Shown: positions 1 through 64,000 of the stretch, piece after piece
Position numbering within the stretch: the first letter of the stretch is position 1
Layout: each line of letters begins with the position of its first letter
The notes under the pieces: generated by a model
What the model was told of the DNA's origin: nothing
Database searches by the model: none
What the model saw: the letters and a program-made list of their open reading frames with translations, nothing else
Program-made: the position numbers and the translations under genes
DNA from: Leptothrix discophora
Lineage (GTDB): Bacteria; Pseudomonadota; Gammaproteobacteria; Burkholderiales; Burkholderiaceae_C
Assembly (NCBI RefSeq): GCF_030705305.1
Contig: NZ_JAUZEE010000004.1
Span: 124,001-188,000 of the forward strand
Reading direction: 5' to 3'
DNA length: 64,000 nucleotides

Positions 1-1
1 C

Positions 2-247
2 GACGGCGCGACCCGCGTGATCCGCTTCGACGCGCCGATGACGCTGTCGGTGCTGGCCAATGGCCGTGTCCACCCGGCCTTCGGCCTGCAGGGTGGCTCA
101 GCCGGTGAGCCTGGCCGCAACCACGTGGTGCGCACCGATGGCCGCATCGAGGTGCTCGGCCACATCGGCCAGGTCGACGTGCGGCCCGGCGACCGGCTGG
201 TGCTGGAGACACCCGGCGGCGGCGGCTGGGGTCCGCCGCCGGCCTGA
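2..247 (+). CDS. Hydantoinase B/oxoprolinase family protein, C-terminal fragment
   Basis: Only the last 81 codons are inside the window, and the gene enters from the left edge. The visible tail has the usual end of the HyuB/5-oxoprolinase B domain: a G-GS-GEPG segment, then V-PGDRLVLETPGGGGWG close to the stop. Known members are ATP-dependent hydrolases of hydantoins or 5-oxoproline that work with a HyuA-type subunit or domain. Substrate and full length cannot be judged here. The stop almost touches the stop of the convergent protease gene on the other strand, with no room for a separate terminator. Confidence 0.8.
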   Translation, partial: DGATRVIRFDAPMTLSVLANGRVHPAFGLQGGSAGEPGRNHVVRTDGRIEVLGHIGQVDVRPGDRLVLETPGGGGWGPPPA

Positions 248-248
248 C

Positions 249-3125
249 TCAGCGCGGTCCGAAGGCGCCCTTGACCTGCTGCGCCGGGGGCCGCGACCAG
301 CCGCCACGGCCGTTGCCCGTGGAAGGCATGGAGGACTTGGGGTTGGTGGCATCCGCACCGGCCGACTGGATCGCGATGCCCGACAGCGGCGCCACCTGCA
401 GGTCCAGGTCGCTGCGGTTGCCGCGCACGTCGATCACGTCCAGCGCCGCATTGGCCGACAGCAGCGGGTAGGCCCCGCAGGCCTCGCCGCGCTGGCAGAT
501 GAAGTCGTCGTTGTCGAGGTCGCTGCCGGCCACGATCGACACCCGGCCGCCGCTGAAGCCGGGGTACTGCCAGCGCAGCAGGCCGTCCGCGCCACGATCG
601 GCCCGCACGGCATCGAGGGTGGTGCCGGTGTCGGGGTTGATCAGCAGGACGTAGATCGGGCCGAGGTCCCCGGCTGCGCTGTCACCGGCGGCGAACTTGC
701 GCCAGGTCACCGGCACCGTCAGCGTGCGGGCGGTCGACATCGTGAAGGTCAGGCTGGCGTACCGGGTGCCGACCCCCAGCTGCACGCTGCGGTTCACCTG
801 CACCGTGTAGCGGCCCAGGCCGGTGCCCGACGACACCGGGGCCTGCACCGTGACGGCGGCGTTGTCGCTGGTGACGGAGACGACCCGTTCGGACGTCGCG
901 GACGTCACGCCGAGGTCGATCGTCGCGCTCACGGACAGCCCACCCAGGTCGACCTGCGACGGCGAGGCGACCACGATGCCTTCCGGCGCGGCCGCGCCAC
1001 CGGCCAGCGCGAGCGCGGCATCGACCGCCTTGCGGGCATTGATCAGCCCGTGGCCATAGATCGGATCGCGGAAGGCGACGCCCAGGTCATCGCTGATCGA
1101 GCCGGCGGTCAGCAGCGCGTCGATCTGCCCGACCGTCAATCCCGGGTGGACGTAGCGCATCAGCGCCAGCACCCCGGCCACATGCGGTGCGGCCATCGAG
1201 GTGCCCTGCATGCCGCCGAAGGTCGCCAGGCGGTTGCCAGCGGCATCGAAGGTCGCCACGTCGCTGTAGACCGCATCGGCCACGCCGGTGCCGGTGGTCG
1301 AACGGCGCGTGTCGCCGCCGGGCGCGGCCAGGGCGACCGTCTCGCCGAAGTTGGAATAGGGCGCGCGCTGCGCCGCTGCATCGAGCGCGCTGACCGCGAT
1401 CGCGCCGGGGCAGTTGGCCGGCGAGCCGACCGGACCGGCCGAGTTGCCGGCCGCCACGACCACGGCGACGCCGGCCGCGCGCACCGCCGCGATGGCATCG
1501 CCAAAGGCCGGCTCGCAGGCGCCGTCGCTGCCCAGGCTCATGTTGATCACGTCGGCCCGGCGCGCCGGCAGCACGCCGGCGTTGTTGCCCAGGCCGGCGG
1601 CGTAGCGCATGGCGTTGACGATGTCGACCGTCGTGGCGCCGCCAGAGGGAGGAAACACCCGCAGCGGCAGGATCTGCGCCATCGGCGCGACGCCCGCGCC
1701 GCCGATGGCGTTGAAGGTCGCAGCCGCCACCGTGCCGGCGACGTGGGTGCCGTGGAAGACCGGCTGGTCGGCCTGCGTCGCGGTGTTGTCGCCACTGGGC
1801 AGGTTGCCGTCGCCGGGCGTCACGTTCGAGATGAAGGCCCGGCCGCTGGACACCAGCTGCGGCGCGAGGTCCGGGTGGTTCAGCACCACGCCGTCGTCGA
1901 TCACCGCGACGATGGGCCGCGCCGTCGGCTGGGTCGCGAGGCCCGCGATGCGCGCCATGGCCGCCGGCAGGTTGATCTGCTCGTAGTGCCAGCGCTGGTA
2001 GGCGTAGCTGCGGTCGTTCGGCGGAAAGGTCCCGACCAGCTGAGGCACCTGCAGGCGCGCATGGAGGTGGTTGGGCTGCACGTAGTCGTAGGCGCCCGTG
2101 GCCTGCAGCGCCTTGGCGAGCTGGAGCGTGTCGATCCAGCGCTGGGCCGGGCTGTCGGTGGCGGTGGTGGTGGCCGTGGTGGTGCTGGTGGCGGTGCCGA
2201 GGGCCGCCAGTCGCCCCGGGACAGCCTGGCCGACGGCCTGGCCCTGCAGCGCCTGGCGGGCCAGGCGGCGGCCTTCGGGCGTGGCGGGCAGCCGCAGCAG
2301 GTGCGGATGGCGGGCGCCCGGCGCACCCAGCGTGGGCAGGCCCTGGATGCCGGTCGCGGCCAGCCGCGTCTTCAGCGTCGCCAGCAGGTGGTCGGCCAGC
2401 GGGCGGTCGGCCAGGCCCTGGCGCGTGCCGCTCGCCTTGGGCTGGGCCACCAGCTGGCCGGACAGCACCGGGGTGGTGGTGGTGGACTCCGCGCAGGTCG
2501 AGGCCGTGTCCGGCGCGCCGATGCGCAGGTTGTAGATCGCCGCACCCGAGTACGCGTTGACGTTGACGACGTAGCTGCCCGCCGCCGTCACCCGCACGCA
2601 CTCATGGCGTGTGGTGGTGCCGTTCGAACCGCCGCGCAGGGTGTTGTCGGCCGACACCACGTAGAGGTCCAGGTCGGCGCTGAGCGGATCGGCCGCGGAT
2701 TCGAGTTCGATCACCTGGTCGGCCACCAGGTCGACCCGCAGCCAGTCGTCCGCATCGCCGGGCCCGAAGTTGTTGCCCGCCGGCCCCGTGCCCACCACGT
2801 TGACCGTGCCGACCAGCAGCAGCGGCGCGGTCACGTTCTGCGCCGTCGCGATCGTGTCGTTGACGATGTAGGGCGCCTGGTTCGGGTCGTTGGTGTCGGT
2901 ATCGACCACCGCATTGGGGGCCAGGTTGACCTGCCCGGACAGGGTGTAGGTCGTCGGCGCCGGCGTGTCGCCCCCGCCCCCTCCGCCCCCTCCTCCCCCT
3001 CCACCACCGCAGGCAGCCAGCAGCAGCGCGAGGCTCGCCAACCACCGTTCGGCGCGCACGCCCCGGAAGCCGCAGGCCCGCCGCGCACCGCGCGACGTGG
3101 GGAGATTGGAAGGACGAGGCGTCAT
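249..3125 (-). CDS. Secreted subtilisin-like (S8) serine protease, lipoprotein
   Basis: The product is 958 residues. A signal peptide ends in a lipobox (LLLAAC, Cys39) followed directly by 13 glycines, so the enzyme is probably lipid-anchored to the envelope or exported further. Next comes a beta-rich region like a pre-peptidase C-terminal (PPC) domain (DDWLRVDL, DLDLYVV), a Thr-rich linker near residue 320, and an S8 catalytic domain with Asp410 (AVIDDGV), His461 (HGTHVAGT) and Ser643 (GTSMAAPHVAG). About 250 residues follow the catalytic domain. The ATG at 3125 was chosen because it is followed at once by a good signal peptide; the frame stays open upstream, but that part overlaps the next gene. 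It probably degrades extracellular protein. Not part of an operon. Confidence 0.88.
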   Translation of the reverse strand: MTPRPSNLPTSRGARRACGFRGVRAERWLASLALLLAACGGGGGGGGGGGGGDTPAPTTYTLSGQVNLAPNAVVDTDTNDPNQAPYIVNDTIATAQNVTAPLLLVGTVNVVGTGPAGNNFGPGDADDWLRVDLVADQVIELESAADPLSADLDLYVVSADNTLRGGSNGTTTRHECVRVTAAGSYVVNVNAYSGAAIYNLRIGAPDTASTCAESTTTTPVLSGQLVAQPKASGTRQGLADRPLADHLLATLKTRLAATGIQGLPTLGAPGARHPHLLRLPATPEGRRLARQALQGQAVGQAVPGRLAALGTATSTTTATTTATDSPAQRWIDTLQLAKALQATGAYDYVQPNHLHARLQVPQLVGTFPPNDRSYAYQRWHYEQINLPAAMARIAGLATQPTARPIVAVIDDGVVLNHPDLAPQLVSSGRAFISNVTPGDGNLPSGDNTATQADQPVFHGTHVAGTVAAATFNAIGGAGVAPMAQILPLRVFPPSGGATTVDIVNAMRYAAGLGNNAGVLPARRADVINMSLGSDGACEPAFGDAIAAVRAAGVAVVVAAGNSAGPVGSPANCPGAIAVSALDAAAQRAPYSNFGETVALAAPGGDTRRSTTGTGVADAVYSDVATFDAAGNRLATFGGMQGTSMAAPHVAGVLALMRYVHPGLTVGQIDALLTAGSISDDLGVAFRDPIYGHGLINARKAVDAALALAGGAAAPEGIVVASPSQVDLGGLSVSATIDLGVTSATSERVVSVTSDNAAVTVQAPVSSGTGLGRYTVQVNRSVQLGVGTRYASLTFTMSTARTLTVPVTWRKFAAGDSAAGDLGPIYVLLINPDTGTTLDAVRADRGADGLLRWQYPGFSGGRVSIVAGSDLDNDDFICQRGEACGAYPLLSANAALDVIDVRGNRSDLDLQVAPLSGIAIQSAGADATNPKSSMPSTGNGRGGWSRPPAQQVKGAFGPR
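2970..3008 (-). repeat. Poly-glycine codon tract after the lipobox
   Basis: Thirteen consecutive Gly codons (mixed GGC, GGG, GGA, GGT) follow the lipobox cysteine of the S8 protease. The DNA is a run of C with scattered T and G on the + strand, so it could change length by slippage. It probably acts as a flexible tether between the lipid anchor and the folded domains. Confidence 0.85.
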
Positions 3126-3213
3126 GGTCCGGCGTTTCGCTTGACTTGGGTCGGACCATGCTAGCCAGCCTGCATGAACCTCGCCCACCGGGCATCCACA
3201 GGGTGGGTGATGA

Positions 3214-3256
<43 letters not shown>

Positions 3257-3334
3257 TGTGGGTGTGCGCGTGGTCAAGCGCGATGCCCACGGCCTGGCGC
3301 GGACCCTGTGTCGGGACCGCGCCAGGTTCCGTCC

Positions 3335-5596
3335 TCAGGCCTGCTGGAACGGCAGGCTGCGGATCGGCTGGCCGCTCAGGCGGGCGAGCGCGTTGGCCCA
3401 GGCCGGCGCGAGCGGGGGCAGGCCGGGTTCGCCCATGCCGGTCGGCGGCTCGGCGCTGGGCACGACGTGAACGGCGAACTCGGGCATCTGCGGCATGCGC
3501 GGCACGACGTAGTCGCCGAAGTTGCCCTGCTCGACCACGCCGTCCTTGAGCGTGATCGCCGCGCCGGGCAGGCACATGCCCAGGCCCATCAGCGCCCCGC
3601 CCTGCACCTGCGCCTCCAGCGAACGCGGGTTGACGACGAGGTTGCAGTGCACGCCGGCCGTGACGCGGTGCAGGACCGGCTGGCCCTGCTCGATCGAAGC
3701 CTCGACCACATAGGCCACGACCGACTGGAAGGACTCGTGCACCGCCACGCCCCAGGCCCGGCCGGCCGGCAGCTGGCGCTGGCCGTAGCCCGACTTCTCG
3801 ACCGCCAGCTGCAGGGCGGCCTTGTGGCGCGGGTGTCCGTCGCCCATCAGCGCCAGCCGGTAGGCGACCGGGTCCTGCTTCGTCGTGCGGGCGATCTCGT
3901 CGACCAGCGTTTCCATCACGAAGGCCGTGTGGGTGCTGCCCACGCTGCGCCACCACAGCACCGGCACGTTGACCTTGGGGTGGTGCACGGTCAGGCGCAT
4001 CGGGATGGCGTAGGGCTCCTTCATGCCCTCGACGGCGGTCTCGTCGATGCCGCCCTTGACCATGAAGGACTCGAAGGGCGAGCCGGCCAGGATGGACTGG
4101 CCGACGATGACGTGGTCCCAGGCGGTGATGCGGCCCTTCTCGTCGAAGCCGATCCGGGCGGTGTGCAGGTGCATCGGCCGGTAGTAGCCGCCGCGGATGT
4201 CGTCCTCGCGGCTCCAGACCATGCGCACCGGCACGTTCAGGCCGGCCGCGCGGGCGGCCTTGGCCACGCCGCAGGCCTCGACGATGTAGTCGCTGCTCGG
4301 CACGGCGCGGCGGCCGAAGCCGCCACCGGCCATCTGCACGTGGACGCGGACCTTGTCGGGCGCGACGCCCAGCACCTTGGCCGCGGCCATGCCGTCCAGG
4401 CCGGGCATCTGCGAGCCCAGCCACAGCTCGACCGCGTCACCGGCCGGGCTGATCGCGACGGTGCAGTTCAGCGGCTCCATCGGCGCGTGCGCGAGGTAGG
4501 GGAACTGGAACTCGGCGCGGATCTGGTGCGGCGCGCTCGCCAGCGCCGACACGTCGGCGTCGTACTTGCGCGGGCCGGGCTGGCTGGCCAGCTCGCGGTA
4601 CTGCACCAACTGGCGGGCGCTGTCGACCTTCTCGACGCCCGACAGGTCCCAGTCCAGCTTCAGCGCGTCGCGGCCCTGGCGCGCCGGCCAGTAGCCGTCG
4701 GCGATGACGACGACGCCCTCGCCGCCGCGGTCGGTCGGCACGCGCAGCACGGCCTTGACGCCGGCGATGGCCTTGGCGGCCTTGTCGTCCAGCGCCTTGA
4801 GCCGGCCGCCGAACACCGGCGGGTGGGCGACCACGGCCGTCAGCATGCCGGGCAGACGCACGTCGATGCCGTAGTCCTGCTGGCCGCTGGCCTTGTCGCG
4901 GGCGTCCAGGCGGGTGGTCGGCTGGCCGATCAGGCGGAAGGTCTTCGGGTCCTTCAGCGTGACCTGCTGCGGCACCGGCAGCGCGGCGGCGGCCTCGGCC
5001 AGTTCGCCGTAGCCGGCGCGCTGGCCGGCCGGGCCGATGACCTGGCCGCGCTCGGTGCGCAACGTCGCCGCGTCCACCTTCCAGCGCTGCGCGGCGGCGG
5101 CCAGCAGCATCGCGCGGGCCCGTGCGCCGAGTTCGCGGTACTGGGCATACGAGCGGTTCATCGAGCCCGAGCCGCCGGTGATGTGGATGCCGAAGATCGG
5201 GTCGACGTAGGCCGGGTCGTTGCTGCCGTGGACCGCGCTGACGCGCGACCAGTCGGCGTCGAGTTCCTCGGCCAGGATCATCGGCAGCGCGGTGTGCACG
5301 CCCTGGCCGAAGTCGAGCCGGTTGATCGTGACGATGACGCGGCCGTCGGTCTCGATGCGCAGGAAGGCCGACGGCAGCTGGGTCGGCTTGAGGCCGGCCG
5401 GCTGGGCTGCCTGCTGGGCCGACACGGCCAGCGGGAAGGCACCGAGCGTCAGGCCACCGGCGACACCCAGCTTCAGGAAGCTGCGGCGCGCGAGGCCGGT
5501 GGCGGCCGGCGTGTCATCCGGGGCATGGCGACGGACCAGCGCCTGCAGCGCCTGCGGCAGGGCGTCGATGGGCAGGGAATCGTGTTCGACGTGCAT
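3335..5596 (-). CDS. iorB: Molybdopterin-binding large subunit, isoquinoline 1-oxidoreductase/aldehyde oxidase type
   Basis: The 753-residue protein is of the xanthine dehydrogenase family, IorB-like. It starts with a twin-arginine signal (LARRSFLKLG) ending in an Ala-rich stretch, so the folded cofactor-loaded enzyme should be exported to the periplasm by Tat. Later features include GSQMPGLDG, GGGFGRR and, near the C-terminus, GMGEPGLPPLAPA with the Glu that acts as base in this family. It pairs with the 2Fe-2S subunit encoded 13 bp upstream. The start at 5596 has a clear GAAGGAG site. Such enzymes hydroxylate N-heterocycles or oxidise aldehydes to acids using cytochrome or quinone acceptors; the substrate is not shown by the sequence. 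No chaperone gene (XdhC type) is nearby. Confidence 0.85.
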   Translation of the reverse strand: MHVEHDSLPIDALPQALQALVRRHAPDDTPAATGLARRSFLKLGVAGGLTLGAFPLAVSAQQAAQPAGLKPTQLPSAFLRIETDGRVIVTINRLDFGQGVHTALPMILAEELDADWSRVSAVHGSNDPAYVDPIFGIHITGGSGSMNRSYAQYRELGARARAMLLAAAAQRWKVDAATLRTERGQVIGPAGQRAGYGELAEAAAALPVPQQVTLKDPKTFRLIGQPTTRLDARDKASGQQDYGIDVRLPGMLTAVVAHPPVFGGRLKALDDKAAKAIAGVKAVLRVPTDRGGEGVVVIADGYWPARQGRDALKLDWDLSGVEKVDSARQLVQYRELASQPGPRKYDADVSALASAPHQIRAEFQFPYLAHAPMEPLNCTVAISPAGDAVELWLGSQMPGLDGMAAAKVLGVAPDKVRVHVQMAGGGFGRRAVPSSDYIVEACGVAKAARAAGLNVPVRMVWSREDDIRGGYYRPMHLHTARIGFDEKGRITAWDHVIVGQSILAGSPFESFMVKGGIDETAVEGMKEPYAIPMRLTVHHPKVNVPVLWWRSVGSTHTAFVMETLVDEIARTTKQDPVAYRLALMGDGHPRHKAALQLAVEKSGYGQRQLPAGRAWGVAVHESFQSVVAYVVEASIEQGQPVLHRVTAGVHCNLVVNPRSLEAQVQGGALMGLGMCLPGAAITLKDGVVEQGNFGDYVVPRMPQMPEFAVHVVPSAEPPTGMGEPGLPPLAPAWANALARLSGQPIRSLPFQQA

Positions 5597-5609
5597 GGTG
5601 TGCGCTCCT

Positions 5610-6083
5610 TCAGGCCAGCGACTGGGCGGCATCGGTGATGGCCGCACGGATGCGGGCGTAGGTGCCACAGCGGCAGATGTTGCCCGCCATGGCCGCGTCG
5701 ATCTGGGCGGCGCTGGGCTGGCGGCCGCGCGGCAGCGACTTCAGGAAGGCGGTCGCGCTCATGATCTGGCCGCTCTGGCAGTAGCCGCACTGGGCCACGT
5801 CGTGCTTGACCCAGGCCGCGTGCACGGCGGCGCCGACCTTGTCCTGGCCGGCCGTGACGGCCTCGATGGTGGTGACCTTGCGGCCCTGCGCCGCCGCGAT
5901 CGGCGTGACGCAGGAGCGGATCGCCTCGCCGTCCAGGTGGACGGTGCAGGCACCGCACTGGGCCGCGCCGCAACCGAACTTGGTGCCGGTCAGGCCGAGC
6001 GTGTCGCGCAGGGCCCAGAGGATGGGCGTGCCGGGGTCGATGTCGACCTGGCGCTCGGTGCCGTTGACGTGCAGGCTGCTCAT
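5610..6083 (-). CDS. iorA: 2Fe-2S subunit of molybdenum oxidoreductase
   Basis: This is the small subunit (157 residues) carrying two [2Fe-2S] clusters. The plant-type ferredoxin cluster is at [13 protein letters not shown] with a further Cys in IRSCVTP. The second, four-helix cluster is at QCGYCQSGQ and GNICRCGTY. Length and Cys layout match IorA/CoxS-type subunits that pass electrons away from the molybdenum centre of the partner. ATG 6083 was chosen for its AAGGAG site. It has no signal peptide, so it would be carried across by the Tat signal of IorB. The stop is 13 bp before iorB, so the two are surely co-transcribed. Confidence 0.88.
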
Positions 6084-6137
6084 GGGTGGGTCTCCTTGGG
6101 GGCGTCGGAAGGGATGCGGGTCATTTTGGGCGAATCG

Positions 6138-6148
6138 ATGTTCGGTCA
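6138..6148. promoter_or_regulatory. Putative TetR operator upstream of iorAB
   Basis: ATGTTCGGTCA here matches ACGTTCGTTCA in front of the tetR gene (6773-6783) at 9 of 11 positions. The site lies about 55-65 bp upstream of the iorA start, and TTGACC within it on the minus strand could be a -35 element. Inference from a shared motif only. Confidence 0.35.
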
Positions 6149-6182
6149 ACGGACAGACCTTGGCGCGTGCAGGGGCATGGGT

Positions 6183-6755
6183 TCAGGCCTTCACGCCGTC
6201 CCAGAACACGCCGAAGGCCATGGCGAGGTGGGCCTCGCTGGCCTCGATCGCGCCGCTGCGCAGCAGCGCGGCGGTGTCGCGCACCGATCCGGCCATGGCA
6301 TTGACCAGCATCGGCGTGGGCAGGTCCTTGAGGATCTGCTGGGCCTTGGCGGCCTCGATCGGCGCGGTGAAGTCGGTCATCAGACGGGCCGACAGCGCCC
6401 GGCTCGATTCGCTGAACCAGGGCGAGTTGCTGTACTGCTCCATGAAGACCATCTCCGCCGCGTGCTGCAGGCGGTTGTCCAGCAGGCTGCGCCACATCTG
6501 CTGGAAGCGGGTCCGGAACGGTGCGGCCGGGTCGACGCCCTGCAGCACGCGCGCGGTCAGCGCCGTCTTGGCCTGCTCATAGAGGGCCGTCAGCAGCTCG
6601 TCCTTGCTGGCGTAGTAGACGTAGAGCGTGCCGGTGGCCACGCCGGCGCGGCGGGCGATGGCCGGCATGGTCAGGCCGCTCAGTCCGGCCTGCTCGACCA
6701 GGTCGAGCGTGGCCTGGGCGATGGCCTTGAGCTTCTCTTCGTCCTTGGGTTTCAC
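6183..6755 (-). CDS. TetR family transcriptional regulator
   Basis: About 190 residues with an N-terminal TetR helix-turn-helix (IARRAGVATGTLYVYYASKDEL) and a variable helical ligand domain. The start is uncertain. GTG 6755 gives a normal TetR N-terminus; TTG 6788 would add 11 residues but would put a 10-bp palindrome inside the coding region. Neither has a strong ribosome-binding site. The gene lies 100 bp upstream of iorAB in the same direction and just downstream of gcdH. The shared motif before tetR and iorA suggests that it represses itself and the oxidoreductase; control of the ali-bad operon is possible but has no visible site. Confidence 0.85.
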   Translation of the reverse strand: MKPKDEEKLKAIAQATLDLVEQAGLSGLTMPAIARRAGVATGTLYVYYASKDELLTALYEQAKTALTARVLQGVDPAAPFRTRFQQMWRSLLDNRLQHAAEMVFMEQYSNSPWFSESSRALSARLMTDFTAPIEAAKAQQILKDLPTPMLVNAMAGSVRDTAALLRSGAIEASEAHLAMAFGVFWDGVKA

Positions 6756-6769
6756 GACCCGATCGTAGC

Positions 6770-6783
6770 CGAACGTTCGTTCA
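6770..6783. promoter_or_regulatory. Palindrome at the start of the TetR gene, putative autoregulatory operator
   Basis: CGAACGTTCG (6770-6779) is a perfect 10-bp palindrome. It overlaps the 11-bp motif (6773-6783) that recurs before iorA. Position and symmetry suit a TetR autorepression site. Inference. Confidence 0.45.
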
Positions 6784-6847
6784 TCCAAAACCCGGGCTCA
6801 CCCGGCCCCGGCGCCCTCCCGGGGGCCGGTGTGCGGATGACGGCGGT

Positions 6848-8038
<1,191 letters not shown>

Positions 8039-8093
8039 GGGGAACTCCTGGCTGGAAAGGACTTGAGGGGGATGCGGCGAGGGCGGCGGGGTC

Positions 8094-9254
8094 TCAGTCG
8101 CGGTTCATCAGCGCCCGGCCGACGATGATCTGCTGGATCTGCGAGGTGCCCTCATACAGGCGCAGCAGGCGCACGTCGCGGTAGATGCGCTCGACCGGGT
8201 AGTCGTTGATGTAGCCCGCGCCGCCGTGGATCTGCACGCCGCGATCGGCCACGCGGCCGGCCATCTCGGTGCAGAACAGCTTGGCGCAGGAGACCCGCAT
8301 CGACACGTCCGGATCGGACACGTGCGCCGGCTTGCGGTCGAAGCGTTCGGCCACCTCGCGGATCAGCGCCCAGCCGGCCATCAGCTCGGCCTGGCTGTCG
8401 GCCAGCATGGCCTGGATGAGCTGGAACTCGCCGAGCGCCTTGCCGAACTGGCGGCGTTCGCGGGCATAGCGGGTCGATTCGTCGATGACGCGCCGGGCCA
8501 TGCCGCAGGCCACCGCCGCGATGTTCAGGCGCCCGCGGTCGAGCACCTTCATCGCCGTCTTGAAGCCCTGCCCCGGCACGCCGCCGATGATGTTGGCCGC
8601 CGGCACGCGCACGTTCTCCAGGATCACGTCGCAGGTCTTGGTGCCACGCTGGCCCATCTTCCGGTCGGGCTTGCCCAGCGTGATGCCCGGCAAGTCGGCC
8701 GGCACGATGAAGGCCGACACGCCGGCCGCGCCGGGCCCGCCGGTGCGCGCCATCAGCGTGAAGGCACCGGCACGCGGCGCGTTGGTGATGTAGCGCTTGG
8801 TGCCGTTGAGGATGTAGTGGTCGCCGTCGGCCTCGGCGCGGGTCTTCAACGAGGCCGCGTCCGAGCCCGCATCCGGCTCGGTCAGCGCGAAGGACATGAC
8901 CAGCTCGCCGCTGGCCACGCGCGGCAGGATCTCGGCCTTCTGCTCGGGCGTGCCGTCCATCAGGATGCCCTGCGAGCCGATGCCGATGTTGGTGCCGAAG
9001 ACCGAGCGGAAGGCCGGCGCGGTGCGGCCCAGCTCGAAGTTGACCTGCACCTCCTGGCTGACCGACAGGCCGATGCCGCCGTAGTCGTCCGGCACGGTCA
9101 GGCCGAACAGGCCCATCGCCTTCATCGCCTCGACCAGCGCGGGCGGCACCTCGTCGTGCTCTTCCAGGTGGTTCTCGGCCGGCACCAGCTGCTCGCGCAC
9201 GAAACGCTGGACGGTGGACAGCAGCAGCTCGAAGGATTCGGGGTCGATGGCCAT
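8094..9254 (-). CDS. Acyl-CoA dehydrogenase
   Basis: A 386-residue acyl-CoA dehydrogenase with all standard segments: [47 protein letters not shown] and the C-terminal [10 protein letters not shown] containing the catalytic Glu. It lies between badK and gcdH. Its likely role is oxidation of a linear acyl-CoA made after ring opening, such as pimeloyl-CoA, or another ring-level step as proposed for BadJ-type proteins; sequence alone does not separate these. It is one full-length polypeptide, unlike the two-subunit PimCD pimeloyl-CoA dehydrogenases. The hydratase, hydroxyacyl-CoA dehydrogenase and thiolase for full beta-oxidation are not in the window. Confidence 0.85.
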
Positions 9255-9293
9255 GAAGGGTTCTCGTGTGGGGGGCGTTTCAGCCGTGGCGAT

Positions 9294-10124
9294 TCAACGG
9301 TGCCGGAACACCGGCTTGCGCTTGTCGAGGAAGGCCTGCATGCCCTCGTGCGCGTCCTCGCTGGCGAAGCGGGCATGCAGCTGGCGGCGCTCGAACCAGA
9401 TGCCCTCGCCGAGCGAGGACTCGTGGGCCCGGTTGACCGATTCCTTGATCGCCATGAGCGCCGGCAGCGAGTAGCCGGCGATCTGCGTGGCCAGCGCCAG
9501 CGTGTCCTCGCGCAGGCGCTCGTCGGGCACCACCCGCGAGACCAGGCCGTAGCGATCGGCCTCGTCGGCATCGAGCGTGCGCGCCGACAGGCACATGTCC
9601 ATCGCCTTGGCCTTGCCGATGGCACGCGGCAGGCGCTGCGTGCCACCGGCGCCCGGCAGCATTGCGAGCTTGACCTCGGGCAGCGCGAACCGGGCGCTGC
9701 GTGCGGCCACCACGATGTCGCAGGCCAGCGCCAGCTCGCAGCCACCGCCCATCGCGTAGCCGGCGACGGCGGCGATGACCGGCTTGCGCACGCGCCGGAT
9801 GGTCTCCCAGTTGCGCGTGATGAACTCGCTGCTGAAGACGTCCATGTAGGTCCACGTCGCCATGACCGCGATGTCGGCACCGGCCGCGAAGGCGCGCTCG
9901 CCACCGGTGATGACGATGGCGCCGATCGCCGCGTCCGCATCGAAGGCCAGCAGGGCCGCGCCGAGCGCGTCCATCAGCGCGTCGTTGAGCGCGTTGAGCT
10001 GCTGCGGCCGGTTCAGCGTGATGAGGCCGACGCGGCCGATGACCTCGGTCAGCACGGGCATCCCGGCAGCCGAGGCGGACCCGTCGTTCTCGCTCGACAG
10101 GGGCGTCTGCGGCGCGCGGCTCAT
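9294..10124 (-). CDS. badK: Cyclohex-1-ene-1-carboxyl-CoA hydratase (crotonase family)
   Basis: The 276-residue crotonase is close in recalled sequence to Rhodopseudomonas palustris BadK over ALNDALMDALG, FITRNWETIR and KAKAMDMCLSAR. Oxyanion-hole and catalytic segments are present: AFAAGADI, GGGCELALACD, ALPEVKLAMLPGAGGTQRLPR. It should add water to cyclohex-1-ene-1-carboxyl-CoA to give 2-hydroxycyclohexane-1-carboxyl-CoA. Its ATG overlaps the TGA of the upstream Bug gene (ATGA), so translation is probably coupled. The roughly 20-residue N-terminal extension before MPVLTEVIGR is unusual, and a later start is possible. Confidence 0.85.
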   Translation of the reverse strand: MSRAPQTPLSSENDGSASAAGMPVLTEVIGRVGLITLNRPQQLNALNDALMDALGAALLAFDADAAIGAIVITGGERAFAAGADIAVMATWTYMDVFSSEFITRNWETIRRVRKPVIAAVAGYAMGGGCELALACDIVVAARSARFALPEVKLAMLPGAGGTQRLPRAIGKAKAMDMCLSARTLDADEADRYGLVSRVVPDERLREDTLALATQIAGYSLPALMAIKESVNRAHESSLGEGIWFERRQLHARFASEDAHEGMQAFLDKRKPVFRHR

Positions 10125-11182
10125 TCGACGACGATCTTGCGATCGCGGATCAGCGTGGACAGGACCTTGCCTTCCTGCACCAGCAGCTTGCGGAACTCGG
10201 CCTGGTCGAGCGCGATCGGCTCGGCACCAAGGTCGGCGAAGCGCTGCTTGAGCGACGCGCTGGCCAGCACCTTGGACAGCTCCCGGCCCAGGCGCGTGCT
10301 GACCTCGGCCGGCGTGTTGTTGGGCAGCCAGACGCCGAACCAGATGTCCAGGCCGGCATCCTGGATGCCCAGGTCCGCATAGGTCGGCACGTCCGGGAAG
10401 AAGGGCGACTTCTTGTCACTGGCCACGGCCAGCAGCTTGACCTTGCCGGACTTGATGTGCGGGAAGGCGATGCCCGGGTCGAAGGCCAGGTCGGCCTGGC
10501 TGGCCATGACGTCCTGCAGGGCCGGCGCGGCACCGCGGTAGGGCACGTGGGTGATGAAGGTGCCCGTGCTCTGCTTGAACAGCTCGCCGGCCAGGTGCGG
10601 CGGCGTGCCGGTGCCGGCCGAGGCGAAGTTCAGCTTGCCTGGGTTGGCCTTGGCCATCGCGATGAGCTGGCGCACGTCCTTGACCTCCAGGCCAGGCCGC
10701 GTGATGACGTACATCTGCGTGCGGCCGATGCTCATCAGCGGCGTCAGGTCACGCGAGGGCAGCAGGGTCGACTTGAACAGCGACGGGTTGGCCGTCTCGA
10801 CCGAGGTTGGCGCGACCAGCACGGTGTAGCCGTCCGGCGCGGCCTTGATGACCTCGCCGGCGGCCAGGTTGCCGCTGGCACCGGGCTTGTTCTCGACGAT
10901 GACGGTCTGGCCCAGCGCCTCGGTCAGGCCCTGCGCGATGACGCGGGCCATGACATCGGTCGAGCCGCCCGGCGCGAAGCCGACGACCACGCGGATGGAC
11001 TTGGTCGGCCAGGCGGCAGCGCCAGTAGCGCCAGTAGCGCCCGAAAGGCCAGAAGCGCCGGATGCGCCGGAAGCGCCAGAAGCGCTCTGGGCCTGCGCGA
11101 TGCCGCCGGCGGCCAGCAGGCCGCAACAGGCGGCGGCCAGGACGGTGCGGCGCACCAGGGACGTGGGATGGATCTGCTTCAT
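10121..11182 (-). CDS. Bug-family (TctC-like) periplasmic substrate-binding protein
   Basis: 353 residues: signal peptide (LLAAGGIAQA), a short SGA/TGA repeat, then the Bug fold with WPTKSIRVVVGFAPGGSTDVMAR, ENKPGASGN, AAPDGYT, TGTPPHLAGELFK and HVPYRGAAPALQD. Bug proteins are periplasmic receptors for carboxylates. Some feed TctAB-type transporters; many, as here, have no membrane partner nearby. Lying between aliA and badK in a cyclohexanecarboxylate operon and overlapping badK by 4 bp, it probably binds cyclohexanecarboxylate or a related acid. Ligand is inferred from context only. Confidence 0.9.
   Translation of the reverse strand: MKQIHPTSLVRRTVLAAACCGLLAAGGIAQAQSASGASGASGASGLSGATGATGAAAWPTKSIRVVVGFAPGGSTDVMARVIAQGLTEALGQTVIVENKPGASGNLAAGEVIKAAPDGYTVLVAPTSVETANPSLFKSTLLPSRDLTPLMSIGRTQMYVITRPGLEVKDVRQLIAMAKANPGKLNFASAGTGTPPHLAGELFKQSTGTFITHVPYRGAAPALQDVMASQADLAFDPGIAFPHIKSGKVKLLAVASDKKSPFFPDVPTYADLGIQDAGLDIWFGVWLPNNTPAEVSTRLGRELSKVLASASLKQRFADLGAEPIALDQAEFRKLLVQEGKVLSTLIRDRKIVVE
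11020..11095 (-). repeat. Nine-bp codon repeat encoding SGA/TGA triplets
   Basis: Just after the signal peptide of the Bug protein the DNA repeats a roughly 9-bp unit (GCGCCAGAA and variants), giving SGASGASGASGLSGATGATGA. The Gly-every-third-residue pattern is low-complexity, not a collagen fold of useful length. It could vary in copy number. Confidence 0.7.
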
Positions 11183-11223
11183 GGTCGTGTCTCCAGGGGG
11201 GTGTCGGGTGCAGCGGGGATGGG

Positions 11224-12867
11224 TCAGAGCAGGCCGTCGCGCAGCATCTCGCGCAGCTTGAATTTCTGGATCTTTCCGGACGGCGTGGCCGGCATCGCCT
11301 CGCGCACGATCAGGCGCTCGGGGATGTACTGCAGCGCCACCTTCTGGGACTGGAGGAACTCGACCATGCCGGCCAGGTCGAGGCTCTGGCCCGCCTTGGG
11401 CACGACGATGGCGCAGGCTCGCTCGCCGAGCCGCTCGTCGGGGTAGGCCACGATGGCCACCTGCGCGACCGCCGGGTGGCGGTACAGCAGCACCTCGATC
11501 TCGAAGACGGGGATGTTCTCGCCGCCGCGGATGATCACGTCCTTGCTGCGACCGCTGATGCGCACATAGCCGTGGGCATCGAGGCGCGCGAGGTCGCCGG
11601 TGTCGAACCAGCCGTCGGCATCGATGTTGTTCCACTGCGGCCGGTGCAGGTAGCCGCCGAAGTTCGAGCAGGCCCGCACCAGCAGCCGGCCGTCCTGGCC
11701 GGCGGGCAGCTCGCGGCCGTCGAAGTCGACCACCTTCAGCTCGACGCCGGGCAGCGGGCAGCCGTCGGTGGTGAAGGCGCGCTGGTCGTCGTCGTCGAGC
11801 CGGATCAGCGTGACGGCGCCGTTCTCGGTCATGCCCCAGGCCGACACGATCTTGCTGCCGAGCTCGCTGCGGGCCTGCTCGACCAGCGGACCGGGGATGG
11901 GCGCACCGGCGCACAGGAAGGTGCGCAGCGTCGGCACCGCCAGGCCGCTGTCCTGCACGTGGCGGGTCAGGTCGGTCAGGAAGGGCGTCGACGCCATCGT
12001 GAAGCTGACGGCCTCGGCGCGGATCAGCTCGATCGCCTTCTTCGGCTCCCACAGGTCCTGCAGCACGGCGCTGGCGCGCAGCATGATGGGCATCATCAGG
12101 CCGTACATGAAGCCGGTCTGGTGGGCCATCGGCGAGGCCATCAGCACGACGTCGTCCGGCCCCAGCGCCAGCCGCTGCGCATAGGCCACGATGTTGGCCA
12201 TCACCGTGTTGGCCGAGTGCATCACGCCCTTGGGCTCGCCGGTCGTGCCGGAGGTGTAGATCAGCTGGGTGATGTCGTCCGGACCGGGCCGGTGGCGGCT
12301 CAGGATCTCCGCCGCATCGGGCTCGCGTTCCCAGGCCGGCGTGGTCAGCAGCGCGTCGAAGTCGTCCTCGCCGCCACCGCCGACCACGACGATGCGCTGC
12401 AGGTGCGGCAGCGTGCCCTTCAGCCCACGCGCCATGGCCTCGTGGTCGAAGCCGCGGAACACCTTGGGCACGATCAGCAGCTTGGCCTGGCCATGCGCCA
12501 GCATGAAGGACAGCTCGCGCTCGCGGAAGATGTGCATCAACGGGTTGACCACCGCGCCGATGCGCGAGCACGCCAGGTACAGCACCGTGAACTGCCAGCC
12601 ATTGGGCAGCTGCAGCGAGACCACGTCGTCGCGGCCCACGCCCAGCCGCGACAGGCCCACCGCGACGCGGTCGGCCAGCGCCGCCAGCTCGCGGTAGGTG
12701 AGGCGGCGGACCTCGCCGGACTCGACCCGCACGGCGGTCAGCGCGACCTTGTCCGGGCAGGTCTGGACGCAGGCATCGAGGTCGTCGTTGATCGTGCGGT
12801 CATGCCACCAGCCCTTGGCAAGGCTCTCGGCACGGCGGGGCGGCAGCAGGACGGCGTCGAATTCCAT
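11224..12867 (-). CDS. aliA: Cyclohexanecarboxylate-CoA ligase (AMP-forming)
   Basis: 547 residues of the acyl-CoA synthetase superfamily. The P-loop YTSGTTGEPKG, SAWGMTENG, WFDTGDLARLD, GRSKDVIIRGGENI and the C-terminal catalytic Lys in PSGKIQKFKL are all present. The N-terminus MEFDAVLLPPRR and gene order match AliA of R. palustris. It should activate cyclohexanecarboxylate with ATP and CoA, the entry step of the pathway. ATG 12867 has AGGAG seven bases upstream; an upstream ATG at 12894 in frame is less likely. Confidence 0.88.
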   Translation of the reverse strand: MEFDAVLLPPRRAESLAKGWWHDRTINDDLDACVQTCPDKVALTAVRVESGEVRRLTYRELAALADRVAVGLSRLGVGRDDVVSLQLPNGWQFTVLYLACSRIGAVVNPLMHIFRERELSFMLAHGQAKLLIVPKVFRGFDHEAMARGLKGTLPHLQRIVVVGGGGEDDFDALLTTPAWEREPDAAEILSRHRPGPDDITQLIYTSGTTGEPKGVMHSANTVMANIVAYAQRLALGPDDVVLMASPMAHQTGFMYGLMMPIMLRASAVLQDLWEPKKAIELIRAEAVSFTMASTPFLTDLTRHVQDSGLAVPTLRTFLCAGAPIPGPLVEQARSELGSKIVSAWGMTENGAVTLIRLDDDDQRAFTTDGCPLPGVELKVVDFDGRELPAGQDGRLLVRACSNFGGYLHRPQWNNIDADGWFDTGDLARLDAHGYVRISGRSKDVIIRGGENIPVFEIEVLLYRHPAVAQVAIVAYPDERLGERACAIVVPKAGQSLDLAGMVEFLQSQKVALQYIPERLIVREAMPATPSGKIQKFKLREMLRDGLL

Positions 12868-12961
12868 GGCATGTCTCCTGGTGTGTGCCGGCATCGGTGT
12901 CCGGCTTGTCGGTGTCTGGATCGGGACGGGGCGGGACGGGCGTCGTGCGGTCCCTGCCGGT

Positions 12962-14113
12962 TCAGGCCGGCACGGCGCTGCGGCCGGCCCGCGTGCGGGC
13001 GATGATCGTTTTCATGATCTGCGCGGTGCCGTCGCCGATCTGGAAGCCCAGCACGTCGCGCAGGCGCTGCTCCAGCAGGCCGCGGTCGTAGCCGCCGTGG
13101 CCGAAGCTCAGCAGGCACTGGTGCACCACGTCGTAGGCCAGCTTGGGCGCCCACCACTTGCACATCGCCGCCTCGGCGCTGTGCGGCGCGCCCTGGTCCT
13201 TCAGCCACAGCGCCTGCAGGCACAGCAGCCGCGCGGCCTCGACCTGGGTGTCGAAGTCGGCCAGCGGATGCGAGACGCCCTGGAAGGCCGACAGCGGCTT
13301 GCCGAAGGCCTGGCGCTCGGCCACGTAGGCCCAGGTCTCCTCCAGCGAGATGCGGGCCACGGCCAGCACCTGCAGGCCGATCAGCGCACGCGAGAAGTCG
13401 AAGCCCTGCATGACCTGCACGAAGCCCTTGTTCTCCGCGCCCAGCCGGTGATCGACCGGCACGCGCACGTTCTCGAAGAACAGCGAGCCGCGGCCGATGG
13501 CGCGCTGGCCGTGGCAGTCGAAGCGGTTGCGGGTCACGCCGGGCAGGTCCATCGGCACCAGCAGCGCGGTGACGCCATGCGCGGCCGACTCGACGCTGCC
13601 GGTGCGGCCGAACACCACCGCCGCATCGGCCTGGTCGGCCGCCGAGATCGAGGTCTTCTCGCCGTTGAGCACGTAGTGGTCGCCGTCGCGCTCGATGCGC
13701 AGGCGCAGGTTGCCGGCATCGGAGCCGCCGCGCGGCTCGGTCAGCGCGATGGCCAGCAGCGCGTCGCCCTGGGTCAGCCGCGTGAGCCACGGCCGCACCA
13801 CCTCGGGCTGGCCGTGGTGGGCCAGGATCTGGCCATTCAGCGAGGCCAGCAGGTTGATGTAGGAGATGCTCAGGTCGGCCCGCGCGATCTCCTCATGGAT
13901 CACGCCGGCGGCCAGGCAGCCCAGGCCCTGGCCGCCGAAGGACTCGGGCAGTTCCGGCGCGATGAAGCCCATCTCGCCCATCTCGCGCATCAGCGTGCGG
14001 TCGAGCACGCGGGTCTGGTCGCGTTCCAGGAAGCCCGGCGCGATGCGCTCGGTGGCGTAGCGACGCGCATGGTCGCCCAGGCTGATCAGGTCTTCGTCGA
14101 GGTACGGGTTCAT
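12962..14113 (-). CDS. aliB: Cyclohexanecarboxyl-CoA dehydrogenase
   Basis: A 383-residue acyl-CoA dehydrogenase beginning MNPYLDEDLISLG. ALTEPRGGSDAGN, EKTSISAADQAD, RGSLFFENVRVPV, RQAFGKPLSAFQG and GHGGYDRG match AliB-type enzymes in recalled sequence and position. It should convert cyclohexanecarboxyl-CoA to cyclohex-1-ene-1-carboxyl-CoA. At the place where most family members have YEGT the sequence is IGDGTAQIM, so Asp361 sits where the catalytic Glu normally is; the two other dehydrogenases in this operon keep Glu. Electrons would pass to ETF, whose genes are not in the window. Confidence 0.87.
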   Translation of the reverse strand: MNPYLDEDLISLGDHARRYATERIAPGFLERDQTRVLDRTLMREMGEMGFIAPELPESFGGQGLGCLAAGVIHEEIARADLSISYINLLASLNGQILAHHGQPEVVRPWLTRLTQGDALLAIALTEPRGGSDAGNLRLRIERDGDHYVLNGEKTSISAADQADAAVVFGRTGSVESAAHGVTALLVPMDLPGVTRNRFDCHGQRAIGRGSLFFENVRVPVDHRLGAENKGFVQVMQGFDFSRALIGLQVLAVARISLEETWAYVAERQAFGKPLSAFQGVSHPLADFDTQVEAARLLCLQALWLKDQGAPHSAEAAMCKWWAPKLAYDVVHQCLLSFGHGGYDRGLLEQRLRDVLGFQIGDGTAQIMKTIIARTRAGRSAVPA

Positions 14114-14196
14114 CGTCAGGGCTCCGGGCGGGGCGAGGTCGGGCGTGCGTGCGGGCAGGCAGGCGTGCAGACGTGCAGACGTGCGTTCGGCGCGGC

Positions 14197-14979
14197 TTAC
14201 TTGGCGAACTTGCGGAAGTCCGGCTTGCGCTTTTCCTTCAGCGCGTTGACGCCTTCGCGCGATTCCTCGGTGTCGTAGTACAGCTTGAGCGCGTACATGC
14301 CCATGCCGGCGATGCCGCTCTGGTGCGCGGTGTCCATGTTGAAGCTGCGCTTGGCGATGGCGATGGCGGTGGGGCTGCGCTCGCAGATCTCCTCGCCCCA
14401 CTTCTGGACCTCGGCGTCAAGTTCGTCGTGCGGCACGCAGACGTTGGCCAGGCCCATGGCGACGGCCTCGGCGCCGGAGTAGCGCTTGTTGAGATACCAG
14501 ATCTCGCGGGCCTTCTTCTCGCCCACGACGCGGGCCAGGAAGGCGGTGCCGTAGCCCGGATCGACCGAGCCCATCTTCGGGCCGACCTGGCCGAAGATGG
14601 CCTTGTCCGAACAGATCGTCAGGTCGCAGATCGTGCACAGCACGTTGCCGCCGCCGATCGCGTAGCCCTGCACGCGGGCGATGACCGGCTTGGGCACGTC
14701 GCGGATGGCGGTGTGCAGCTCTTCCATCGGCAGGCCGATGGTGCCGCGGCCGTCGTAGTTGCCGTTGTGGGCCGACTGGTCGCCGCCGGTGCAGAAGGCG
14801 CGGTCACCGGCACCGGCCAGCACGATCGCACCGACGCTGCGGTCGTAGCCGGCCTGATTGAGCGCCTTGATCAGCTCGTCGCAGGTCTGGCCGCGGAACG
14901 AGTTCATCTTCTCCGGCCGGTTGATGGTGATCCAGGCCACGCCATTGCGGACCTCGTAGAGGATGTCTTCGTATGCCAT
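14197..14979 (-). CDS. badI: 2-Ketocyclohexanecarboxyl-CoA hydrolase (ring opening)
   Basis: 260 residues, crotonase fold. Very close in recalled sequence to R. palustris BadI across RNGVAWITINRPEKMN, DRAFCTGGDQSAHNG, GYAIGGGNVL, FGQVGPKMGSVDPGYG and AKRSFNMDTAHQ. BadI hydrolytically opens 2-ketocyclohexane-1-carboxyl-CoA to pimeloyl-CoA and is related to MenB. This is the most diagnostic gene of the operon. It lies between badH and aliB in the same direction. Confidence 0.93.
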   Translation of the reverse strand: MAYEDILYEVRNGVAWITINRPEKMNSFRGQTCDELIKALNQAGYDRSVGAIVLAGAGDRAFCTGGDQSAHNGNYDGRGTIGLPMEELHTAIRDVPKPVIARVQGYAIGGGNVLCTICDLTICSDKAIFGQVGPKMGSVDPGYGTAFLARVVGEKKAREIWYLNKRYSGAEAVAMGLANVCVPHDELDAEVQKWGEEICERSPTAIAIAKRSFNMDTAHQSGIAGMGMYALKLYYDTEESREGVNALKEKRKPDFRKFAK

Positions 14980-15016
14980 GTCGTCTTCCTTCGGTGAATG
15001 GGGTGGGCGAGCGGCC

Positions 15017-15787
15017 TCAGCCGTTCATCGTCAGGCCGCCGGAGACGCTCACCACCTGGCCGGTGATGAAGCCCGCGTCCTCGCTGGCGAAGAAGGCGAT
15101 GGCGCCGGCCAGGTCGTCGGCCTGGCCGAGCCGGCCCAGCGGGATCGCGCGGGTGAAGGCCTCGATCAGCTTCTCGGGGTTGGGTGCGCCCTCGGCGACG
15201 CCAGCCAGCAGCGCGGTGTCGGTCGGGCCGGGGCAGATCACGTTGACCGTGATGCCGTGGCGGGCGTGCTCGCGGGCGATGGTCTTGGAGAACGACACCA
15301 GCCCGCCCTTGCAGGCCGCGTAGACCGCCTCGCCGGACGAGCCGACCCGCGCGGCATCGGAAGCGATGTTGACGATGCGGCCCTTCTTGCGCTCGGCCAT
15401 GCCGGGCAGCACCGCGTGGTGCATGTGCAGCGCGCCGGTCAGGTTGATCGCGATCAGGCGGTCCCACTGCGCCGGCTCGGTCTTGGTGAAGGGCTTGAAG
15501 ACGTCCCAGCCGGCGTTGTTCACCAGCACGTCGATGGGCCCCAGCGCGGCCTCGGTCGCCCGCACGGCGGCGTCGACGCTGGCGCGGTTGGCGATGTCGC
15601 AATGGAACGCCTGCGCCACGCCGCCCTCGGCGTTGATCTGGTCGGCCACGGCCTGCGCCGCCGCGAGGTTGAGGTCGAACACGGCCACGCGCGCGCCCTC
15701 CCGCCCGAACCGCCGGCAGGTCGCCCCGCCGATGCCCCCACCCCCGCCGGTGACGACGACGGTCTGCTTCTCGAATCGCTGCTTCAT
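15017..15787 (-). CDS. badH: 2-Hydroxycyclohexanecarboxyl-CoA dehydrogenase (SDR)
   Basis: A 256-residue short-chain dehydrogenase: TGGGGGIGGATCRRF cofactor loop, NNAGWDVFKPFTKTEP, catalytic Ser in NIASDAARVGSSGEAVYAACKGG with YxxxK, and the C-terminal SGGLTMNG. These match BadH. It oxidises 2-hydroxycyclohexane-1-carboxyl-CoA to the 2-keto compound with NAD. First gene of the operon; ATG 15787 with GGAGAG upstream. The open frame extends further upstream, but that part holds the promoter and operator, so the longer form is rejected. Confidence 0.92.
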   Translation of the reverse strand: MKQRFEKQTVVVTGGGGGIGGATCRRFGREGARVAVFDLNLAAAQAVADQINAEGGVAQAFHCDIANRASVDAAVRATEAALGPIDVLVNNAGWDVFKPFTKTEPAQWDRLIAINLTGALHMHHAVLPGMAERKKGRIVNIASDAARVGSSGEAVYAACKGGLVSFSKTIAREHARHGITVNVICPGPTDTALLAGVAEGAPNPEKLIEAFTRAIPLGRLGQADDLAGAIAFFASEDAGFITGQVVSVSGGLTMNG

Positions 15788-15849
15788 CGGTTCTCTCCGT
15801 TGCCCAGGTTGTGCTGCTGGCCGTCGACGGCTGGCGTCTTCGGCCCTCA

Positions 15850-15871
15850 TTGCGTCAATACATTGACGCAA
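15850..15871. promoter_or_regulatory. 22-bp inverted repeat, operator of the ali-bad operon
   Basis: Two perfect 10-bp arms, TTGCGTCAAT and ATTGACGCAA, flank the 2-bp spacer AC. The repeat begins directly downstream of the -10 box of the predicted badH promoter, where a bound repressor would block transcription. An imperfect half-site, TGTGTCAATA, recurs at 15997-16006. The regulator is unknown: no MarR-type badR gene is visible nearby. Confidence 0.7.
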
Positions 15872-15900
15872 ATGTAGGACAAGGAGCGGGAGGGTCTCAA
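15871..15900 (-). promoter_or_regulatory. Predicted sigma-70 promoter of badH
   Basis: On the minus strand, TTGAGA (15895-15900) and TACATT (15871-15876) are separated by 18 bp, 85 bp or so upstream of the badH start. The operator palindrome abuts the -10 box. Confidence 0.5.
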
Positions 15901-16046
15901 GCGGATTCTTCGGATGTTTTCCTGTCGAAAACCCTATATGAAAGGGAAACTCGACCGGACACCAGGTCGACACCGGGAGGCGATGCCCGTCACCTTTGTG
16001 TCAATATCTTTCCCATGAAACGATCGCCCGCGGAAAGCGACAGGCG

Positions 16047-16081
16047 AAAAAAGGCCCTGCAAGCCGATGACTTGCAGGGCC
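16047..16081 (-). terminator. Rho-independent terminator of the GH81-lipoprotein operon
   Basis: On the minus strand, GGCCCTGCAAG and CTTGCAGGGCC form a perfect 11-bp stem with a 7-nt loop, followed by six T. It lies about 45 bp past the lipoprotein stop and separates this operon from the badH promoter. Confidence 0.9.
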
Positions 16082-16125
16082 GGAAGTGGCGGACGGCGCA
16101 GCGTCTGTGTCGCCCTGAAGCCGCC

Positions 16126-17823
16126 TTACTGGAAGGTGATGCCGCCGTCGACCACCAGCGTGGTCGGGTAGACCGCCGGCGTGCCCGTGGACACGCTGAG
16201 GTTGGCGCCCGAGGCGACACCATTGACGGTGATGGCCGAGCCGCCGCCATCGCCCTGGAAGTCGATCTGCGAGACCGGCGACAGCGCCAGCGCGCCGGCG
16301 ACGGTCAGGTTGGGCACGGCGCAGTTCTGCGTCACCGCGAACTCGCTCAGGTTCAAGGTGTAGCTGGTCGAGGCGGAGGCCGTGGGCGTCACGACCTTGG
16401 CCAGCTTGATGTTGCAGGGGCCACTGCCCACCGTGTAGAACTTGCCCAGCGTCAGCATGACCAGGAACTTGTTGGTCGCCCCGCTGTTGAACCACTCGGG
16501 GTTCTGGCCGAACTTGAACGACATCGTCGTCTGGTTGCCCAGTTGCAGGCCCGCCGTATCGGCTGTCGGGCTCAGACCGGTCGTGAGCCCGGGTGCCTGC
16601 ACGAAGATGCCCGCGTACAGCGCCGTCGCCGGGGTCGAGGTCTGGTAGTAGTAGTAGAAGCCGCTCGCGGCAGCCGCGACGGTGTCGGTGAACGAGCCGC
16701 CGCTGCCGCAGTTCTGCGGCTGGCCGTCGCAGTTGAAGTTGTCCAGGTTGCTGCCGCTGTAGCCGCCAAACGCACCGCCCTGCACGGTCCGACCGCCTGC
16801 AGCGAAGCCGCTGGAGAAGGTCAGCACGGTGGCCCCGCCACCGCCCACACCACCACCCACGCCGCCCCCTGCCCCACCCGACGCAGCGGTGTACGTCAGC
16901 TCGTCGATGTAGAAGGTCTCGTCCGCGCCCGGCACCACGCCGTAGTCGGCGAACACGCTGACCATGTTGTAGGTGTAGGCCGCGTTGAACGCGGCCGTGC
17001 CAGCGGACGGGTTGCTGAAGTTGAACGTCAGGGTCTCCCAGGCATTGGCCAGGGTGGTGACCACATCGGTCTCGACCGATCGGGTCGGATCGCCCAGGGT
17101 CTCGAACTTCAGCTTGATGGTCTTGCCGGCAGCGGGCGAGTAGACCCGCAGGGTGACCGTCTTTCCGGCCGACAGGTCCGCCGTGGGAATGGCCACGTTC
17201 TGGCCGTTCGAGAACACGGTGACGCCGCCCCAGATCTCGGCGCCAGCGGCCTTGACGAACTTGAAGACCTTGTTCGTGGACAAGGCCGGGTCGTCGGCCT
17301 GCGAGCCGCTGGCCCCGCCGAAGCCGGCGTAGACGATGGCGGCGTTGCCGAAGTCGTTGCAGGGTGCCGCCGTGCAGGTGCCGGTGCTGCCCGACACGAC
17401 CGCGCTGGCGGTGTTGTAGGCCTGGGATGCCGTGGCTGCGACGGTGCCGGCATTGCCTGCCGCGTCGGCGAACGCGCCCGCGGCGACGTCAACGGTGATC
17501 GTGCCGGCGGTGTTGGCCGTCGGGGTGACGACCAGGGTGGCGCTGGTCGGGCTGACCACGGTGAAGGTGCCCTTGGTGCCACCCGCGACGCTGATGTCGT
17601 TCGCGCTGAACGTGCTGCCCACGCCCTCGCTGAAGGTGAAGGTGAAGGTCACGTCGCCGCTGGCACTGGCAGCAGCCACGTTGTCGGTGATCGCCACGGT
17701 CGGCGGCGTGGTGTCGGTGGCGCCGGCTGGCGGCGATGCATCGCCGCCGCCGCAGGCGGCAAGCAGGCAGGCGGCGGCCAGGGTGGAAAGGGCGGACACG
17801 CGGGGATGCACGAGGTTGGACAT
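16126..17823 (-). CDS. Putative surface lipoprotein, Ig-like plus carbohydrate-binding-like modules
   Basis: About 565 residues, not assigned to a known protein. Signal peptide with lipobox LLAACGGGD. Residues ~30-130 form a bacterial Ig-like repeat of the kind using [11 protein letters not shown] and [12 protein letters not shown] beta-sandwich-like region ([31 protein letters not shown]), a Gly-rich hinge ([15 protein letters not shown]) and a second beta-rich domain to the end follow. Such domains often bind polysaccharide. It follows GH81 in the same operon, so it probably holds or presents beta-glucan at the cell surface. An earlier ATG at 17877 overlaps the GH81 stop, but that stretch uses codons rare here (AGA, CGA, CCT), so 17823 is preferred. 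Confidence 0.72.
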
Positions 17824-17873
17824 GGCGAGCTTTCTGAGTCGGTGGAACGGCGGAGGAAAGGGGCGAGGCGTCT

Positions 17874-20153
17874 TCATCGGCTGCGGGCCAAGGTGCGTGG
17901 CAGCACCTGCAGCGACGTGCCGTCGGTGAAGCGCACGGTGATCGGCGCAGCGCCGGCGTTGTAGGCAAGGTGGGTGCGCTGACCGTCGGCGCGCCGGAAG
18001 ACGGCATACAGGGCGGTGTCGGCATGCACGGAGAGATCCGGCGGGCCCATCGCCTTCAGGCTCAGCAGCCAGTGCAGCGCGTGGCTGCGGGTGTCACCCA
18101 GTTCGACCGAACCCCAGCGCTCCCAGGCCTTCAGGCCGGCAACAGGGTCGGCCAGCGCGAGGTACTTGGCGAAGATGTCCTGCCAGATGTCGGGCGGATC
18201 GGCCCGCTTGCCGCGGGCGCGGAAGACCGCCGTGTCGCTTGGCAGCGTGGCGAGACTGCGCGCGACGAAGGCCGGGTCGCGGCCCATGTAGGTCGATGCG
18301 GTGGTCAGGGGCAGCAGGTTGATGCCCTTGATCTGCCTCGGCTCGTCGGTCCACCAGGTGTTGTGCGCGTACTTGGCGCCGAACAGCATGCTGACTTCGA
18401 CGTGCGGGTATTCGGGTGCGAACACGAGGCGATGCAGGTCGAACCAGTAGTGCTCGATCGCCTGCACCTCGCTGGCGTAGAGGTAGATGCCGAGGTCGCG
18501 CAGCGCGGTGTCGCCCGTCACCTCGGCCCACTGGATCAGCGCGGCCCAGGCGTTGACGGCCTCGGAGGACGACTCCTGGTTGTTGCCGCTGGCCCCCAGG
18601 CCGATGCCCGAGGCCCAGGAGTGGCCCTCGTAGACGTCGAAGTTGCGCAGATAGGGGAAGTCGGCCTGACCACGCACGGGATGGGCGATGTCGGCCATCA
18701 GCAGGTCGACCATCCCGCCCCAGCGGTCCTTGGCAGCCCAGGCCGGGTCACGCAGGGCGATGTCGGCCATCGCCCGGATCCAGTAGCCGTAGTGGAAGTG
18801 GTGGTCGTTCATCTGGACGACGCTGAAGTACTCCTCCGGATAGGCCACCAGCGTGCCCAGCGCGCGGTCGTGGTGGAAATAGGTCTTGGCGCTGCTGCCC
18901 GAGAACCAGTCCTCCACGCGGCCCTTGAGCAGCTTGAGGAGTTGCTCGCTTGCCGCCACGTCGCCCTGCTGTTCGGCCACGTCGAGCAGCTTGGTGATGC
19001 GTTGCAGGCCCTTGCCCTGCCAGTACGGGCCGTTGCCGATCTCCAGCATCATCCGGCGCGCATTGCGCAGGTCGGACTTCATGACGTCGCGCAGGTCGGC
19101 TGCGCCCTGCGCGTCGGTCACCGCCGGCCAGAACGGCACGAAGCCGTTGTAGGACGCGCGGGTCGTGAAGGTCGATGCGGCCAGCAGTTTGAGCGGGCCG
19201 CGCACGGTGTTGAAGGCGGGGCCAAGCCGGCCGTCCAGCGTCGCGTTGTCATGCCAGTGGTGCGGGTACAGCGACACCAGCGGGCCAGCATCGGGGCCTT
19301 CCATCGTCCGGCTCGTCAGCGTGAAGGTGGTCGTCACGCGTCCCTGCGCCAGGTCGACCTGCCAGCTCGCCCGGGTGTCGGTGATGAAGGCATAGGCATG
19401 CCGCGCGAAGAGCGCCAGCGTGGCCGGTTCGCGATCGGGCAGCGCGGCGGCGGCGAGGTAGCCCTTGCCCGCTGGCAGGCGGGCGATCCATTCGGTCGGA
19501 CCGACGGATTCCCACCGCACGCCGGTCGGGCCGAACAGCGCATAGCGACGGGCGCCGGCCTGGACGGCCAGGATGCGCGGGTCGTCGGGCACCTCGATGC
19601 GCTCGGCACCGGCTGGCAGGCGCACGCGCACGTCGCCGCGACCGATCTGCATCGAGACGAAGGGGCTGCCGTGCGCCACGGTGTAGCGCAGCTCGTCGGT
19701 GCCGCGCGACATGCCGATGTCGATCGCCCAGTCGCTGGCCTGCGCCAGCTGCGCCGGGCCAGGCTCGAAGGCGACCGGGGCCAGCAGCAGCGGGTCGGCA
19801 TGCGGGTAGTGGATCTCGACGTCGCGGCGTTCGGTGGGCACGACCTGCTTGAGCGGCAGCGCCATTTCCAGACCGGCCGGCGTGGCCTTGACCGACAGCG
19901 GCTGGGCGTAGAGCACCTCGGGCGTGGCACTGAACACCAGCGCCGAGTACCACTGGTTGGTTGGCGCCGCACGGCGCTGCATGTCCGGCGTGCGATGCGC
20001 AGCGGCAGGTGGCCGGGCATCGCCACCCCTGGGCGCCAGGAAGTAGGTCGCAGCACCCACCTTCACGGCCTGCCCATGGGCCGCTGGCAAGGCCACGGTC
20101 GACAGGAAACCGAGCCAGCCCAAGGCCAGGAACCAACCGTTCATTGCACGCAT
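17874..20153 (-). CDS. GH81 endo-1,3-beta-glucanase, secreted
   Basis: 759 residues with a cleavable signal peptide (ALPAAHG/QA). GH81 marks are NQWYSALVF near the N-terminus, [35 protein letters not shown] and [15 protein letters not shown]; the last holds the paired glutamates of the active site. GH81 enzymes cleave internal beta-1,3 bonds of laminarin, curdlan or fungal glucan by inversion. Start 20153 was preferred over 20177 because GAGG lies upstream at good spacing. It has its own LacI-type operator and forms an operon with the downstream lipoprotein. Confidence 0.93.
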
Positions 20154-20198
20154 GCTCGTCCTCGAATCCGGTCCCATCGACCGACGGCCGGATCATAT

Positions 20199-20212
20199 TG
20201 AAAGCGCTTTCA
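20199..20212. promoter_or_regulatory. LacI-type operator at the GH81 promoter
   Basis: TGAAAGCGCTTTCA, inside the longer perfect palindrome TTGAAAGCGCTTTCAA (20198-20213). Identical 14-mers lie before the porin gene and the ABC operon. On the minus strand it starts 3 bp after the predicted -10 box. Confidence 0.88.
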
Positions 20213-20215
20213 AGG

Positions 20216-20245
20216 AACATAGGCAGGTTTACCCGAGTTCGTGAA
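20216..20245 (-). promoter_or_regulatory. Predicted promoter of the GH81 operon
   Basis: Minus strand: TTCACG (20240-20245), 18-bp spacer, TATGTT (20216-20221). Weak boxes, but spacing to the operator equals that at the ABC operon promoter. Confidence 0.5.
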
Positions 20246-20355
20246 CGCGACCCGCGAGGCCGGTGACAGGCCGCCGATCGCATCCGGTCACTGGCCCGGA
20301 GATCCCCATGAACAGGGGCATCCAGCGACCCGGGAAAACACGGGGCGGTCCGACG

Positions 20356-20385
20356 TTGACGTCCCGCGGATGCCTTGGGTATTCT
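20356..20385 (+). promoter_or_regulatory. Predicted promoter of the porin-GH17 operon
   Basis: TTGACG (20356-20361), 18-bp spacer, TATTCT (20380-20385). The LacI palindrome follows immediately. The 359-bp divergent gap between GH81 and the porin thus holds two back-to-back promoters, each with its own operator; nothing else is obvious there. Confidence 0.6.
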
Positions 20386-20386
20386 T

Positions 20387-20400
20387 TGAAAGCGCTTTCA
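20387..20400. promoter_or_regulatory. LacI-type operator at the porin promoter
   Basis: Perfect palindrome TGAAAGCGCTTTCA, identical to the sites at the GH81 and ABC operon promoters, just downstream of the -10 box. Confidence 0.88.
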
Positions 20401-20512
20401 TTCGAGTCAGCGAGCACGACAGGTCACGCTTGCGTGACCTTCGATGCGACGTCTGGCGACTCCCCACCCACGACCTCGCCATCGCTCCGGGCGATGGCGG
20501 CTCAGGAATCCC

Positions 20513-21826
20513 ATGGTCATCGCCCCCTTCCCGCTCCGGACGGTGCGCGCAGCACGCTTCGCCACCTGTGGCGCAGGCCTGCTGCTGAGTGCATCGATCG
20601 CCCAGGCCATCGACCTCGGCCCGTTCACGCTCAGCGGCTTTGCCAAGATCGAGTCCCAGACCGGCAGCAACCAGTGCCCCAGCTGCCAGCGCTTTCCGGA
20701 TGAGGACAAGCAGCGCTTCTGGGCCGACGAGCTGGTGGCCGGCAAGCCCTATGGCCGCCACACGCAGACGACCACGCTGATCCAGCCCTACCTGGGCGGC
20801 AAGTTCGACCTCGGCGGCGGCTACCGGCTCAACGGCCTGCTGAGCCAGCGCTGGCGCGACGGCAAGGTGGACATCCCCGGCTTCTGGTACGAGAAGAACG
20901 TGGCGATCAGCCATGAGGACCTCGGCAGCCTGCGCGTCGGCGCCATGACCACGCGGACCTGGAGCGTGGCCGACTACCCCTACGGCAGCAACGTCGGCGT
21001 GGCCGATGCCTGGGGTTCGGCCGGTGCCGGCTACGGCCTCTTGACGAAGGCGGTGCGCTACACCACGCGGCCCCTTGACGTGTTCGACGGCGACCTGGTC
21101 CTGGAGGCCACCTGGGACCGCGGCAACACCGGCTTCAAGGTCAACAAGCCCCGTTTCCTGGAGCTTTACGGCCAGTACCGGCACGGCGATCTCGTGGTTG
21201 ACGCGATGGCGCAGGACACCCGCAACGGCACGCCGTCCGCCTGGAGCCACGGCCCCTTCACCGGCCTGACGCCGAACGCCGACGACGACGCCAAGCTCGG
21301 CGGGTCGGGCCAGAGCATCGCCATGGCGATGGCCCGCTACCAGGTCGACAGCCAGTGGGAAGTCTCCGGCGGCCTGCGCCGCAACCGCTGGAGCGGCGCC
21401 TATGCCGTGATCACCAGGACCGGTCCGCCGGCCCTGTGGAACAACATGTTCAACGTCGACTGGAACGGCAGCCTCAAGGGCGTGGCCAACCCAGGCTACC
21501 CGGCCACCTCGGTCGACCTGATGGCCGGCCTGCGCTACCGCAGCGGGCCGTGGATCGCCTCGACCGGCCTGGTTCACCTCGGCAAGGCCCGGACCGACAA
21601 CCCCAGCGAGCGCGGTCAGAGCAACTCCGCACTGATCAACGCCTATGGCCTGCAGTACGAGTACGGCGGCGGGCTGGCCGTCTACGGGCTGGCCGGCTGG
21701 GTGCGTTACGGCCGGCTGGGCCTGTCACCGATGTCGATGCCCGGCAACTCGTCCTTCACCAACGTCGATTCGCGCGTCGCGCGCAGCGGCAACTGGGTCG
21801 GTCTCGGGGTGGTCTATGCCCAGTGA
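20513..21826 (+). CDS. Outer-membrane beta-barrel protein, probable glucan-oligosaccharide porin
   Basis: 437 residues. A signal peptide (LLLSASIAQA/IDLG) is followed by short alternating strands rich in aromatic and Gly residues, and the protein ends in a strand with VGLGVVYAQ. A CPSC pair near residue 60 is unusual for a porin. The family is not certain; it resembles general Gram-negative porins in layout. ATG 20513 was chosen for AGGAA upstream and the signal peptide. It lies under a LacI-type operator and upstream of GH17, so it probably lets beta-1,3-gluco-oligosaccharides through the outer membrane. No TonB-dependent SusC-like receptor is present. Confidence 0.72.
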   Translation: MVIAPFPLRTVRAARFATCGAGLLLSASIAQAIDLGPFTLSGFAKIESQTGSNQCPSCQRFPDEDKQRFWADELVAGKPYGRHTQTTTLIQPYLGGKFDLGGGYRLNGLLSQRWRDGKVDIPGFWYEKNVAISHEDLGSLRVGAMTTRTWSVADYPYGSNVGVADAWGSAGAGYGLLTKAVRYTTRPLDVFDGDLVLEATWDRGNTGFKVNKPRFLELYGQYRHGDLVVDAMAQDTRNGTPSAWSHGPFTGLTPNADDDAKLGGSGQSIAMAMARYQVDSQWEVSGGLRRNRWSGAYAVITRTGPPALWNNMFNVDWNGSLKGVANPGYPATSVDLMAGLRYRSGPWIASTGLVHLGKARTDNPSERGQSNSALINAYGLQYEYGGGLAVYGLAGWVRYGRLGLSPMSMPGNSSFTNVDSRVARSGNWVGLGVVYAQ

Positions 21827-21878
21827 CGCCCACCCGATGCACGCCTGCGCCCAACCGATCCCGAACGGAAGCCTCTCC

Positions 21879-23681
21879 ATGACGTTCCACCTGATGGCCC
21901 GCCGTGCGCGGGCGCTGTCCCTGGGCCTGGTTGCGGCCTTGCTGGTCGTGGCCTGCGGCGGCGGCGGCACGGTGCCCTCGACCGGCGTGTCGGTGCGCCC
22001 GCTGAGCAGCGAGTTCACCGCGCGCAAGGCGGTCGCCTACTCGCCCTACCGCACCGCCGTCAGCGACGCCGAACGCGCCAACGAGACGATCACGCCGGCG
22101 ATGGTCAAGCAGGACCTCGAGCTGCTGATCGCCGGCGGCTTCAAGCTGATCCGCCTGTTCGACAGCTCCGACAAGGTCGCCCGGCTGACGCTGGAGGTGA
22201 TCCGCGACCACGCGCTCGACATGAAGGTGATGCTCGGCATCTATGTGCAGAACGGTGACGCGGCCTACAACGCGGCCGAGATCGCACGCGGCATCGCGCT
22301 GGCCAACACGCACCGCAACACGGTGCTCGCGGTGAGCGTGGGAAACGAGACGATGGTGAGCTGGTCGTTCAACAAGTTCACGTCGGCGCAGATCGCGGCC
22401 TACCTGAAGACGGTGCGGGACGCCATCACCCAGCCCGTCACGACCGATGACAACTGGGCCTACTTCGCCAATGCCGCCGGCGAGCCGAACGACCCGAAGG
22501 CGGTGCTCGACACGGTCGACTTCGTGTCCATGCACACCTACCCGCTGCTCGACACGATTCCGCCGGCCGTGGCGTCATGGGACTGGGAGCAGCAATCGGC
22601 GGCCGCTGGCATGCCGCGTGCCATCGCGATGATGGACGCGGCCATCGCCTCGGCGAAGAACGAGCATGACAAGGTGCGCGCCCACCTCGACAGCCGTGGC
22701 CGCACCGACCTGCCGATCGTCATCGGCGAGACGGGCTGGAAGGCATCGCCCTCGGCCGGCGAGTTCTTCCGCGCCCACCCGGTCAACCAGAAGATGTACT
22801 TCGATCGCCTCAATACCTGGCGCGACCGCGCGCGTGCCAGTGGCACCGGGCCGCGCGCCATCGTGTACTTCGAGGCCTTCGACGAACCCTGGAAGGGCCG
22901 CGACGACAAGTGGGGCCTGTTCAACGTGGCGCGCCAGGCACGCTGCCAGGTTCAGGACCTCTATGCCCAGGTGCCCGGCGTGGTGCCGGAGCCGGGAAGC
23001 TGCGCGGCCGCCGATGCGGTCTCCGCACCGTCGGTGGTGCAGTCGACCATCGGCCAGTCGCGCTACGTGGTCTATGCCAACGCCAGCATCGCCGACGAGG
23101 CCCGTGCCGGTGCGCTGCAATGGATCGGCTTCGGTGGCGACAGCGGCAATGGCGGCGCCGACACCTCGTTCTCGGGCGAGGTTCCGGCCGGCACGGATGC
23201 CGATGCGCCCTACCGCGAGATCGCGCCGGCACCGGCCAGCTACGGCTGGGGGCACTTCGCCTTGTCCAGCTCGGCGGCCGGTTCGTCCGAGGTGGTCGAC
23301 CTCAGCCTGTTCGAGGCCACCGGCCGGCTGAACTTCAAGCTGCGGTCGACCTACCCCGGCAAGCTCGAGGTCGGCTTCATGACCGGCAGCGGCGCCACCG
23401 CCTACGACGTCTACCTGACCCTCAGCAACACCAATGCCGACGGCTATGGCTACGTCAACGACGGCCAGTGGCACACGGTGTCGATCCCGATCGCCGCCAT
23501 CAGGGCAGCCGGCGCGCCGGCCTTCGGCACCTCGGCACCGACCTCGCGCTTCGACCTGACGAAGGTGACGCACCCGTTCTCGATTGGCGACCGATACGGC
23601 AACACGGGCAACGCCGGCGGCGCGGCGGTCGGCAGTCGGGTCAAGGTCTACGTCGACGAGGTCTACTGGTCGCGCAACTGA
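21879..23681 (+). CDS. GH17 glucan endo-1,3-beta-glucosidase lipoprotein with C-terminal beta-sandwich
   Basis: 600 residues. Lipobox LLVVAC with Cys26. Residues ~45-370 are a GH17 barrel: VAYSPYR, KLIRLFDSS, SVGNETM with acid/base Glu157, SMHTYPLLDT, VIGETGWKAS with nucleophile Glu284, and YFEAFDEPWK. The last ~200 residues look like a galactose-binding-type beta-sandwich (GALQWIGFGG, VDLSLFEATGRLNFKL, VYVDEVYW), probably glucan-binding. GH17 enzymes cut or transfer beta-1,3-glucans. It starts 52 bp after the porin stop, in one operon. The lipid anchor suggests action at the outer membrane on chains released by GH81. Confidence 0.9.
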   Translation: MTFHLMARRARALSLGLVAALLVVACGGGGTVPSTGVSVRPLSSEFTARKAVAYSPYRTAVSDAERANETITPAMVKQDLELLIAGGFKLIRLFDSSDKVARLTLEVIRDHALDMKVMLGIYVQNGDAAYNAAEIARGIALANTHRNTVLAVSVGNETMVSWSFNKFTSAQIAAYLKTVRDAITQPVTTDDNWAYFANAAGEPNDPKAVLDTVDFVSMHTYPLLDTIPPAVASWDWEQQSAAAGMPRAIAMMDAAIASAKNEHDKVRAHLDSRGRTDLPIVIGETGWKASPSAGEFFRAHPVNQKMYFDRLNTWRDRARASGTGPRAIVYFEAFDEPWKGRDDKWGLFNVARQARCQVQDLYAQVPGVVPEPGSCAAADAVSAPSVVQSTIGQSRYVVYANASIADEARAGALQWIGFGGDSGNGGADTSFSGEVPAGTDADAPYREIAPAPASYGWGHFALSSSAAGSSEVVDLSLFEATGRLNFKLRSTYPGKLEVGFMTGSGATAYDVYLTLSNTNADGYGYVNDGQWHTVSIPIAAIRAAGAPAFGTSAPTSRFDLTKVTHPFSIGDRYGNTGNAGGAAVGSRVKVYVDEVYWSRN

Positions 23682-23684
23682 TGG

Positions 23685-23756
23685 CGAGGGCGGTGCAAGC
23701 CACCGCCCTCGAAGCCCTCATCCCGCAACAGAAAGGGACCCGCGAGGGTCCCTTTC
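23685..23756. terminator. Two hairpins between convergent GH17 and ABC operons
   Basis: First hairpin: CGAGGGCGGTG (23685-23695) pairs with CACCGCCCTCG (23701-23711). Second: GAAAGGGACCC (23731-23741) pairs with GGGTCCCTTTC (23746-23756), followed by TTC. Likely a bidirectional terminator for the two converging operons. Confidence 0.75.
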
Positions 23757-23860
23757 TTCATCGGGTCAGGGATCGTTGAATCGATCCCGTGTCCTGGCAT
23801 CCGCCGCCCGCCCTGGGCGGCCCAGGCGGCCCACGCGGCCCAGCCGGCAGCACCCGAGCG

Positions 23861-24925
<1,065 letters not shown>

Positions 24926-24926
24926 G

Positions 24927-26312
24927 TCAGTCTCCGGTCGGAATGCCCAGGGCGCTCGCGCGCAGGGCCTGTTGGTGTTGCAGGAAGCGGCGATACCAGT
25001 GCGCGCTGGCCTTGGGCGTGCGGACCTGCGTCGTGTAGTCCACATGCACGATGCCGAAACGTTTCGCGTAGCCCGACGCCCACTCGAAGTTGTCCATCAG
25101 GCTCCACACGAAGTAGCCGTTGACCGGCACGCCCTGGCGCATGGCTTCTCCGACCGCAGCGATGTGACCGGCCAGGTACTCGGTCCGGTCATGGTCGGCG
25201 ACGCGACCGTCGATGCACGCGTCCGGGAAGGCGCCGCCGTTCTCGGTGATCGTCAGCGGTGGCACCGGGTAGTCGCGGGCCAGGCGCAGCAGCAGCTCGG
25301 TCAGGCTGGGCGCATGGACCTCCCAGCCCATGTCGGTCAGCGGCAGGCCGCTGCTGCCCGGTACCCAGGGTGCCCCAGCGCTGGCGACGCTGCGGGTGTA
25401 GTAGTTGATGCCGAGAAAGTCGATCGGCACGGAGATGGCGTCGAGATCACCCGGCTCGATGACCGGGGCCTGCTCGCCCAGGTCATCGAGGATGTCGACC
25501 GGGTAGCGGCCATGGAACAGCGGGTCCATGTACCAGCGCAGCAGACGGCCATCCTCCAGCAACGCACGCGCGCGGTCGGCGGCGCTGTCGGTGGCTGGCA
25601 CGGTGGGCGACAGGTTGAGCACGATGCCCATCGGCACGGAGCAGCCGGCCGCCCGCATGGCGCGTACCGCCAGCCCGTGGCTGAGCAGCAGGTGATGCGC
25701 GACCTGCGCGGCGATCGCGCGGTCGCGGATGCCCGGCGCAAAGATGCCGGCCTCGTGGCCGAGCACGGCCATGACCCAGGGCTCGTTGTGGGTCGTGATG
25801 GCCGCCACGCGCCGGCCGTAGCGGGCCGCGATGCCCAGCGCGTAGTCGACGAAACGCTGCACCGTGGCCCGGTCGGCCCAGCCGCCGGTGGCCTGCAAGG
25901 CCTCGGGCAGGTCCCAGTGGTTGAGGGTCAGGTGCGGCTGGATGCCGCGCGCGTTCAGGCCGTCGATCAGGCGGTCGTAGAAGGCCAGGCCAGCCTCGTT
26001 CCAGTCGCCCGCGCCGGTCGGTCGCACACGCGGCCAGGCGATCGAGAAGCGGTAGGCGTCCACGCCCAGGCTGGCGATGAGGTCGAGGTCGGCGTCGAGG
26101 CGGTGGTAGTGCTCGCAGGCCACCGTGCCGTCGCTGCCATCGGCGATGACGCCGGGCCGGCGGCAGAAGGTGTCCCAGATCGACGGGCCCTTGCCGTCCA
26201 CGTCGGCCGCGCCCTCGATCTGGAAGGCGCTGGTGGCGACGCCCCAGCGGAAGTCGGCTGGAAAGCGATGCGTCGGCAGCGGAACGTGCGATGCGAACTC
26301 GGTGGTGAACAT
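24927..26312 (-). CDS. GH1 beta-glucosidase, cytoplasmic
   Basis: 461 residues, no signal peptide. GH1 signatures: FRWGVATSAFQIEG near the N-terminus, LNHWDLP, acid/base Glu177 in THNEPW, LGINYYTR, nucleophile Glu357 in TITENGG, and WSLMDNFEWASGY. It should split imported laminari-oligosaccharides (or cellobiose) to glucose. It sits between the permease and ATPase genes, so it is made together with the transporter. Length and motifs are full. Confidence 0.93.
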   Translation of the reverse strand: MFTTEFASHVPLPTHRFPADFRWGVATSAFQIEGAADVDGKGPSIWDTFCRRPGVIADGSDGTVACEHYHRLDADLDLIASLGVDAYRFSIAWPRVRPTGAGDWNEAGLAFYDRLIDGLNARGIQPHLTLNHWDLPEALQATGGWADRATVQRFVDYALGIAARYGRRVAAITTHNEPWVMAVLGHEAGIFAPGIRDRAIAAQVAHHLLLSHGLAVRAMRAAGCSVPMGIVLNLSPTVPATDSAADRARALLEDGRLLRWYMDPLFHGRYPVDILDDLGEQAPVIEPGDLDAISVPIDFLGINYYTRSVASAGAPWVPGSSGLPLTDMGWEVHAPSLTELLLRLARDYPVPPLTITENGGAFPDACIDGRVADHDRTEYLAGHIAAVGEAMRQGVPVNGYFVWSLMDNFEWASGYAKRFGIVHVDYTTQVRTPKASAHWYRRFLQHQQALRASALGIPTGD

Positions 26313-26386
26313 GGGGTGTCGGCCCGTGCGGGCCAGGGTTCAGGTTGGGGACATGGCCCGGCGTCGGTGCCGTGCCGCCGGCTGCG

Positions 26387-27217
26387 TCACTTGACGGCGC
26401 CGGTGGTCAGGCCGGAGATCAGCTGCCGCGAGGACAGCGCGAACAGCACCAGCAGCGGCAGCGTGGCGATGGCCGAACCCGCCATCAGCGCGCCCCACTC
26501 GGTGTTGACGGGGCTCTGCATGCTGCGCAGCGCCAGCGGCAGCGTGTACATCTCGGGGCTGCGCATCACGATCAGCGGACCGATGAAGTTGTTCCAGCTG
26601 GCGATGAAGGTGATCAGCCCCAGCGTGCCCAGCGCAGGCCCCAGCAGCGGCAGCACGATGCGCCAGTAGATGCCGAACTCGCCGCAGCCGTCCATGCGCG
26701 CGGCCTCGACCAGTTCGCGGGGAATGGACGAGCTGACGAACTGCCGCATCAGGAAGATGCCGAAGGCGCTGGCCGCACCCGGGATGTAGAGCGCGCGCGG
26801 CTGGTCGATCCAGCCGAAGACGTCCATGATCATGAAGGTCGGGATCATCCCGAGGAAGGACGGCAGCAGCATGGTGGCCATCACCAGCGTGAACAGCGGC
26901 CGCTTGAAGCGGAACTCGAACAGCGCGAAGGCATAGCCGCCCATCGAGCAGAACAGCAGCGTCAGCGCGGTGCTGGCGAGCGCCACGTAGAGGCTCAGGC
27001 CGAGGTTGCGCCAGAACGGGATGCGGCCGGTCAGGATGTCGATGTTCTGTTGCAGCCAATCGCCGAAGAACAGCGGCGGAGGCAGGCTGAAGATCTCGGT
27101 GCGCGAGTGGCTCGCGAACACGAACATGAAGTAGAACGGCGCGAGCATGATCAGCGCGCCGATGCCCACCAGCACGTAGGCGGCCCAGGGTGCCATGCGG
27201 CCTGAGGAGATCGTCAT
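26387..27217 (-). CDS. Sugar ABC transporter permease (MalG type)
   Basis: About 276 residues with six membrane segments. The coupling motif EAARMDGCGEFGIYWRIVLPLLGP is the EAA loop of CUT1 permeases. Start uncertain: ATG 27265 is closer to the preceding stop, but its extra 16 codons are rich in CCT and GTT, unlike this genome, so 27217 is preferred. Partner of the permease encoded upstream. Confidence 0.88.
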   Translation of the reverse strand: MTISSGRMAPWAAYVLVGIGALIMLAPFYFMFVFASHSRTEIFSLPPPLFFGDWLQQNIDILTGRIPFWRNLGLSLYVALASTALTLLFCSMGGYAFALFEFRFKRPLFTLVMATMLLPSFLGMIPTFMIMDVFGWIDQPRALYIPGAASAFGIFLMRQFVSSSIPRELVEAARMDGCGEFGIYWRIVLPLLGPALGTLGLITFIASWNNFIGPLIVMRSPEMYTLPLALRSMQSPVNTEWGALMAGSAIATLPLLVLFALSSRQLISGLTTGAVK

Positions 27218-27275
27218 CGGGAGATCCGGCGAAGGAACAGGAACAGGGGCAGGCTGCGGCGCCATGCGCGCCGCG

Positions 27276-28211
27276 TCAGGCGGAAGGACCGCGCGGCTTG
27301 AAGGCGCGGTTGGTCAGCCAGGTCAGCACCGCGACGAAGGCGAACAGCAGCCAGGACATCGCGCTGGCCGCGCCAAAGTCGTTGAACTCGAAGGCGGTGC
27401 GGTACATGTACATCGCCGTGGTCATGCCGCTCTGGTCGGTGCCGCCGCGAGCGCCCACGAGGATGAAGGGTTCCTCGAACAGCTGGAGTCCGCCGATCAC
27501 GCTGAGGGTCACGCCGAAATAGATCATCGGCCGCAGGCTGGGCAGCGTGATGAACCAGAACTGCTGGAAGCGTCCGGCACCGTCCATCGTCGCGGCCTCG
27601 TAGAGGTCCTTCGGGATGGTCTGCAGGGCCGCCAGGTAGAGCACGACGTTGAAGCCCACGTAGCGCCAGAAGACCACCAGGGAGATCGCGGGCTTGATGT
27701 TCTCGGCCTTGTTCAGCCAGTCCACCGGCTGGCCACCGGTGAGCCAGTCCAGCCCCGGCACCTTGGCCAGTTCGGCCAGGCACAGGTTGATCAGGCCGTA
27801 GTCGGTCGAGAACAGGGTCGAGAACATCATCGAGATCGCGACCGTCGACGTGATGTAGGGCAAGAAGTAGGCGCCGACCACGCCGTTGCGAAGCTGCTTG
27901 AAGCTCGTGTGGATGAAGTAGGCCAGCGGGATGGCGACCAGGTGCTGTGGCACGCCCGAGGCCAGTGCCAGCCAGCCCGTGTTGGAAAGCGACTTCCAGA
28001 ACCACTCGTCGTGGAGCGCGAAGGCGAAGTTCTCCAGGCCGACGAACTTCATCGACGCCAGGCCGGCGGTGGGCTCCCAGGTCTGGAAGGCAAGGTAGAG
28101 CGAGAACGACAGCGGAAAGACCCCGAACACCGCGAACAGGATCAGGAAGGGGCTGATGAACACGTACGGGGCCCACGCGGGGGGCAGTCGCAGTCGTCGT
28201 CGGGGGGTCAT
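27276..28211 (-). CDS. Sugar ABC transporter permease (MalF type)
   Basis: 311 residues, six membrane segments starting at PYVFISPFLILFAVFG, with the EAA loop DLYEAATMDGAGRFQQFWFITLPSL. Start 28211 has GAGG at good spacing; an in-frame TTG at 28283 is less likely. It forms the membrane channel with the MalG-type protein. About 115 bp separate it from the binding-protein stop. Confidence 0.88.
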   Translation of the reverse strand: MTPRRRLRLPPAWAPYVFISPFLILFAVFGVFPLSFSLYLAFQTWEPTAGLASMKFVGLENFAFALHDEWFWKSLSNTGWLALASGVPQHLVAIPLAYFIHTSFKQLRNGVVGAYFLPYITSTVAISMMFSTLFSTDYGLINLCLAELAKVPGLDWLTGGQPVDWLNKAENIKPAISLVVFWRYVGFNVVLYLAALQTIPKDLYEAATMDGAGRFQQFWFITLPSLRPMIYFGVTLSVIGGLQLFEEPFILVGARGGTDQSGMTTAMYMYRTAFEFNDFGAASAMSWLLFAFVAVLTWLTNRAFKPRGPSA

Positions 28212-28325
28212 CGCGGGCCTCGCTGGGCGTATCGGTGCCTGCACCGGCGGCACGGGATCGGGCCGGTGCATGGTTCGGCGCAAGGCTCGCCGCTCAGGTG
28301 GCGGCGAGCGTCGAGTCGAGGGGGA

Positions 28326-29630
28326 TCAGCGGCGGGCGCGGCGCTCCAGCAGCTTGCGGGCGTCGGCCAGCGCGGCCTTGATGTCCTTGCCCTGGTCCAG
28401 CACCTTGTCCATCTCGGTGTTGACGATCTCCTCGGCGATCGGGTCGAACTTGTTGACGTCCAGCGCGTTGATCCGGGTGGTGGCCTCGCGCCAGATCACG
28501 CGGGCCTTCTGGCCGCCGAGAAACTCGATGGGCTGGTCGAAGAAGGCATCCTTGTGGGTCTCGACCAGGGCCGGGAAGGCATCCTGCGACTTGAACGCGG
28601 CCTGCTGGATCGCGGGGTTCAGCGTCATCATCTGCACGAACTCCCAGGCCAGCGCCTTGTTCGCGGCACTGGCACCCTTGGGCAGGGCGTAGAAGCTGCC
28701 GCCGTAGGACGCCCAGGCGCCCTCGGGCAACTGGGCGGCGCGCCATTGGCCCTTGGTGTTCGGTGCCAGCCAGTTGCTGAGATGGCCGGCCAGCCACGCG
28801 CCCATCATCTGCGTGCCGATGGTGCCGCGCTTGAAGCCCTCGGACCATTCGTTGGACCAGGCGCCGATCTTGCCGTCGAGCTTCTGGTCTCGCACCGACT
28901 TGGCCAGTTCGAAGGCGCGCACGAAGCGCGGCGACTCGACCAGGATGTTGCCCTTGTCATCGAAGTACAGACCCTCGCCCGCCTTGACGTTGGCGCGGAT
29001 CGCGATGTCCTTGATATCGCGGGCATGCGCGAGCAGGTAGGCGCCGGTGGCGGCCTTGAGCTTGACGCCCGAGGCGATGTAGCTGTCCCAGGACCTGGTG
29101 AGATCGGCCTCGGTCAGGCCCGCCTTCTGCAGCAGGTCGCTGCGATAGAGCAGCGTGCCCGGACCGAGGTCGGCCGGTGCGGCGACCACCGCGCCGTTGT
29201 CGGCGGTGGCCTGCTGGTAGGCATAGGACACGAAGCGGCCCTTGCTGGCACCGATGTTGTAGGGCGCCCTGGACAGGTCCTCGAGACCGCCGCCCTCGGC
29301 GAAGCGACCGACGAAGCCGAACTCGAGCGCCATCACGTCGGGCAGGTTCGACGAGGTCGACAAGGCCGTGGTCATCGCGGTGTGGTGGTCGCTGAACTGG
29401 CGGCTGACGACCTTGATCTCGACGTTGGGATGCTTCTGCTTCCACACCGGAATCGCGGCCTTGACGATTTCGTCGAGCGCCGGAAACGCCGCCACCGTGA
29501 GCGTCTGGGTCTGTGCCAGGGCCGGCATGGCACCGGTCGCCAACAGGCTCATCAGGCCCAGCAGCGGCAGACGAGCCAGGACAAGGCGACGCGGCATGGA
29601 AGCGGCGTTGGAACGATCGGTGCGTGACAT
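28326..29630 (-). CDS. Sugar ABC transporter periplasmic binding protein
   Basis: 434 residues, family 1 extracellular solute-binding protein. Signal peptide ends ATGAMPALA/QTQ. Two-lobe fold with TLTVAAFPALDEIVKAAIPVW, NLPDVMALEFGFVGRF, WASYGGSFYALPKGA and the C-terminal DQGKDIKAALADARKLLE. AGGAG six bases before the ATG. First gene of the transporter operon, under the LacI operator. The ligand is inferred as beta-1,3-gluco-oligosaccharides because GH81, GH17 and GH1 share the regulon. Confidence 0.9.
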   Translation of the reverse strand: MSRTDRSNAASMPRRLVLARLPLLGLMSLLATGAMPALAQTQTLTVAAFPALDEIVKAAIPVWKQKHPNVEIKVVSRQFSDHHTAMTTALSTSSNLPDVMALEFGFVGRFAEGGGLEDLSRAPYNIGASKGRFVSYAYQQATADNGAVVAAPADLGPGTLLYRSDLLQKAGLTEADLTRSWDSYIASGVKLKAATGAYLLAHARDIKDIAIRANVKAGEGLYFDDKGNILVESPRFVRAFELAKSVRDQKLDGKIGAWSNEWSEGFKRGTIGTQMMGAWLAGHLSNWLAPNTKGQWRAAQLPEGAWASYGGSFYALPKGASAANKALAWEFVQMMTLNPAIQQAAFKSQDAFPALVETHKDAFFDQPIEFLGGQKARVIWREATTRINALDVNKFDPIAEEIVNTEMDKVLDQGKDIKAALADARKLLERRARR

Positions 29631-29716
29631 GGCTGTCTCCTGCGAGGCGGCGTGCTCGCCGCTGGATGAAGGGATGTGCGGGTGCGAAGAAAGGCCAGGC
29701 CAGCGGCCTTGACCAC

Positions 29717-29746
29717 GCTTTCACGGTCACCGTGAAAGCGCTTTCA
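29717..29746. promoter_or_regulatory. Compound LacI operator at the ABC operon promoter
   Basis: Two overlapping palindromes: a 23-bp one with perfect 11-bp arms around C29728 (arm GCTTTCACGGT), and the 14-bp regulon palindrome TGAAAGCGCTTTCA at 29733-29746. They share the half-site 29733-29739. On the minus strand the 14-mer begins 3 bp past the -10 box. Confidence 0.85.
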
Positions 29747-29749
29747 CAA

Positions 29750-29779
29750 ACTGTAGTGGCCGACCGAAGCGACTGTCAA
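29750..29779 (-). promoter_or_regulatory. Predicted sigma-70 promoter of the sugar ABC operon
   Basis: Minus strand: consensus TTGACA (29774-29779), 18-bp spacer, TACAGT (29750-29755). It lies about 120 bp before the binding-protein start, with the operator covering the probable start point. Confidence 0.7.
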
Positions 29780-29831
29780 CGAGGGATTGCCTGGGTCGTG
29801 CGAGGCGGGCAGATGCCGTGTCGCGCGGTGT

Positions 29832-30896
29832 TCAGCCGGTCAGACGGCGTGTCGACTCGCGCACGATCAGGCGAGGCGGCGCCAGCCTTTGCGTCGGCTT
29901 GACGCCCGAAAGCAGCGACAGCATGGCCGCTGCGGCGGTCTGCCCCATCTCGTAGCCGGCGTGGTGCACGGTCGTCAGAGGCGGCGTTGCGAACTGCGCC
30001 ACGGCCAGGTTGTCGTAGCCGACCAGCGAGATGTCGTCGGGCACCCGCAGGCCTCGGCGATACAGCGCCAGCAGCGCGCCCAGGGCCATCTGGTCATTGG
30101 CCGAGAAGATGGCCGTGAAGCGCTGGCGCCCCTGCAGCAGCCGGTCGACCGCAAGCTGTCCGCCGGCCTCCTGGTAGTCGCCCTGCTGGATCAGCGCGGG
30201 GTCGGGCGCGATGCCCGCGTCCTGCAGCGCACCCAGGTGGCCACGCTTGCGTGCGTCGGCATCGGGATGCTCTGCATCACCCGCGATGAAGGCGATGCGC
30301 CGATGGCCGAGGTCCAGCAGATGCTGGGTTGCCAGTCGCGCACCGGCCTCGTCATCGCTGCCCAGCGAGCACAGCCCCGGCGCCTTGAGGTTGCGCCCGG
30401 TCACCACCAGCGGCAAGGCGCGCGCCTGGGCCCGCAGCGCCGTATCGCTCAGTCGCCCGGTCAGCACGATGATGCCGTCGACCCGCCTGGCCTTGAGCAG
30501 TTCGATGCAGCGCAGCTCCTCCTCGACGTTCCAGTGGCCGCTGACGAACAGGGGGCTGTAGCCAGCCCGGTCGAGCTCGTCCTCGATCCCGCGCATGGCC
30601 ACGCCGTAGAACGGGCTGTCGATCGACAGCGCCACGACACCGATGCTCAGCGTGCGTCCACCGGCGAGACCGCGTGCCACCGGGTTGGGCACGAAGCCGA
30701 GCGCGGCAATCGCCTCATCGACGGCCTGCTTCTTGGCGGCACTGACCACGGCGGTGCCATTGAGGATGCGCGAGACCGTGCTGGGAGAAACGCCCGCGGC
30801 CTGGGCAACCATCTCCAGGGTGACAGGGCCGGCATGGAGGGTCGATCGGCTGCGAGGTCGGGACGCTGCCGTCTTGGCAGCCGACTTGGTGGTCAT
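29832..30896 (-). CDS. LacI family repressor of the glucan regulon
   Basis: 354 residues. N-terminal LacI helix-turn-helix and hinge (VTLEMVAQAAGVSPSTVSRILNG, NPVARGLAGGRT) preceded by a short basic tail, then a periplasmic-binding-protein-like sugar domain (FYGVAMRGIEDELDRAGY, LGHRRIAFIAGD, SANDQMALGALLAL, DISLVGYDN). It lies directly upstream of the transporter operon and in the same direction. TGAAAGCGCTTTCA, found three times in this locus, is a typical LacI/GalR target with central CG, so this protein is the best candidate to bind it and release it on an incoming glucan sugar. No copy of the palindrome was seen before lacI itself. Confidence 0.9.
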   Translation of the reverse strand: MTTKSAAKTAASRPRSRSTLHAGPVTLEMVAQAAGVSPSTVSRILNGTAVVSAAKKQAVDEAIAALGFVPNPVARGLAGGRTLSIGVVALSIDSPFYGVAMRGIEDELDRAGYSPLFVSGHWNVEEELRCIELLKARRVDGIIVLTGRLSDTALRAQARALPLVVTGRNLKAPGLCSLGSDDEAGARLATQHLLDLGHRRIAFIAGDAEHPDADARKRGHLGALQDAGIAPDPALIQQGDYQEAGGQLAVDRLLQGRQRFTAIFSANDQMALGALLALYRRGLRVPDDISLVGYDNLAVAQFATPPLTTVHHAGYEMGQTAAAAMLSLLSGVKPTQRLAPPRLIVRESTRRLTG

Positions 30897-31345
30897 GGTG
30901 AAGCGCCTTGCGGATGGTCGACGTGCAGTCCTGCCGGGAACGAGCCCGGAGGAAGCGGACGGTTGTCCGGACATTTCACCAGAAGGCGCACGGGACGCGA
31001 CGGGCCAGCGGGTGTGTTGCCAGCCGTCGAGGTCGGGCGTGGGCCTTGCCAGGAAGCCCACCACCACCCAGAAGGCCAACGCCCCGCGCCCGGAACAGCG
31101 GCTCCGGAGGAATGCCGCGCCTGAAGGGAAAAAGCACGGCAGGTCATCGACTGGCAGAGGGCACATTCGCGCCTGCGCGGGGCAACCTCCACGAGGCAAC
31201 TCACTGTCAATCAACGGTTCTTTGAAGGAGCGCCACCTTTGGGTTCTGTGTTTACCCTGGGCGTCAACGGCGCCCTATCCAGACGAACGGGCGTGCGAGG
31301 CGAGACGTCAAGTGGCGCCAGTCGTCAGCCTGGACAGGCCGAGGT

Positions 31346-31681
31346 TCACGCGCTCGGCATGCCACGGCACGCCAGCAAATCGGCGCATCGCCGACCGAGG
31401 CCTTGCAGGCCTTCGAGGGCCAGGTCCGGAGGTTCAACGGTGTGTCGGGGGAAGGCATGGACCTGTTCATCACGCGCGACGCAAAGCCTGGAGAACTGAT
31501 CCCTGGACACGACGGTCGTGCCCATCGCCTTGACCAGATCGTCCACCGAGCGCGCCGAGATGCCCTGGATGCAGGCCCCCCTGGATGGGCACCGTCCGCA
31601 GAGGACGTTTTCCCACTGGGGCTTGCAGCACAGCGGGGGACATGAGCCTTGGGTCCAGGCCCGGGAAGGAAAAAGCCCCAT
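31346..31681 (-). pseudogene. Decayed IS256-family (mutator) transposase fragment
   Basis: Within a gap of about 800 bp (30897-31707) with no intact gene, the minus-strand frame at about 31453-31576 encodes QGISARSVDDLVKAMG, then VSRDQFSRLC and DEQV. This resembles the IS256-type segment QGVSTRSVDDLVKALG-SQVSRLCEEID. Flanking sequence has drifted and lacks the full DDE core, and no terminal inverted repeats were found. The rest of the gap (30897-31340) shows nothing recognisable. Assigned by one conserved motif, so the family call is moderate. Confidence 0.55.
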
Positions 31682-31703
31682 AAATCAAAGACTTACGGGG
31701 CTT
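31670..31703 (-). terminator. Terminator downstream of tRNA-Val
   Basis: Minus strand: AAGCCCC and GGGGCTT form a stem with an AT-rich loop, followed by further T (31670-31674 complement). It follows the tRNA 3' end by a few bases. Confidence 0.7.
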
Positions 31704-31707
31704 GTCC

Positions 31708-31782
31708 TGGTGGGCGGTGCAGGGTTCGAACCTGCGACCCCTGCCGTGTGAAGGCAGTGCTCTACCGCTGAGCTAACCGCCC
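31708..31782 (-). tRNA. tRNA-Val (anticodon CAC)
   Basis: Read on the minus strand: acceptor GGGCGGT, D-arm TAGCTCAGCGGTAGAGC, anticodon stem CTGCC with loop TTCACAC (anticodon CAC, reads GTG), T-arm GCAGGTTCGAACCCTGC, and encoded CCA at 31708-31710. All stems pair. A CAC Val tRNA suits a genome where GTG is a frequent Val codon. Confidence 0.93.
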
Positions 31783-31880
31783 GAAACTGGGTTCGGGCTT
31801 CTTGGCGTTGCCGCCGCGAAGACCGCAATTATGCCAAGAGCCGATCCGGTTGCGCCAGCCCCTGGCGTGATTTTTTTGGC

Positions 31881-32630
31881 TCAGGTGGACGCTTCGGCCG
31901 CCGGGTTCAGCTCGGGACGGGTGCGCCAGACGGTCTTGCCGCCGCTGGCCTTGTCGAGTTCGGCCAGCACGCCGGCATGGGCGGCGGCCTCGGCGTCGGA
32001 CGCGGTGATCACCGGCAGGCGGAAGGTCGAGAGGTCGACCTGCATCAGCGCCTCGTCGACGCCGCTGCCGTCGTCCTGGGCGTCGTCGTGGCTGCCGTCG
32101 ATGCCCAGCGCGTTCTGGCCGCGGGTCAGTCGGATGTAGACCTCTGCCAGCAGTTCGGCGTCCATCAGCGCACCGTGCAGCGTGCGGTGCGAGTTGTCGA
32201 CTTCGAGGCGCTTGCACAGCGCGTCCAGCGAGTTGGCCTTGCCGGGGAACTGCTCACGCGCCATCAGCAGGGTGTCGACCACGCCGCTGACCAGCTCGGA
32301 CATCGGTGGCAGGCCGAGCCGCTTCAGTTCGGCATTGAGGAAGCCGATGTCGAAGGCCGCGTTGTGGATCACCACCTCGGCCCCGCGCACGTAGTCGACA
32401 AAGGCCTGGGAGACAGCCTTGAACACCGGCTTGTCGGCCAGGAAGGCATCGGTCAGGCCGTGGACCTTGATGGCCTCCTCGTTGCCCGGCCGCTCGGGGT
32501 TGAGGTACTCGTGGAAGTGGTGGCCGGTCAGGCGCCGGTTGACCATCTCCACGCAGCCGATCTCGACGATGCGGTCGCCGGTCTCGGGGTTCAGGCCGGT
32601 GGTTTCGGTGTCGAGGAAGATCTGGCGCAT
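31881..32630 (-). CDS. dnaQ: DNA polymerase III epsilon subunit, 3'-5' proofreading exonuclease
   Basis: 249 residues. DEDDh exonuclease motifs: FLDTETTGLNPE (Exo I), HNAAFDIGFLNAE (Exo II) and HGALMDAELLAEVY (Exo III). The C-terminal ~60 residues after ALGIDG are less conserved and would hold the alpha-subunit contact. ATG 32630 has GGAG seven bases before it; the frame continues upstream into fdx and is rejected. Lies 20 bp after fdx, so it may be transcribed with the ISC operon. Confidence 0.92.
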   Translation of the reverse strand: MRQIFLDTETTGLNPETGDRIVEIGCVEMVNRRLTGHHFHEYLNPERPGNEEAIKVHGLTDAFLADKPVFKAVSQAFVDYVRGAEVVIHNAAFDIGFLNAELKRLGLPPMSELVSGVVDTLLMAREQFPGKANSLDALCKRLEVDNSHRTLHGALMDAELLAEVYIRLTRGQNALGIDGSHDDAQDDGSGVDEALMQVDLSTFRLPVITASDAEAAAHAGVLAELDKASGGKTVWRTRPELNPAAEAST

Positions 32631-32650
32631 CGCGGGGCTCCGGCGGTCGG

Positions 32651-32989
32651 TCAGTGATTCTCGCGGGCGTGGTTGATCGTGTAGCGCGGGATCTCCACGA
32701 CCAGGTCGGCGCGGGCGACGATGGCCTGGCAACTCAGGCGCGAGTCGGCTTCGAGGCCCCAGGCGCGGTCGAGCAGGTCTTCCTCGGTCTCGTCCATCTC
32801 GTTGAGCGAGGCATAGCCCTGGCGCACGATGACGTGGCAGGTGGTGCAGGCGCAGCTCATGTCGCAGGCATGCTCGATCTCGATGCCGTTCTCGAGCAGG
32901 GCCTCGCAGACGGAGGTGCCGGGCGCGGCGTCGATGGTCTTGCCGTCGGGACAGAGCGCGGCGTGGGGCAGGATCTGGATGGTGGGCAT
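32651..32989 (-). CDS. fdx: ISC-type 2Fe-2S ferredoxin
   Basis: 112 residues. Cluster ligands are in HACDMSCACTTCHV and a fourth downstream Cys in SRLSCQAIV. The DDE-like acidic stretch MDETEEDLLDRAWGL is typical of adrenodoxin-type ferredoxins of the ISC system. It supplies electrons for cluster assembly on IscU. Ten bp after hscA. Confidence 0.93.
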   Translation of the reverse strand: MPTIQILPHAALCPDGKTIDAAPGTSVCEALLENGIEIEHACDMSCACTTCHVIVRQGYASLNEMDETEEDLLDRAWGLEADSRLSCQAIVARADLVVEIPRYTINHARENH

Positions 32990-32999
32990 CGTGGGTTAC

Positions 33000-34877
<1,878 letters not shown>

Positions 34878-34927
34878 GACTGGGTCGGGTCGGGTTCGTG
34901 AGGTCGGGCGAGCCGATCAAGGGGGCG

Positions 34928-35446
34928 TCATTGTCCCAGCGCGTCGAGGCGCCGGTCGACGTCGGCGGCGAAGCGGGCGACGAACATCAGCGCGCGCACC
35001 CGGGCAGCGGCGGCGGGCCAGTCGGCCTGCTGGTCGATCAGCACGGCGAGCAGGTCGAGCAGGCGGCGTTCCTCGGCCGCGACCTCGTCGGCCAGCGCCC
35101 GGACGTCGGCCAGCGTGACGGCCTCGTCGAGTGCCTCGCGCCAGGCCATCTGGCGCATCAGGAAGTCGGCCGGCATGGCCGTGTTGTTCTCGGCCTCGAT
35201 CGGCGCGCCGTGCAGCTCGCACAGGTAGGCGGCACGGCTCAAGGGCTGCTTGAGGCGCCGGTAGGCCTCGTTGACGCGCACGGCCCACTGCATGGCCACG
35301 CGCTGCGCGGCCGCGCCCTGGGCCGCGAAGCGGTCGGGATGGACTTCGCCTTGCAGCGCCTTCCAGCGCTGGTCTAGCCCGGCCACGTCCAGCGCCTGGC
35401 GGCGCGGCAGGTCGAACAGCGTGAAGTCGTCGTCGTGGAGGTTCAT
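34928..35446 (-). CDS. hscB: Co-chaperone HscB (J-domain)
   Basis: 172 residues. N-terminal J-domain with the HPD motif (EVHPDRFA) and AVRVNEAYRRLKQPLSRAAYL; C-terminal helical domain binding IscU. Start at ATG 35446; an in-frame TTG at 35455 would add three residues. It stimulates HscA ATPase and delivers IscU. Spaced 74 bp from iscA by a GC-rich hairpin. Confidence 0.93.
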   Translation of the reverse strand: MNLHDDDFTLFDLPRRQALDVAGLDQRWKALQGEVHPDRFAAQGAAAQRVAMQWAVRVNEAYRRLKQPLSRAAYLCELHGAPIEAENNTAMPADFLMRQMAWREALDEAVTLADVRALADEVAAEERRLLDLLAVLIDQQADWPAAAARVRALMFVARFAADVDRRLDALGQ

Positions 35447-35459
35447 GCTGGACAAGACA

Positions 35460-35481
35460 AAGCGCGGCCGGGGCCGCGCTT
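35460..35481 (-). terminator. GC-rich hairpin between iscA and hscB
   Basis: AAGCGCGGCC and GGCCGCGCTT form a perfect 10-bp stem with almost no loop. On the minus strand it is followed by TGTCTTG, a weak T-tract. It might attenuate transcription into hscBA-fdx or stabilise an mRNA end. Inference. Confidence 0.45.
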
Positions 35482-35520
35482 GGTGAAGGTCACGAGCGTC
35501 CGTTCGACGCCCGCCCGGTG

Positions 35521-35844
35521 TCAGACCCGGAACGACTCGCCGCAGCCGCAGCGGTCCTTCTCGCGCGGGTTGTGGAACTTGAAACCCTCGTTGAGGCCTT
35601 CACGCACGAAGTCGAGCTCGGTGCCGTCGAGGTAGGGCAGGCTCTTGGGGTCGATCAGGACCTTGACGCCGCGGTCCTCGAAGACATGGTCCTCGGGCGC
35701 GATCTCGTCGGCGTATTCGAGCTTGTAGGCCAGCCCGGAACAGCCGGTGGTCTTGACGCCCAGGCGCACGCCGACGCCCTTGCCGCGTCGGGCCAGGTAG
35801 CGGGTGACGTGCCGCGCGGCGGCTTCGCTGAGGGTGACGGACAT
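35521..35844 (-). CDS. iscA: A-type Fe-S carrier IscA
   Basis: 107 residues. The three conserved cysteines are in TTGCSGLAY and DRCGCGESF at the C-terminus. Typical IscA length and fold. It starts 15 bp after iscU. It carries iron or assembled clusters to target proteins. Confidence 0.95.
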
Positions 35845-35859
35845 GGGCTGGCGTGTCCC

Positions 35860-36252
35860 TTACTGGGTCTGGCCGTGACGGGCCTTGTAGTCGTCGACGG
35901 CCGCCTTGATGGCGTCCTCGGCCAGGATCGAGCAGTGGATCTTGACCGGCGGCAGCGCCAGTTCCTCGGCGATGTGGGTGTTCTTGATGGTGAGCGCCTC
36001 GTCCAGCGTCTTGCCCTTGACCCATTCGGTCACGAGCGAGCTGGAAGCGATGGCCGAGCCGCAGCCATAGGTCTTGAAGCGCGCGTCCTCGATCTTGCCG
36101 GTGGCCGGGTCGACCTTGATCTGCAGCTTCATGACGTCGCCGCAGGCCGGCGCGCCGACCATGCCGGTGCCGACGTCCTCGTCGCCCTTGTCGAAGGCGC
36201 CGACGTTGCGGGGGTTCTCGTAGTGGTCGATGACCTTGTCGCTGTATGCCAT
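35860..36252 (-). CDS. iscU: Fe-S scaffold protein IscU
   Basis: 130 residues. Conserved cysteines in GAPACGDVM, KTYGCGSAIAS and KIHCSILAED, and the HscA-binding LPPVK motif. ATG 36252 has AGGAG at good spacing. It assembles [2Fe-2S] clusters from sulfur given by IscS. The 252-bp gap to iscS is long and holds the repeats described separately. Confidence 0.95.
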   Translation of the reverse strand: MAYSDKVIDHYENPRNVGAFDKGDEDVGTGMVGAPACGDVMKLQIKVDPATGKIEDARFKTYGCGSAIASSSLVTEWVKGKTLDEALTIKNTHIAEELALPPVKIHCSILAEDAIKAAVDDYKARHGQTQ

Positions 36253-36344
36253 GAGGATCTCCTGAGTTCTTGCCGTCTTCCCCGTGGACCGGCCGGGGGC
36301 CAGCTGCGGCACGCCACAGCTGGGGTTCCATTCACTGCGGGGCG

Positions 36345-36500
36345 AGCGCCGGGCCGCCCCAAGCGGCCCCGCGCCCCCTCGGGGGGTGGCTGCGGTAACC
36401 CGCAGCCGGGGGCTTCATTCTTCCCGGGGCCAGCGCCGGGCCGCCCCAAGCGGCCCCGCACCCCCTCGGGGGGTGGCTGCGGTAACCCGCAGCCGGGGGC
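36345..36500. repeat. Two near-identical 69-bp GC-rich elements in tandem, between iscS and iscU
   Basis: Copies at 36345-36413 and 36432-36500 (87-bp period) differ at one base. Each contains inverted repeats: GGGCCGC-CCAA-GCGGCCC, CCCCTCGGGG and GGCTGCGG-TAA-CCCGCAGCC. This looks like a dispersed intergenic palindromic (REP-like) element as seen in GC-rich Burkholderiales. It lies in the iscSU transcript and may form stable RNA hairpins. Confidence 0.85.
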
Positions 36501-36504
36501 ACCA

Positions 36505-37725
36505 TCAATGTGCTGCCCACTGGATGGTGCTGATGTCGATGCCGTCCTTGTACATGTCCCAGAGCGGCGACAGCTCGCGCAGCTTGGCCACCCGGTCCTT
36601 CAGCGTGCTGACGGCGTAGTCGATCTCCTCGGCCGTGGTGAAGCGGCCGATGGTCATGCGCAGGCTGGAGTGCGCCAGCTCGTCGCTGCGGCCGAGGGCG
36701 CGCAGCACGTAGCTCGGTTCGAGGCTGGCCGAGGTGCAGGCCGAGCCGGACGAGACCGCCAGGCCCTTGACGCCCATGATCAGCGACTCGCCCTCGACGA
36801 AGTTGAAGGACGCGTTGATGTTGTGCGGCACGCGGCGCACGAGGTCACCGTTGAAGAAGACCTGCTCGATGTCCTTCAGGCCGTTGACCAGGCGCTCGTG
36901 CAGGCCGCGGACGCGCACCAGCTCGTCGGCCATCTCAAGGCGGGCCAGACGAAAGGCTTCGCCCATGCCGACGCACTGATGCGTGGGCAGCGTGCCCGAG
37001 CGCATGCCGCGCTCATGGCCGCCGCCGTGCATCTGCGCTTCCAGGCGGATGCGCGGCTTGCGGCGCACGTACAGCGCGCCGATGCCCTTGGGGCCGTAGG
37101 TCTTGTGCGAAGCCAGGCTCAGCAGGTCGATCGGCAGCGTGGCCATGTCCAGCGGCATCTTGCCGGTGGCCTGGGCCGCGTCGACGTGGAAGACGATCCC
37201 GCGTTCACGGCAGAGGTTGCCGATCGCGACGAGGTCCTGGATCACGCCGATCTCGTTGTTCACCGCCATGACCGACACGAGGATGGTGTCGGCACGCAGC
37301 GCGTCCTTCAGCCGGTCGAGGTCGAGCAGGCCGTCTTCCTGCACGTCGAGGTAGGTGGCGTCGAAGCCCTGACGCTCGAGTTCGCGCACGGTGTCGAGCA
37401 CCGCCTTGTGCTCGGTCTTGACGGTGACGATGTGCTTGCCGCGGGTCTTGTAGAACTGCGCCGCGCCCTTGATCGCGAGGTTGTTGGACTCGGTCGCGCC
37501 GGAAGTCCAGACGATCTCGCGCGGATCGGCGCCGATCAATTCGGCCACCTGCGTGCGCGCCTTCTCGACGGCTTCCTCGGCTTCCCAGCCCCACGCATGG
37601 CTGCGCGACGCCGGATTGCCGAAGTGCTCCCGCAGCCACGGCACCATCGCGTCGACCACGCGCGGGTCACAGGGCGTGGTCGCGCCGTAGTCCATGTAGA
37701 TCGGGAAGTGCGGGGTCATGTCCAT
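36505..37725 (-). CDS. iscS: Cysteine desulfurase IscS
   Basis: 406 residues, close to the usual 404. PLP enzyme with [45 protein letters not shown], the PLP lysine in [12 protein letters not shown] and the mobile Cys loop [17 protein letters not shown]. The C-terminus has the IscU-docking tail ending [16 protein letters not shown] from ATG 37725 matches IscS starts elsewhere. Second gene of the operon. Confidence 0.96.
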
Positions 37726-37840
37726 GATGCGGGCCGGCCATCCGGCTTGGAGTGCGTGGTGGGCGTTCGGATTCGTCGTCGGGCGCACGGCAGCGGCTCG
37801 GCCTGTGAGGCCGACCCGCACCGCCATCCGTCGTCCGGTC

Positions 37841-38374
37841 TTACTTGGAGAGCGCGCTGCCCAGGGCGAAGACCGAGTTGGGGGCCGTCACCTTGATCGG
37901 CTTGACCACCGGCTGGCTCGAAATCGCGCGCTTGATCGGCGCTTCCTCGACCGAGATGCCCTTGGCGAGCTGGTCCTCGACGAGGCTGCGCAACGAGATC
38001 GAGTGCAGGTACTCGAGCATCTTGGCATTCAGGCTGGTCCACAGGTCGTGCGTCATGCAGCGGCCGGTGTCGTCGCCCATGCAGTTCTCGCCACCACCGC
38101 AACCGGTGGCGTCGATCGCCTCGTCGACCGCGACGATGATGTCGGCGACGGTGATGTCCTCGGCCTTGCGGCCCAGCGAATAGCCGCCGCCGGGACCGCG
38201 GGTGCTCTCGACGAGTTCATGGCGACGCAGCTTGCCGAACAGCTGCTCAAGGTAGGACAGCGAGATCTGCTGGCGCGAGCTGATGGCCGCCAGGGCCACT
38301 GGCCCGGTGTGCTCACGCAGCGCCAGGTCGATCATGGCGGTCACTGCAAAACGGCCTTTGGTTGTCAATCGCAT
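37841..38374 (-). CDS. iscR: Fe-S responsive regulator IscR (Rrf2)
   Basis: 177 residues. Rrf2 winged helix ([43 protein letters not shown]) and cluster-binding cysteines in [22 protein letters not shown] 38374. First gene of the isc operon. Holo-IscR normally represses its own promoter, and a matching site lies over the promoter here. Confidence 0.95.
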
Positions 38375-38456
38375 AGCGGTGTACTCCTGGAACTCGCGAA
38401 CATCGGGAACGCCGGGTTGGCGCACCCGGGGCTGCAAGCTGGTTGACCCTCGCCCT

Positions 38457-38484
38457 CTATCCCGAGTGTTTTACTCGATTATAG
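38457..38484 (-). promoter_or_regulatory. isc promoter -10 with overlapping IscR type 1 box
   Basis: On the minus strand a perfect TATAAT (38478-38483) is followed at once by CGAGT-AAAAC-ACTCG, an inverted repeat inside a frame that resembles the known type 1 IscR site (GACT-N5-AGTC core, then CGGG-AT). No good -35 is seen. Confidence 0.7.
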
Positions 38485-38596
38485 AGCGGTCACGAGAAGT
38501 CCGCAGGAACCGTACGGAGTTGGCTGGACGAGGGCTGTTCCACCCCGCTGGCGCTCCGGATCGGTCCGCCCCGGCACCGGCAGCCCGCTCCTGGGA

Positions 38597-39163
38597 TCAG
38601 CCGCGCCCGCCTTCGGTTCCCGTTTCCCGCATCGCGAAACGCCGGATCAGGCCCTCGCAGGCAGCCTCGATCAGGTCCAGCGCCCACTCGAAGTTGGCGG
38701 CGCTGCCGTAGTACGGGTCAGGCACGACCCGTGGCACGCCCTCGGGCGCATAGCTCATCAGCAGGCGCAGGCGGCCAGCGTGTTCGGGCGGACAGACGCT
38801 GAGCAGGCTGTCGAGGTTGTCCTCGTCCATGGCCAGGATCAGGTCGAAGCGCTCGAAGTCGGACGCCCTCACCCGCCGCGCCTGCAGTCCCGCCAGGTCG
38901 TAGCCGCGCCGAGCGGCGTGGGCGACCGAGCGCGGGTCAGCCGGCATGTTGGCGGTCTGGTGGGCATGCGTGCCGGCCGAGTCGACCACCAGGCGACCCG
39001 ACAGCCCACTCATGTCGGCATGGTGGCGCAGCACCGCCTCGGCGGTCGGCGAGCGGCAGATGTTGCCCATGCAGACCATCAGGACGCGCAGGGGCGTGCC
39101 ATCGTCGAGATCGGGCAGGCCGGTGTCCTCGACACCTCCGCGGGCGTCTTCCGAGCGACTCAT
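38597..39163 (-). CDS. Low-molecular-weight protein-tyrosine-phosphatase family protein
   Basis: 188 residues. P-loop [15 protein letters not shown] (C-X5-R-S) near residue 31 and the general-acid loop VPDPYYGS. An N-terminal extension of ~25 residues precedes the fold. Its ATG overlaps the uvrB TGA by 4 bp, so it is probably translated after UvrB. Substrate unknown; no capsule genes nearby. Confidence 0.9.
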
Positions 39164-41358
39164 GCGCGCCCTCCCCTGTCGCTGGCCGGCACCAGCGGGT
39201 GGTCGGAGACGGTCGCGCCGAAGGCCTGCTCGCGCAGGTGGGCCAGCTGGTCGCGCAGACGCGCGGCCTGCTCGAATTCGAGGTTGCGGGCGTGTTCGAG
39301 CATCTGTTTCTCGAGCTGCTTGATGCGCTTGCCGAGGTCCTTCTCGGACAGGGCCTCGACCTCGGCGGCCTGACGCTCGACCTGCACGGCGTCACGGCCG
39401 GATTTTTCGCCGTAGACGCCGTCGATCAGTTCCTTGATCTGCTTGCGGATGCCGCGCGGCGTGATGCCGTGCTCGGCATTGAAGGCAACCTGGCGGGCGC
39501 GCCGGCGCTCGGTCTCGCCGATGGCCTTGCGCATCGACTCGGTCATGCGGTCCGCGTACAGGATCGCCCTGCCGTTGACGTTGCGGGCCGCACGGCCGAT
39601 GGTCTGGATCAGGCTGCGCTCGGCGCGCAGGAAGCCTTCCTTGTCGGCATCGAGGATGGCCACCAGCGACACCTCGGGGATGTCCAGGCCCTCGCGCAGC
39701 AGGTTGATGCCCACCAGCACATCGAAGGTGCCCAGGCGCAGGTCGCGCAGGATCTCGACCCGCTCGACCGTGTCGATGTCCGAGTGCAGGTAGCGCACCT
39801 TGACGCCGTTCTCGGCGAGGTAGTCGGTCAGCTGCTCGGCCATGCGCTTGGTCAGCGTCGTGATCAGCACCCGCTCGTTGATCGCCACGCGCTGGTGGAT
39901 CTCCTGCAGCACGTCATCGACCTGGTGGGTGGCCGGACGGACCTCCACGGTCGGATCGACCAGCCCGGTCGGCCGCACCACCTGCTCGACCACCTGGCCG
40001 GCGTTGCGGTTCTCGTAGTCGGCGGGCGTGGCCGAGACGAAGACCGCCTGGCGCATCTTGCGTTCGAACTCCTCGAAGCGCAGCGGGCGGTTGTCCATCG
40101 CGCTGGGCAGGCGGAAGCCATATTCGACCAGCGTGGTCTTGCGGGCCCGGTCGCCGTTGTACATGCCGCCCAGCTGGCCGATCAGCACGTGGCTCTCGTC
40201 GAGGAACATCAGCGCATCGGGCGGCAGGTAATCGACCAGCGTCGGCGGCGGATCGCCCGGTTTCGCGCCCGACAGGTGGCGGCTGTAGTTCTCGATGCCC
40301 TTGCAGTGGCCGACCTCCTGGAGCATCTCCAGGTCGAAGCGGGTGCGCTGCTCGATGCGCTGGGCCTCGACCAGCTTGCCGGCGGCGACGAACTCGGCCA
40401 GCCGTTCGCGCAGCTCGTCCTTGATGCCGTCGATCGCCGCAAGCACGCGCTCGCGCGGCGTCACGTAGTGGCTGGACGGGTAGATCGTGAAGCGCGGCAC
40501 CTTCTGGCGGATCTTGCCGGTCAGCGGGTCGAACAGCTGCAGGCCCTCGACCTCGTCGTCGAACATCTCGATGCGCACGGCCAGCTCGGAATGCTCGGCC
40601 GGGAAGATGTCGATCGTGTCGCCGCGCACGCGGAAGGAGCCGCGCGAGAAGTCGGTGTCGTTGCGCGTGTACTGCATGCGGATCAGCTGCGCGATGGCGT
40701 CGCGCTGGCCGATGCGGTCGCCCAGGCGCACGATGAAGCGCATCTGGGTGTAGTCCTCGGGCTTGCCGATGCCGTAGATCGCGCTGACGGTCGCGACGAT
40801 CACGGTGTCGCGGCGCTCCAGCACGCTCTTGGTGGCCGACAGGCGCATCTGCTCGATGTGCTCGTTGATCGAGCTGTCCTTCTCGATGAACAGGTCGCGC
40901 TGAGGCACGTAGGCCTCGGGCTGGTAGTAGTCGTAGTAGCTGACGAAGTACTCGATCGCGTTGCGCGGGAAGAACTCGCGGAACTCGGCGTAGAGCTGCG
41001 CGGCCAGCGTCTTGTTGGGCGCGAAGACGATGGCCGGACGGCCCATGCGCGCGATGACGTTGGCCATCGTGTAGGTCTTGCCCGAGCCGGTCACGCCCAG
41101 CAGCGTCTGGAAGGTCAGGCCGTCCCCGATGCCCTCGCACAGCGCATCGATCGCGGTGGGCTGGTCACCCGCCGGCGGATAGGGCTGATAGAGCTGGAAG
41201 GGCGAGCCCTCGTAGGTCACGAAGGTGCCCTCGCCCGGCGGCACGTCGGTGGCAGGCTGGTCCTGCACGGCCACCCCGGACCCAGGCCCGGCCCCTGACC
41301 TTGCCGACAGCTCCGCCCGGACCGCCTCCGGCAAGCCTGCTCGCTCCAGATCGCTCAT
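39160..41358 (-). CDS. uvrB: Excinuclease ABC subunit B
   Basis: 732 residues, slightly long owing to an N-terminal extension of ~45 residues. Helicase motifs: [14 protein letters not shown] (Walker A), beta-hairpin region [60 protein letters not shown] and [10 protein letters not shown]-terminal UVR domain ([24 protein letters not shown]). Nucleotide excision repair. No LexA-type box was found in the 89-bp gap before the divergent aminotransferase. Confidence 0.96.
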
Positions 41359-41447
41359 GCTGAACTTGTCCTCGCCTAAAATTTGCGCAACCGCCCAGGG
41401 TAACTCAGGGTGGACTTCCCCTCCAACACCAGCCGACAGGCCAGATC

Positions 41448-42644
41448 ATGTCCCTCTTCACCTCCGTCGAGATGGCGCCGCGTGACCCGATCCTCGGGTT
41501 GAACGAGCAATTCGGTGCCGACACCAACCCCGCCAAGGTCAACCTGGGCGTGGGCGTCTACTTCGACGAGAACGGCAAGCTGCCGCTGCTCCAGTGCGTC
41601 ATCGCGGCCGAACGCCAGATGATGGAAGCGCCCAAGGCGCGCGGCTACCTGCCGATCGAGGGCATCGCCGCCTACGACAAGGCGGTGCAGGGCCTCGTGT
41701 TCGGCGCCGACAGCGTGGTCGTCCAGGGCGGCCGCGTCGCCACCGTGCAGGCCATCGGCGGCACCGGCGGCCTGAAGATCGGCGCGGACTTCCTCAAGCG
41801 CGTCAACCCGGGCGCGACGGTGCTGATCTCCGACCCGAGCTGGGAGAACCACCGCGCACTCTTCACCAACGCGGGCTTCCAGGTCGGCAGCTACCCGTAC
41901 TACGACGCCGCCGCCAAGGGCGTGAACTTCGACGCCATGATCGGCGCGCTGCGCTCGGCCGCCGCCGGCACCGTGGTCGTGCTGCATGCCTGCTGCCACA
42001 ACCCGACCGGCTACGACATCACCCCGGCGCAATGGGACCAGGTCGTCGAGGCGGTCAAGTCGCGCGAGCTGGTGGCCTTCCTCGACATGGCCTACCAGGG
42101 CTTCGGCGACGGCATCACCGAGGACGGCGCCGCGGTCCAGAAGTTCCTGGCTGCCGGCATCGAGTTCTTCGTCTCGACCTCGTTCTCGAAGAGCTTCTCG
42201 CTCTACGGCGAGCGCGTCGGCGCGCTGAGCGTGGTCTGCGGCAGCAAGGAAGACGCCGCGCGCGTGCTGTCGCAACTCAAGATCGTCATCCGCACCAACT
42301 ATTCCAACCCGCCGACGCACGGCGCACAGGTCGTCGCCACCGTGCTGACCACGCCGGAACTGCGCCAGATGTGGGAGACCGAGCTGGCCGGCATGCGCAC
42401 CCGCATCCGACAGATGCGCACCGCGCTGGTCGAGCGCCTGAAGGCAGCCGGCGTGTCGCGCGACTTCAGCTTCATCGCGCAGCAGAAGGGCATGTTCAGC
42501 TACTCCGGCCTGACGAAGGACCAGATGGTCCGCCTGCGCGACGAGTTCGGCGTCTACGGCGTCGACTCCGGCCGCATCTGCGTGGCCGCGCTGAACGACA
42601 AGAACCTCGGCTACGTGGTCGACTCGATCGCCAAGGTGCTGTGA
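41448..42644 (+). CDS. Aromatic/aspartate aminotransferase
   Basis: 398 residues, class I PLP aminotransferase of the AspC/TyrB group: LGVGVYFDENGKLPLL, LHACCHNPTGYDIT, FLDMAYQGFGDG, PLP lysine in STSFSKSFSLYGERVG, and SNPPTHGAQVV. It transfers amino groups between aromatic or acidic amino acids and 2-oxoacids; tyrB versus aspC cannot be decided. Divergent from uvrB. Confidence 0.92.
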   Translation: MSLFTSVEMAPRDPILGLNEQFGADTNPAKVNLGVGVYFDENGKLPLLQCVIAAERQMMEAPKARGYLPIEGIAAYDKAVQGLVFGADSVVVQGGRVATVQAIGGTGGLKIGADFLKRVNPGATVLISDPSWENHRALFTNAGFQVGSYPYYDAAAKGVNFDAMIGALRSAAAGTVVVLHACCHNPTGYDITPAQWDQVVEAVKSRELVAFLDMAYQGFGDGITEDGAAVQKFLAAGIEFFVSTSFSKSFSLYGERVGALSVVCGSKEDAARVLSQLKIVIRTNYSNPPTHGAQVVATVLTTPELRQMWETELAGMRTRIRQMRTALVERLKAAGVSRDFSFIAQQKGMFSYSGLTKDQMVRLRDEFGVYGVDSGRICVAALNDKNLGYVVDSIAKVL

Positions 42645-42690
42645 TCGGCTGACACCCAGCAGTTGCCAGCAGTCCCCAGTCGTCCCCAGC

Positions 42691-42715
42691 AAGCCCGGCA
42701 TTGCCGGGCTTTTTT
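42691..42715 (+). terminator. Rho-independent terminator of the aminotransferase gene
   Basis: AAGCCCGGCA and TGCCGGGCTT form a near-perfect stem followed by a T-run, 46 bp past the stop codon. Confidence 0.9.
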
Positions 42716-42779
42716 CATGGCGCCTGGCGCCGGTTCACGACACCCTGCCCGCCATGACTTTCCGATCGCCCAAACGGAA

Positions 42780-42807
42780 ACGGGGCCTACCTTTCGGTAG
42801 GCCCCGT
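42780..42807 (-). terminator. Terminator downstream of tRNA-Arg
   Basis: Minus strand: ACGGGGCCTACC, loop GAAA, GGTAGGCCCCGT, then TTCC. A perfect 12-bp stem with a tetraloop, a few bases past the tRNA 3' end. Confidence 0.75.
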
Positions 42808-42813
42808 CACGGG

Positions 42814-42890
42814 TGGTGCGGCTGGCAGGATTCGAACCCACGACCCCTTGGTTCGTAGCCAAGTACTCTATCCAACTGAGCTACAGCCGC
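42814..42890 (-). tRNA. tRNA-Arg (anticodon ACG)
   Basis: Minus strand: acceptor GCGGCTG, D-arm GCTCAGTTGGATAGAGT, anticodon stem CTTGG with loop CTACGAA (anticodon ACG, read as ICG), T-arm GTGGGTTCGAATCC-type, and encoded CCA at 42814-42816. 77 nt. It reads CGT, CGC and CGA after A34 deamination. Confidence 0.93.
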
Positions 42891-42944
42891 ACTGCAATCA
42901 AGACCGCTACTATAACAACGAAGAAATCAAAGCGTCAAGCGGTC

Positions 42945-44192
42945 TCAGATGATTTGTGCAGCTTCCCGGTAGCAGCGCTGGGCCTGGGCCTCATCGCCCT
43001 CGCGGTCGGCGATGCGGCCAAGCCAGCGCCAGGCGTCCTGGCGCTGGGCCGCTTCGGCGCTGGCGCTCTGGGCGACACCTTCGAGCAGACGCCGCGCGCG
43101 GCCCCAGAGCTGGCGCTCGGCCATCGCGCGACCGACGGCATGCGCGAGCGGCATGTCGCCCGGCTGCGCCGAGACCGATTCCTCGAGCAGCGGCAGCCAG
43201 TCGACTGGCAGGCCGGGCAGCACGTCGATGAAGGCCTTGAGCACCGCCGCGCGTTCGCGTTCGCCCAGCTTGGACAGCTCGGTCCAGTGCGGCCGCAGCC
43301 AGCCCCGGCCATCCGGGATGCAGTCGAGCTCGGCCGAACGGCTGGCCGCCCGCGCCGTGACGACCGGATCGCGCCGGTCGGCCGCGTCGAGCTGCGCCCA
43401 GATGCGGCGCAGCTGATCGGCGTCGCGGGCGGTGTCGAGCACCTCGATGGCCAGCGACCGCAGGATGCCGTGCGCGGCCACCGGGGCGATGCCCTGGTGC
43501 TTGGCCAGCAGGCGCGCGGTGCGCAGGGCCTCCAGCGGCTGGCGCGCCAGGCGGGCAGCCTGCAGGCGCAGGCGCAAGGCCTGGGTGCGGCGGGCGACGC
43601 CAGCGGGCAGCTGGGCCAGCTGTTCCAGCGCGCGGCCGGCCTCGCGGTCGTCGATCGCCCATTCGGCTGCCAGCAGGCGCGCACCCTCGGCCACCGGCAG
43701 GTGCGCCGCCTTGGGGCCCAATGCCGTCAGCGCGTTGCCCAGCTGCTCGTCACGCCGCGCACGGTCCTGCAGTCGATGCAGGCTGCTCGCGGCGAGGAGG
43801 TGCGCGAGCGTCGCGAACTCGCCGTCGGCGGTCAGCTCGGGCGTCAGGGCCTGGATCTCCAGCGCCCGTTGTGCCGCCTTGTGGGCCCGGCTGTAGCGAC
43901 CGGCGTAGAGCAGGCCGATGGCCTCGCGCAGGGCGGTCTGGGCGGCGCGTTCGCGGCGCTGCAGGCGCCAGGCCCGCGCCCGCTCGGGCAGTCCGATCAG
44001 GCGGTTGAGCGTGCCCACCGCGACGTAGGACAAGGCCCCCGTCACGACGATGCCCAGCAGGAACAGGTTGAGCGACAGGTCGACCCGCCAGGGCGCCCAG
44101 TAGATCGAGACGATGCCGTCGTTGTTGCCCAGCGTACCGGCGGCCAGCGCCGCGACGACGAAGAGGATGACCAGCCAGATGACCCAGCGCAT
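42945..44192 (-). CDS. hemY: HemY-like membrane protein with TPR repeats
   Basis: 415 residues. Two N-terminal membrane helices (MRWVIWLVILFVVAALAAGTLG and LFLLGIVVTGALSYVAVG) and a long helical TPR-like domain (AAQRALEIQ, LLEGVAQSASAEAAQRQDAWRWLGRIADREGDEAQAQRCYREA). This is the proteobacterial HemY_N family, encoded after hemX; it is not the HemY protoporphyrinogen oxidase of Gram-positives. Exact role in haem synthesis unsettled. ATG 44192, 13 bp after hemX. Confidence 0.87.
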   Translation of the reverse strand: MRWVIWLVILFVVAALAAGTLGNNDGIVSIYWAPWRVDLSLNLFLLGIVVTGALSYVAVGTLNRLIGLPERARAWRLQRRERAAQTALREAIGLLYAGRYSRAHKAAQRALEIQALTPELTADGEFATLAHLLAASSLHRLQDRARRDEQLGNALTALGPKAAHLPVAEGARLLAAEWAIDDREAGRALEQLAQLPAGVARRTQALRLRLQAARLARQPLEALRTARLLAKHQGIAPVAAHGILRSLAIEVLDTARDADQLRRIWAQLDAADRRDPVVTARAASRSAELDCIPDGRGWLRPHWTELSKLGERERAAVLKAFIDVLPGLPVDWLPLLEESVSAQPGDMPLAHAVGRAMAERQLWGRARRLLEGVAQSASAEAAQRQDAWRWLGRIADREGDEAQAQRCYREAAQII

Positions 44193-44205
44193 CGCGTGCC
44201 GTCCG

Positions 44206-45513
44206 TCAGCGGCCGGCCACGGCGGCGGCCGTGGCGGCGAGGGTTTCATCCGGGCGCGGGACGCCCACCAGTCGGGTCTGCTGGCCGACCTGGCGCAGCA
44301 GGTCCAGCGCCAGCTGGGTCTTGCGCGATTGCAGATCGAAGTAGCGCCGGATCGACAGGTCCGCGCCCTGCAGGTCCGAACTGGCCGACTCGAGCTGGCG
44401 CGACAGCACCGACAGCCGCGCGTTGAGCAGCCGCAGCTTGAGGTTCTCGCGCAGCAGCACGCCTTGCTCGGGTGACAGCAACATGGCCTCGGGCTGTTCG
44501 ATGCGGGTCACGCGCACGAGGCTGCGCAGTTCCTCGATCACCAGGCCGATGGAGGACGACCAGGCCAGCTTCAGCTTGGGCAGCACGACGGCGCCCACGC
44601 TGCCGGGACCGGATGCGGAAGCCGCAGCAGACGCAGCCACGGCAGCCGAAGCCGAAGAAGACACCGTGCTGACCACGCCGGCCGCTTTCGAGGCCGCCCC
44701 GGCCGGGGCGGCAACCCGTGCCGGCAGTTCGGCCGCGTTGGCCGCGTTGGCCGCGTTCGATGGCTTGGCCGCTTCGACCGTCAACGGCATCTCGTCGGCC
44801 AGCCGCACGGTCTCATCGAGCTTGATCAGCAGCGCGCCGATGTCGGGCACGCTGACGGCGCGCACGCGGTCCAGGTCGCGGGCGATGGCGCGGCGCAGGC
44901 GTTCAAGACGCGGCTGGTTGATGCGCGCCAGCCGCTCGTCGGCCGAGCGCAGCGCCAGCACCAGGGGCTCGGCGCTGCCGGTCAGCGTGCTCTGCTGCAG
45001 GGCGACGCGGATCGCTGCATCGATGTCGGCGATGGCGTTCTCGTCCCGCGAGCGCGACAGCGACTGCAGCAGGTCGTCGAGCTGGCCGCGCTGCAACGCG
45101 ACCTCGGCCAGCTTGGCATCGAGCAACGCGGTCTTGGCCGCCGTGTCGCGCGAGACGTCGCGCGCCTCGGTGGCGAGCACGCGGGCCTCGGCGGACTGGT
45201 CGGCGCTGGTCTGCTGGCGTCGCACCAGCTCGCGTTCGAGATCGGCCAGCTGGCCGCGCGTGTTCCAGGCCAGCGTGACAGCGATCAGCGCCATGGCCGC
45301 GCCCGCCAGACCGATCACCAGGCCGAGCCTGGAACCCGGCGCGGCGACGGACGAAGACGCGGCTGCTGCCGATGCGGCTGGCGCGTCGAGCAGGCCGATG
45401 TCGGGCAAGGGTTCGCTGGATGGCGACGCGCTCGCTTCGGGAGGAAGGGCCGCCTCAGCGGGTGGGGTGGCAGCCTGATCGGCGCCGCGCTCGGGGGGTG
45501 ATACAGAGGACAC
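44206..45513 (-). CDS. hemX: HemX-like membrane protein
   Basis: 435 residues. Cytoplasmic Pro/Ala-rich N-terminus, one membrane helix (LGLVIGLAGAAMALIAVTLAW), a coiled-coil segment (ADLERELVRRQQTSADQSAEARVLATEARD) and a periplasmic helical domain ending LLNARLSVLSRQLESASSDLQGADLSIRRYFD, typical of HemX. A ~60-residue Ala/Ser-rich low-complexity insert splits the domain. Often annotated as uroporphyrinogen-III C-methyltransferase, but no methyltransferase motif is visible. Third gene of hemCDXY. Confidence 0.86.
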   Translation of the reverse strand: MSSVSPPERGADQAATPPAEAALPPEASASPSSEPLPDIGLLDAPAASAAAASSSVAAPGSRLGLVIGLAGAAMALIAVTLAWNTRGQLADLERELVRRQQTSADQSAEARVLATEARDVSRDTAAKTALLDAKLAEVALQRGQLDDLLQSLSRSRDENAIADIDAAIRVALQQSTLTGSAEPLVLALRSADERLARINQPRLERLRRAIARDLDRVRAVSVPDIGALLIKLDETVRLADEMPLTVEAAKPSNAANAANAAELPARVAAPAGAASKAAGVVSTVSSSASAAVAASAAASASGPGSVGAVVLPKLKLAWSSSIGLVIEELRSLVRVTRIEQPEAMLLSPEQGVLLRENLKLRLLNARLSVLSRQLESASSDLQGADLSIRRYFDLQSRKTQLALDLLRQVGQQTRLVGVPRPDETLAATAAAVAGR

Positions 45514-45590
45514 GATGAGGCGTTGCGCACCGGGATGAGGTCAAAACCATTGTATCGACGGGACCTATGCCAACCGATGCAGGAACCGTG

Positions 45591-46397
45591 TCAATCGGGG
45601 AACGGCATCTGCCTCAGGCGGGCCAGCATCTGCGCCGCGTCGGGCGTCACCTCGATGACCTGCGACCAGCCGGCCGCGCGCGCGGTCTCGGCGATGCGTG
45701 GGTGCGTGGCCAGCGCGGTTGTCGCCAGCAGGCCGGGCTGCGGACGCGCCTGCCTGGCGATCCAGGCCGCCAGGTGACGTACGGCCTCCGAGCTGCTGAA
45801 CTGCCAGGCGTGGCGCGCCGGATCGGCCTCGATGCGGGCCAGCAGCGCCAGCTGCGCGTCGTCCCAGGCCGGCGCGATGCGGCGGTAGGCCGCCAGCAGG
45901 TCGACACGGGCGCCGGCCGCGCGCAGCGTCGACGCCAGCCAGTCGCGGCCGTCCTCGCCGCGCACGATCAGCGCCTGCCGACCCGGCCAGTCGATCGCGG
46001 CGAGTTGCTGCTGCCACAGGGTCTCGGCATCGAACTGCGCCGAATCGGGCCGCGGGCTCAGGACCTGAGCCGCGTCCAGCCCCTGGGCCCGCAGCGCCGC
46101 GACGGTGCCGGGACCGGTGGCCGCCGCCTGCGTCGTGGCCGGCCAGCGCGAACCGACCGGCGCCTGGGCGAAGAACTGCAGCACCGCATTGGGGCTCACG
46201 AACATGACCAGGCGACGCGTGGCCAGCGTCGCCCAGGCCTGCCGGACGGCCGGGGCGAAGGCCGGCTGCGGCTCGATCACCAGCAGCGGCAGGGCGACGG
46301 CCGGACAGCCCAGCGCGGCGAGCCGATCGACCCATTCGTCAGCCTGCGGCTGCGGCCGGGTGACGATCAGCGTGGGCAGCGCCGAGGTCGTGGGCAA
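45591..46397 (-). CDS. hemD: Uroporphyrinogen-III synthase
   Basis: About 268 residues. Two-domain HemD fold with TLIVTRPQPQADEWVDRLAALG, FVSPNAVLQFF, TGPGTVAALRAQG, ALIVRGEDGRDWLASTLRAAGA, AWQFSSSEAVRHLA, and THPRIAETARAAGW. It closes hydroxymethylbilane to uroporphyrinogen III. No ATG fits: the best start is TTG 46397, 17 bp after the hemC stop; a nearby CTG or GTG is also possible. Confidence 0.88.
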   Translation of the reverse strand: MPTTSALPTLIVTRPQPQADEWVDRLAALGCPAVALPLLVIEPQPAFAPAVRQAWATLATRRLVMFVSPNAVLQFFAQAPVGSRWPATTQAAATGPGTVAALRAQGLDAAQVLSPRPDSAQFDAETLWQQQLAAIDWPGRQALIVRGEDGRDWLASTLRAAGARVDLLAAYRRIAPAWDDAQLALLARIEADPARHAWQFSSSEAVRHLAAWIARQARPQPGLLATTALATHPRIAETARAAGWSQVIEVTPDAAQMLARLRQMPFPD

Positions 46398-46414
46398 GGC
46401 AAGGGCCGGCAGCT

Positions 46415-47377
46415 TCAGGCCTCGGGCAGCGCCGCCAGCAGGTCGTCGCCACCTCCGGCACGCAGCTGGGCGACGACCTCGAGTCCAAGCGCCTCGGCGT
46501 CCTGGGTCGCGTCGAGCGTGCGCAGCACCTGCGCGCGGGCCAGCGCACGCACGATCGGCCGGCTGGCGTCCAGCGGATGGCCGAGCCGGGCCTCGATCAC
46601 GAGCTCGTCGCCGTCCCACTGTGCAAAGGCGGCCAGCGGCATGCTGCAACTGCCCCCGAGCGCGCGCGACACGGCCCGCTCGGCGTGCACCGACAACCAG
46701 GTCCCGACGTCGATGTGCTGGGCCACCAAGGCTCGCAGCGCGGTGGCGTCCTGACGCACCTCGATGCCCAGGGCGCCCTGGCCCGCGGCCGGCAGCATCA
46801 CGCCCGGGTCGATGACGCAGCGGATGCGCTCGCCCAGGCCCAGGCGCTTCAGGCCGGCCGCCGCCAGCACGATCCCGTCGTACTGGCCCTCGTCAAGCTT
46901 GCGCAGCCGGGTGTCGAGGTTGCCGCGCAACGGCTGCACGTCCAGGTCGGGCCGCAGCGCCTTGAGCTGCACGACGCGGCGCAGGCTGGAGGTGCCGACG
47001 CGTGCGCCCTGCGGCAGCGAGGCGATGTCGGCATGTCGCGGCGAGACCCAGGCGTCGCGCGGGTCCTCGCGTTCAAGCACCGCAGCCAGCACGAAGCCGT
47101 CGGGCAGCACCATCGGCACGTCCTTGAGCGAGTGGACCGCGAGGTGCGCGCGGTCCTCTTCCAGCGCCACCTCCAGCTCCTTGACGAACAGGCCCTTGCC
47201 GCCGACCTTGGACAGGGCGCGGTCAAGGATCTGGTCGCCCCGGGTCGTCATGCCGAGCAACTCGACGGCCAGGCCGTGGCGGGCGCCAAGCAGGTCACGG
47301 ACATGTTCGGCCTGCCACAGGGCGAGCCGGCTTTCGCGCGTGGCGATGATGCAGGGGTTGGGCAGCGGGGCAGTCAT
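46415..47377 (-). CDS. hemC: Porphobilinogen deaminase (hydroxymethylbilane synthase)
   Basis: 320 residues. [99 protein letters not shown], and the dipyrromethane-binding Cys in [12 protein letters not shown]. First gene of hemCDXY, divergent from ppc across 172 bp. Confidence 0.95.
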
Positions 47378-47549
47378 GGCTGGATTGTCGACCAAGCGAT
47401 GGCCTTGTCCGTTGCCTCGGGTCGTCGCGCGGACGCTGCAAGGGTTGGCCCTGAATCGTTTTGGCCCCGATCTTGCGTGTTCGCCGCGAATGGCCGGTGA
47501 TACCATCGTCTTGTAACTTTGTTACTAACTTTTGAACACTGAGGTTTCA

Positions 47550-50438
<2,889 letters not shown>

Positions 50439-50489
50439 GTCCGGACCAGAGGCCGTCCTGAGGACGGCCTCGCGCCGGACGAAGCGCCC

Positions 50490-50574
50490 GGCCTTGCAAG
50501 GCCGGGCGTGGGGTGCGATGGCAGTCCACCCTCGGCCCTGCAAGGCCGGGCGTGGGGTGGGATGGTCGTCCACC
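50490..50574 (+). repeat. Two 41-bp direct repeats downstream of ppc
   Basis: Copies at 50490-50530 and 50534-50574 share 37 of 41 bases, each with GCAAGGCCGGGCGTGGGGTG and ending GTCCACC. Each begins with a small palindrome (GGCC-TGCA-AGGCC). They fill most of the ppc-livF gap. Confidence 0.8.
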
Positions 50575-50581
50575 CAACAGA

Positions 50582-50610
50582 AACGCCGGCTCACAGGCCG
50601 GCGTTCTTCT
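50582..50610. terminator. Terminator between convergent ppc and livF
   Basis: AACGCCGGC, loop TCACAG, GCCGGCGTT, then CTTCTT on the + strand. With A-rich sequence on the left it can serve both genes. Confidence 0.8.
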
Positions 50611-50661
50611 TGATGCGACCGGCCGGGAAGGCCGATCGCCACGGGCCGTTTCAGGCCCCGG

Positions 50662-51387
50662 TCATTCGCCCAGGTAGGCCGCCCGCACCTTCGGGTCGTC
50701 CAGCAGCGCACGGCCTTGGCCGCTCATCGTGACCTCGCCGGATTCCATCACGTAGCCACGGTCGGCAATGGCCAGCGCACGGCTGGCGTTCTGCTCGACC
50801 AGCAACATCGTGACGCCCTGCTTGTGGATGTCGCCGACGACCTCGAAGATCTTGTCGACCATGATCGGCGACAGGCCCATCGACGGCTCGTCAAGCAGCA
50901 GCACCTTCGGACGGGCCATCAGCGCACGGCCCATCGCGAGCATCTGCTGCTCGCCACCGGACATCGTGCCGGCGAGCTGGTCGCGGCGCTCCTTCAGGCG
51001 CGGGAAGATGCCGAAGACCTTCTCGATGTCGGCCTCGATCTCCTTGTCGTTGCGCGTGTACGCGCCCATCAGGAGGTTCTCGGTGATGGACATGCGCGTG
51101 AAGGTGCCGCGCCCTTCCGGGATCATCACCAGGCCCTGCTTGGCCAGGTCCCAGGCACCCTGGCCGCGGATGCTGCGGCCGAGGTAGTGCACGTCGCCAT
51201 CGGCGATCGGCTGGATGCCGGTGACGGCCTTGAGGGTGGTGGTCTTGCCGGCGCCGTTGGCACCGATCAGGCTGACGAGCTCGCCTTCGCGAACCTCGAT
51301 CGTGGCGCCCTTGACGGCCTGGATGCCGCCGTAGGCGACCTTGAGGCCGCGCACTTCGAGCAGCACCTGCTGTTTGCTTTGTGTCAT
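50662..51387 (-). CDS. livF: Branched-chain amino acid ABC transporter ATPase LivF
   Basis: 241 residues. Walker A GANGAGKTTTLK, IPEGRGTFTRMSITENLLMGAY, signature MSGGEQQMLAMGRALM, LLLDEPSMGLSP and VEQN switch. Ending KVRAAYLGE is typical. Forms the ATPase pair with LivG. Last gene of livHMGF. Confidence 0.95.
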   Translation of the reverse strand: MTQSKQQVLLEVRGLKVAYGGIQAVKGATIEVREGELVSLIGANGAGKTTTLKAVTGIQPIADGDVHYLGRSIRGQGAWDLAKQGLVMIPEGRGTFTRMSITENLLMGAYTRNDKEIEADIEKVFGIFPRLKERRDQLAGTMSGGEQQMLAMGRALMARPKVLLLDEPSMGLSPIMVDKIFEVVGDIHKQGVTMLLVEQNASRALAIADRGYVMESGEVTMSGQGRALLDDPKVRAAYLGE

Positions 51388-51411
51388 GTGTGTGTGCTCC
51401 GCTCGCTGCGC

Positions 51412-52188
51412 TCAGTGGGCCTTGTGACCGGCACCGAGGTAGGCCTCGATCACCTTCTCGTTGCGCTGCACGTCGTGCGGCGTGCCTTCGGCGATCTGCT
51501 TGCCGTAGTCGAGCACGGTGACGCGGTCGCACAGGCCCATCACCAGCTTCACGTCGTGCTCGATCAGCAGGATGGTGCGGCCGTCGTTGCGGATGCGGTC
51601 GATCAGCTCGCGCAGCACGACCTTCTCGGTCGCGTTCATGCCGGCGGCGGGTTCGTCCAGCGCGATCAGCTTCGGCTCGGTCGCCAGTGCGCGGGCGATC
51701 TCCAGCCGGCGCTGGTCGCCGTAGCTCAGCGTGCGGGCCTTGAAGTCGGCGTACTTGCCGATGCCGACATAGTCGAGCAGTTCCTGGGCGCGTTGGGCGA
51801 TGGCAGCCTCCTCGGCCTTGAAGCTGGCGGTGCGGAAGATCGCGCCGACCAGGCCTGAGCCGGTGCGCACGTGGCGCCCGACCATGACGTTCTCCAGCGC
51901 CGTCATCTCGGGGAAGAGACGGATGTTCTGGAAGGTGCGCGCGATGCCCGCGGCCGCCACCTGGTGCACGGCCTGAGGCGTGTAGGTCGCACCGCCCAGC
52001 TCGAAGGTGCCGCCGTCGGGCGTGTACAGCCCGGTGATGACGTTGAAGAAGGTGGTCTTGCCGGCGCCGTTGGGACCGATCAGGCCATAGACCTGGCCCT
52101 TGCGGATCGTGATGCCCACGTCGCTGAGGGCCTGCAGGCCACCGAAGCGCTTGGAGACGCCCTTGACCTCGAGAACGGTGTCATTCAT
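51412..52188 (-). CDS. livG: Branched-chain amino acid ABC transporter ATPase LivG
   Basis: 258 residues. Walker A GPNGAGKTTFFN, TFQNIRLFPEMTALENVMVGRH, signature LSYGDQRRLEIARAL, ALDEPAAGMN, IEHDVKLVM. ATG 52188 was chosen over the longer frame that runs into livM. 11 bp after livM. Confidence 0.95.
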   Translation of the reverse strand: MNDTVLEVKGVSKRFGGLQALSDVGITIRKGQVYGLIGPNGAGKTTFFNVITGLYTPDGGTFELGGATYTPQAVHQVAAAGIARTFQNIRLFPEMTALENVMVGRHVRTGSGLVGAIFRTASFKAEEAAIAQRAQELLDYVGIGKYADFKARTLSYGDQRRLEIARALATEPKLIALDEPAAGMNATEKVVLRELIDRIRNDGRTILLIEHDVKLVMGLCDRVTVLDYGKQIAEGTPHDVQRNEKVIEAYLGAGHKAH

Positions 52189-52199
52189 GTGCGTGCTCC

Positions 52200-53285
52200 T
52201 CACTTCACGACGGCCGGGGCCGCCTTGCCATGTTCCGGCGCGGGCCACAGGCCACGCGGACGCAACAGCATCACCGCGATCATCGCCAGCGCGATCAGCA
52301 GCTGGCGCAGGATGGCCGCGTCGATGCGGCCGCCAGTCATGGACTGCACGTCGCCGGCGACATAGCGCAGCACCTCGGGCAGTGCCGAGAGCATCACCGC
52401 GCCCAGGATCACGCCCGGGATGTGGCCGATGCCGCCCAGCACGACCATCGCGACGATCATCACCGACTCCATCAGCGTGAAGGACTCGGGCGAGATGAAG
52501 CCCTGGAAGGCCGCGAACATCGCGCCCGACACGCCGCCGAAGGTGGCGCCCATGCCGAAGGCAAGCAGCTTGAGGTTGCGGGTGTTCAGGCCCATCGCCT
52601 TGGCGGCGATCTCGTCCTCGCGGATGGCCATCCAGGCGCGGCCGATGCGCGAGTTCTCGAGCCGGTGGCAGATCACCACGCTGCCCACGACCAGCGCGAG
52701 GAACAGGTAGTAATACAACGCGACCGACGGGATCGAGTAGGTCCCGATCACCAGCGGCTTGCCGAAGCTGAAGCCGAAGAAGGTCATCGGGTCGATCTGG
52801 CTGATGCCGCGCGGGCCGTTGGTGATGTTGAGCGGATGCTCCAGGTTGTTCATGAACACCCGGATGATCTCGCCGAAGCCCAGCGTGACGATCGCCAGGT
52901 AGTCGCCGCGCAGCTTGAGCGTCGGAGCGCCCAGCACGATGCCGGCGACCGCGGCCACCACGGCCGCGACCGGGACCACCATCCAGATCGGGAAATGCAG
53001 CCCGTTCGGGAAGGCGGCCTTGAAGGACGCGAAGTTCATCGACAGGTGCGGCGAGGCGACCAGCGCGAACAGGTAGGCCCCGAGCGCATAGAAGGCCACA
53101 TAGCCGAGGTCGAGCAGGCCGGCGTAGCCGACCACGATGTTGAGGCCCAGCGCCAGCAGCACGTACAGCAGCGCGAGCGCCATGATGCGCACCCAGCCCT
53201 GGCCGAACTGGGCCGCGAACAGCGGCAGCGCCAGCAGGGCGACGGCCGCGATCAGGATGACGAGGAGTCGGTTCTTCGGATTCAT
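52200..53285 (-). CDS. livM: Branched-chain amino acid ABC transporter permease LivM
   Basis: 361 residues, about ten membrane segments. YVLLALGLNIVVGYAGLLDLGYVAFYALGAYLFAL and RGDYLAIVTLGFGEIIRVFMNN are hallmark LivM sequences; EDEIAAKAMGLNTRNLKLLAFGMGA is the coupling loop. 16 bp after livH. Confidence 0.94.
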   Translation of the reverse strand: MNPKNRLLVILIAAVALLALPLFAAQFGQGWVRIMALALLYVLLALGLNIVVGYAGLLDLGYVAFYALGAYLFALVASPHLSMNFASFKAAFPNGLHFPIWMVVPVAAVVAAVAGIVLGAPTLKLRGDYLAIVTLGFGEIIRVFMNNLEHPLNITNGPRGISQIDPMTFFGFSFGKPLVIGTYSIPSVALYYYLFLALVVGSVVICHRLENSRIGRAWMAIREDEIAAKAMGLNTRNLKLLAFGMGATFGGVSGAMFAAFQGFISPESFTLMESVMIVAMVVLGGIGHIPGVILGAVMLSALPEVLRYVAGDVQSMTGGRIDAAILRQLLIALAMIAVMLLRPRGLWPAPEHGKAAPAVVK

Positions 53286-53301
53286 CGCGAGGTCTCCGGG
53301 T

Positions 53302-54237
53302 TCAGGCGCGGTCGGCCACGCGTTCGCCCATCAGGCCGCTCGGACGCAGCGTGAGGACCAGGATCAGCACCAGGAAGGCGAAGATCTCGACGTAGTGGCT
53401 GCCGAAGACGCCGCCGGTCAGGTCACCGAGGTAGCCCGCGCCGATCGCCTCGATCAGGCCCAGCAGCACGCCGCCGACCATCGCACCGGTGAGGTTGCCG
53501 ATGCCACCGAACACCGCGGCGGTGAAGGCCTTCAGGCCGGGCATGAAGCCCATGCTGTGCTGCAGGGTGCCGTAGTTGGCCGCCCACATGATCCCGGCGA
53601 TGGCCGCCAGCGCCGCGCCGATGATGAAGGTGGCGCTGATGATGTGGTCGGGACGCACGCCCATCAGGCCGGCCACGCGCGGGTTCTCGGCGGTGGCGCG
53701 CATCGCGCGTCCGAGCTTGGTCTTGTTGACCAGCCACAGCAGCAGGCTCAGCACGACGCCGGTCACGACCAGGATCAGCACCTGGGTCAGCGTGATCACC
53801 GGGCCGTCCTCCCACAGGAAGTAGACGTCCGCCGGGATCAGCTGCGGATAGGGTTTCGGATTGGGCTTCCAGATGATCATCGCGAGCGTCTGCAGCAGCA
53901 GGCTCATGCCCATCGCGGTGATCAGCGGGGCCAGGCGCGGCGCGTTGCGCAGCGGCCGGTAGGCGATCTTCTCGATCGAGTAGTTCAGCAGCGAGCAGAT
54001 GACGATGGCCGCCACCATCGAGATCAGCAGGATGACCCAGCCCGGCCACATGATGCCGGCGGACTGGAAGGCCGAGGCCACGGTCCAGCTGACCATGGCG
54101 CCCACCATCAGGACCTCGCCGTGGGCGAAGTTGATGAGGCTGATGATGCCGTAGACCATCGTGTAGCCCAGTGCCACGAGCGCATACATGCTGCCCAGCA
54201 CCAGACCGTTGATGATCTGCTGTACGAAGGTGTCCAT
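53302..54237 (-). CDS. livH: Branched-chain amino acid ABC transporter permease LivH
   Basis: 311 residues, all membrane. QQIINGLVLGSMYALVALGYTMVYGIISLINFAHGEVLMVGA, then RATAENPRVAGLMGVRPDHIISATF coupling loop and FTAAVFGGIGNLTGAMVGG. ATG 54237 with GGAG upstream. First gene of livHMGF; TACAAT on the minus strand (54399-54404) may be its -10 box. The binding protein gene (livJ/K) is not in the window, although it is often next to livH. Confidence 0.94.
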   Translation of the reverse strand: MDTFVQQIINGLVLGSMYALVALGYTMVYGIISLINFAHGEVLMVGAMVSWTVASAFQSAGIMWPGWVILLISMVAAIVICSLLNYSIEKIAYRPLRNAPRLAPLITAMGMSLLLQTLAMIIWKPNPKPYPQLIPADVYFLWEDGPVITLTQVLILVVTGVVLSLLLWLVNKTKLGRAMRATAENPRVAGLMGVRPDHIISATFIIGAALAAIAGIMWAANYGTLQHSMGFMPGLKAFTAAVFGGIGNLTGAMVGGVLLGLIEAIGAGYLGDLTGGVFGSHYVEIFAFLVLILVLTLRPSGLMGERVADRA

Positions 54238-54477
54238 CGAAAGGTCTCCAGGATGCGGTGCCCTTAGCCCGCTATTCGTTCTTGATGCGGCGGGTTCATG
54301 GCCTGCCGCTCGTTCACGCAACGACCGTGCCCGATGTGTCGTGGGCTGGCGGCCTCGAAGGGGTTCGAAAGCGGCCTGGTCGGCGTCAAGCGGCGCGGAT
54401 TGTATGGCTCGGTTATCCCGCGAAAGATTCGTGTTTTCCGCAGACCGCACCACCTTCGATGCGGTATTGACCGGGCT

Positions 54478-55845
54478 TCAACGAGCTTTCTTCGCCTGCG
54501 CGTCCAGCTCACCCAATCGGGCCAGCTTCTCGGCGATCTTGATCTCCAGCCCGCGCGGTGCCGGGTGGTAGAAGGCCGGCGGCGGATCGAGCGCCTCGGG
54601 GAAGTAGTGCTCCCCGGCCGCGTAGCCATCGGCCTCGTCGTGGGCGTAGCGGTAGTCGCGGCCGAAGTCGAGCGTCTTCATCAGCGCGGTCGGTGCATTG
54701 CGCAGGTGCAGCGGCACCGGCCGCGTGCCGTCCTGCTGCACGAAGGCCCGGGCGGCCTTGTAGGCGGTGTAGACCGCGTTGGACTTGGGTGCCACGGCCA
54801 GGTAGATCACCGCGTTGGCCAGCGCGAGTTCGCCCTCGGGCGAGCCGAGCCGCTCGTAGGTCTCGCTGGCATCGAGGCACAGGCGCAGCGCGCGCGGGTC
54901 GGCCAGGCCGATGTCCTCGGTGGCCATGCGGATCAGCCGGCGCGCCACGTAGCGCACGTCGACGCCGCCGTCGAGCATGCGGACGAACCAATACAGGGCG
55001 GCATCGGGGTTGCTGCCGCGCACGGATTTGTGCAGCGCCGAGATCGTGTCGTAGAACTGGTCGCCGCCCTTGTCGTAGCGGCGCAGCTGCGCGCCGAGGC
55101 AGCGCTCCAGCACGGCCTCGTCGACGATGGTCTGCGGCCCGACCATGCGCACGACGTTCTCGAAGGTGTTGAGCAGCCGGCGCGCGTCGCCGTCGGCATA
55201 GGCGATCAGCCGCGTGGCCGCCGCCGCCTCGGGCGCGGCCGCGCCGAGCGCCTCGCAGGCACGTGCCAGCAGGGCCTGCTGGTCGGCCTCGCCGATGGGC
55301 TGCAGGACATGCACGGTGGCGCGCGAGAGCAGCGCCGAGTTGACCTCGAAGGACGGGTTCTCGGTGGTCGCGCCGATGAAGGTGAACAGGCCCGATTCGA
55401 CATGCGGCAGGAAGGCGTCCTGCTGCGACTTGTTGAAGCGGTGTACCTCGTCGACGAAGACGATGCAGCGCCGCCCCTGGGCCTGCGCGACGCGGGCCTG
55501 CTCGACCGCCTCGCGGATCTCCTTGACGCCGCCGAGCACGGCCGAGATCTGCACGAAGACGGCCTCGAAGGCATCGGCCATCAGCCGCGCCAGCGTGGTC
55601 TTGCCCACGCCCGGCGGCCCCCACAGGATCATCGAGTGAGGCTGCCCCGACTCGAAGGCCACGCGCAGCGGCTTGCCCGCATCGAGCAGGTCATGCTGGC
55701 CGATGACCTCGTCGAGGTGGTGCGGCCGCAGCCGCTCGGCCAGCGGGATCGCACCGGCGGCGCCCGCCGCCGCAGGCAGCGGTCCACGTTCCGCACGCAA
55801 CGCCGGCAAGGGCTGCGGCTCGGCGCCGTCGAACAGGTCGCTCAC
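54478..55845 (-). CDS. rarA: Replication-associated recombination protein A (RarA/MgsA)
   Basis: 455 residues, AAA+ clamp-loader-like ATPase. RPHHLDEVIGQ, Walker A WGPPGVGKTTLARL, Walker B FVDEVHRFNKSQQDAFLP, sensor 1 IGATTENPSFEVNSALLSR, sensor 2 DARRLLNTFE, and the C-terminal MgsA tetramerisation part (RNAPTALMKTLDFGRDYRYAHDE). It acts at stalled forks. 24 bp after lolA. Confidence 0.94.
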   Translation of the reverse strand: MSDLFDGAEPQPLPALRAERGPLPAAAGAAGAIPLAERLRPHHLDEVIGQHDLLDAGKPLRVAFESGQPHSMILWGPPGVGKTTLARLMADAFEAVFVQISAVLGGVKEIREAVEQARVAQAQGRRCIVFVDEVHRFNKSQQDAFLPHVESGLFTFIGATTENPSFEVNSALLSRATVHVLQPIGEADQQALLARACEALGAAAPEAAAATRLIAYADGDARRLLNTFENVVRMVGPQTIVDEAVLERCLGAQLRRYDKGGDQFYDTISALHKSVRGSNPDAALYWFVRMLDGGVDVRYVARRLIRMATEDIGLADPRALRLCLDASETYERLGSPEGELALANAVIYLAVAPKSNAVYTAYKAARAFVQQDGTRPVPLHLRNAPTALMKTLDFGRDYRYAHDEADGYAAGEHYFPEALDPPPAFYHPAPRGLEIKIAEKLARLGELDAQAKKAR

Positions 55846-55869
55846 GTCAGGAGGTCCGCCGTGGCGGCA

Positions 55870-56511
55870 TCACTGCTGCAGCACGTCCGCACCCGCCGGC
55901 GGCACGAAGCGGAAGCGGGTCGCCGGCAGGGCCGGGTTGGTCTCGACGCGCTGGAAGTCCAGCCGCGAGCGCTGACCGAAGGCGTCGGTGATCTCGAAGG
56001 CCGTGAGGTCCTTGCCGCGGAAGGCGACGCGCACCTTGCGGATGCTGCCCTCGGCATTCTTCGGCTCGGCCAGCACCCATTGCAGGCCGGCCTCGTCGGG
56101 CTGGTTCGACAGCGTGAAGTCGCGTTCGATCGAGCCACCCGCCAGCAGCGCCGCCGGCGTGCTGCCCAGCGCCTGGTCATAGGGCCGCACCGTGACCTGG
56201 TTGAGGTCGACGTCGTGCAGCCAGACCTTGCTGCCGTCGGACACGATCAGCTGCTCGTAGGGCTTGAGGTAGTCGAAGCGGAAGCGGTTCGGCCGCAGGA
56301 ACTCGAAGGTGCCGGACGACGGCTTCTTGCGCGCGCCGTCGTTGCCGGTGACGACCTGGGTGAAGCTGGCGCGGCCGGACTGGACCTCGCGCACGAAGTC
56401 GCGCAGCGCGCCGACCGCGTCGGCCTGGGCGGTCACGGGCCAGAGCGGTAGCAGCGACAGGGCCAGCATGGCCAGCCAGCGGCGGCGGGTGGTGAGTTTC
56501 GTGTGGATCAT
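55870..56511 (-). CDS. lolA: Outer-membrane lipoprotein carrier LolA
   Basis: 213 residues. Signal peptide (LLPLWPVTAQA/DA), then VQSGRASFTQVV, SSGTFEFLRPNRFRFDYLKPYEQLIVSDGSKVWLHDVDLNQVTVR, the LolA convex beta-sheet. It shuttles lipoproteins across the periplasm to LolB. This window encodes three lipoproteins that could be clients. 11 bp after ftsK. Confidence 0.93.
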   Translation of the reverse strand: MIHTKLTTRRRWLAMLALSLLPLWPVTAQADAVGALRDFVREVQSGRASFTQVVTGNDGARKKPSSGTFEFLRPNRFRFDYLKPYEQLIVSDGSKVWLHDVDLNQVTVRPYDQALGSTPAALLAGGSIERDFTLSNQPDEAGLQWVLAEPKNAEGSIRKVRVAFRGKDLTAFEITDAFGQRSRLDFQRVETNPALPATRFRFVPPAGADVLQQ

Positions 56512-56522
56512 GTCGTGAGCCT

Positions 56523-58898
56523 TCAGTCACCCTGGCGCGGCGGCACCAGGATGTCGCGGTTGCCGTTGGTCGCCATGCTGGAGACCACGCCCGACTGCTC
56601 CATCTGTTCGAGCAGCCGCGCGGCGCGGTTGTAGCCGATGCGCAGGTGGCGCTGCACCAGCGAGATCGAGGCCCGGCGGTGCTGCAGCACGATGGCGACG
56701 GCCTGGTCGTACATCGGGTCGGCCTCTCCGGACGGACCGCCGGCCGGGTCACCGCCCTCGCCGCCTTCACCGTCCAGCACACCGCCTTCGAGGATGCCCT
56801 CGATGTAGTCGGGCTCGCCCTGGGTCTTGAGGTAGCTGACCACGCGATGGACCTCGTCATCGCTGACGAAGGCACCGTGCACCCGCACCGGCAGGCCGCC
56901 GCCGGGCGTCAGGTAGAGCATGTCGCCCTGGCCGAGCAGGGCCTCGGCGCCCATCTGGTCGAGGATGGTGCGGCTGTCGATCTTGCTGGAGACCTGGAAG
57001 GCGATGCGGGTCGGGATGTTGGCCTTGATCAGGCCGGTGATGACGTCGACGCTGGGCCGCTGCGTGGCCAGGATCAGGTGGATGCCAGAAGCCCGCGCCT
57101 TCTGCGCCAGGCGTGCGATCAGTTCCTCGATCTTCTTGCCGACCACCATCATCAGGTCGGCGAGTTCATCGATCACCACGACGATGTGCGGCAGTCGGGA
57201 CAGCGGCTCGGGCGCGTCGGGCGTCAGGCTGAAGGGGTTGGGGATCAGCTCGCCGCGATCGGTCGCCTCGGCGATCTTCTTGTTGTAGCCAGCCAGGTTG
57301 CGCACGCCCATCTTGCTGAGCAGCTTGTAGCGCCGCTCCATCTCGGCCACGCACCAGTTGAGCGCGTTGCCGGCCTGCTTCATGTCGGTCACGACCGGGG
57401 CGAGCAGGTGCGGGATGCCTTCGTAGACGCTCATCTCGAGCATCTTCGGATCGATCAGGATCAGGCGGACGTCGCGTGCCTCGGCCTTGTAGAGCAGGCT
57501 CAGGATCATCGCGTTGATGCCCACCGACTTGCCCGAGCCGGTCGTGCCGGCGACCAGCACGTGCGGCATCTTGGCCAGGTCGGCCACCACCGGCGTGCCG
57601 ATGATGTCCATGCCCAGGCCGATGGTCAGCTGCGAGGCCGCGCCGTTGTAGACCTGCGAGCCGAGGATCTCGGCCAGCCGGATCGTCAGGCGGCGCGCAT
57701 TGGGCAGCTCCAGCGCCATGAAGGTCTTGCCGGGAATGGTCTCGACCACGCGGATCGACACCAGGCTCAGCGAGCGAGCCAGGTCCTTGGCCAGGTTGAC
57801 GACCTGCGAGCCCTTCACGCCGGTGGCCGGCTCGATCTCGTAGCGGGTGATCACCGGGCCGGGCTGGGCCGCGACGACGCGCACCTCGACACCGAAGTCC
57901 TTGAGCTTCTTCTCGATCAGCCGGCTGGTCATCTCCAGCGTCTCGGGCGTGACGGTCTCGACGCGGGTCGACGGCGCGGCGTCGAGCAGGTCGACCTGCG
58001 GCAGCTTGCCGTTGTCGAGTTCCTGGAAGAGCGGCTGCTGGCGTTCCTTGACGACCCGCTCGGACGGCGGCACGGCCGGCGGCGGCACCTCGATCACCAG
58101 CGGCGGCTGGACTTCCTCGATCTGGCGCTCGACCTCGACGAGCTGCTCGCGCTCGCGCTGGGCACGCTGGCCGATGCGCTCGTCCTCGGCGCGCTCGCGG
58201 CGCTCCTCGCGGCGTTCACGCAGGCCTTCGGCCGCCGTGCCGATGCGCTCGGCCAGCACGCTCCACGAGAAGCGGAAGGCCCAGGACAGGCCCACCAGCA
58301 TCACCACGATCCAGGCCACGCCGCTGCCGGCGAAGCCCAGGAGCTTCATGCTGAGGGAACCCAGCGTCGCACCCAGCATGCCGCCGGCCTGTGCGCCGGC
58401 CAGCGTGTCCTCGTGGCGATAAAGGCGGGTCCATTCGAGCGAGCAGCTCGCCGCGATCAGCAGGGCCAGGCCGACCCAGGCCAGCCAGTGCGGCCGCCAC
58501 GGCGTCGGGTCGGCGCCGCCGCGGCCCTCGCCGTCGGTTCGCAGCGCCCGCGCCAGCAGCGCCAGCCAGCCGCGCGCCAGGAACAGCAGGCACCACCAGA
58601 CCGACAGGCCGAACAGGACGAAGGAAAGGTCGGACCACCAGGCACCCAGCGCGCCGACCCAGTTGCGGGTCGCGGCGCCGTCGCCGGAGGTCGAGAAGGC
58701 ATGGTCGCCCGGGTGGTGGCTCAGCAGCGCCATCAGCCACAGCACCAGCAAGGTCGCACCGAACGCGATGGCCGCCTGCAGGCGCCAAGAGGCAGCGCCA
58801 CGCGGGACGTGGTCCGGTGCGCCGGCGGCGTGGGAACGGGAGGAGGATGCGCTGTCGCCCGAAGACGACGCACGCAGCGAACCGAGCGGATACGTCAT
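56523..58898 (-). CDS. ftsK: DNA translocase FtsK
   Basis: 791 residues. Four N-terminal membrane helices, a charged linker ([32 protein letters not shown] region, split here), the motor domain with [22 protein letters not shown] (Walker A) and [31 protein letters not shown] (Walker B), [24 protein letters not shown], and the C-terminal winged gamma domain that reads KOPS ([20 protein letters not shown]). Chromosome segregation at division. Linker is short for FtsK. Confidence 0.95.
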
Positions 58899-58962
58899 GC
58901 GCCGGATTGTCGGCGATCGGACCCGTCGGGCGGCACGGCGGCGAGCCGCGCGCCCGTCGGGC

Positions 58963-59631
58963 TCACTGCGTCGTGAGGCGGTCGGTCAGCACGACCCAGC
59001 CGTTTTCCTGGGTCTCGATCAGGCCGCGCTCCTCGAGGTCCTTCATGACCCGGCTGACCATCTCGCGCGACGCACCCACGACCTTGGCCAGGTCCTGACG
59101 CGAGACCTTGCTGCGGATCATGCGCTGGCCATCCTCGTCGGTGGCCATGTCCAGCAGCGCACGGGCGACGCGGCCGTACACGTCGAGAAGCGCCAGCGAC
59201 TCGATCTGGCGGTCGGCGTTGCGCAGGCGGCCGACCAGGCCGCGCAGGATCGCGTAGGACAGGCTGGAGTTCTCCGGCAGGCAGGCGGCGAACTCGCCAC
59301 GGCCCAGCACCAGCACGTCGGTCTGGACCTCGGCACGCACGGTGGCCGAATGCGGCTCGTTGTCGATCAGGCTCATCTCGCCGAGGTAGTCGCCCGGCTC
59401 CAGCACGGCAAGGATGACCTCGCGGCCGCGCGAGTCCGAGGTCACGACGCGGGCCCGGCCGCTCAGCAGGATGAACAGCGCGTCGGACTTGCGGCCTTGC
59501 TCGACGATGATCTCGCCACGGCGGTAGCGACGCTTGATCACCCCGTCGGCCACGGTCTGGGCCTGTTCGTTGGTGAGCATCGAGAAAAGAGGGACGCGCC
59601 GGATCAGATCGAGATTCGAGAGCATGGCCAT
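58963..59631 (-). CDS. Crp/Fnr family transcriptional regulator
   Basis: 222 residues. N-terminal cyclic-nucleotide-binding barrel ([37 protein letters not shown]) and a winged helix ([30 protein letters not shown]). No N-terminal cysteine cluster, so it is not an oxygen-sensing FNR. ATG 59631 with AGGAG upstream. Target genes unknown; divergent from trxB. Confidence 0.92.
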
Positions 59632-59881
59632 CGAGGCACTCCTGCTTGAGTTGGTTCTATCGTGTTCATGGTCGGCCTACCGGCACGCCACAGCAGGTCG
59701 TTCATACAATCCCTCGATCCTCCTGCGGCGTCCGGGACCAGCTTGGTCGGGCAGAGCAGGGCTCGCCGACGGCCAGTTATTTCACGCATGTGTAACGCCT
59801 CTCTCACTCTAACCCATGCGTTGCCGAATTGAACAGCGCAGCAGTCCCGAATTGATAACCGGTTGCAGCTGCGGACCTTGA

Positions 59882-60874
<993 letters not shown>

Positions 60875-60947
60875 GCGCGAGGCGAGGCCGGAACGGGCCG
60901 CCCAGCCGCGTGCTCGGCAGCTCTGGCGGGCTGGCCTCGCCTTTGTC

Positions 60948-60953
60948 TATAAT
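60948..60953 (+). promoter_or_regulatory. Probable -10 box of the rpmB-rpmG operon
   Basis: Perfect TATAAT in an AT-rich island, about 260 bp before rpmB. No good -35 is seen. The resulting ~250-nt leader (60960-61213) has no recognisable riboswitch or open frame. Confidence 0.5.
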
Positions 60954-61213
60954 CTTCGTTTTGCCGTCCTAGCCCGGTCTTCCGGCGCAGGCCCGCACGG
61001 CAGGCATCTCAGGGTGCCGCACGTGGGGGTCGGCGACACGAGGCCGGAGGGGCAAACATCAAGCCGGGGCCCGGCGCTGCGGTTGCAGGTCGATCAGACC
61101 CGCGACCCGCCCGAGCCTCCAGAGCCGCCGCCCGGTGTGTCCGCACCCGGTCGATCGGCCCAGCGGCTGGCTTGCGCTGTTTGCCGTGTTGAAACACAGT
61201 CTGGAGAAGCGTC

Positions 61214-61447
61214 ATGGCACGCGTCTGTCAAGTCACGGGCAAGCGCCCGATGGTGGGGAACAACGTGTCCCACGCCAACAACAAAACCAAGCGTCGCTTC
61301 CTGCCGAATCTGCAGTACCGCCGCTTCTGGCTCGAAACCGAAAACCGTTGGGTGCGCCTGCGCATCAGCAACGCAGCTCTGCGTCTGATCGACAAGGTGG
61401 GCATCGAGCAGGTCGTCGCCGACCTGCGTGCCCGCGGCGAACTCTGA
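61214..61447 (+). CDS. rpmB: 50S ribosomal protein L28
   Basis: 77 residues. [32 protein letters not shown] start and [15 protein letters not shown] match L28. GGAG before the ATG. Forms the common rpmB-rpmG pair. Confidence 0.97.
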
Positions 61448-61465
61448 ACCGCGAGGTAAGACACC

Positions 61466-61636
61466 ATGGCATCCAAAGGCGGACGCGAAAAGATCAAGCT
61501 GGAATCCACCGCGGGTACCGGCCACTTCTACACCACGGCCAAGAACAAGAAGACGACGCCCGAAAAGCTCGAATTCATGAAGTTCGACCCGAAGGCACGC
61601 AAGCACGTGCTGTACAAGGAAGTGAAGCTCAAGTGA
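61466..61636 (+). CDS. rpmG: 50S ribosomal protein L33
   Basis: 56 residues beginning [15 protein letters not shown] and ending [11 protein letters not shown], with the zinc-free type of L33 ([13 protein letters not shown], no CxxC pair). GAGG precedes the ATG, 18 bp after rpmB. Confidence 0.96.
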
Positions 61637-61725
61637 GTCTCGGCCTGTCGGCCTGACCGACGGGCCCTGCCACCGGAGCCGGGCGTCGCAGCCCGCACCT
61701 CCCGTCGCCCTCGAGGCGATCCACG

Positions 61726-61754
61726 ACCCGCCCGGATTCGTCCCGGCGGGTTTT
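61726..61754 (+). terminator. Terminator of rpmB-rpmG
   Basis: ACCCGCC and GGCGGGT pair around an 12-nt loop and are followed by TTTTG, ~90 bp past rpmG. The remaining sequence to 61930 holds no evident gene. Confidence 0.7.
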
Positions 61755-61930
61755 GTCATGGGTACGCCACCCTTTGGCCGGACGCGCCGATGCGGACGGC
61801 GGCCGATCCCCCTTTCGGTCGGTGCACCGCCCGACACACCCGAAGGGGGGCACCCTTCGTCATGATCGACTTGCCGCCGCCCGGCTCCTAGATTGGCCCG
61901 ATCCCCACGCGCCGATCGACGGAGGCCCCG

Positions 61931-63601
61931 ATGACCTGCCGAAGCAAGCTGCCCTGCCCCGCAACCTTCACGGCCTGCATCCTGATGTACGTGGCCGGGG
62001 CGGCACTGGCTCAGTCGCTGACACCGGGCGATCACCGCCTGACGCTGGGTGAACCACCCTTGCTCACCGTCCGAGCTCGCTTGGCAGAGGGCCAACAGAT
62101 CGCCGGCACCCTGCCGCAACGCTGCCTGAGCGCCAGCCTTCAACCGGTCGACCCACGCGAAGGTGCAGCCGTGCCGCTCGAATGGCACGGCGCCGAACGC
62201 GCCGACGACGGCAGCACGTGGGTCACGCTGACACACCCCGAACCGCTGAGGCTGCTGCGCATGCTGCTGCGCGCGACCCTGCATTGCGGCCCGCCGTTCA
62301 CGCGTCTCCAGTTGCTGCAGGCCGAGGTCGACGGCACCGAACCTGCCAGGCCCCTCGCACCCGCGACCTACACCCTGCCTGCCCCTCCAGCCTCGAACGC
62401 AGCGCCCGGGAGACCCTCCGAGTCCAGGTCGGCAGCACGGGCGCTGCCACCGCCGACCCGACCACCCTCTCCCCATCGACCAGACCGCGCCAGTCCCGCG
62501 CCGCCCTGGCGCGAGCCACCGCCGCCAACGCCGATGAGGTCGGCCGAACCGACGGCGGCTGCAGCGGCGTCGGCCTCCGTGCCAACCATCTCGACGTCGC
62601 CTGCGCTGGCCACATTCCTGCCGCCGACAAGCGCTGTGCCTCCTGCGCCACCTCCGCCACCTGCGCCGTCAGCCTCCACCGCCAGCCCGCTCACCGATGC
62701 CTTCATGCAGGCCTGGCAGCACGATCTCTCCGAAGTGAAGAGGGACCTGCTGCCGCTGCAGCGACAGGTTGCTGTCCAGGAGCAACGCCTGAGCCGGCAG
62801 GAAGACCTGCGCCGAGACGCCCTCGGCGTGCTGCTCGCGGTCGGCATCGGTGCGGGACTTTCGCGGGTCGCGTCTCGCGTCTGGCGCGACATCAGCTTGC
62901 GTCGGATGCGCGCAGAGCCTGCGTTGGCGGCGACGGATGCACGAGACCGCGGCACACGTTCAACCGTCGGGCAGTTCGACCCGCCCACGCACCCGCATTC
63001 CTCCGACATGCCCGAGACCGACGCGCCCCACCTGCGCGCCGCCCCTGCGTCTCGGGCCACGCTGGACGAGTCGACGCATGTGGCGCTGTACGCGGAGGTC
63101 GATGCGCTGCGCTCGACCGGCCACCTCGATGCCGGCGTCGCGCTGCTGGAAACCGCCCTGCATGGTGAGATCGACCAGCCGCCCGGCGCGCTGCTGCGGC
63201 TGCTGGACCTGTACCGTCGGCTCGGCCTGGCCGATGCGCACGGCCACATTGCCGACGAGCTGGGGCGGCTCTACGCGGTTGAGGTGCCGGAGCTTGGTCA
63301 TTGCGCCCTGATCGACGAGGTCGACGTCGCAGGCACCCGTTCGGCGCTGCTGCGCCGACGCCCCGAACTGGCCGGACGCAGCCCCGCCGAGTCACGCCAG
63401 CGGCTGGCCGAGGCCCTGCTGGATCGCCGCTCCGGTACGCCCTTCAGCTGGCAGGACTTCCAGGCCGCCTTGGCCTGGCATGCCGAACTCGGCCGGCGTG
63501 ACGGCCGGATCACCGCATCGTCGGAACCCGCGACGACCACGCCCACCACGGCGGCCACGCCGTCGGCGGAAGAACCGGCCTGGCTGCTGCAGACGGGCTG
63601 A
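61931..63601 (+). CDS. FimV-like envelope protein, function unknown
   Basis: 556 residues. Signal peptide (AGAALAQ), a beta-rich N-terminal region (GDHRLTLGEPPLLTVRA) as in FimV/peptidoglycan-associated proteins, a ~130-residue Pro/Ala/Ser-rich linker, a coiled coil (LLPLQRQVAVQEQRLSRQEDLRRD), a weak hydrophobic segment (ALGVLLAVGIGAGLS), and a C-terminal helical TPR-like part (LYAEVDALRSTGHLDAGVALLETAL). The N-terminal and C-terminal parts recall FimV/TspA polar hub proteins, but LysM is not seen and no pilus gene is nearby. GGAGG before the ATG. Function is a guess. Confidence 0.6.
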   Translation: MTCRSKLPCPATFTACILMYVAGAALAQSLTPGDHRLTLGEPPLLTVRARLAEGQQIAGTLPQRCLSASLQPVDPREGAAVPLEWHGAERADDGSTWVTLTHPEPLRLLRMLLRATLHCGPPFTRLQLLQAEVDGTEPARPLAPATYTLPAPPASNAAPGRPSESRSAARALPPPTRPPSPHRPDRASPAPPWREPPPPTPMRSAEPTAAAAASASVPTISTSPALATFLPPTSAVPPAPPPPPAPSASTASPLTDAFMQAWQHDLSEVKRDLLPLQRQVAVQEQRLSRQEDLRRDALGVLLAVGIGAGLSRVASRVWRDISLRRMRAEPALAATDARDRGTRSTVGQFDPPTHPHSSDMPETDAPHLRAAPASRATLDESTHVALYAEVDALRSTGHLDAGVALLETALHGEIDQPPGALLRLLDLYRRLGLADAHGHIADELGRLYAVEVPELGHCALIDEVDVAGTRSALLRRRPELAGRSPAESRQRLAEALLDRRSGTPFSWQDFQAALAWHAELGRRDGRITASSEPATTTPTTAATPSAEEPAWLLQTG

Positions 63602-63630
63602 GCGCGGTTCCGGCCGAAGCCGGCGCCGGA

Positions 63631-64000
63631 TCAGACCAGCACGCGCTCGATGCCGCCGGCGTTGGCGTGGCCGACGTAGTCGGGCATCCAGTTCTCGCCC
63701 AGGATCTGGCGGGCCATCTCGACGACGATGTAGTCGGCCTCGAGCAGGCCGTTGTTCAGGTCATCCTGGTAGCGGCTCAGGCCCTGCAGGCAGGCCGGGC
63801 AGGACGTCAGGATCTTCATGTCGCCCTGGTGCCCGGCCGCACGCAGCTGGGCCTCGCCCTTGCGGATCTCCTCTTCCTTGCGGAAGCGGATCTGGGTCGA
63901 GATGTCCGGCCGGTTCAGCGCCAGCGTGCCGGCCTCGCCGCAGCAGCGGTCGCTCTTGACCACGCCGTCGCCCAGCAGCGCCTTGACCGTCTTCATCGGG
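63631..64000 (-). CDS. Large FAD/Fe-S dehydrogenase, C-terminal fragment
   Basis: The last ~123 codons of a gene that continues past the right edge. A CCG-type cysteine-rich domain is visible: SDRCCGEAGTLALNRP and LTSCPACLQGLSRYQDDL, as in the Fe-S C-terminus of D-lactate/glycolate dehydrogenase-like proteins. The ending AGGIERVLV is common in the large betaproteobacterial FAD-linked oxidases. Substrate cannot be assigned. Confidence 0.75.
   Translation of the reverse strand, partial: PMKTVKALLGDGVVKSDRCCGEAGTLALNRPDISTQIRFRKEEEIRKGEAQLRAAGHQGDMKILTSCPACLQGLSRYQDDLNNGLLEADYIVVEMARQILGENWMPDYVGHANAGGIERVLV

What the first reader, a model, noticed from the sequence alone, without database searches (positions are those of the whole stretch)
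20199..29746. One 14-bp LacI palindrome controls three promoters of a beta-1,3-glucan locus with fixed geometry
TGAAAGCGCTTTCA occurs at 20199-20212, 20387-20400 and 29733-29746, each 1-3 bp downstream of a predicted -10 box, and all three predicted promoters have 18-bp spacers. GH81, porin-GH17 and the ABC-GH1 operons are thus tied to the adjacent LacI gene. Direct sequence reading; the repressor assignment is inferred from position and the known LacI operator style.
Basis: partly seen in the sequence, partly recalled or inferred. Interest (0 to 1): 0.72.

Follow-up and report, generated by a model that had tools for sequence, protein, structure and literature searches.

The report
LacI-type switch for beta-glucan genes
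A betaproteobacterium appears to use one short palindromic DNA switch, probably recognised by a neighbouring LacI-type repressor, to turn on together the genes that break down, import and digest beta-1,3-glucan; relatives keep the same switch, and a second conserved box beside it hints at an unidentified second regulator.

Summary
The 14-mer TGAAAGCGCTTTCA is real at all three places and occurs nowhere else in the 4.65-Mb genome, even with one mismatch. Comparison supports the LacI assignment. In 399 genomes sampled from the family, 54 have both a LacI relative (at least 59% identity) and the 14-mer, 2 only the LacI, 13 only the 14-mer, 330 neither. Of 30 top LacI loci chosen by protein alone (the window's included), 26 have the exact 14-mer within 350 bp downstream of lacI. 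The GH81, porin-GH17 and ABC/GH1 targets recur, and relatives add GH16, GH30, glucokinase, TonB-receptor and symporter genes.

"Fixed geometry" is only partly right. SBP/GH1 and porin promoters usually keep a -35/-10 just upstream of the operator, with best-scoring spacers of 16-18. In most GH81 promoters the conserved -10-like hexamer lies just downstream of the operator.

A second element around GGGWAAAC recurs at set distances in many of these promoters; its binder is unknown. The operator resembles the CcpA cre. This is a predicted LacI-family regulon: a new member of a known kind, with one open lead. No binding or expression was tested.

The parts
20199..20212 (.). operator at the GH81 promoter
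   Evidence: exact 14-mer; recurs upstream of GH81 in relatives
20387..20400 (.). operator at the porin-GH17 promoter
   Evidence: exact 14-mer; recurs upstream of the porin-like gene in relatives
29733..29746 (.). operator at the SBP-ABC-GH1 promoter, between lacI and the SBP gene
   Evidence: exact 14-mer; same place in 26 of 30 top LacI loci, the window included
29832..30896 (-). lacI, putative repressor (354 aa from the ATG at 30896; start inferred)
   Evidence: PF00356 plus Peripla_BP_3 and Peripla_BP_1 on the longer ORF; start read
17874..20177 (-). GH81 glucanase (start more likely at 20153, inferred from a signal-peptide-like N-terminus)
   Evidence: PF17652, E 7.6e-51
16126..17877 (-). 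Ig-like (Big_12) protein whose ORF overlaps the GH81 stop by 4 bp; probably in the GH81 operon (inferred)
   Evidence: PF19078; coordinates
   Evidence: no Pfam match, no NCBIfam match near a cut-off; homologues beside GH81 and GH17 in relatives
21645..23681 (+). GH17 glucanase ORF (its real start probably lies after 21826)
   Evidence: PF00332, E 3.9e-7
23861..25045 (-). ABC sugar ATPase, UgpC/MalK type
   Evidence: PF00005 and TOBE_2; NF008653 above its cut-off
24927..26312 (-). GH1 beta-glucosidase
   Evidence: PF00232, E 4.4e-149
26387..27265 (-). ABC permease
   Evidence: PF00528
27276..28283 (-). ABC permease
   Evidence: PF00528
28326..29630 (-). ABC solute-binding protein (SBP)
   Evidence: PF01547
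29750..29779 (-). predicted SBP promoter TTGACA-18-TACAGT
20356..20385 (+). predicted porin promoter TTGACG-18-TATTCT
20192..20197 (-). likely GH81 -10 hexamer TATGAT, 1 bp downstream of the operator
   Evidence: sequence; position conserved in relatives
20227..20234 (-). second element GGGTAAAC, 22 bp upstream of the GH81 operator
20332..20339 (+). second element GGGAAAAC, 55 bp upstream of the porin operator
29716..29723 (-). extra half-site TGAAAGCG, 23 bp from the SBP operator; with the operator half it can form a 12-bp hairpin in the leader
   Evidence: sequence; 3-mismatch match; fold

Best explanation
A local LacI-family repressor regulon for beta-1,3-glucan use. The LacI protein (29832-30896) most likely binds the palindrome TGAAAGCGCTTTCA as a dimer. 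At the SBP and porin promoters the site starts 1-3 bp after the -10, over the expected start of transcription. At GH81 it more likely sits between the -35 region and the -10. In each case it would block RNA polymerase. An oligosaccharide released from the glucan and imported by the ABC transporter would release the repressor and switch on GH81, porin-GH17 and ABC-GH1 together. Shown here: the sites, their restriction to this locus in this genome, and their association with this LacI and these genes across relatives. Inferred: binding, repression (rather than activation), the effector and co-induction. The substrate is inferred from the GH81, GH17 and GH1 families.
For: Only 3 sites in the genome at up to 1 mismatch, all in this locus. 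In 399 genomes of the family: 54 both, 2 LacI only, 13 14-mer only, 330 neither, for LacI at 59% identity or more (lists copied by hand; related genomes are not independent). At the looser E of 1e-80: 56, 15, 11, 317. In its genus G000 and G635 have both, G454, G559, G702 and G760 neither. 8 of 8 named or MAG beta-proteobacterial relatives at 66-70% identity carry the exact 14-mer. 26 of 30 top LacI loci have it within 350 bp downstream of lacI; best match in 2250 shuffles was 3 mismatches. Two 14-mers lie between divergent porin and GH81 genes in 10 of 48 loci besides the window. Other targets fit glucan use: GH16, GH30, glucokinase, TonB receptor, sodium symporter.
Against: No binding or expression data. 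The genome has 11 other LacI-type genes over the Pfam cut-off, and cross-binding was not excluded; the HTH of 8 of the 11 was read and none shares the helix SPSTVSR. 13 genomes have the 14-mer without a LacI of at least 59% identity; 2 of them (G434, G647) have one at 54-55%. Of the 30 loci, L128, L129 (only 131 bases available) and L134 have no match closer than 5 mismatches downstream of lacI, and L118 has 1 mismatch. LacI relatives L158 and L159 with the same recognition helix lack the exact 14-mer and have relaxed sites nearby. No operator lies upstream of the window's lacI, although 72% of LacI-family regulators are reported as autoregulated (PMC4052901, passages).
Confidence: 0.88

Rival explanations
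1. The sites belong to another LacI-family protein of the genome, and the neighbouring LacI is only a passenger.
For: 12 LacI-type genes are over the Pfam cut-off, the window's included. The site is a generic LacI/CcpA-like palindrome.
Against: Co-occurrence with this LacI, its place beside lacI, and sites confined to this locus. 8 of the 11 paralogues read have other recognition helices.
Confidence: 0.05
2. The LacI protein activates at some of these promoters (as Cra does; recalled) rather than only repressing.
For: The GH81 promoter has a weak -35 and a differently placed operator.
Against: All three sites overlap or touch the core promoter; in GH81 the site would fill the spacer, which suggests repression.
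Confidence: 0.07
3. The GH81 promoter is the one the first reader named (TTCACG-18-TATGTT), with the operator just downstream of the -10, as at the other two.
For: In the window it scores 8.2 against 5.9 for the downstream one.
Against: It is not kept: mean upstream score over 12 GH81 promoters 2.1 (shuffles 0.38, sd 0.67, largest of 100 2.2), downstream 6.2 (shuffles 1.3, sd 0.59, largest 2.8). 7 of 12 have TATGAT or TATCAT at one position.
Confidence: 0.2

Closest known systems
LacI-family local sugar regulons (Ravcheev et al. 2014, PMC4052901; section 9 and passages seen)
   Same: Even palindrome with central CG, sites in promoter regions, local catabolic regulon beside the regulator gene.
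   Different: The words glucan and laminarin do not occur in its main text and Comamonadaceae is not named. Its BglR passage concerns Caulobacterales. Supplements were not searched. No operator is seen upstream of this lacI.
CcpA and its cre site (PMC5171806, one passage seen)
   Same: That paper gives TGAAAGCGCTTTCA as resembling the cre operator of B. subtilis CcpA.
   Different: Local, locus-bound regulator in a betaproteobacterium; scores 173 bits against the ccpA model cut-off of 442.
GlyR3 of Clostridium thermocellum (PMC5483248, listing and start of abstract seen)
   Same: A LacI-family regulator of a cluster that includes licA; laminaribiose as inducer is recalled, not from a call.
   Different: Firmicute; genes and sites were not compared here.

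Membership tests
LacI family of transcription factors | N-terminal LacI-type HTH | tested here: met
   PF00356, 50.1 bits against a cut-off of 27
LacI family of transcription factors | periplasmic-binding-protein-like effector domain | tested here: met
   PF13377 E 3.7e-38, PF00532 E 3.1e-31
LacI family of transcription factors | even palindromic operator with central CG | tested here: met
   TGAAAGCGCTTTCA; criterion from PMC4052901 section 9
LacI family of transcription factors | effector-controlled DNA binding | not testable with these tools
   needs gel shift or footprint with candidate sugars
CcpA (TIGR01481) | score over the curated equivalog cut-off | tested here: not met
   173.1 bits against 442.35
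Named NCBIfam LacI-family groups (CytR, PurR, RbsR, GalR, GntR and others) | score over the curated cut-off | tested here: not met
   none of the 24 families listed reaches its cut-off; best CytR 214.1 against 436

The most novel reading that the evidence does not exclude
The regulon is under double control: the LacI operator plus a second conserved element (core GGGWWA, often GGGWAAAC) bound by an unidentified, probably activating, protein. It sits at set distances: about 55 bp upstream of the operator in porin promoters, about 40 in SBP/GH1 promoters (mostly reversed), about 22 in GH81 promoters. Given the promoter types, this puts it near -45 or -55 from the expected transcription start. 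Together with the operator inside the GH81 spacer, this would be a distinct promoter logic for glucan use in these betaproteobacteria.
Probability: 0.45. Interest if true: 0.6.

Novelty: new member of a known kind. Interest (0 to 1): 0.4.

Why it matters
It gives a testable regulator, operator and target set for beta-1,3-glucan use in freshwater and soil betaproteobacteria, where nine searches of the held paper library listed no described LacI regulon of this kind that I could see from titles and abstract starts. The near-invariant site makes the regulon easy to map in other genomes, and the second element could lead to a regulator that links glucan use to other signals.

Tried and rejected
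Looping between the two divergent operators: 12 spacings of 70-188 bp show no clear helical phase (Rayleigh p 0.05-0.17 by assumed repeat): inconclusive, not claimed.

Full palindrome CTAGGG-N4-CCCTAG for the second element: TAGGGNNNNCCCTA is not enriched in 14 genomes (17 sites against 25 for the reversed control): dropped.

Second element as a genome-wide signal: TAGGGWAAAC 51 against 25 control in 12 genomes; GGGWAAACN16-22TTGAC 23 against 10 control in 15 genomes, 5 of the 23 being lam porin promoters. Weak, uneven, no binder identified. By contrast TWACCCTN2-5TTGACA gave 10 hits in 15 genomes, all 10 beside this lacI, with 2 control hits (positions compared; the genomes were picked partly because some were known to have it).

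Second element upstream of lacI: present in the window at 31250 but in only 4 of 29 lacI upstream regions, the window included: not conserved.

tRNA-linked island: lacI lies about 0.8 kb from a tRNA-Val gene, but no copy of the tRNA 3' end was found elsewhere in the window and G+C is even.

Paper search for the second element's letters gave 238 papers, 15 listed, none on bacterial promoters by title.

Limits of the counts: 96 distinct exact sites; 37 were left unassigned and 59 used (33 SBP/GH1, 14 porin, 12 GH81). One porin row (L144 17430) probably belongs to GH81 and is turned the wrong way. Exact sites were collected because exact, so operator invariance rests only. In one search, 28 promoter orientations from 25 of the 37 unassigned sites were used (12 left out) and orientations were chosen by eye from ORFs. 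Its pattern was widened after I had seen, so it is not a blind test: the patterns give 10 of 28 (wide; 0 of 1000 shuffles) and 4 of 28 (narrow; 3 of 1000 shuffles).
Full report
Observation. The 14-mer TGAAAGCGCTTTCA is at 20199-20212, 20387-20400 and 29733-29746. These are the only places in the 4.65-Mb genome at up to one mismatch; the reversed control has none.

Genes. Pfam confirms GH81 (17874-20177), GH17 (21645-23681), ABC ATPase, GH1, two permeases, SBP, and a LacI-family regulator whose ORF runs 29832-31214; the likely start is the ATG at 30896. The porin-like protein has no Pfam match and no NCBIfam match near a cut-off, so that name is not confirmed. A Big_12 protein gene overlaps the end of GH81. 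Relatives of the LacI are betaproteobacteria such as Ideonella, Roseateles and Rubrivivax by record title.

Is it this LacI? Three lines. First, 8 of 8 relatives at 66-70% identity carry the exact 14-mer in the fetched locus, and none of the 34 more distant ones does. Second, in 399 genomes sampled from the family, LacI at 59% identity or more and the exact 14-mer go together: 54 both, 2 LacI only, 13 14-mer only, 330 neither. At the looser E of 1e-80 it is 56, 15, 11 and 317 (from, copied by hand). I saw no reversed-control hit in the printed rows. In the sample of the order, 20 of 399 genomes have the 14-mer and 3 a control hit. Related genomes are not independent; within the genus 2 of 6 genomes have both and 4 have neither. 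Third, 30 top LacI loci chosen by protein (the window's own included): 26 have the exact 14-mer within 350 bp downstream of lacI, 1 has one mismatch, 3 have nothing closer than 5 mismatches, one of them with only 131 bases to look at. In 2250 shuffles the best match had 3 mismatches.

Targets in relatives. In 48 loci searched with the window's proteins the same blocks recur: lacI, 14-mer, SBP-permeases-GH1-ATPase (or GH1 alone), and porin, 14-mer, 14-mer, GH81. The divergent pair with two 14-mers is in 10 of the 48 besides the window. Ten proteins next to other 14-mers were scanned: TonB receptor, GH30, glucokinase (two), GH16, sodium symporter and two Big_12 proteins matched; two had no match. 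In the sister species G635 the 14-mer after lacI precedes GH16.

Promoter geometry. SBP/GH1 (33): mean score 9.4, shuffles 0.5; best-scoring spacers 17 (17 times), 18 (12), 16 (4). Porin (14): 8.1 against 1.0; spacers 18 (7), 17 (4), 16 (3). The fixed 18 is therefore not general. GH81 (12): upstream 2.1 against 0.38 (sd 0.67), downstream 6.2 against 1.3 (sd 0.59). In 7 of 12 TATGAT or TATCAT ends 21 bases from the operator's first base, so the operator lies in the spacer. In the window itself the upstream reading scores higher (8.2 against 5.9), so this rests on conservation and needs 5'-end mapping.

Second element. Within 60 bp upstream of the operator, patterns around GGGWAAAC, GGGTWA and their complements occur in 11 of 14 porin, 10 of 12 GH81 and 22 of 33 SBP/GH1 promoters; shuffle means are 0.6, 0.8 and 2.1 (wide pattern). 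Positions are narrow: -56 to -51 in all 11 porin cases, -23 to -19 in 10 of 10 GH81 promoters with the element, -42 to -37 in 20 of 22 SBP/GH1 cases, 19 of those reversed. In 28 further promoter orientations 10 have it by the same wide pattern (0 of 1000 shuffles), 4 by the narrow one (3 of 1000), and 22 by a looser pattern chosen after seeing the sequences. In 6394 stretches of 60 bp from 20 of the loci the wide pattern is in 1.7% and the looser in 3.5%. The window has it at GH81 and porin but not at SBP. Genome-wide scans gave weak and uneven excess, no support for a full palindrome, and no binder.

Comparison. The site is an ordinary LacI-family operator: even palindrome, central CG (PMC4052901 section 9), and described as resembling the CcpA cre in PMC5171806 (one passage). 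More distant LacI relatives have relaxed versions such as TGAAAACGATTTCA nearby. No NCBIfam named group reaches its cut-off. Nine paper searches listed nothing that described this regulon by title or abstract start; most listed papers were not opened, and subscription papers are missing from the library.

Verdict. A well-supported prediction of a LacI repressor regulon for beta-1,3-glucan use, a new member of a known kind. The promoter-geometry claim needs correction at GH81. The second element is the part most worth following.

Noticed in passing
window 29715-29741: Downstream of the SBP start the operator half and an extra half-site form a 12-bp hairpin at the expected 5' end of the mRNA (fold z -2.68, 2 of 200 shuffles as stable). 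A half-site 23 bp away could also aid cooperative binding.
   Followed up: partly
window 31708-31782: tRNA-Val (CAC) gene between lacI and an exonuclease gene; the locus is in 2 of 6 genomes of the genus, but no repeat of the tRNA end was found in the window.
   Followed up: partly
window 31250-31257 and 31607-31614: Two more GGGWAAAC copies upstream of lacI; the window has 4 against 0.63 expected, but the upstream position is not conserved.
   Followed up: yes
L189, L193, L194, L205: GGGWAAAC next to a different LacI-like palindrome (GACAACGTTGTC) before genes that look by eye like a GH1 and outer-membrane receptor genes: possibly the same element in another sugar regulon.
   Followed up: no
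L202 and L207: GGGWAAAC upstream of genes that look by eye like glucose-6-phosphate dehydrogenase (L202) and bchC (L207, own genome) (names recalled, no family search).
   Followed up: no
window 32829-34901: The ORF that matches Pfam NAD-GH lies opposite an Hsp70 gene (33000-34877, minus) and is probably spurious.
   Followed up: no
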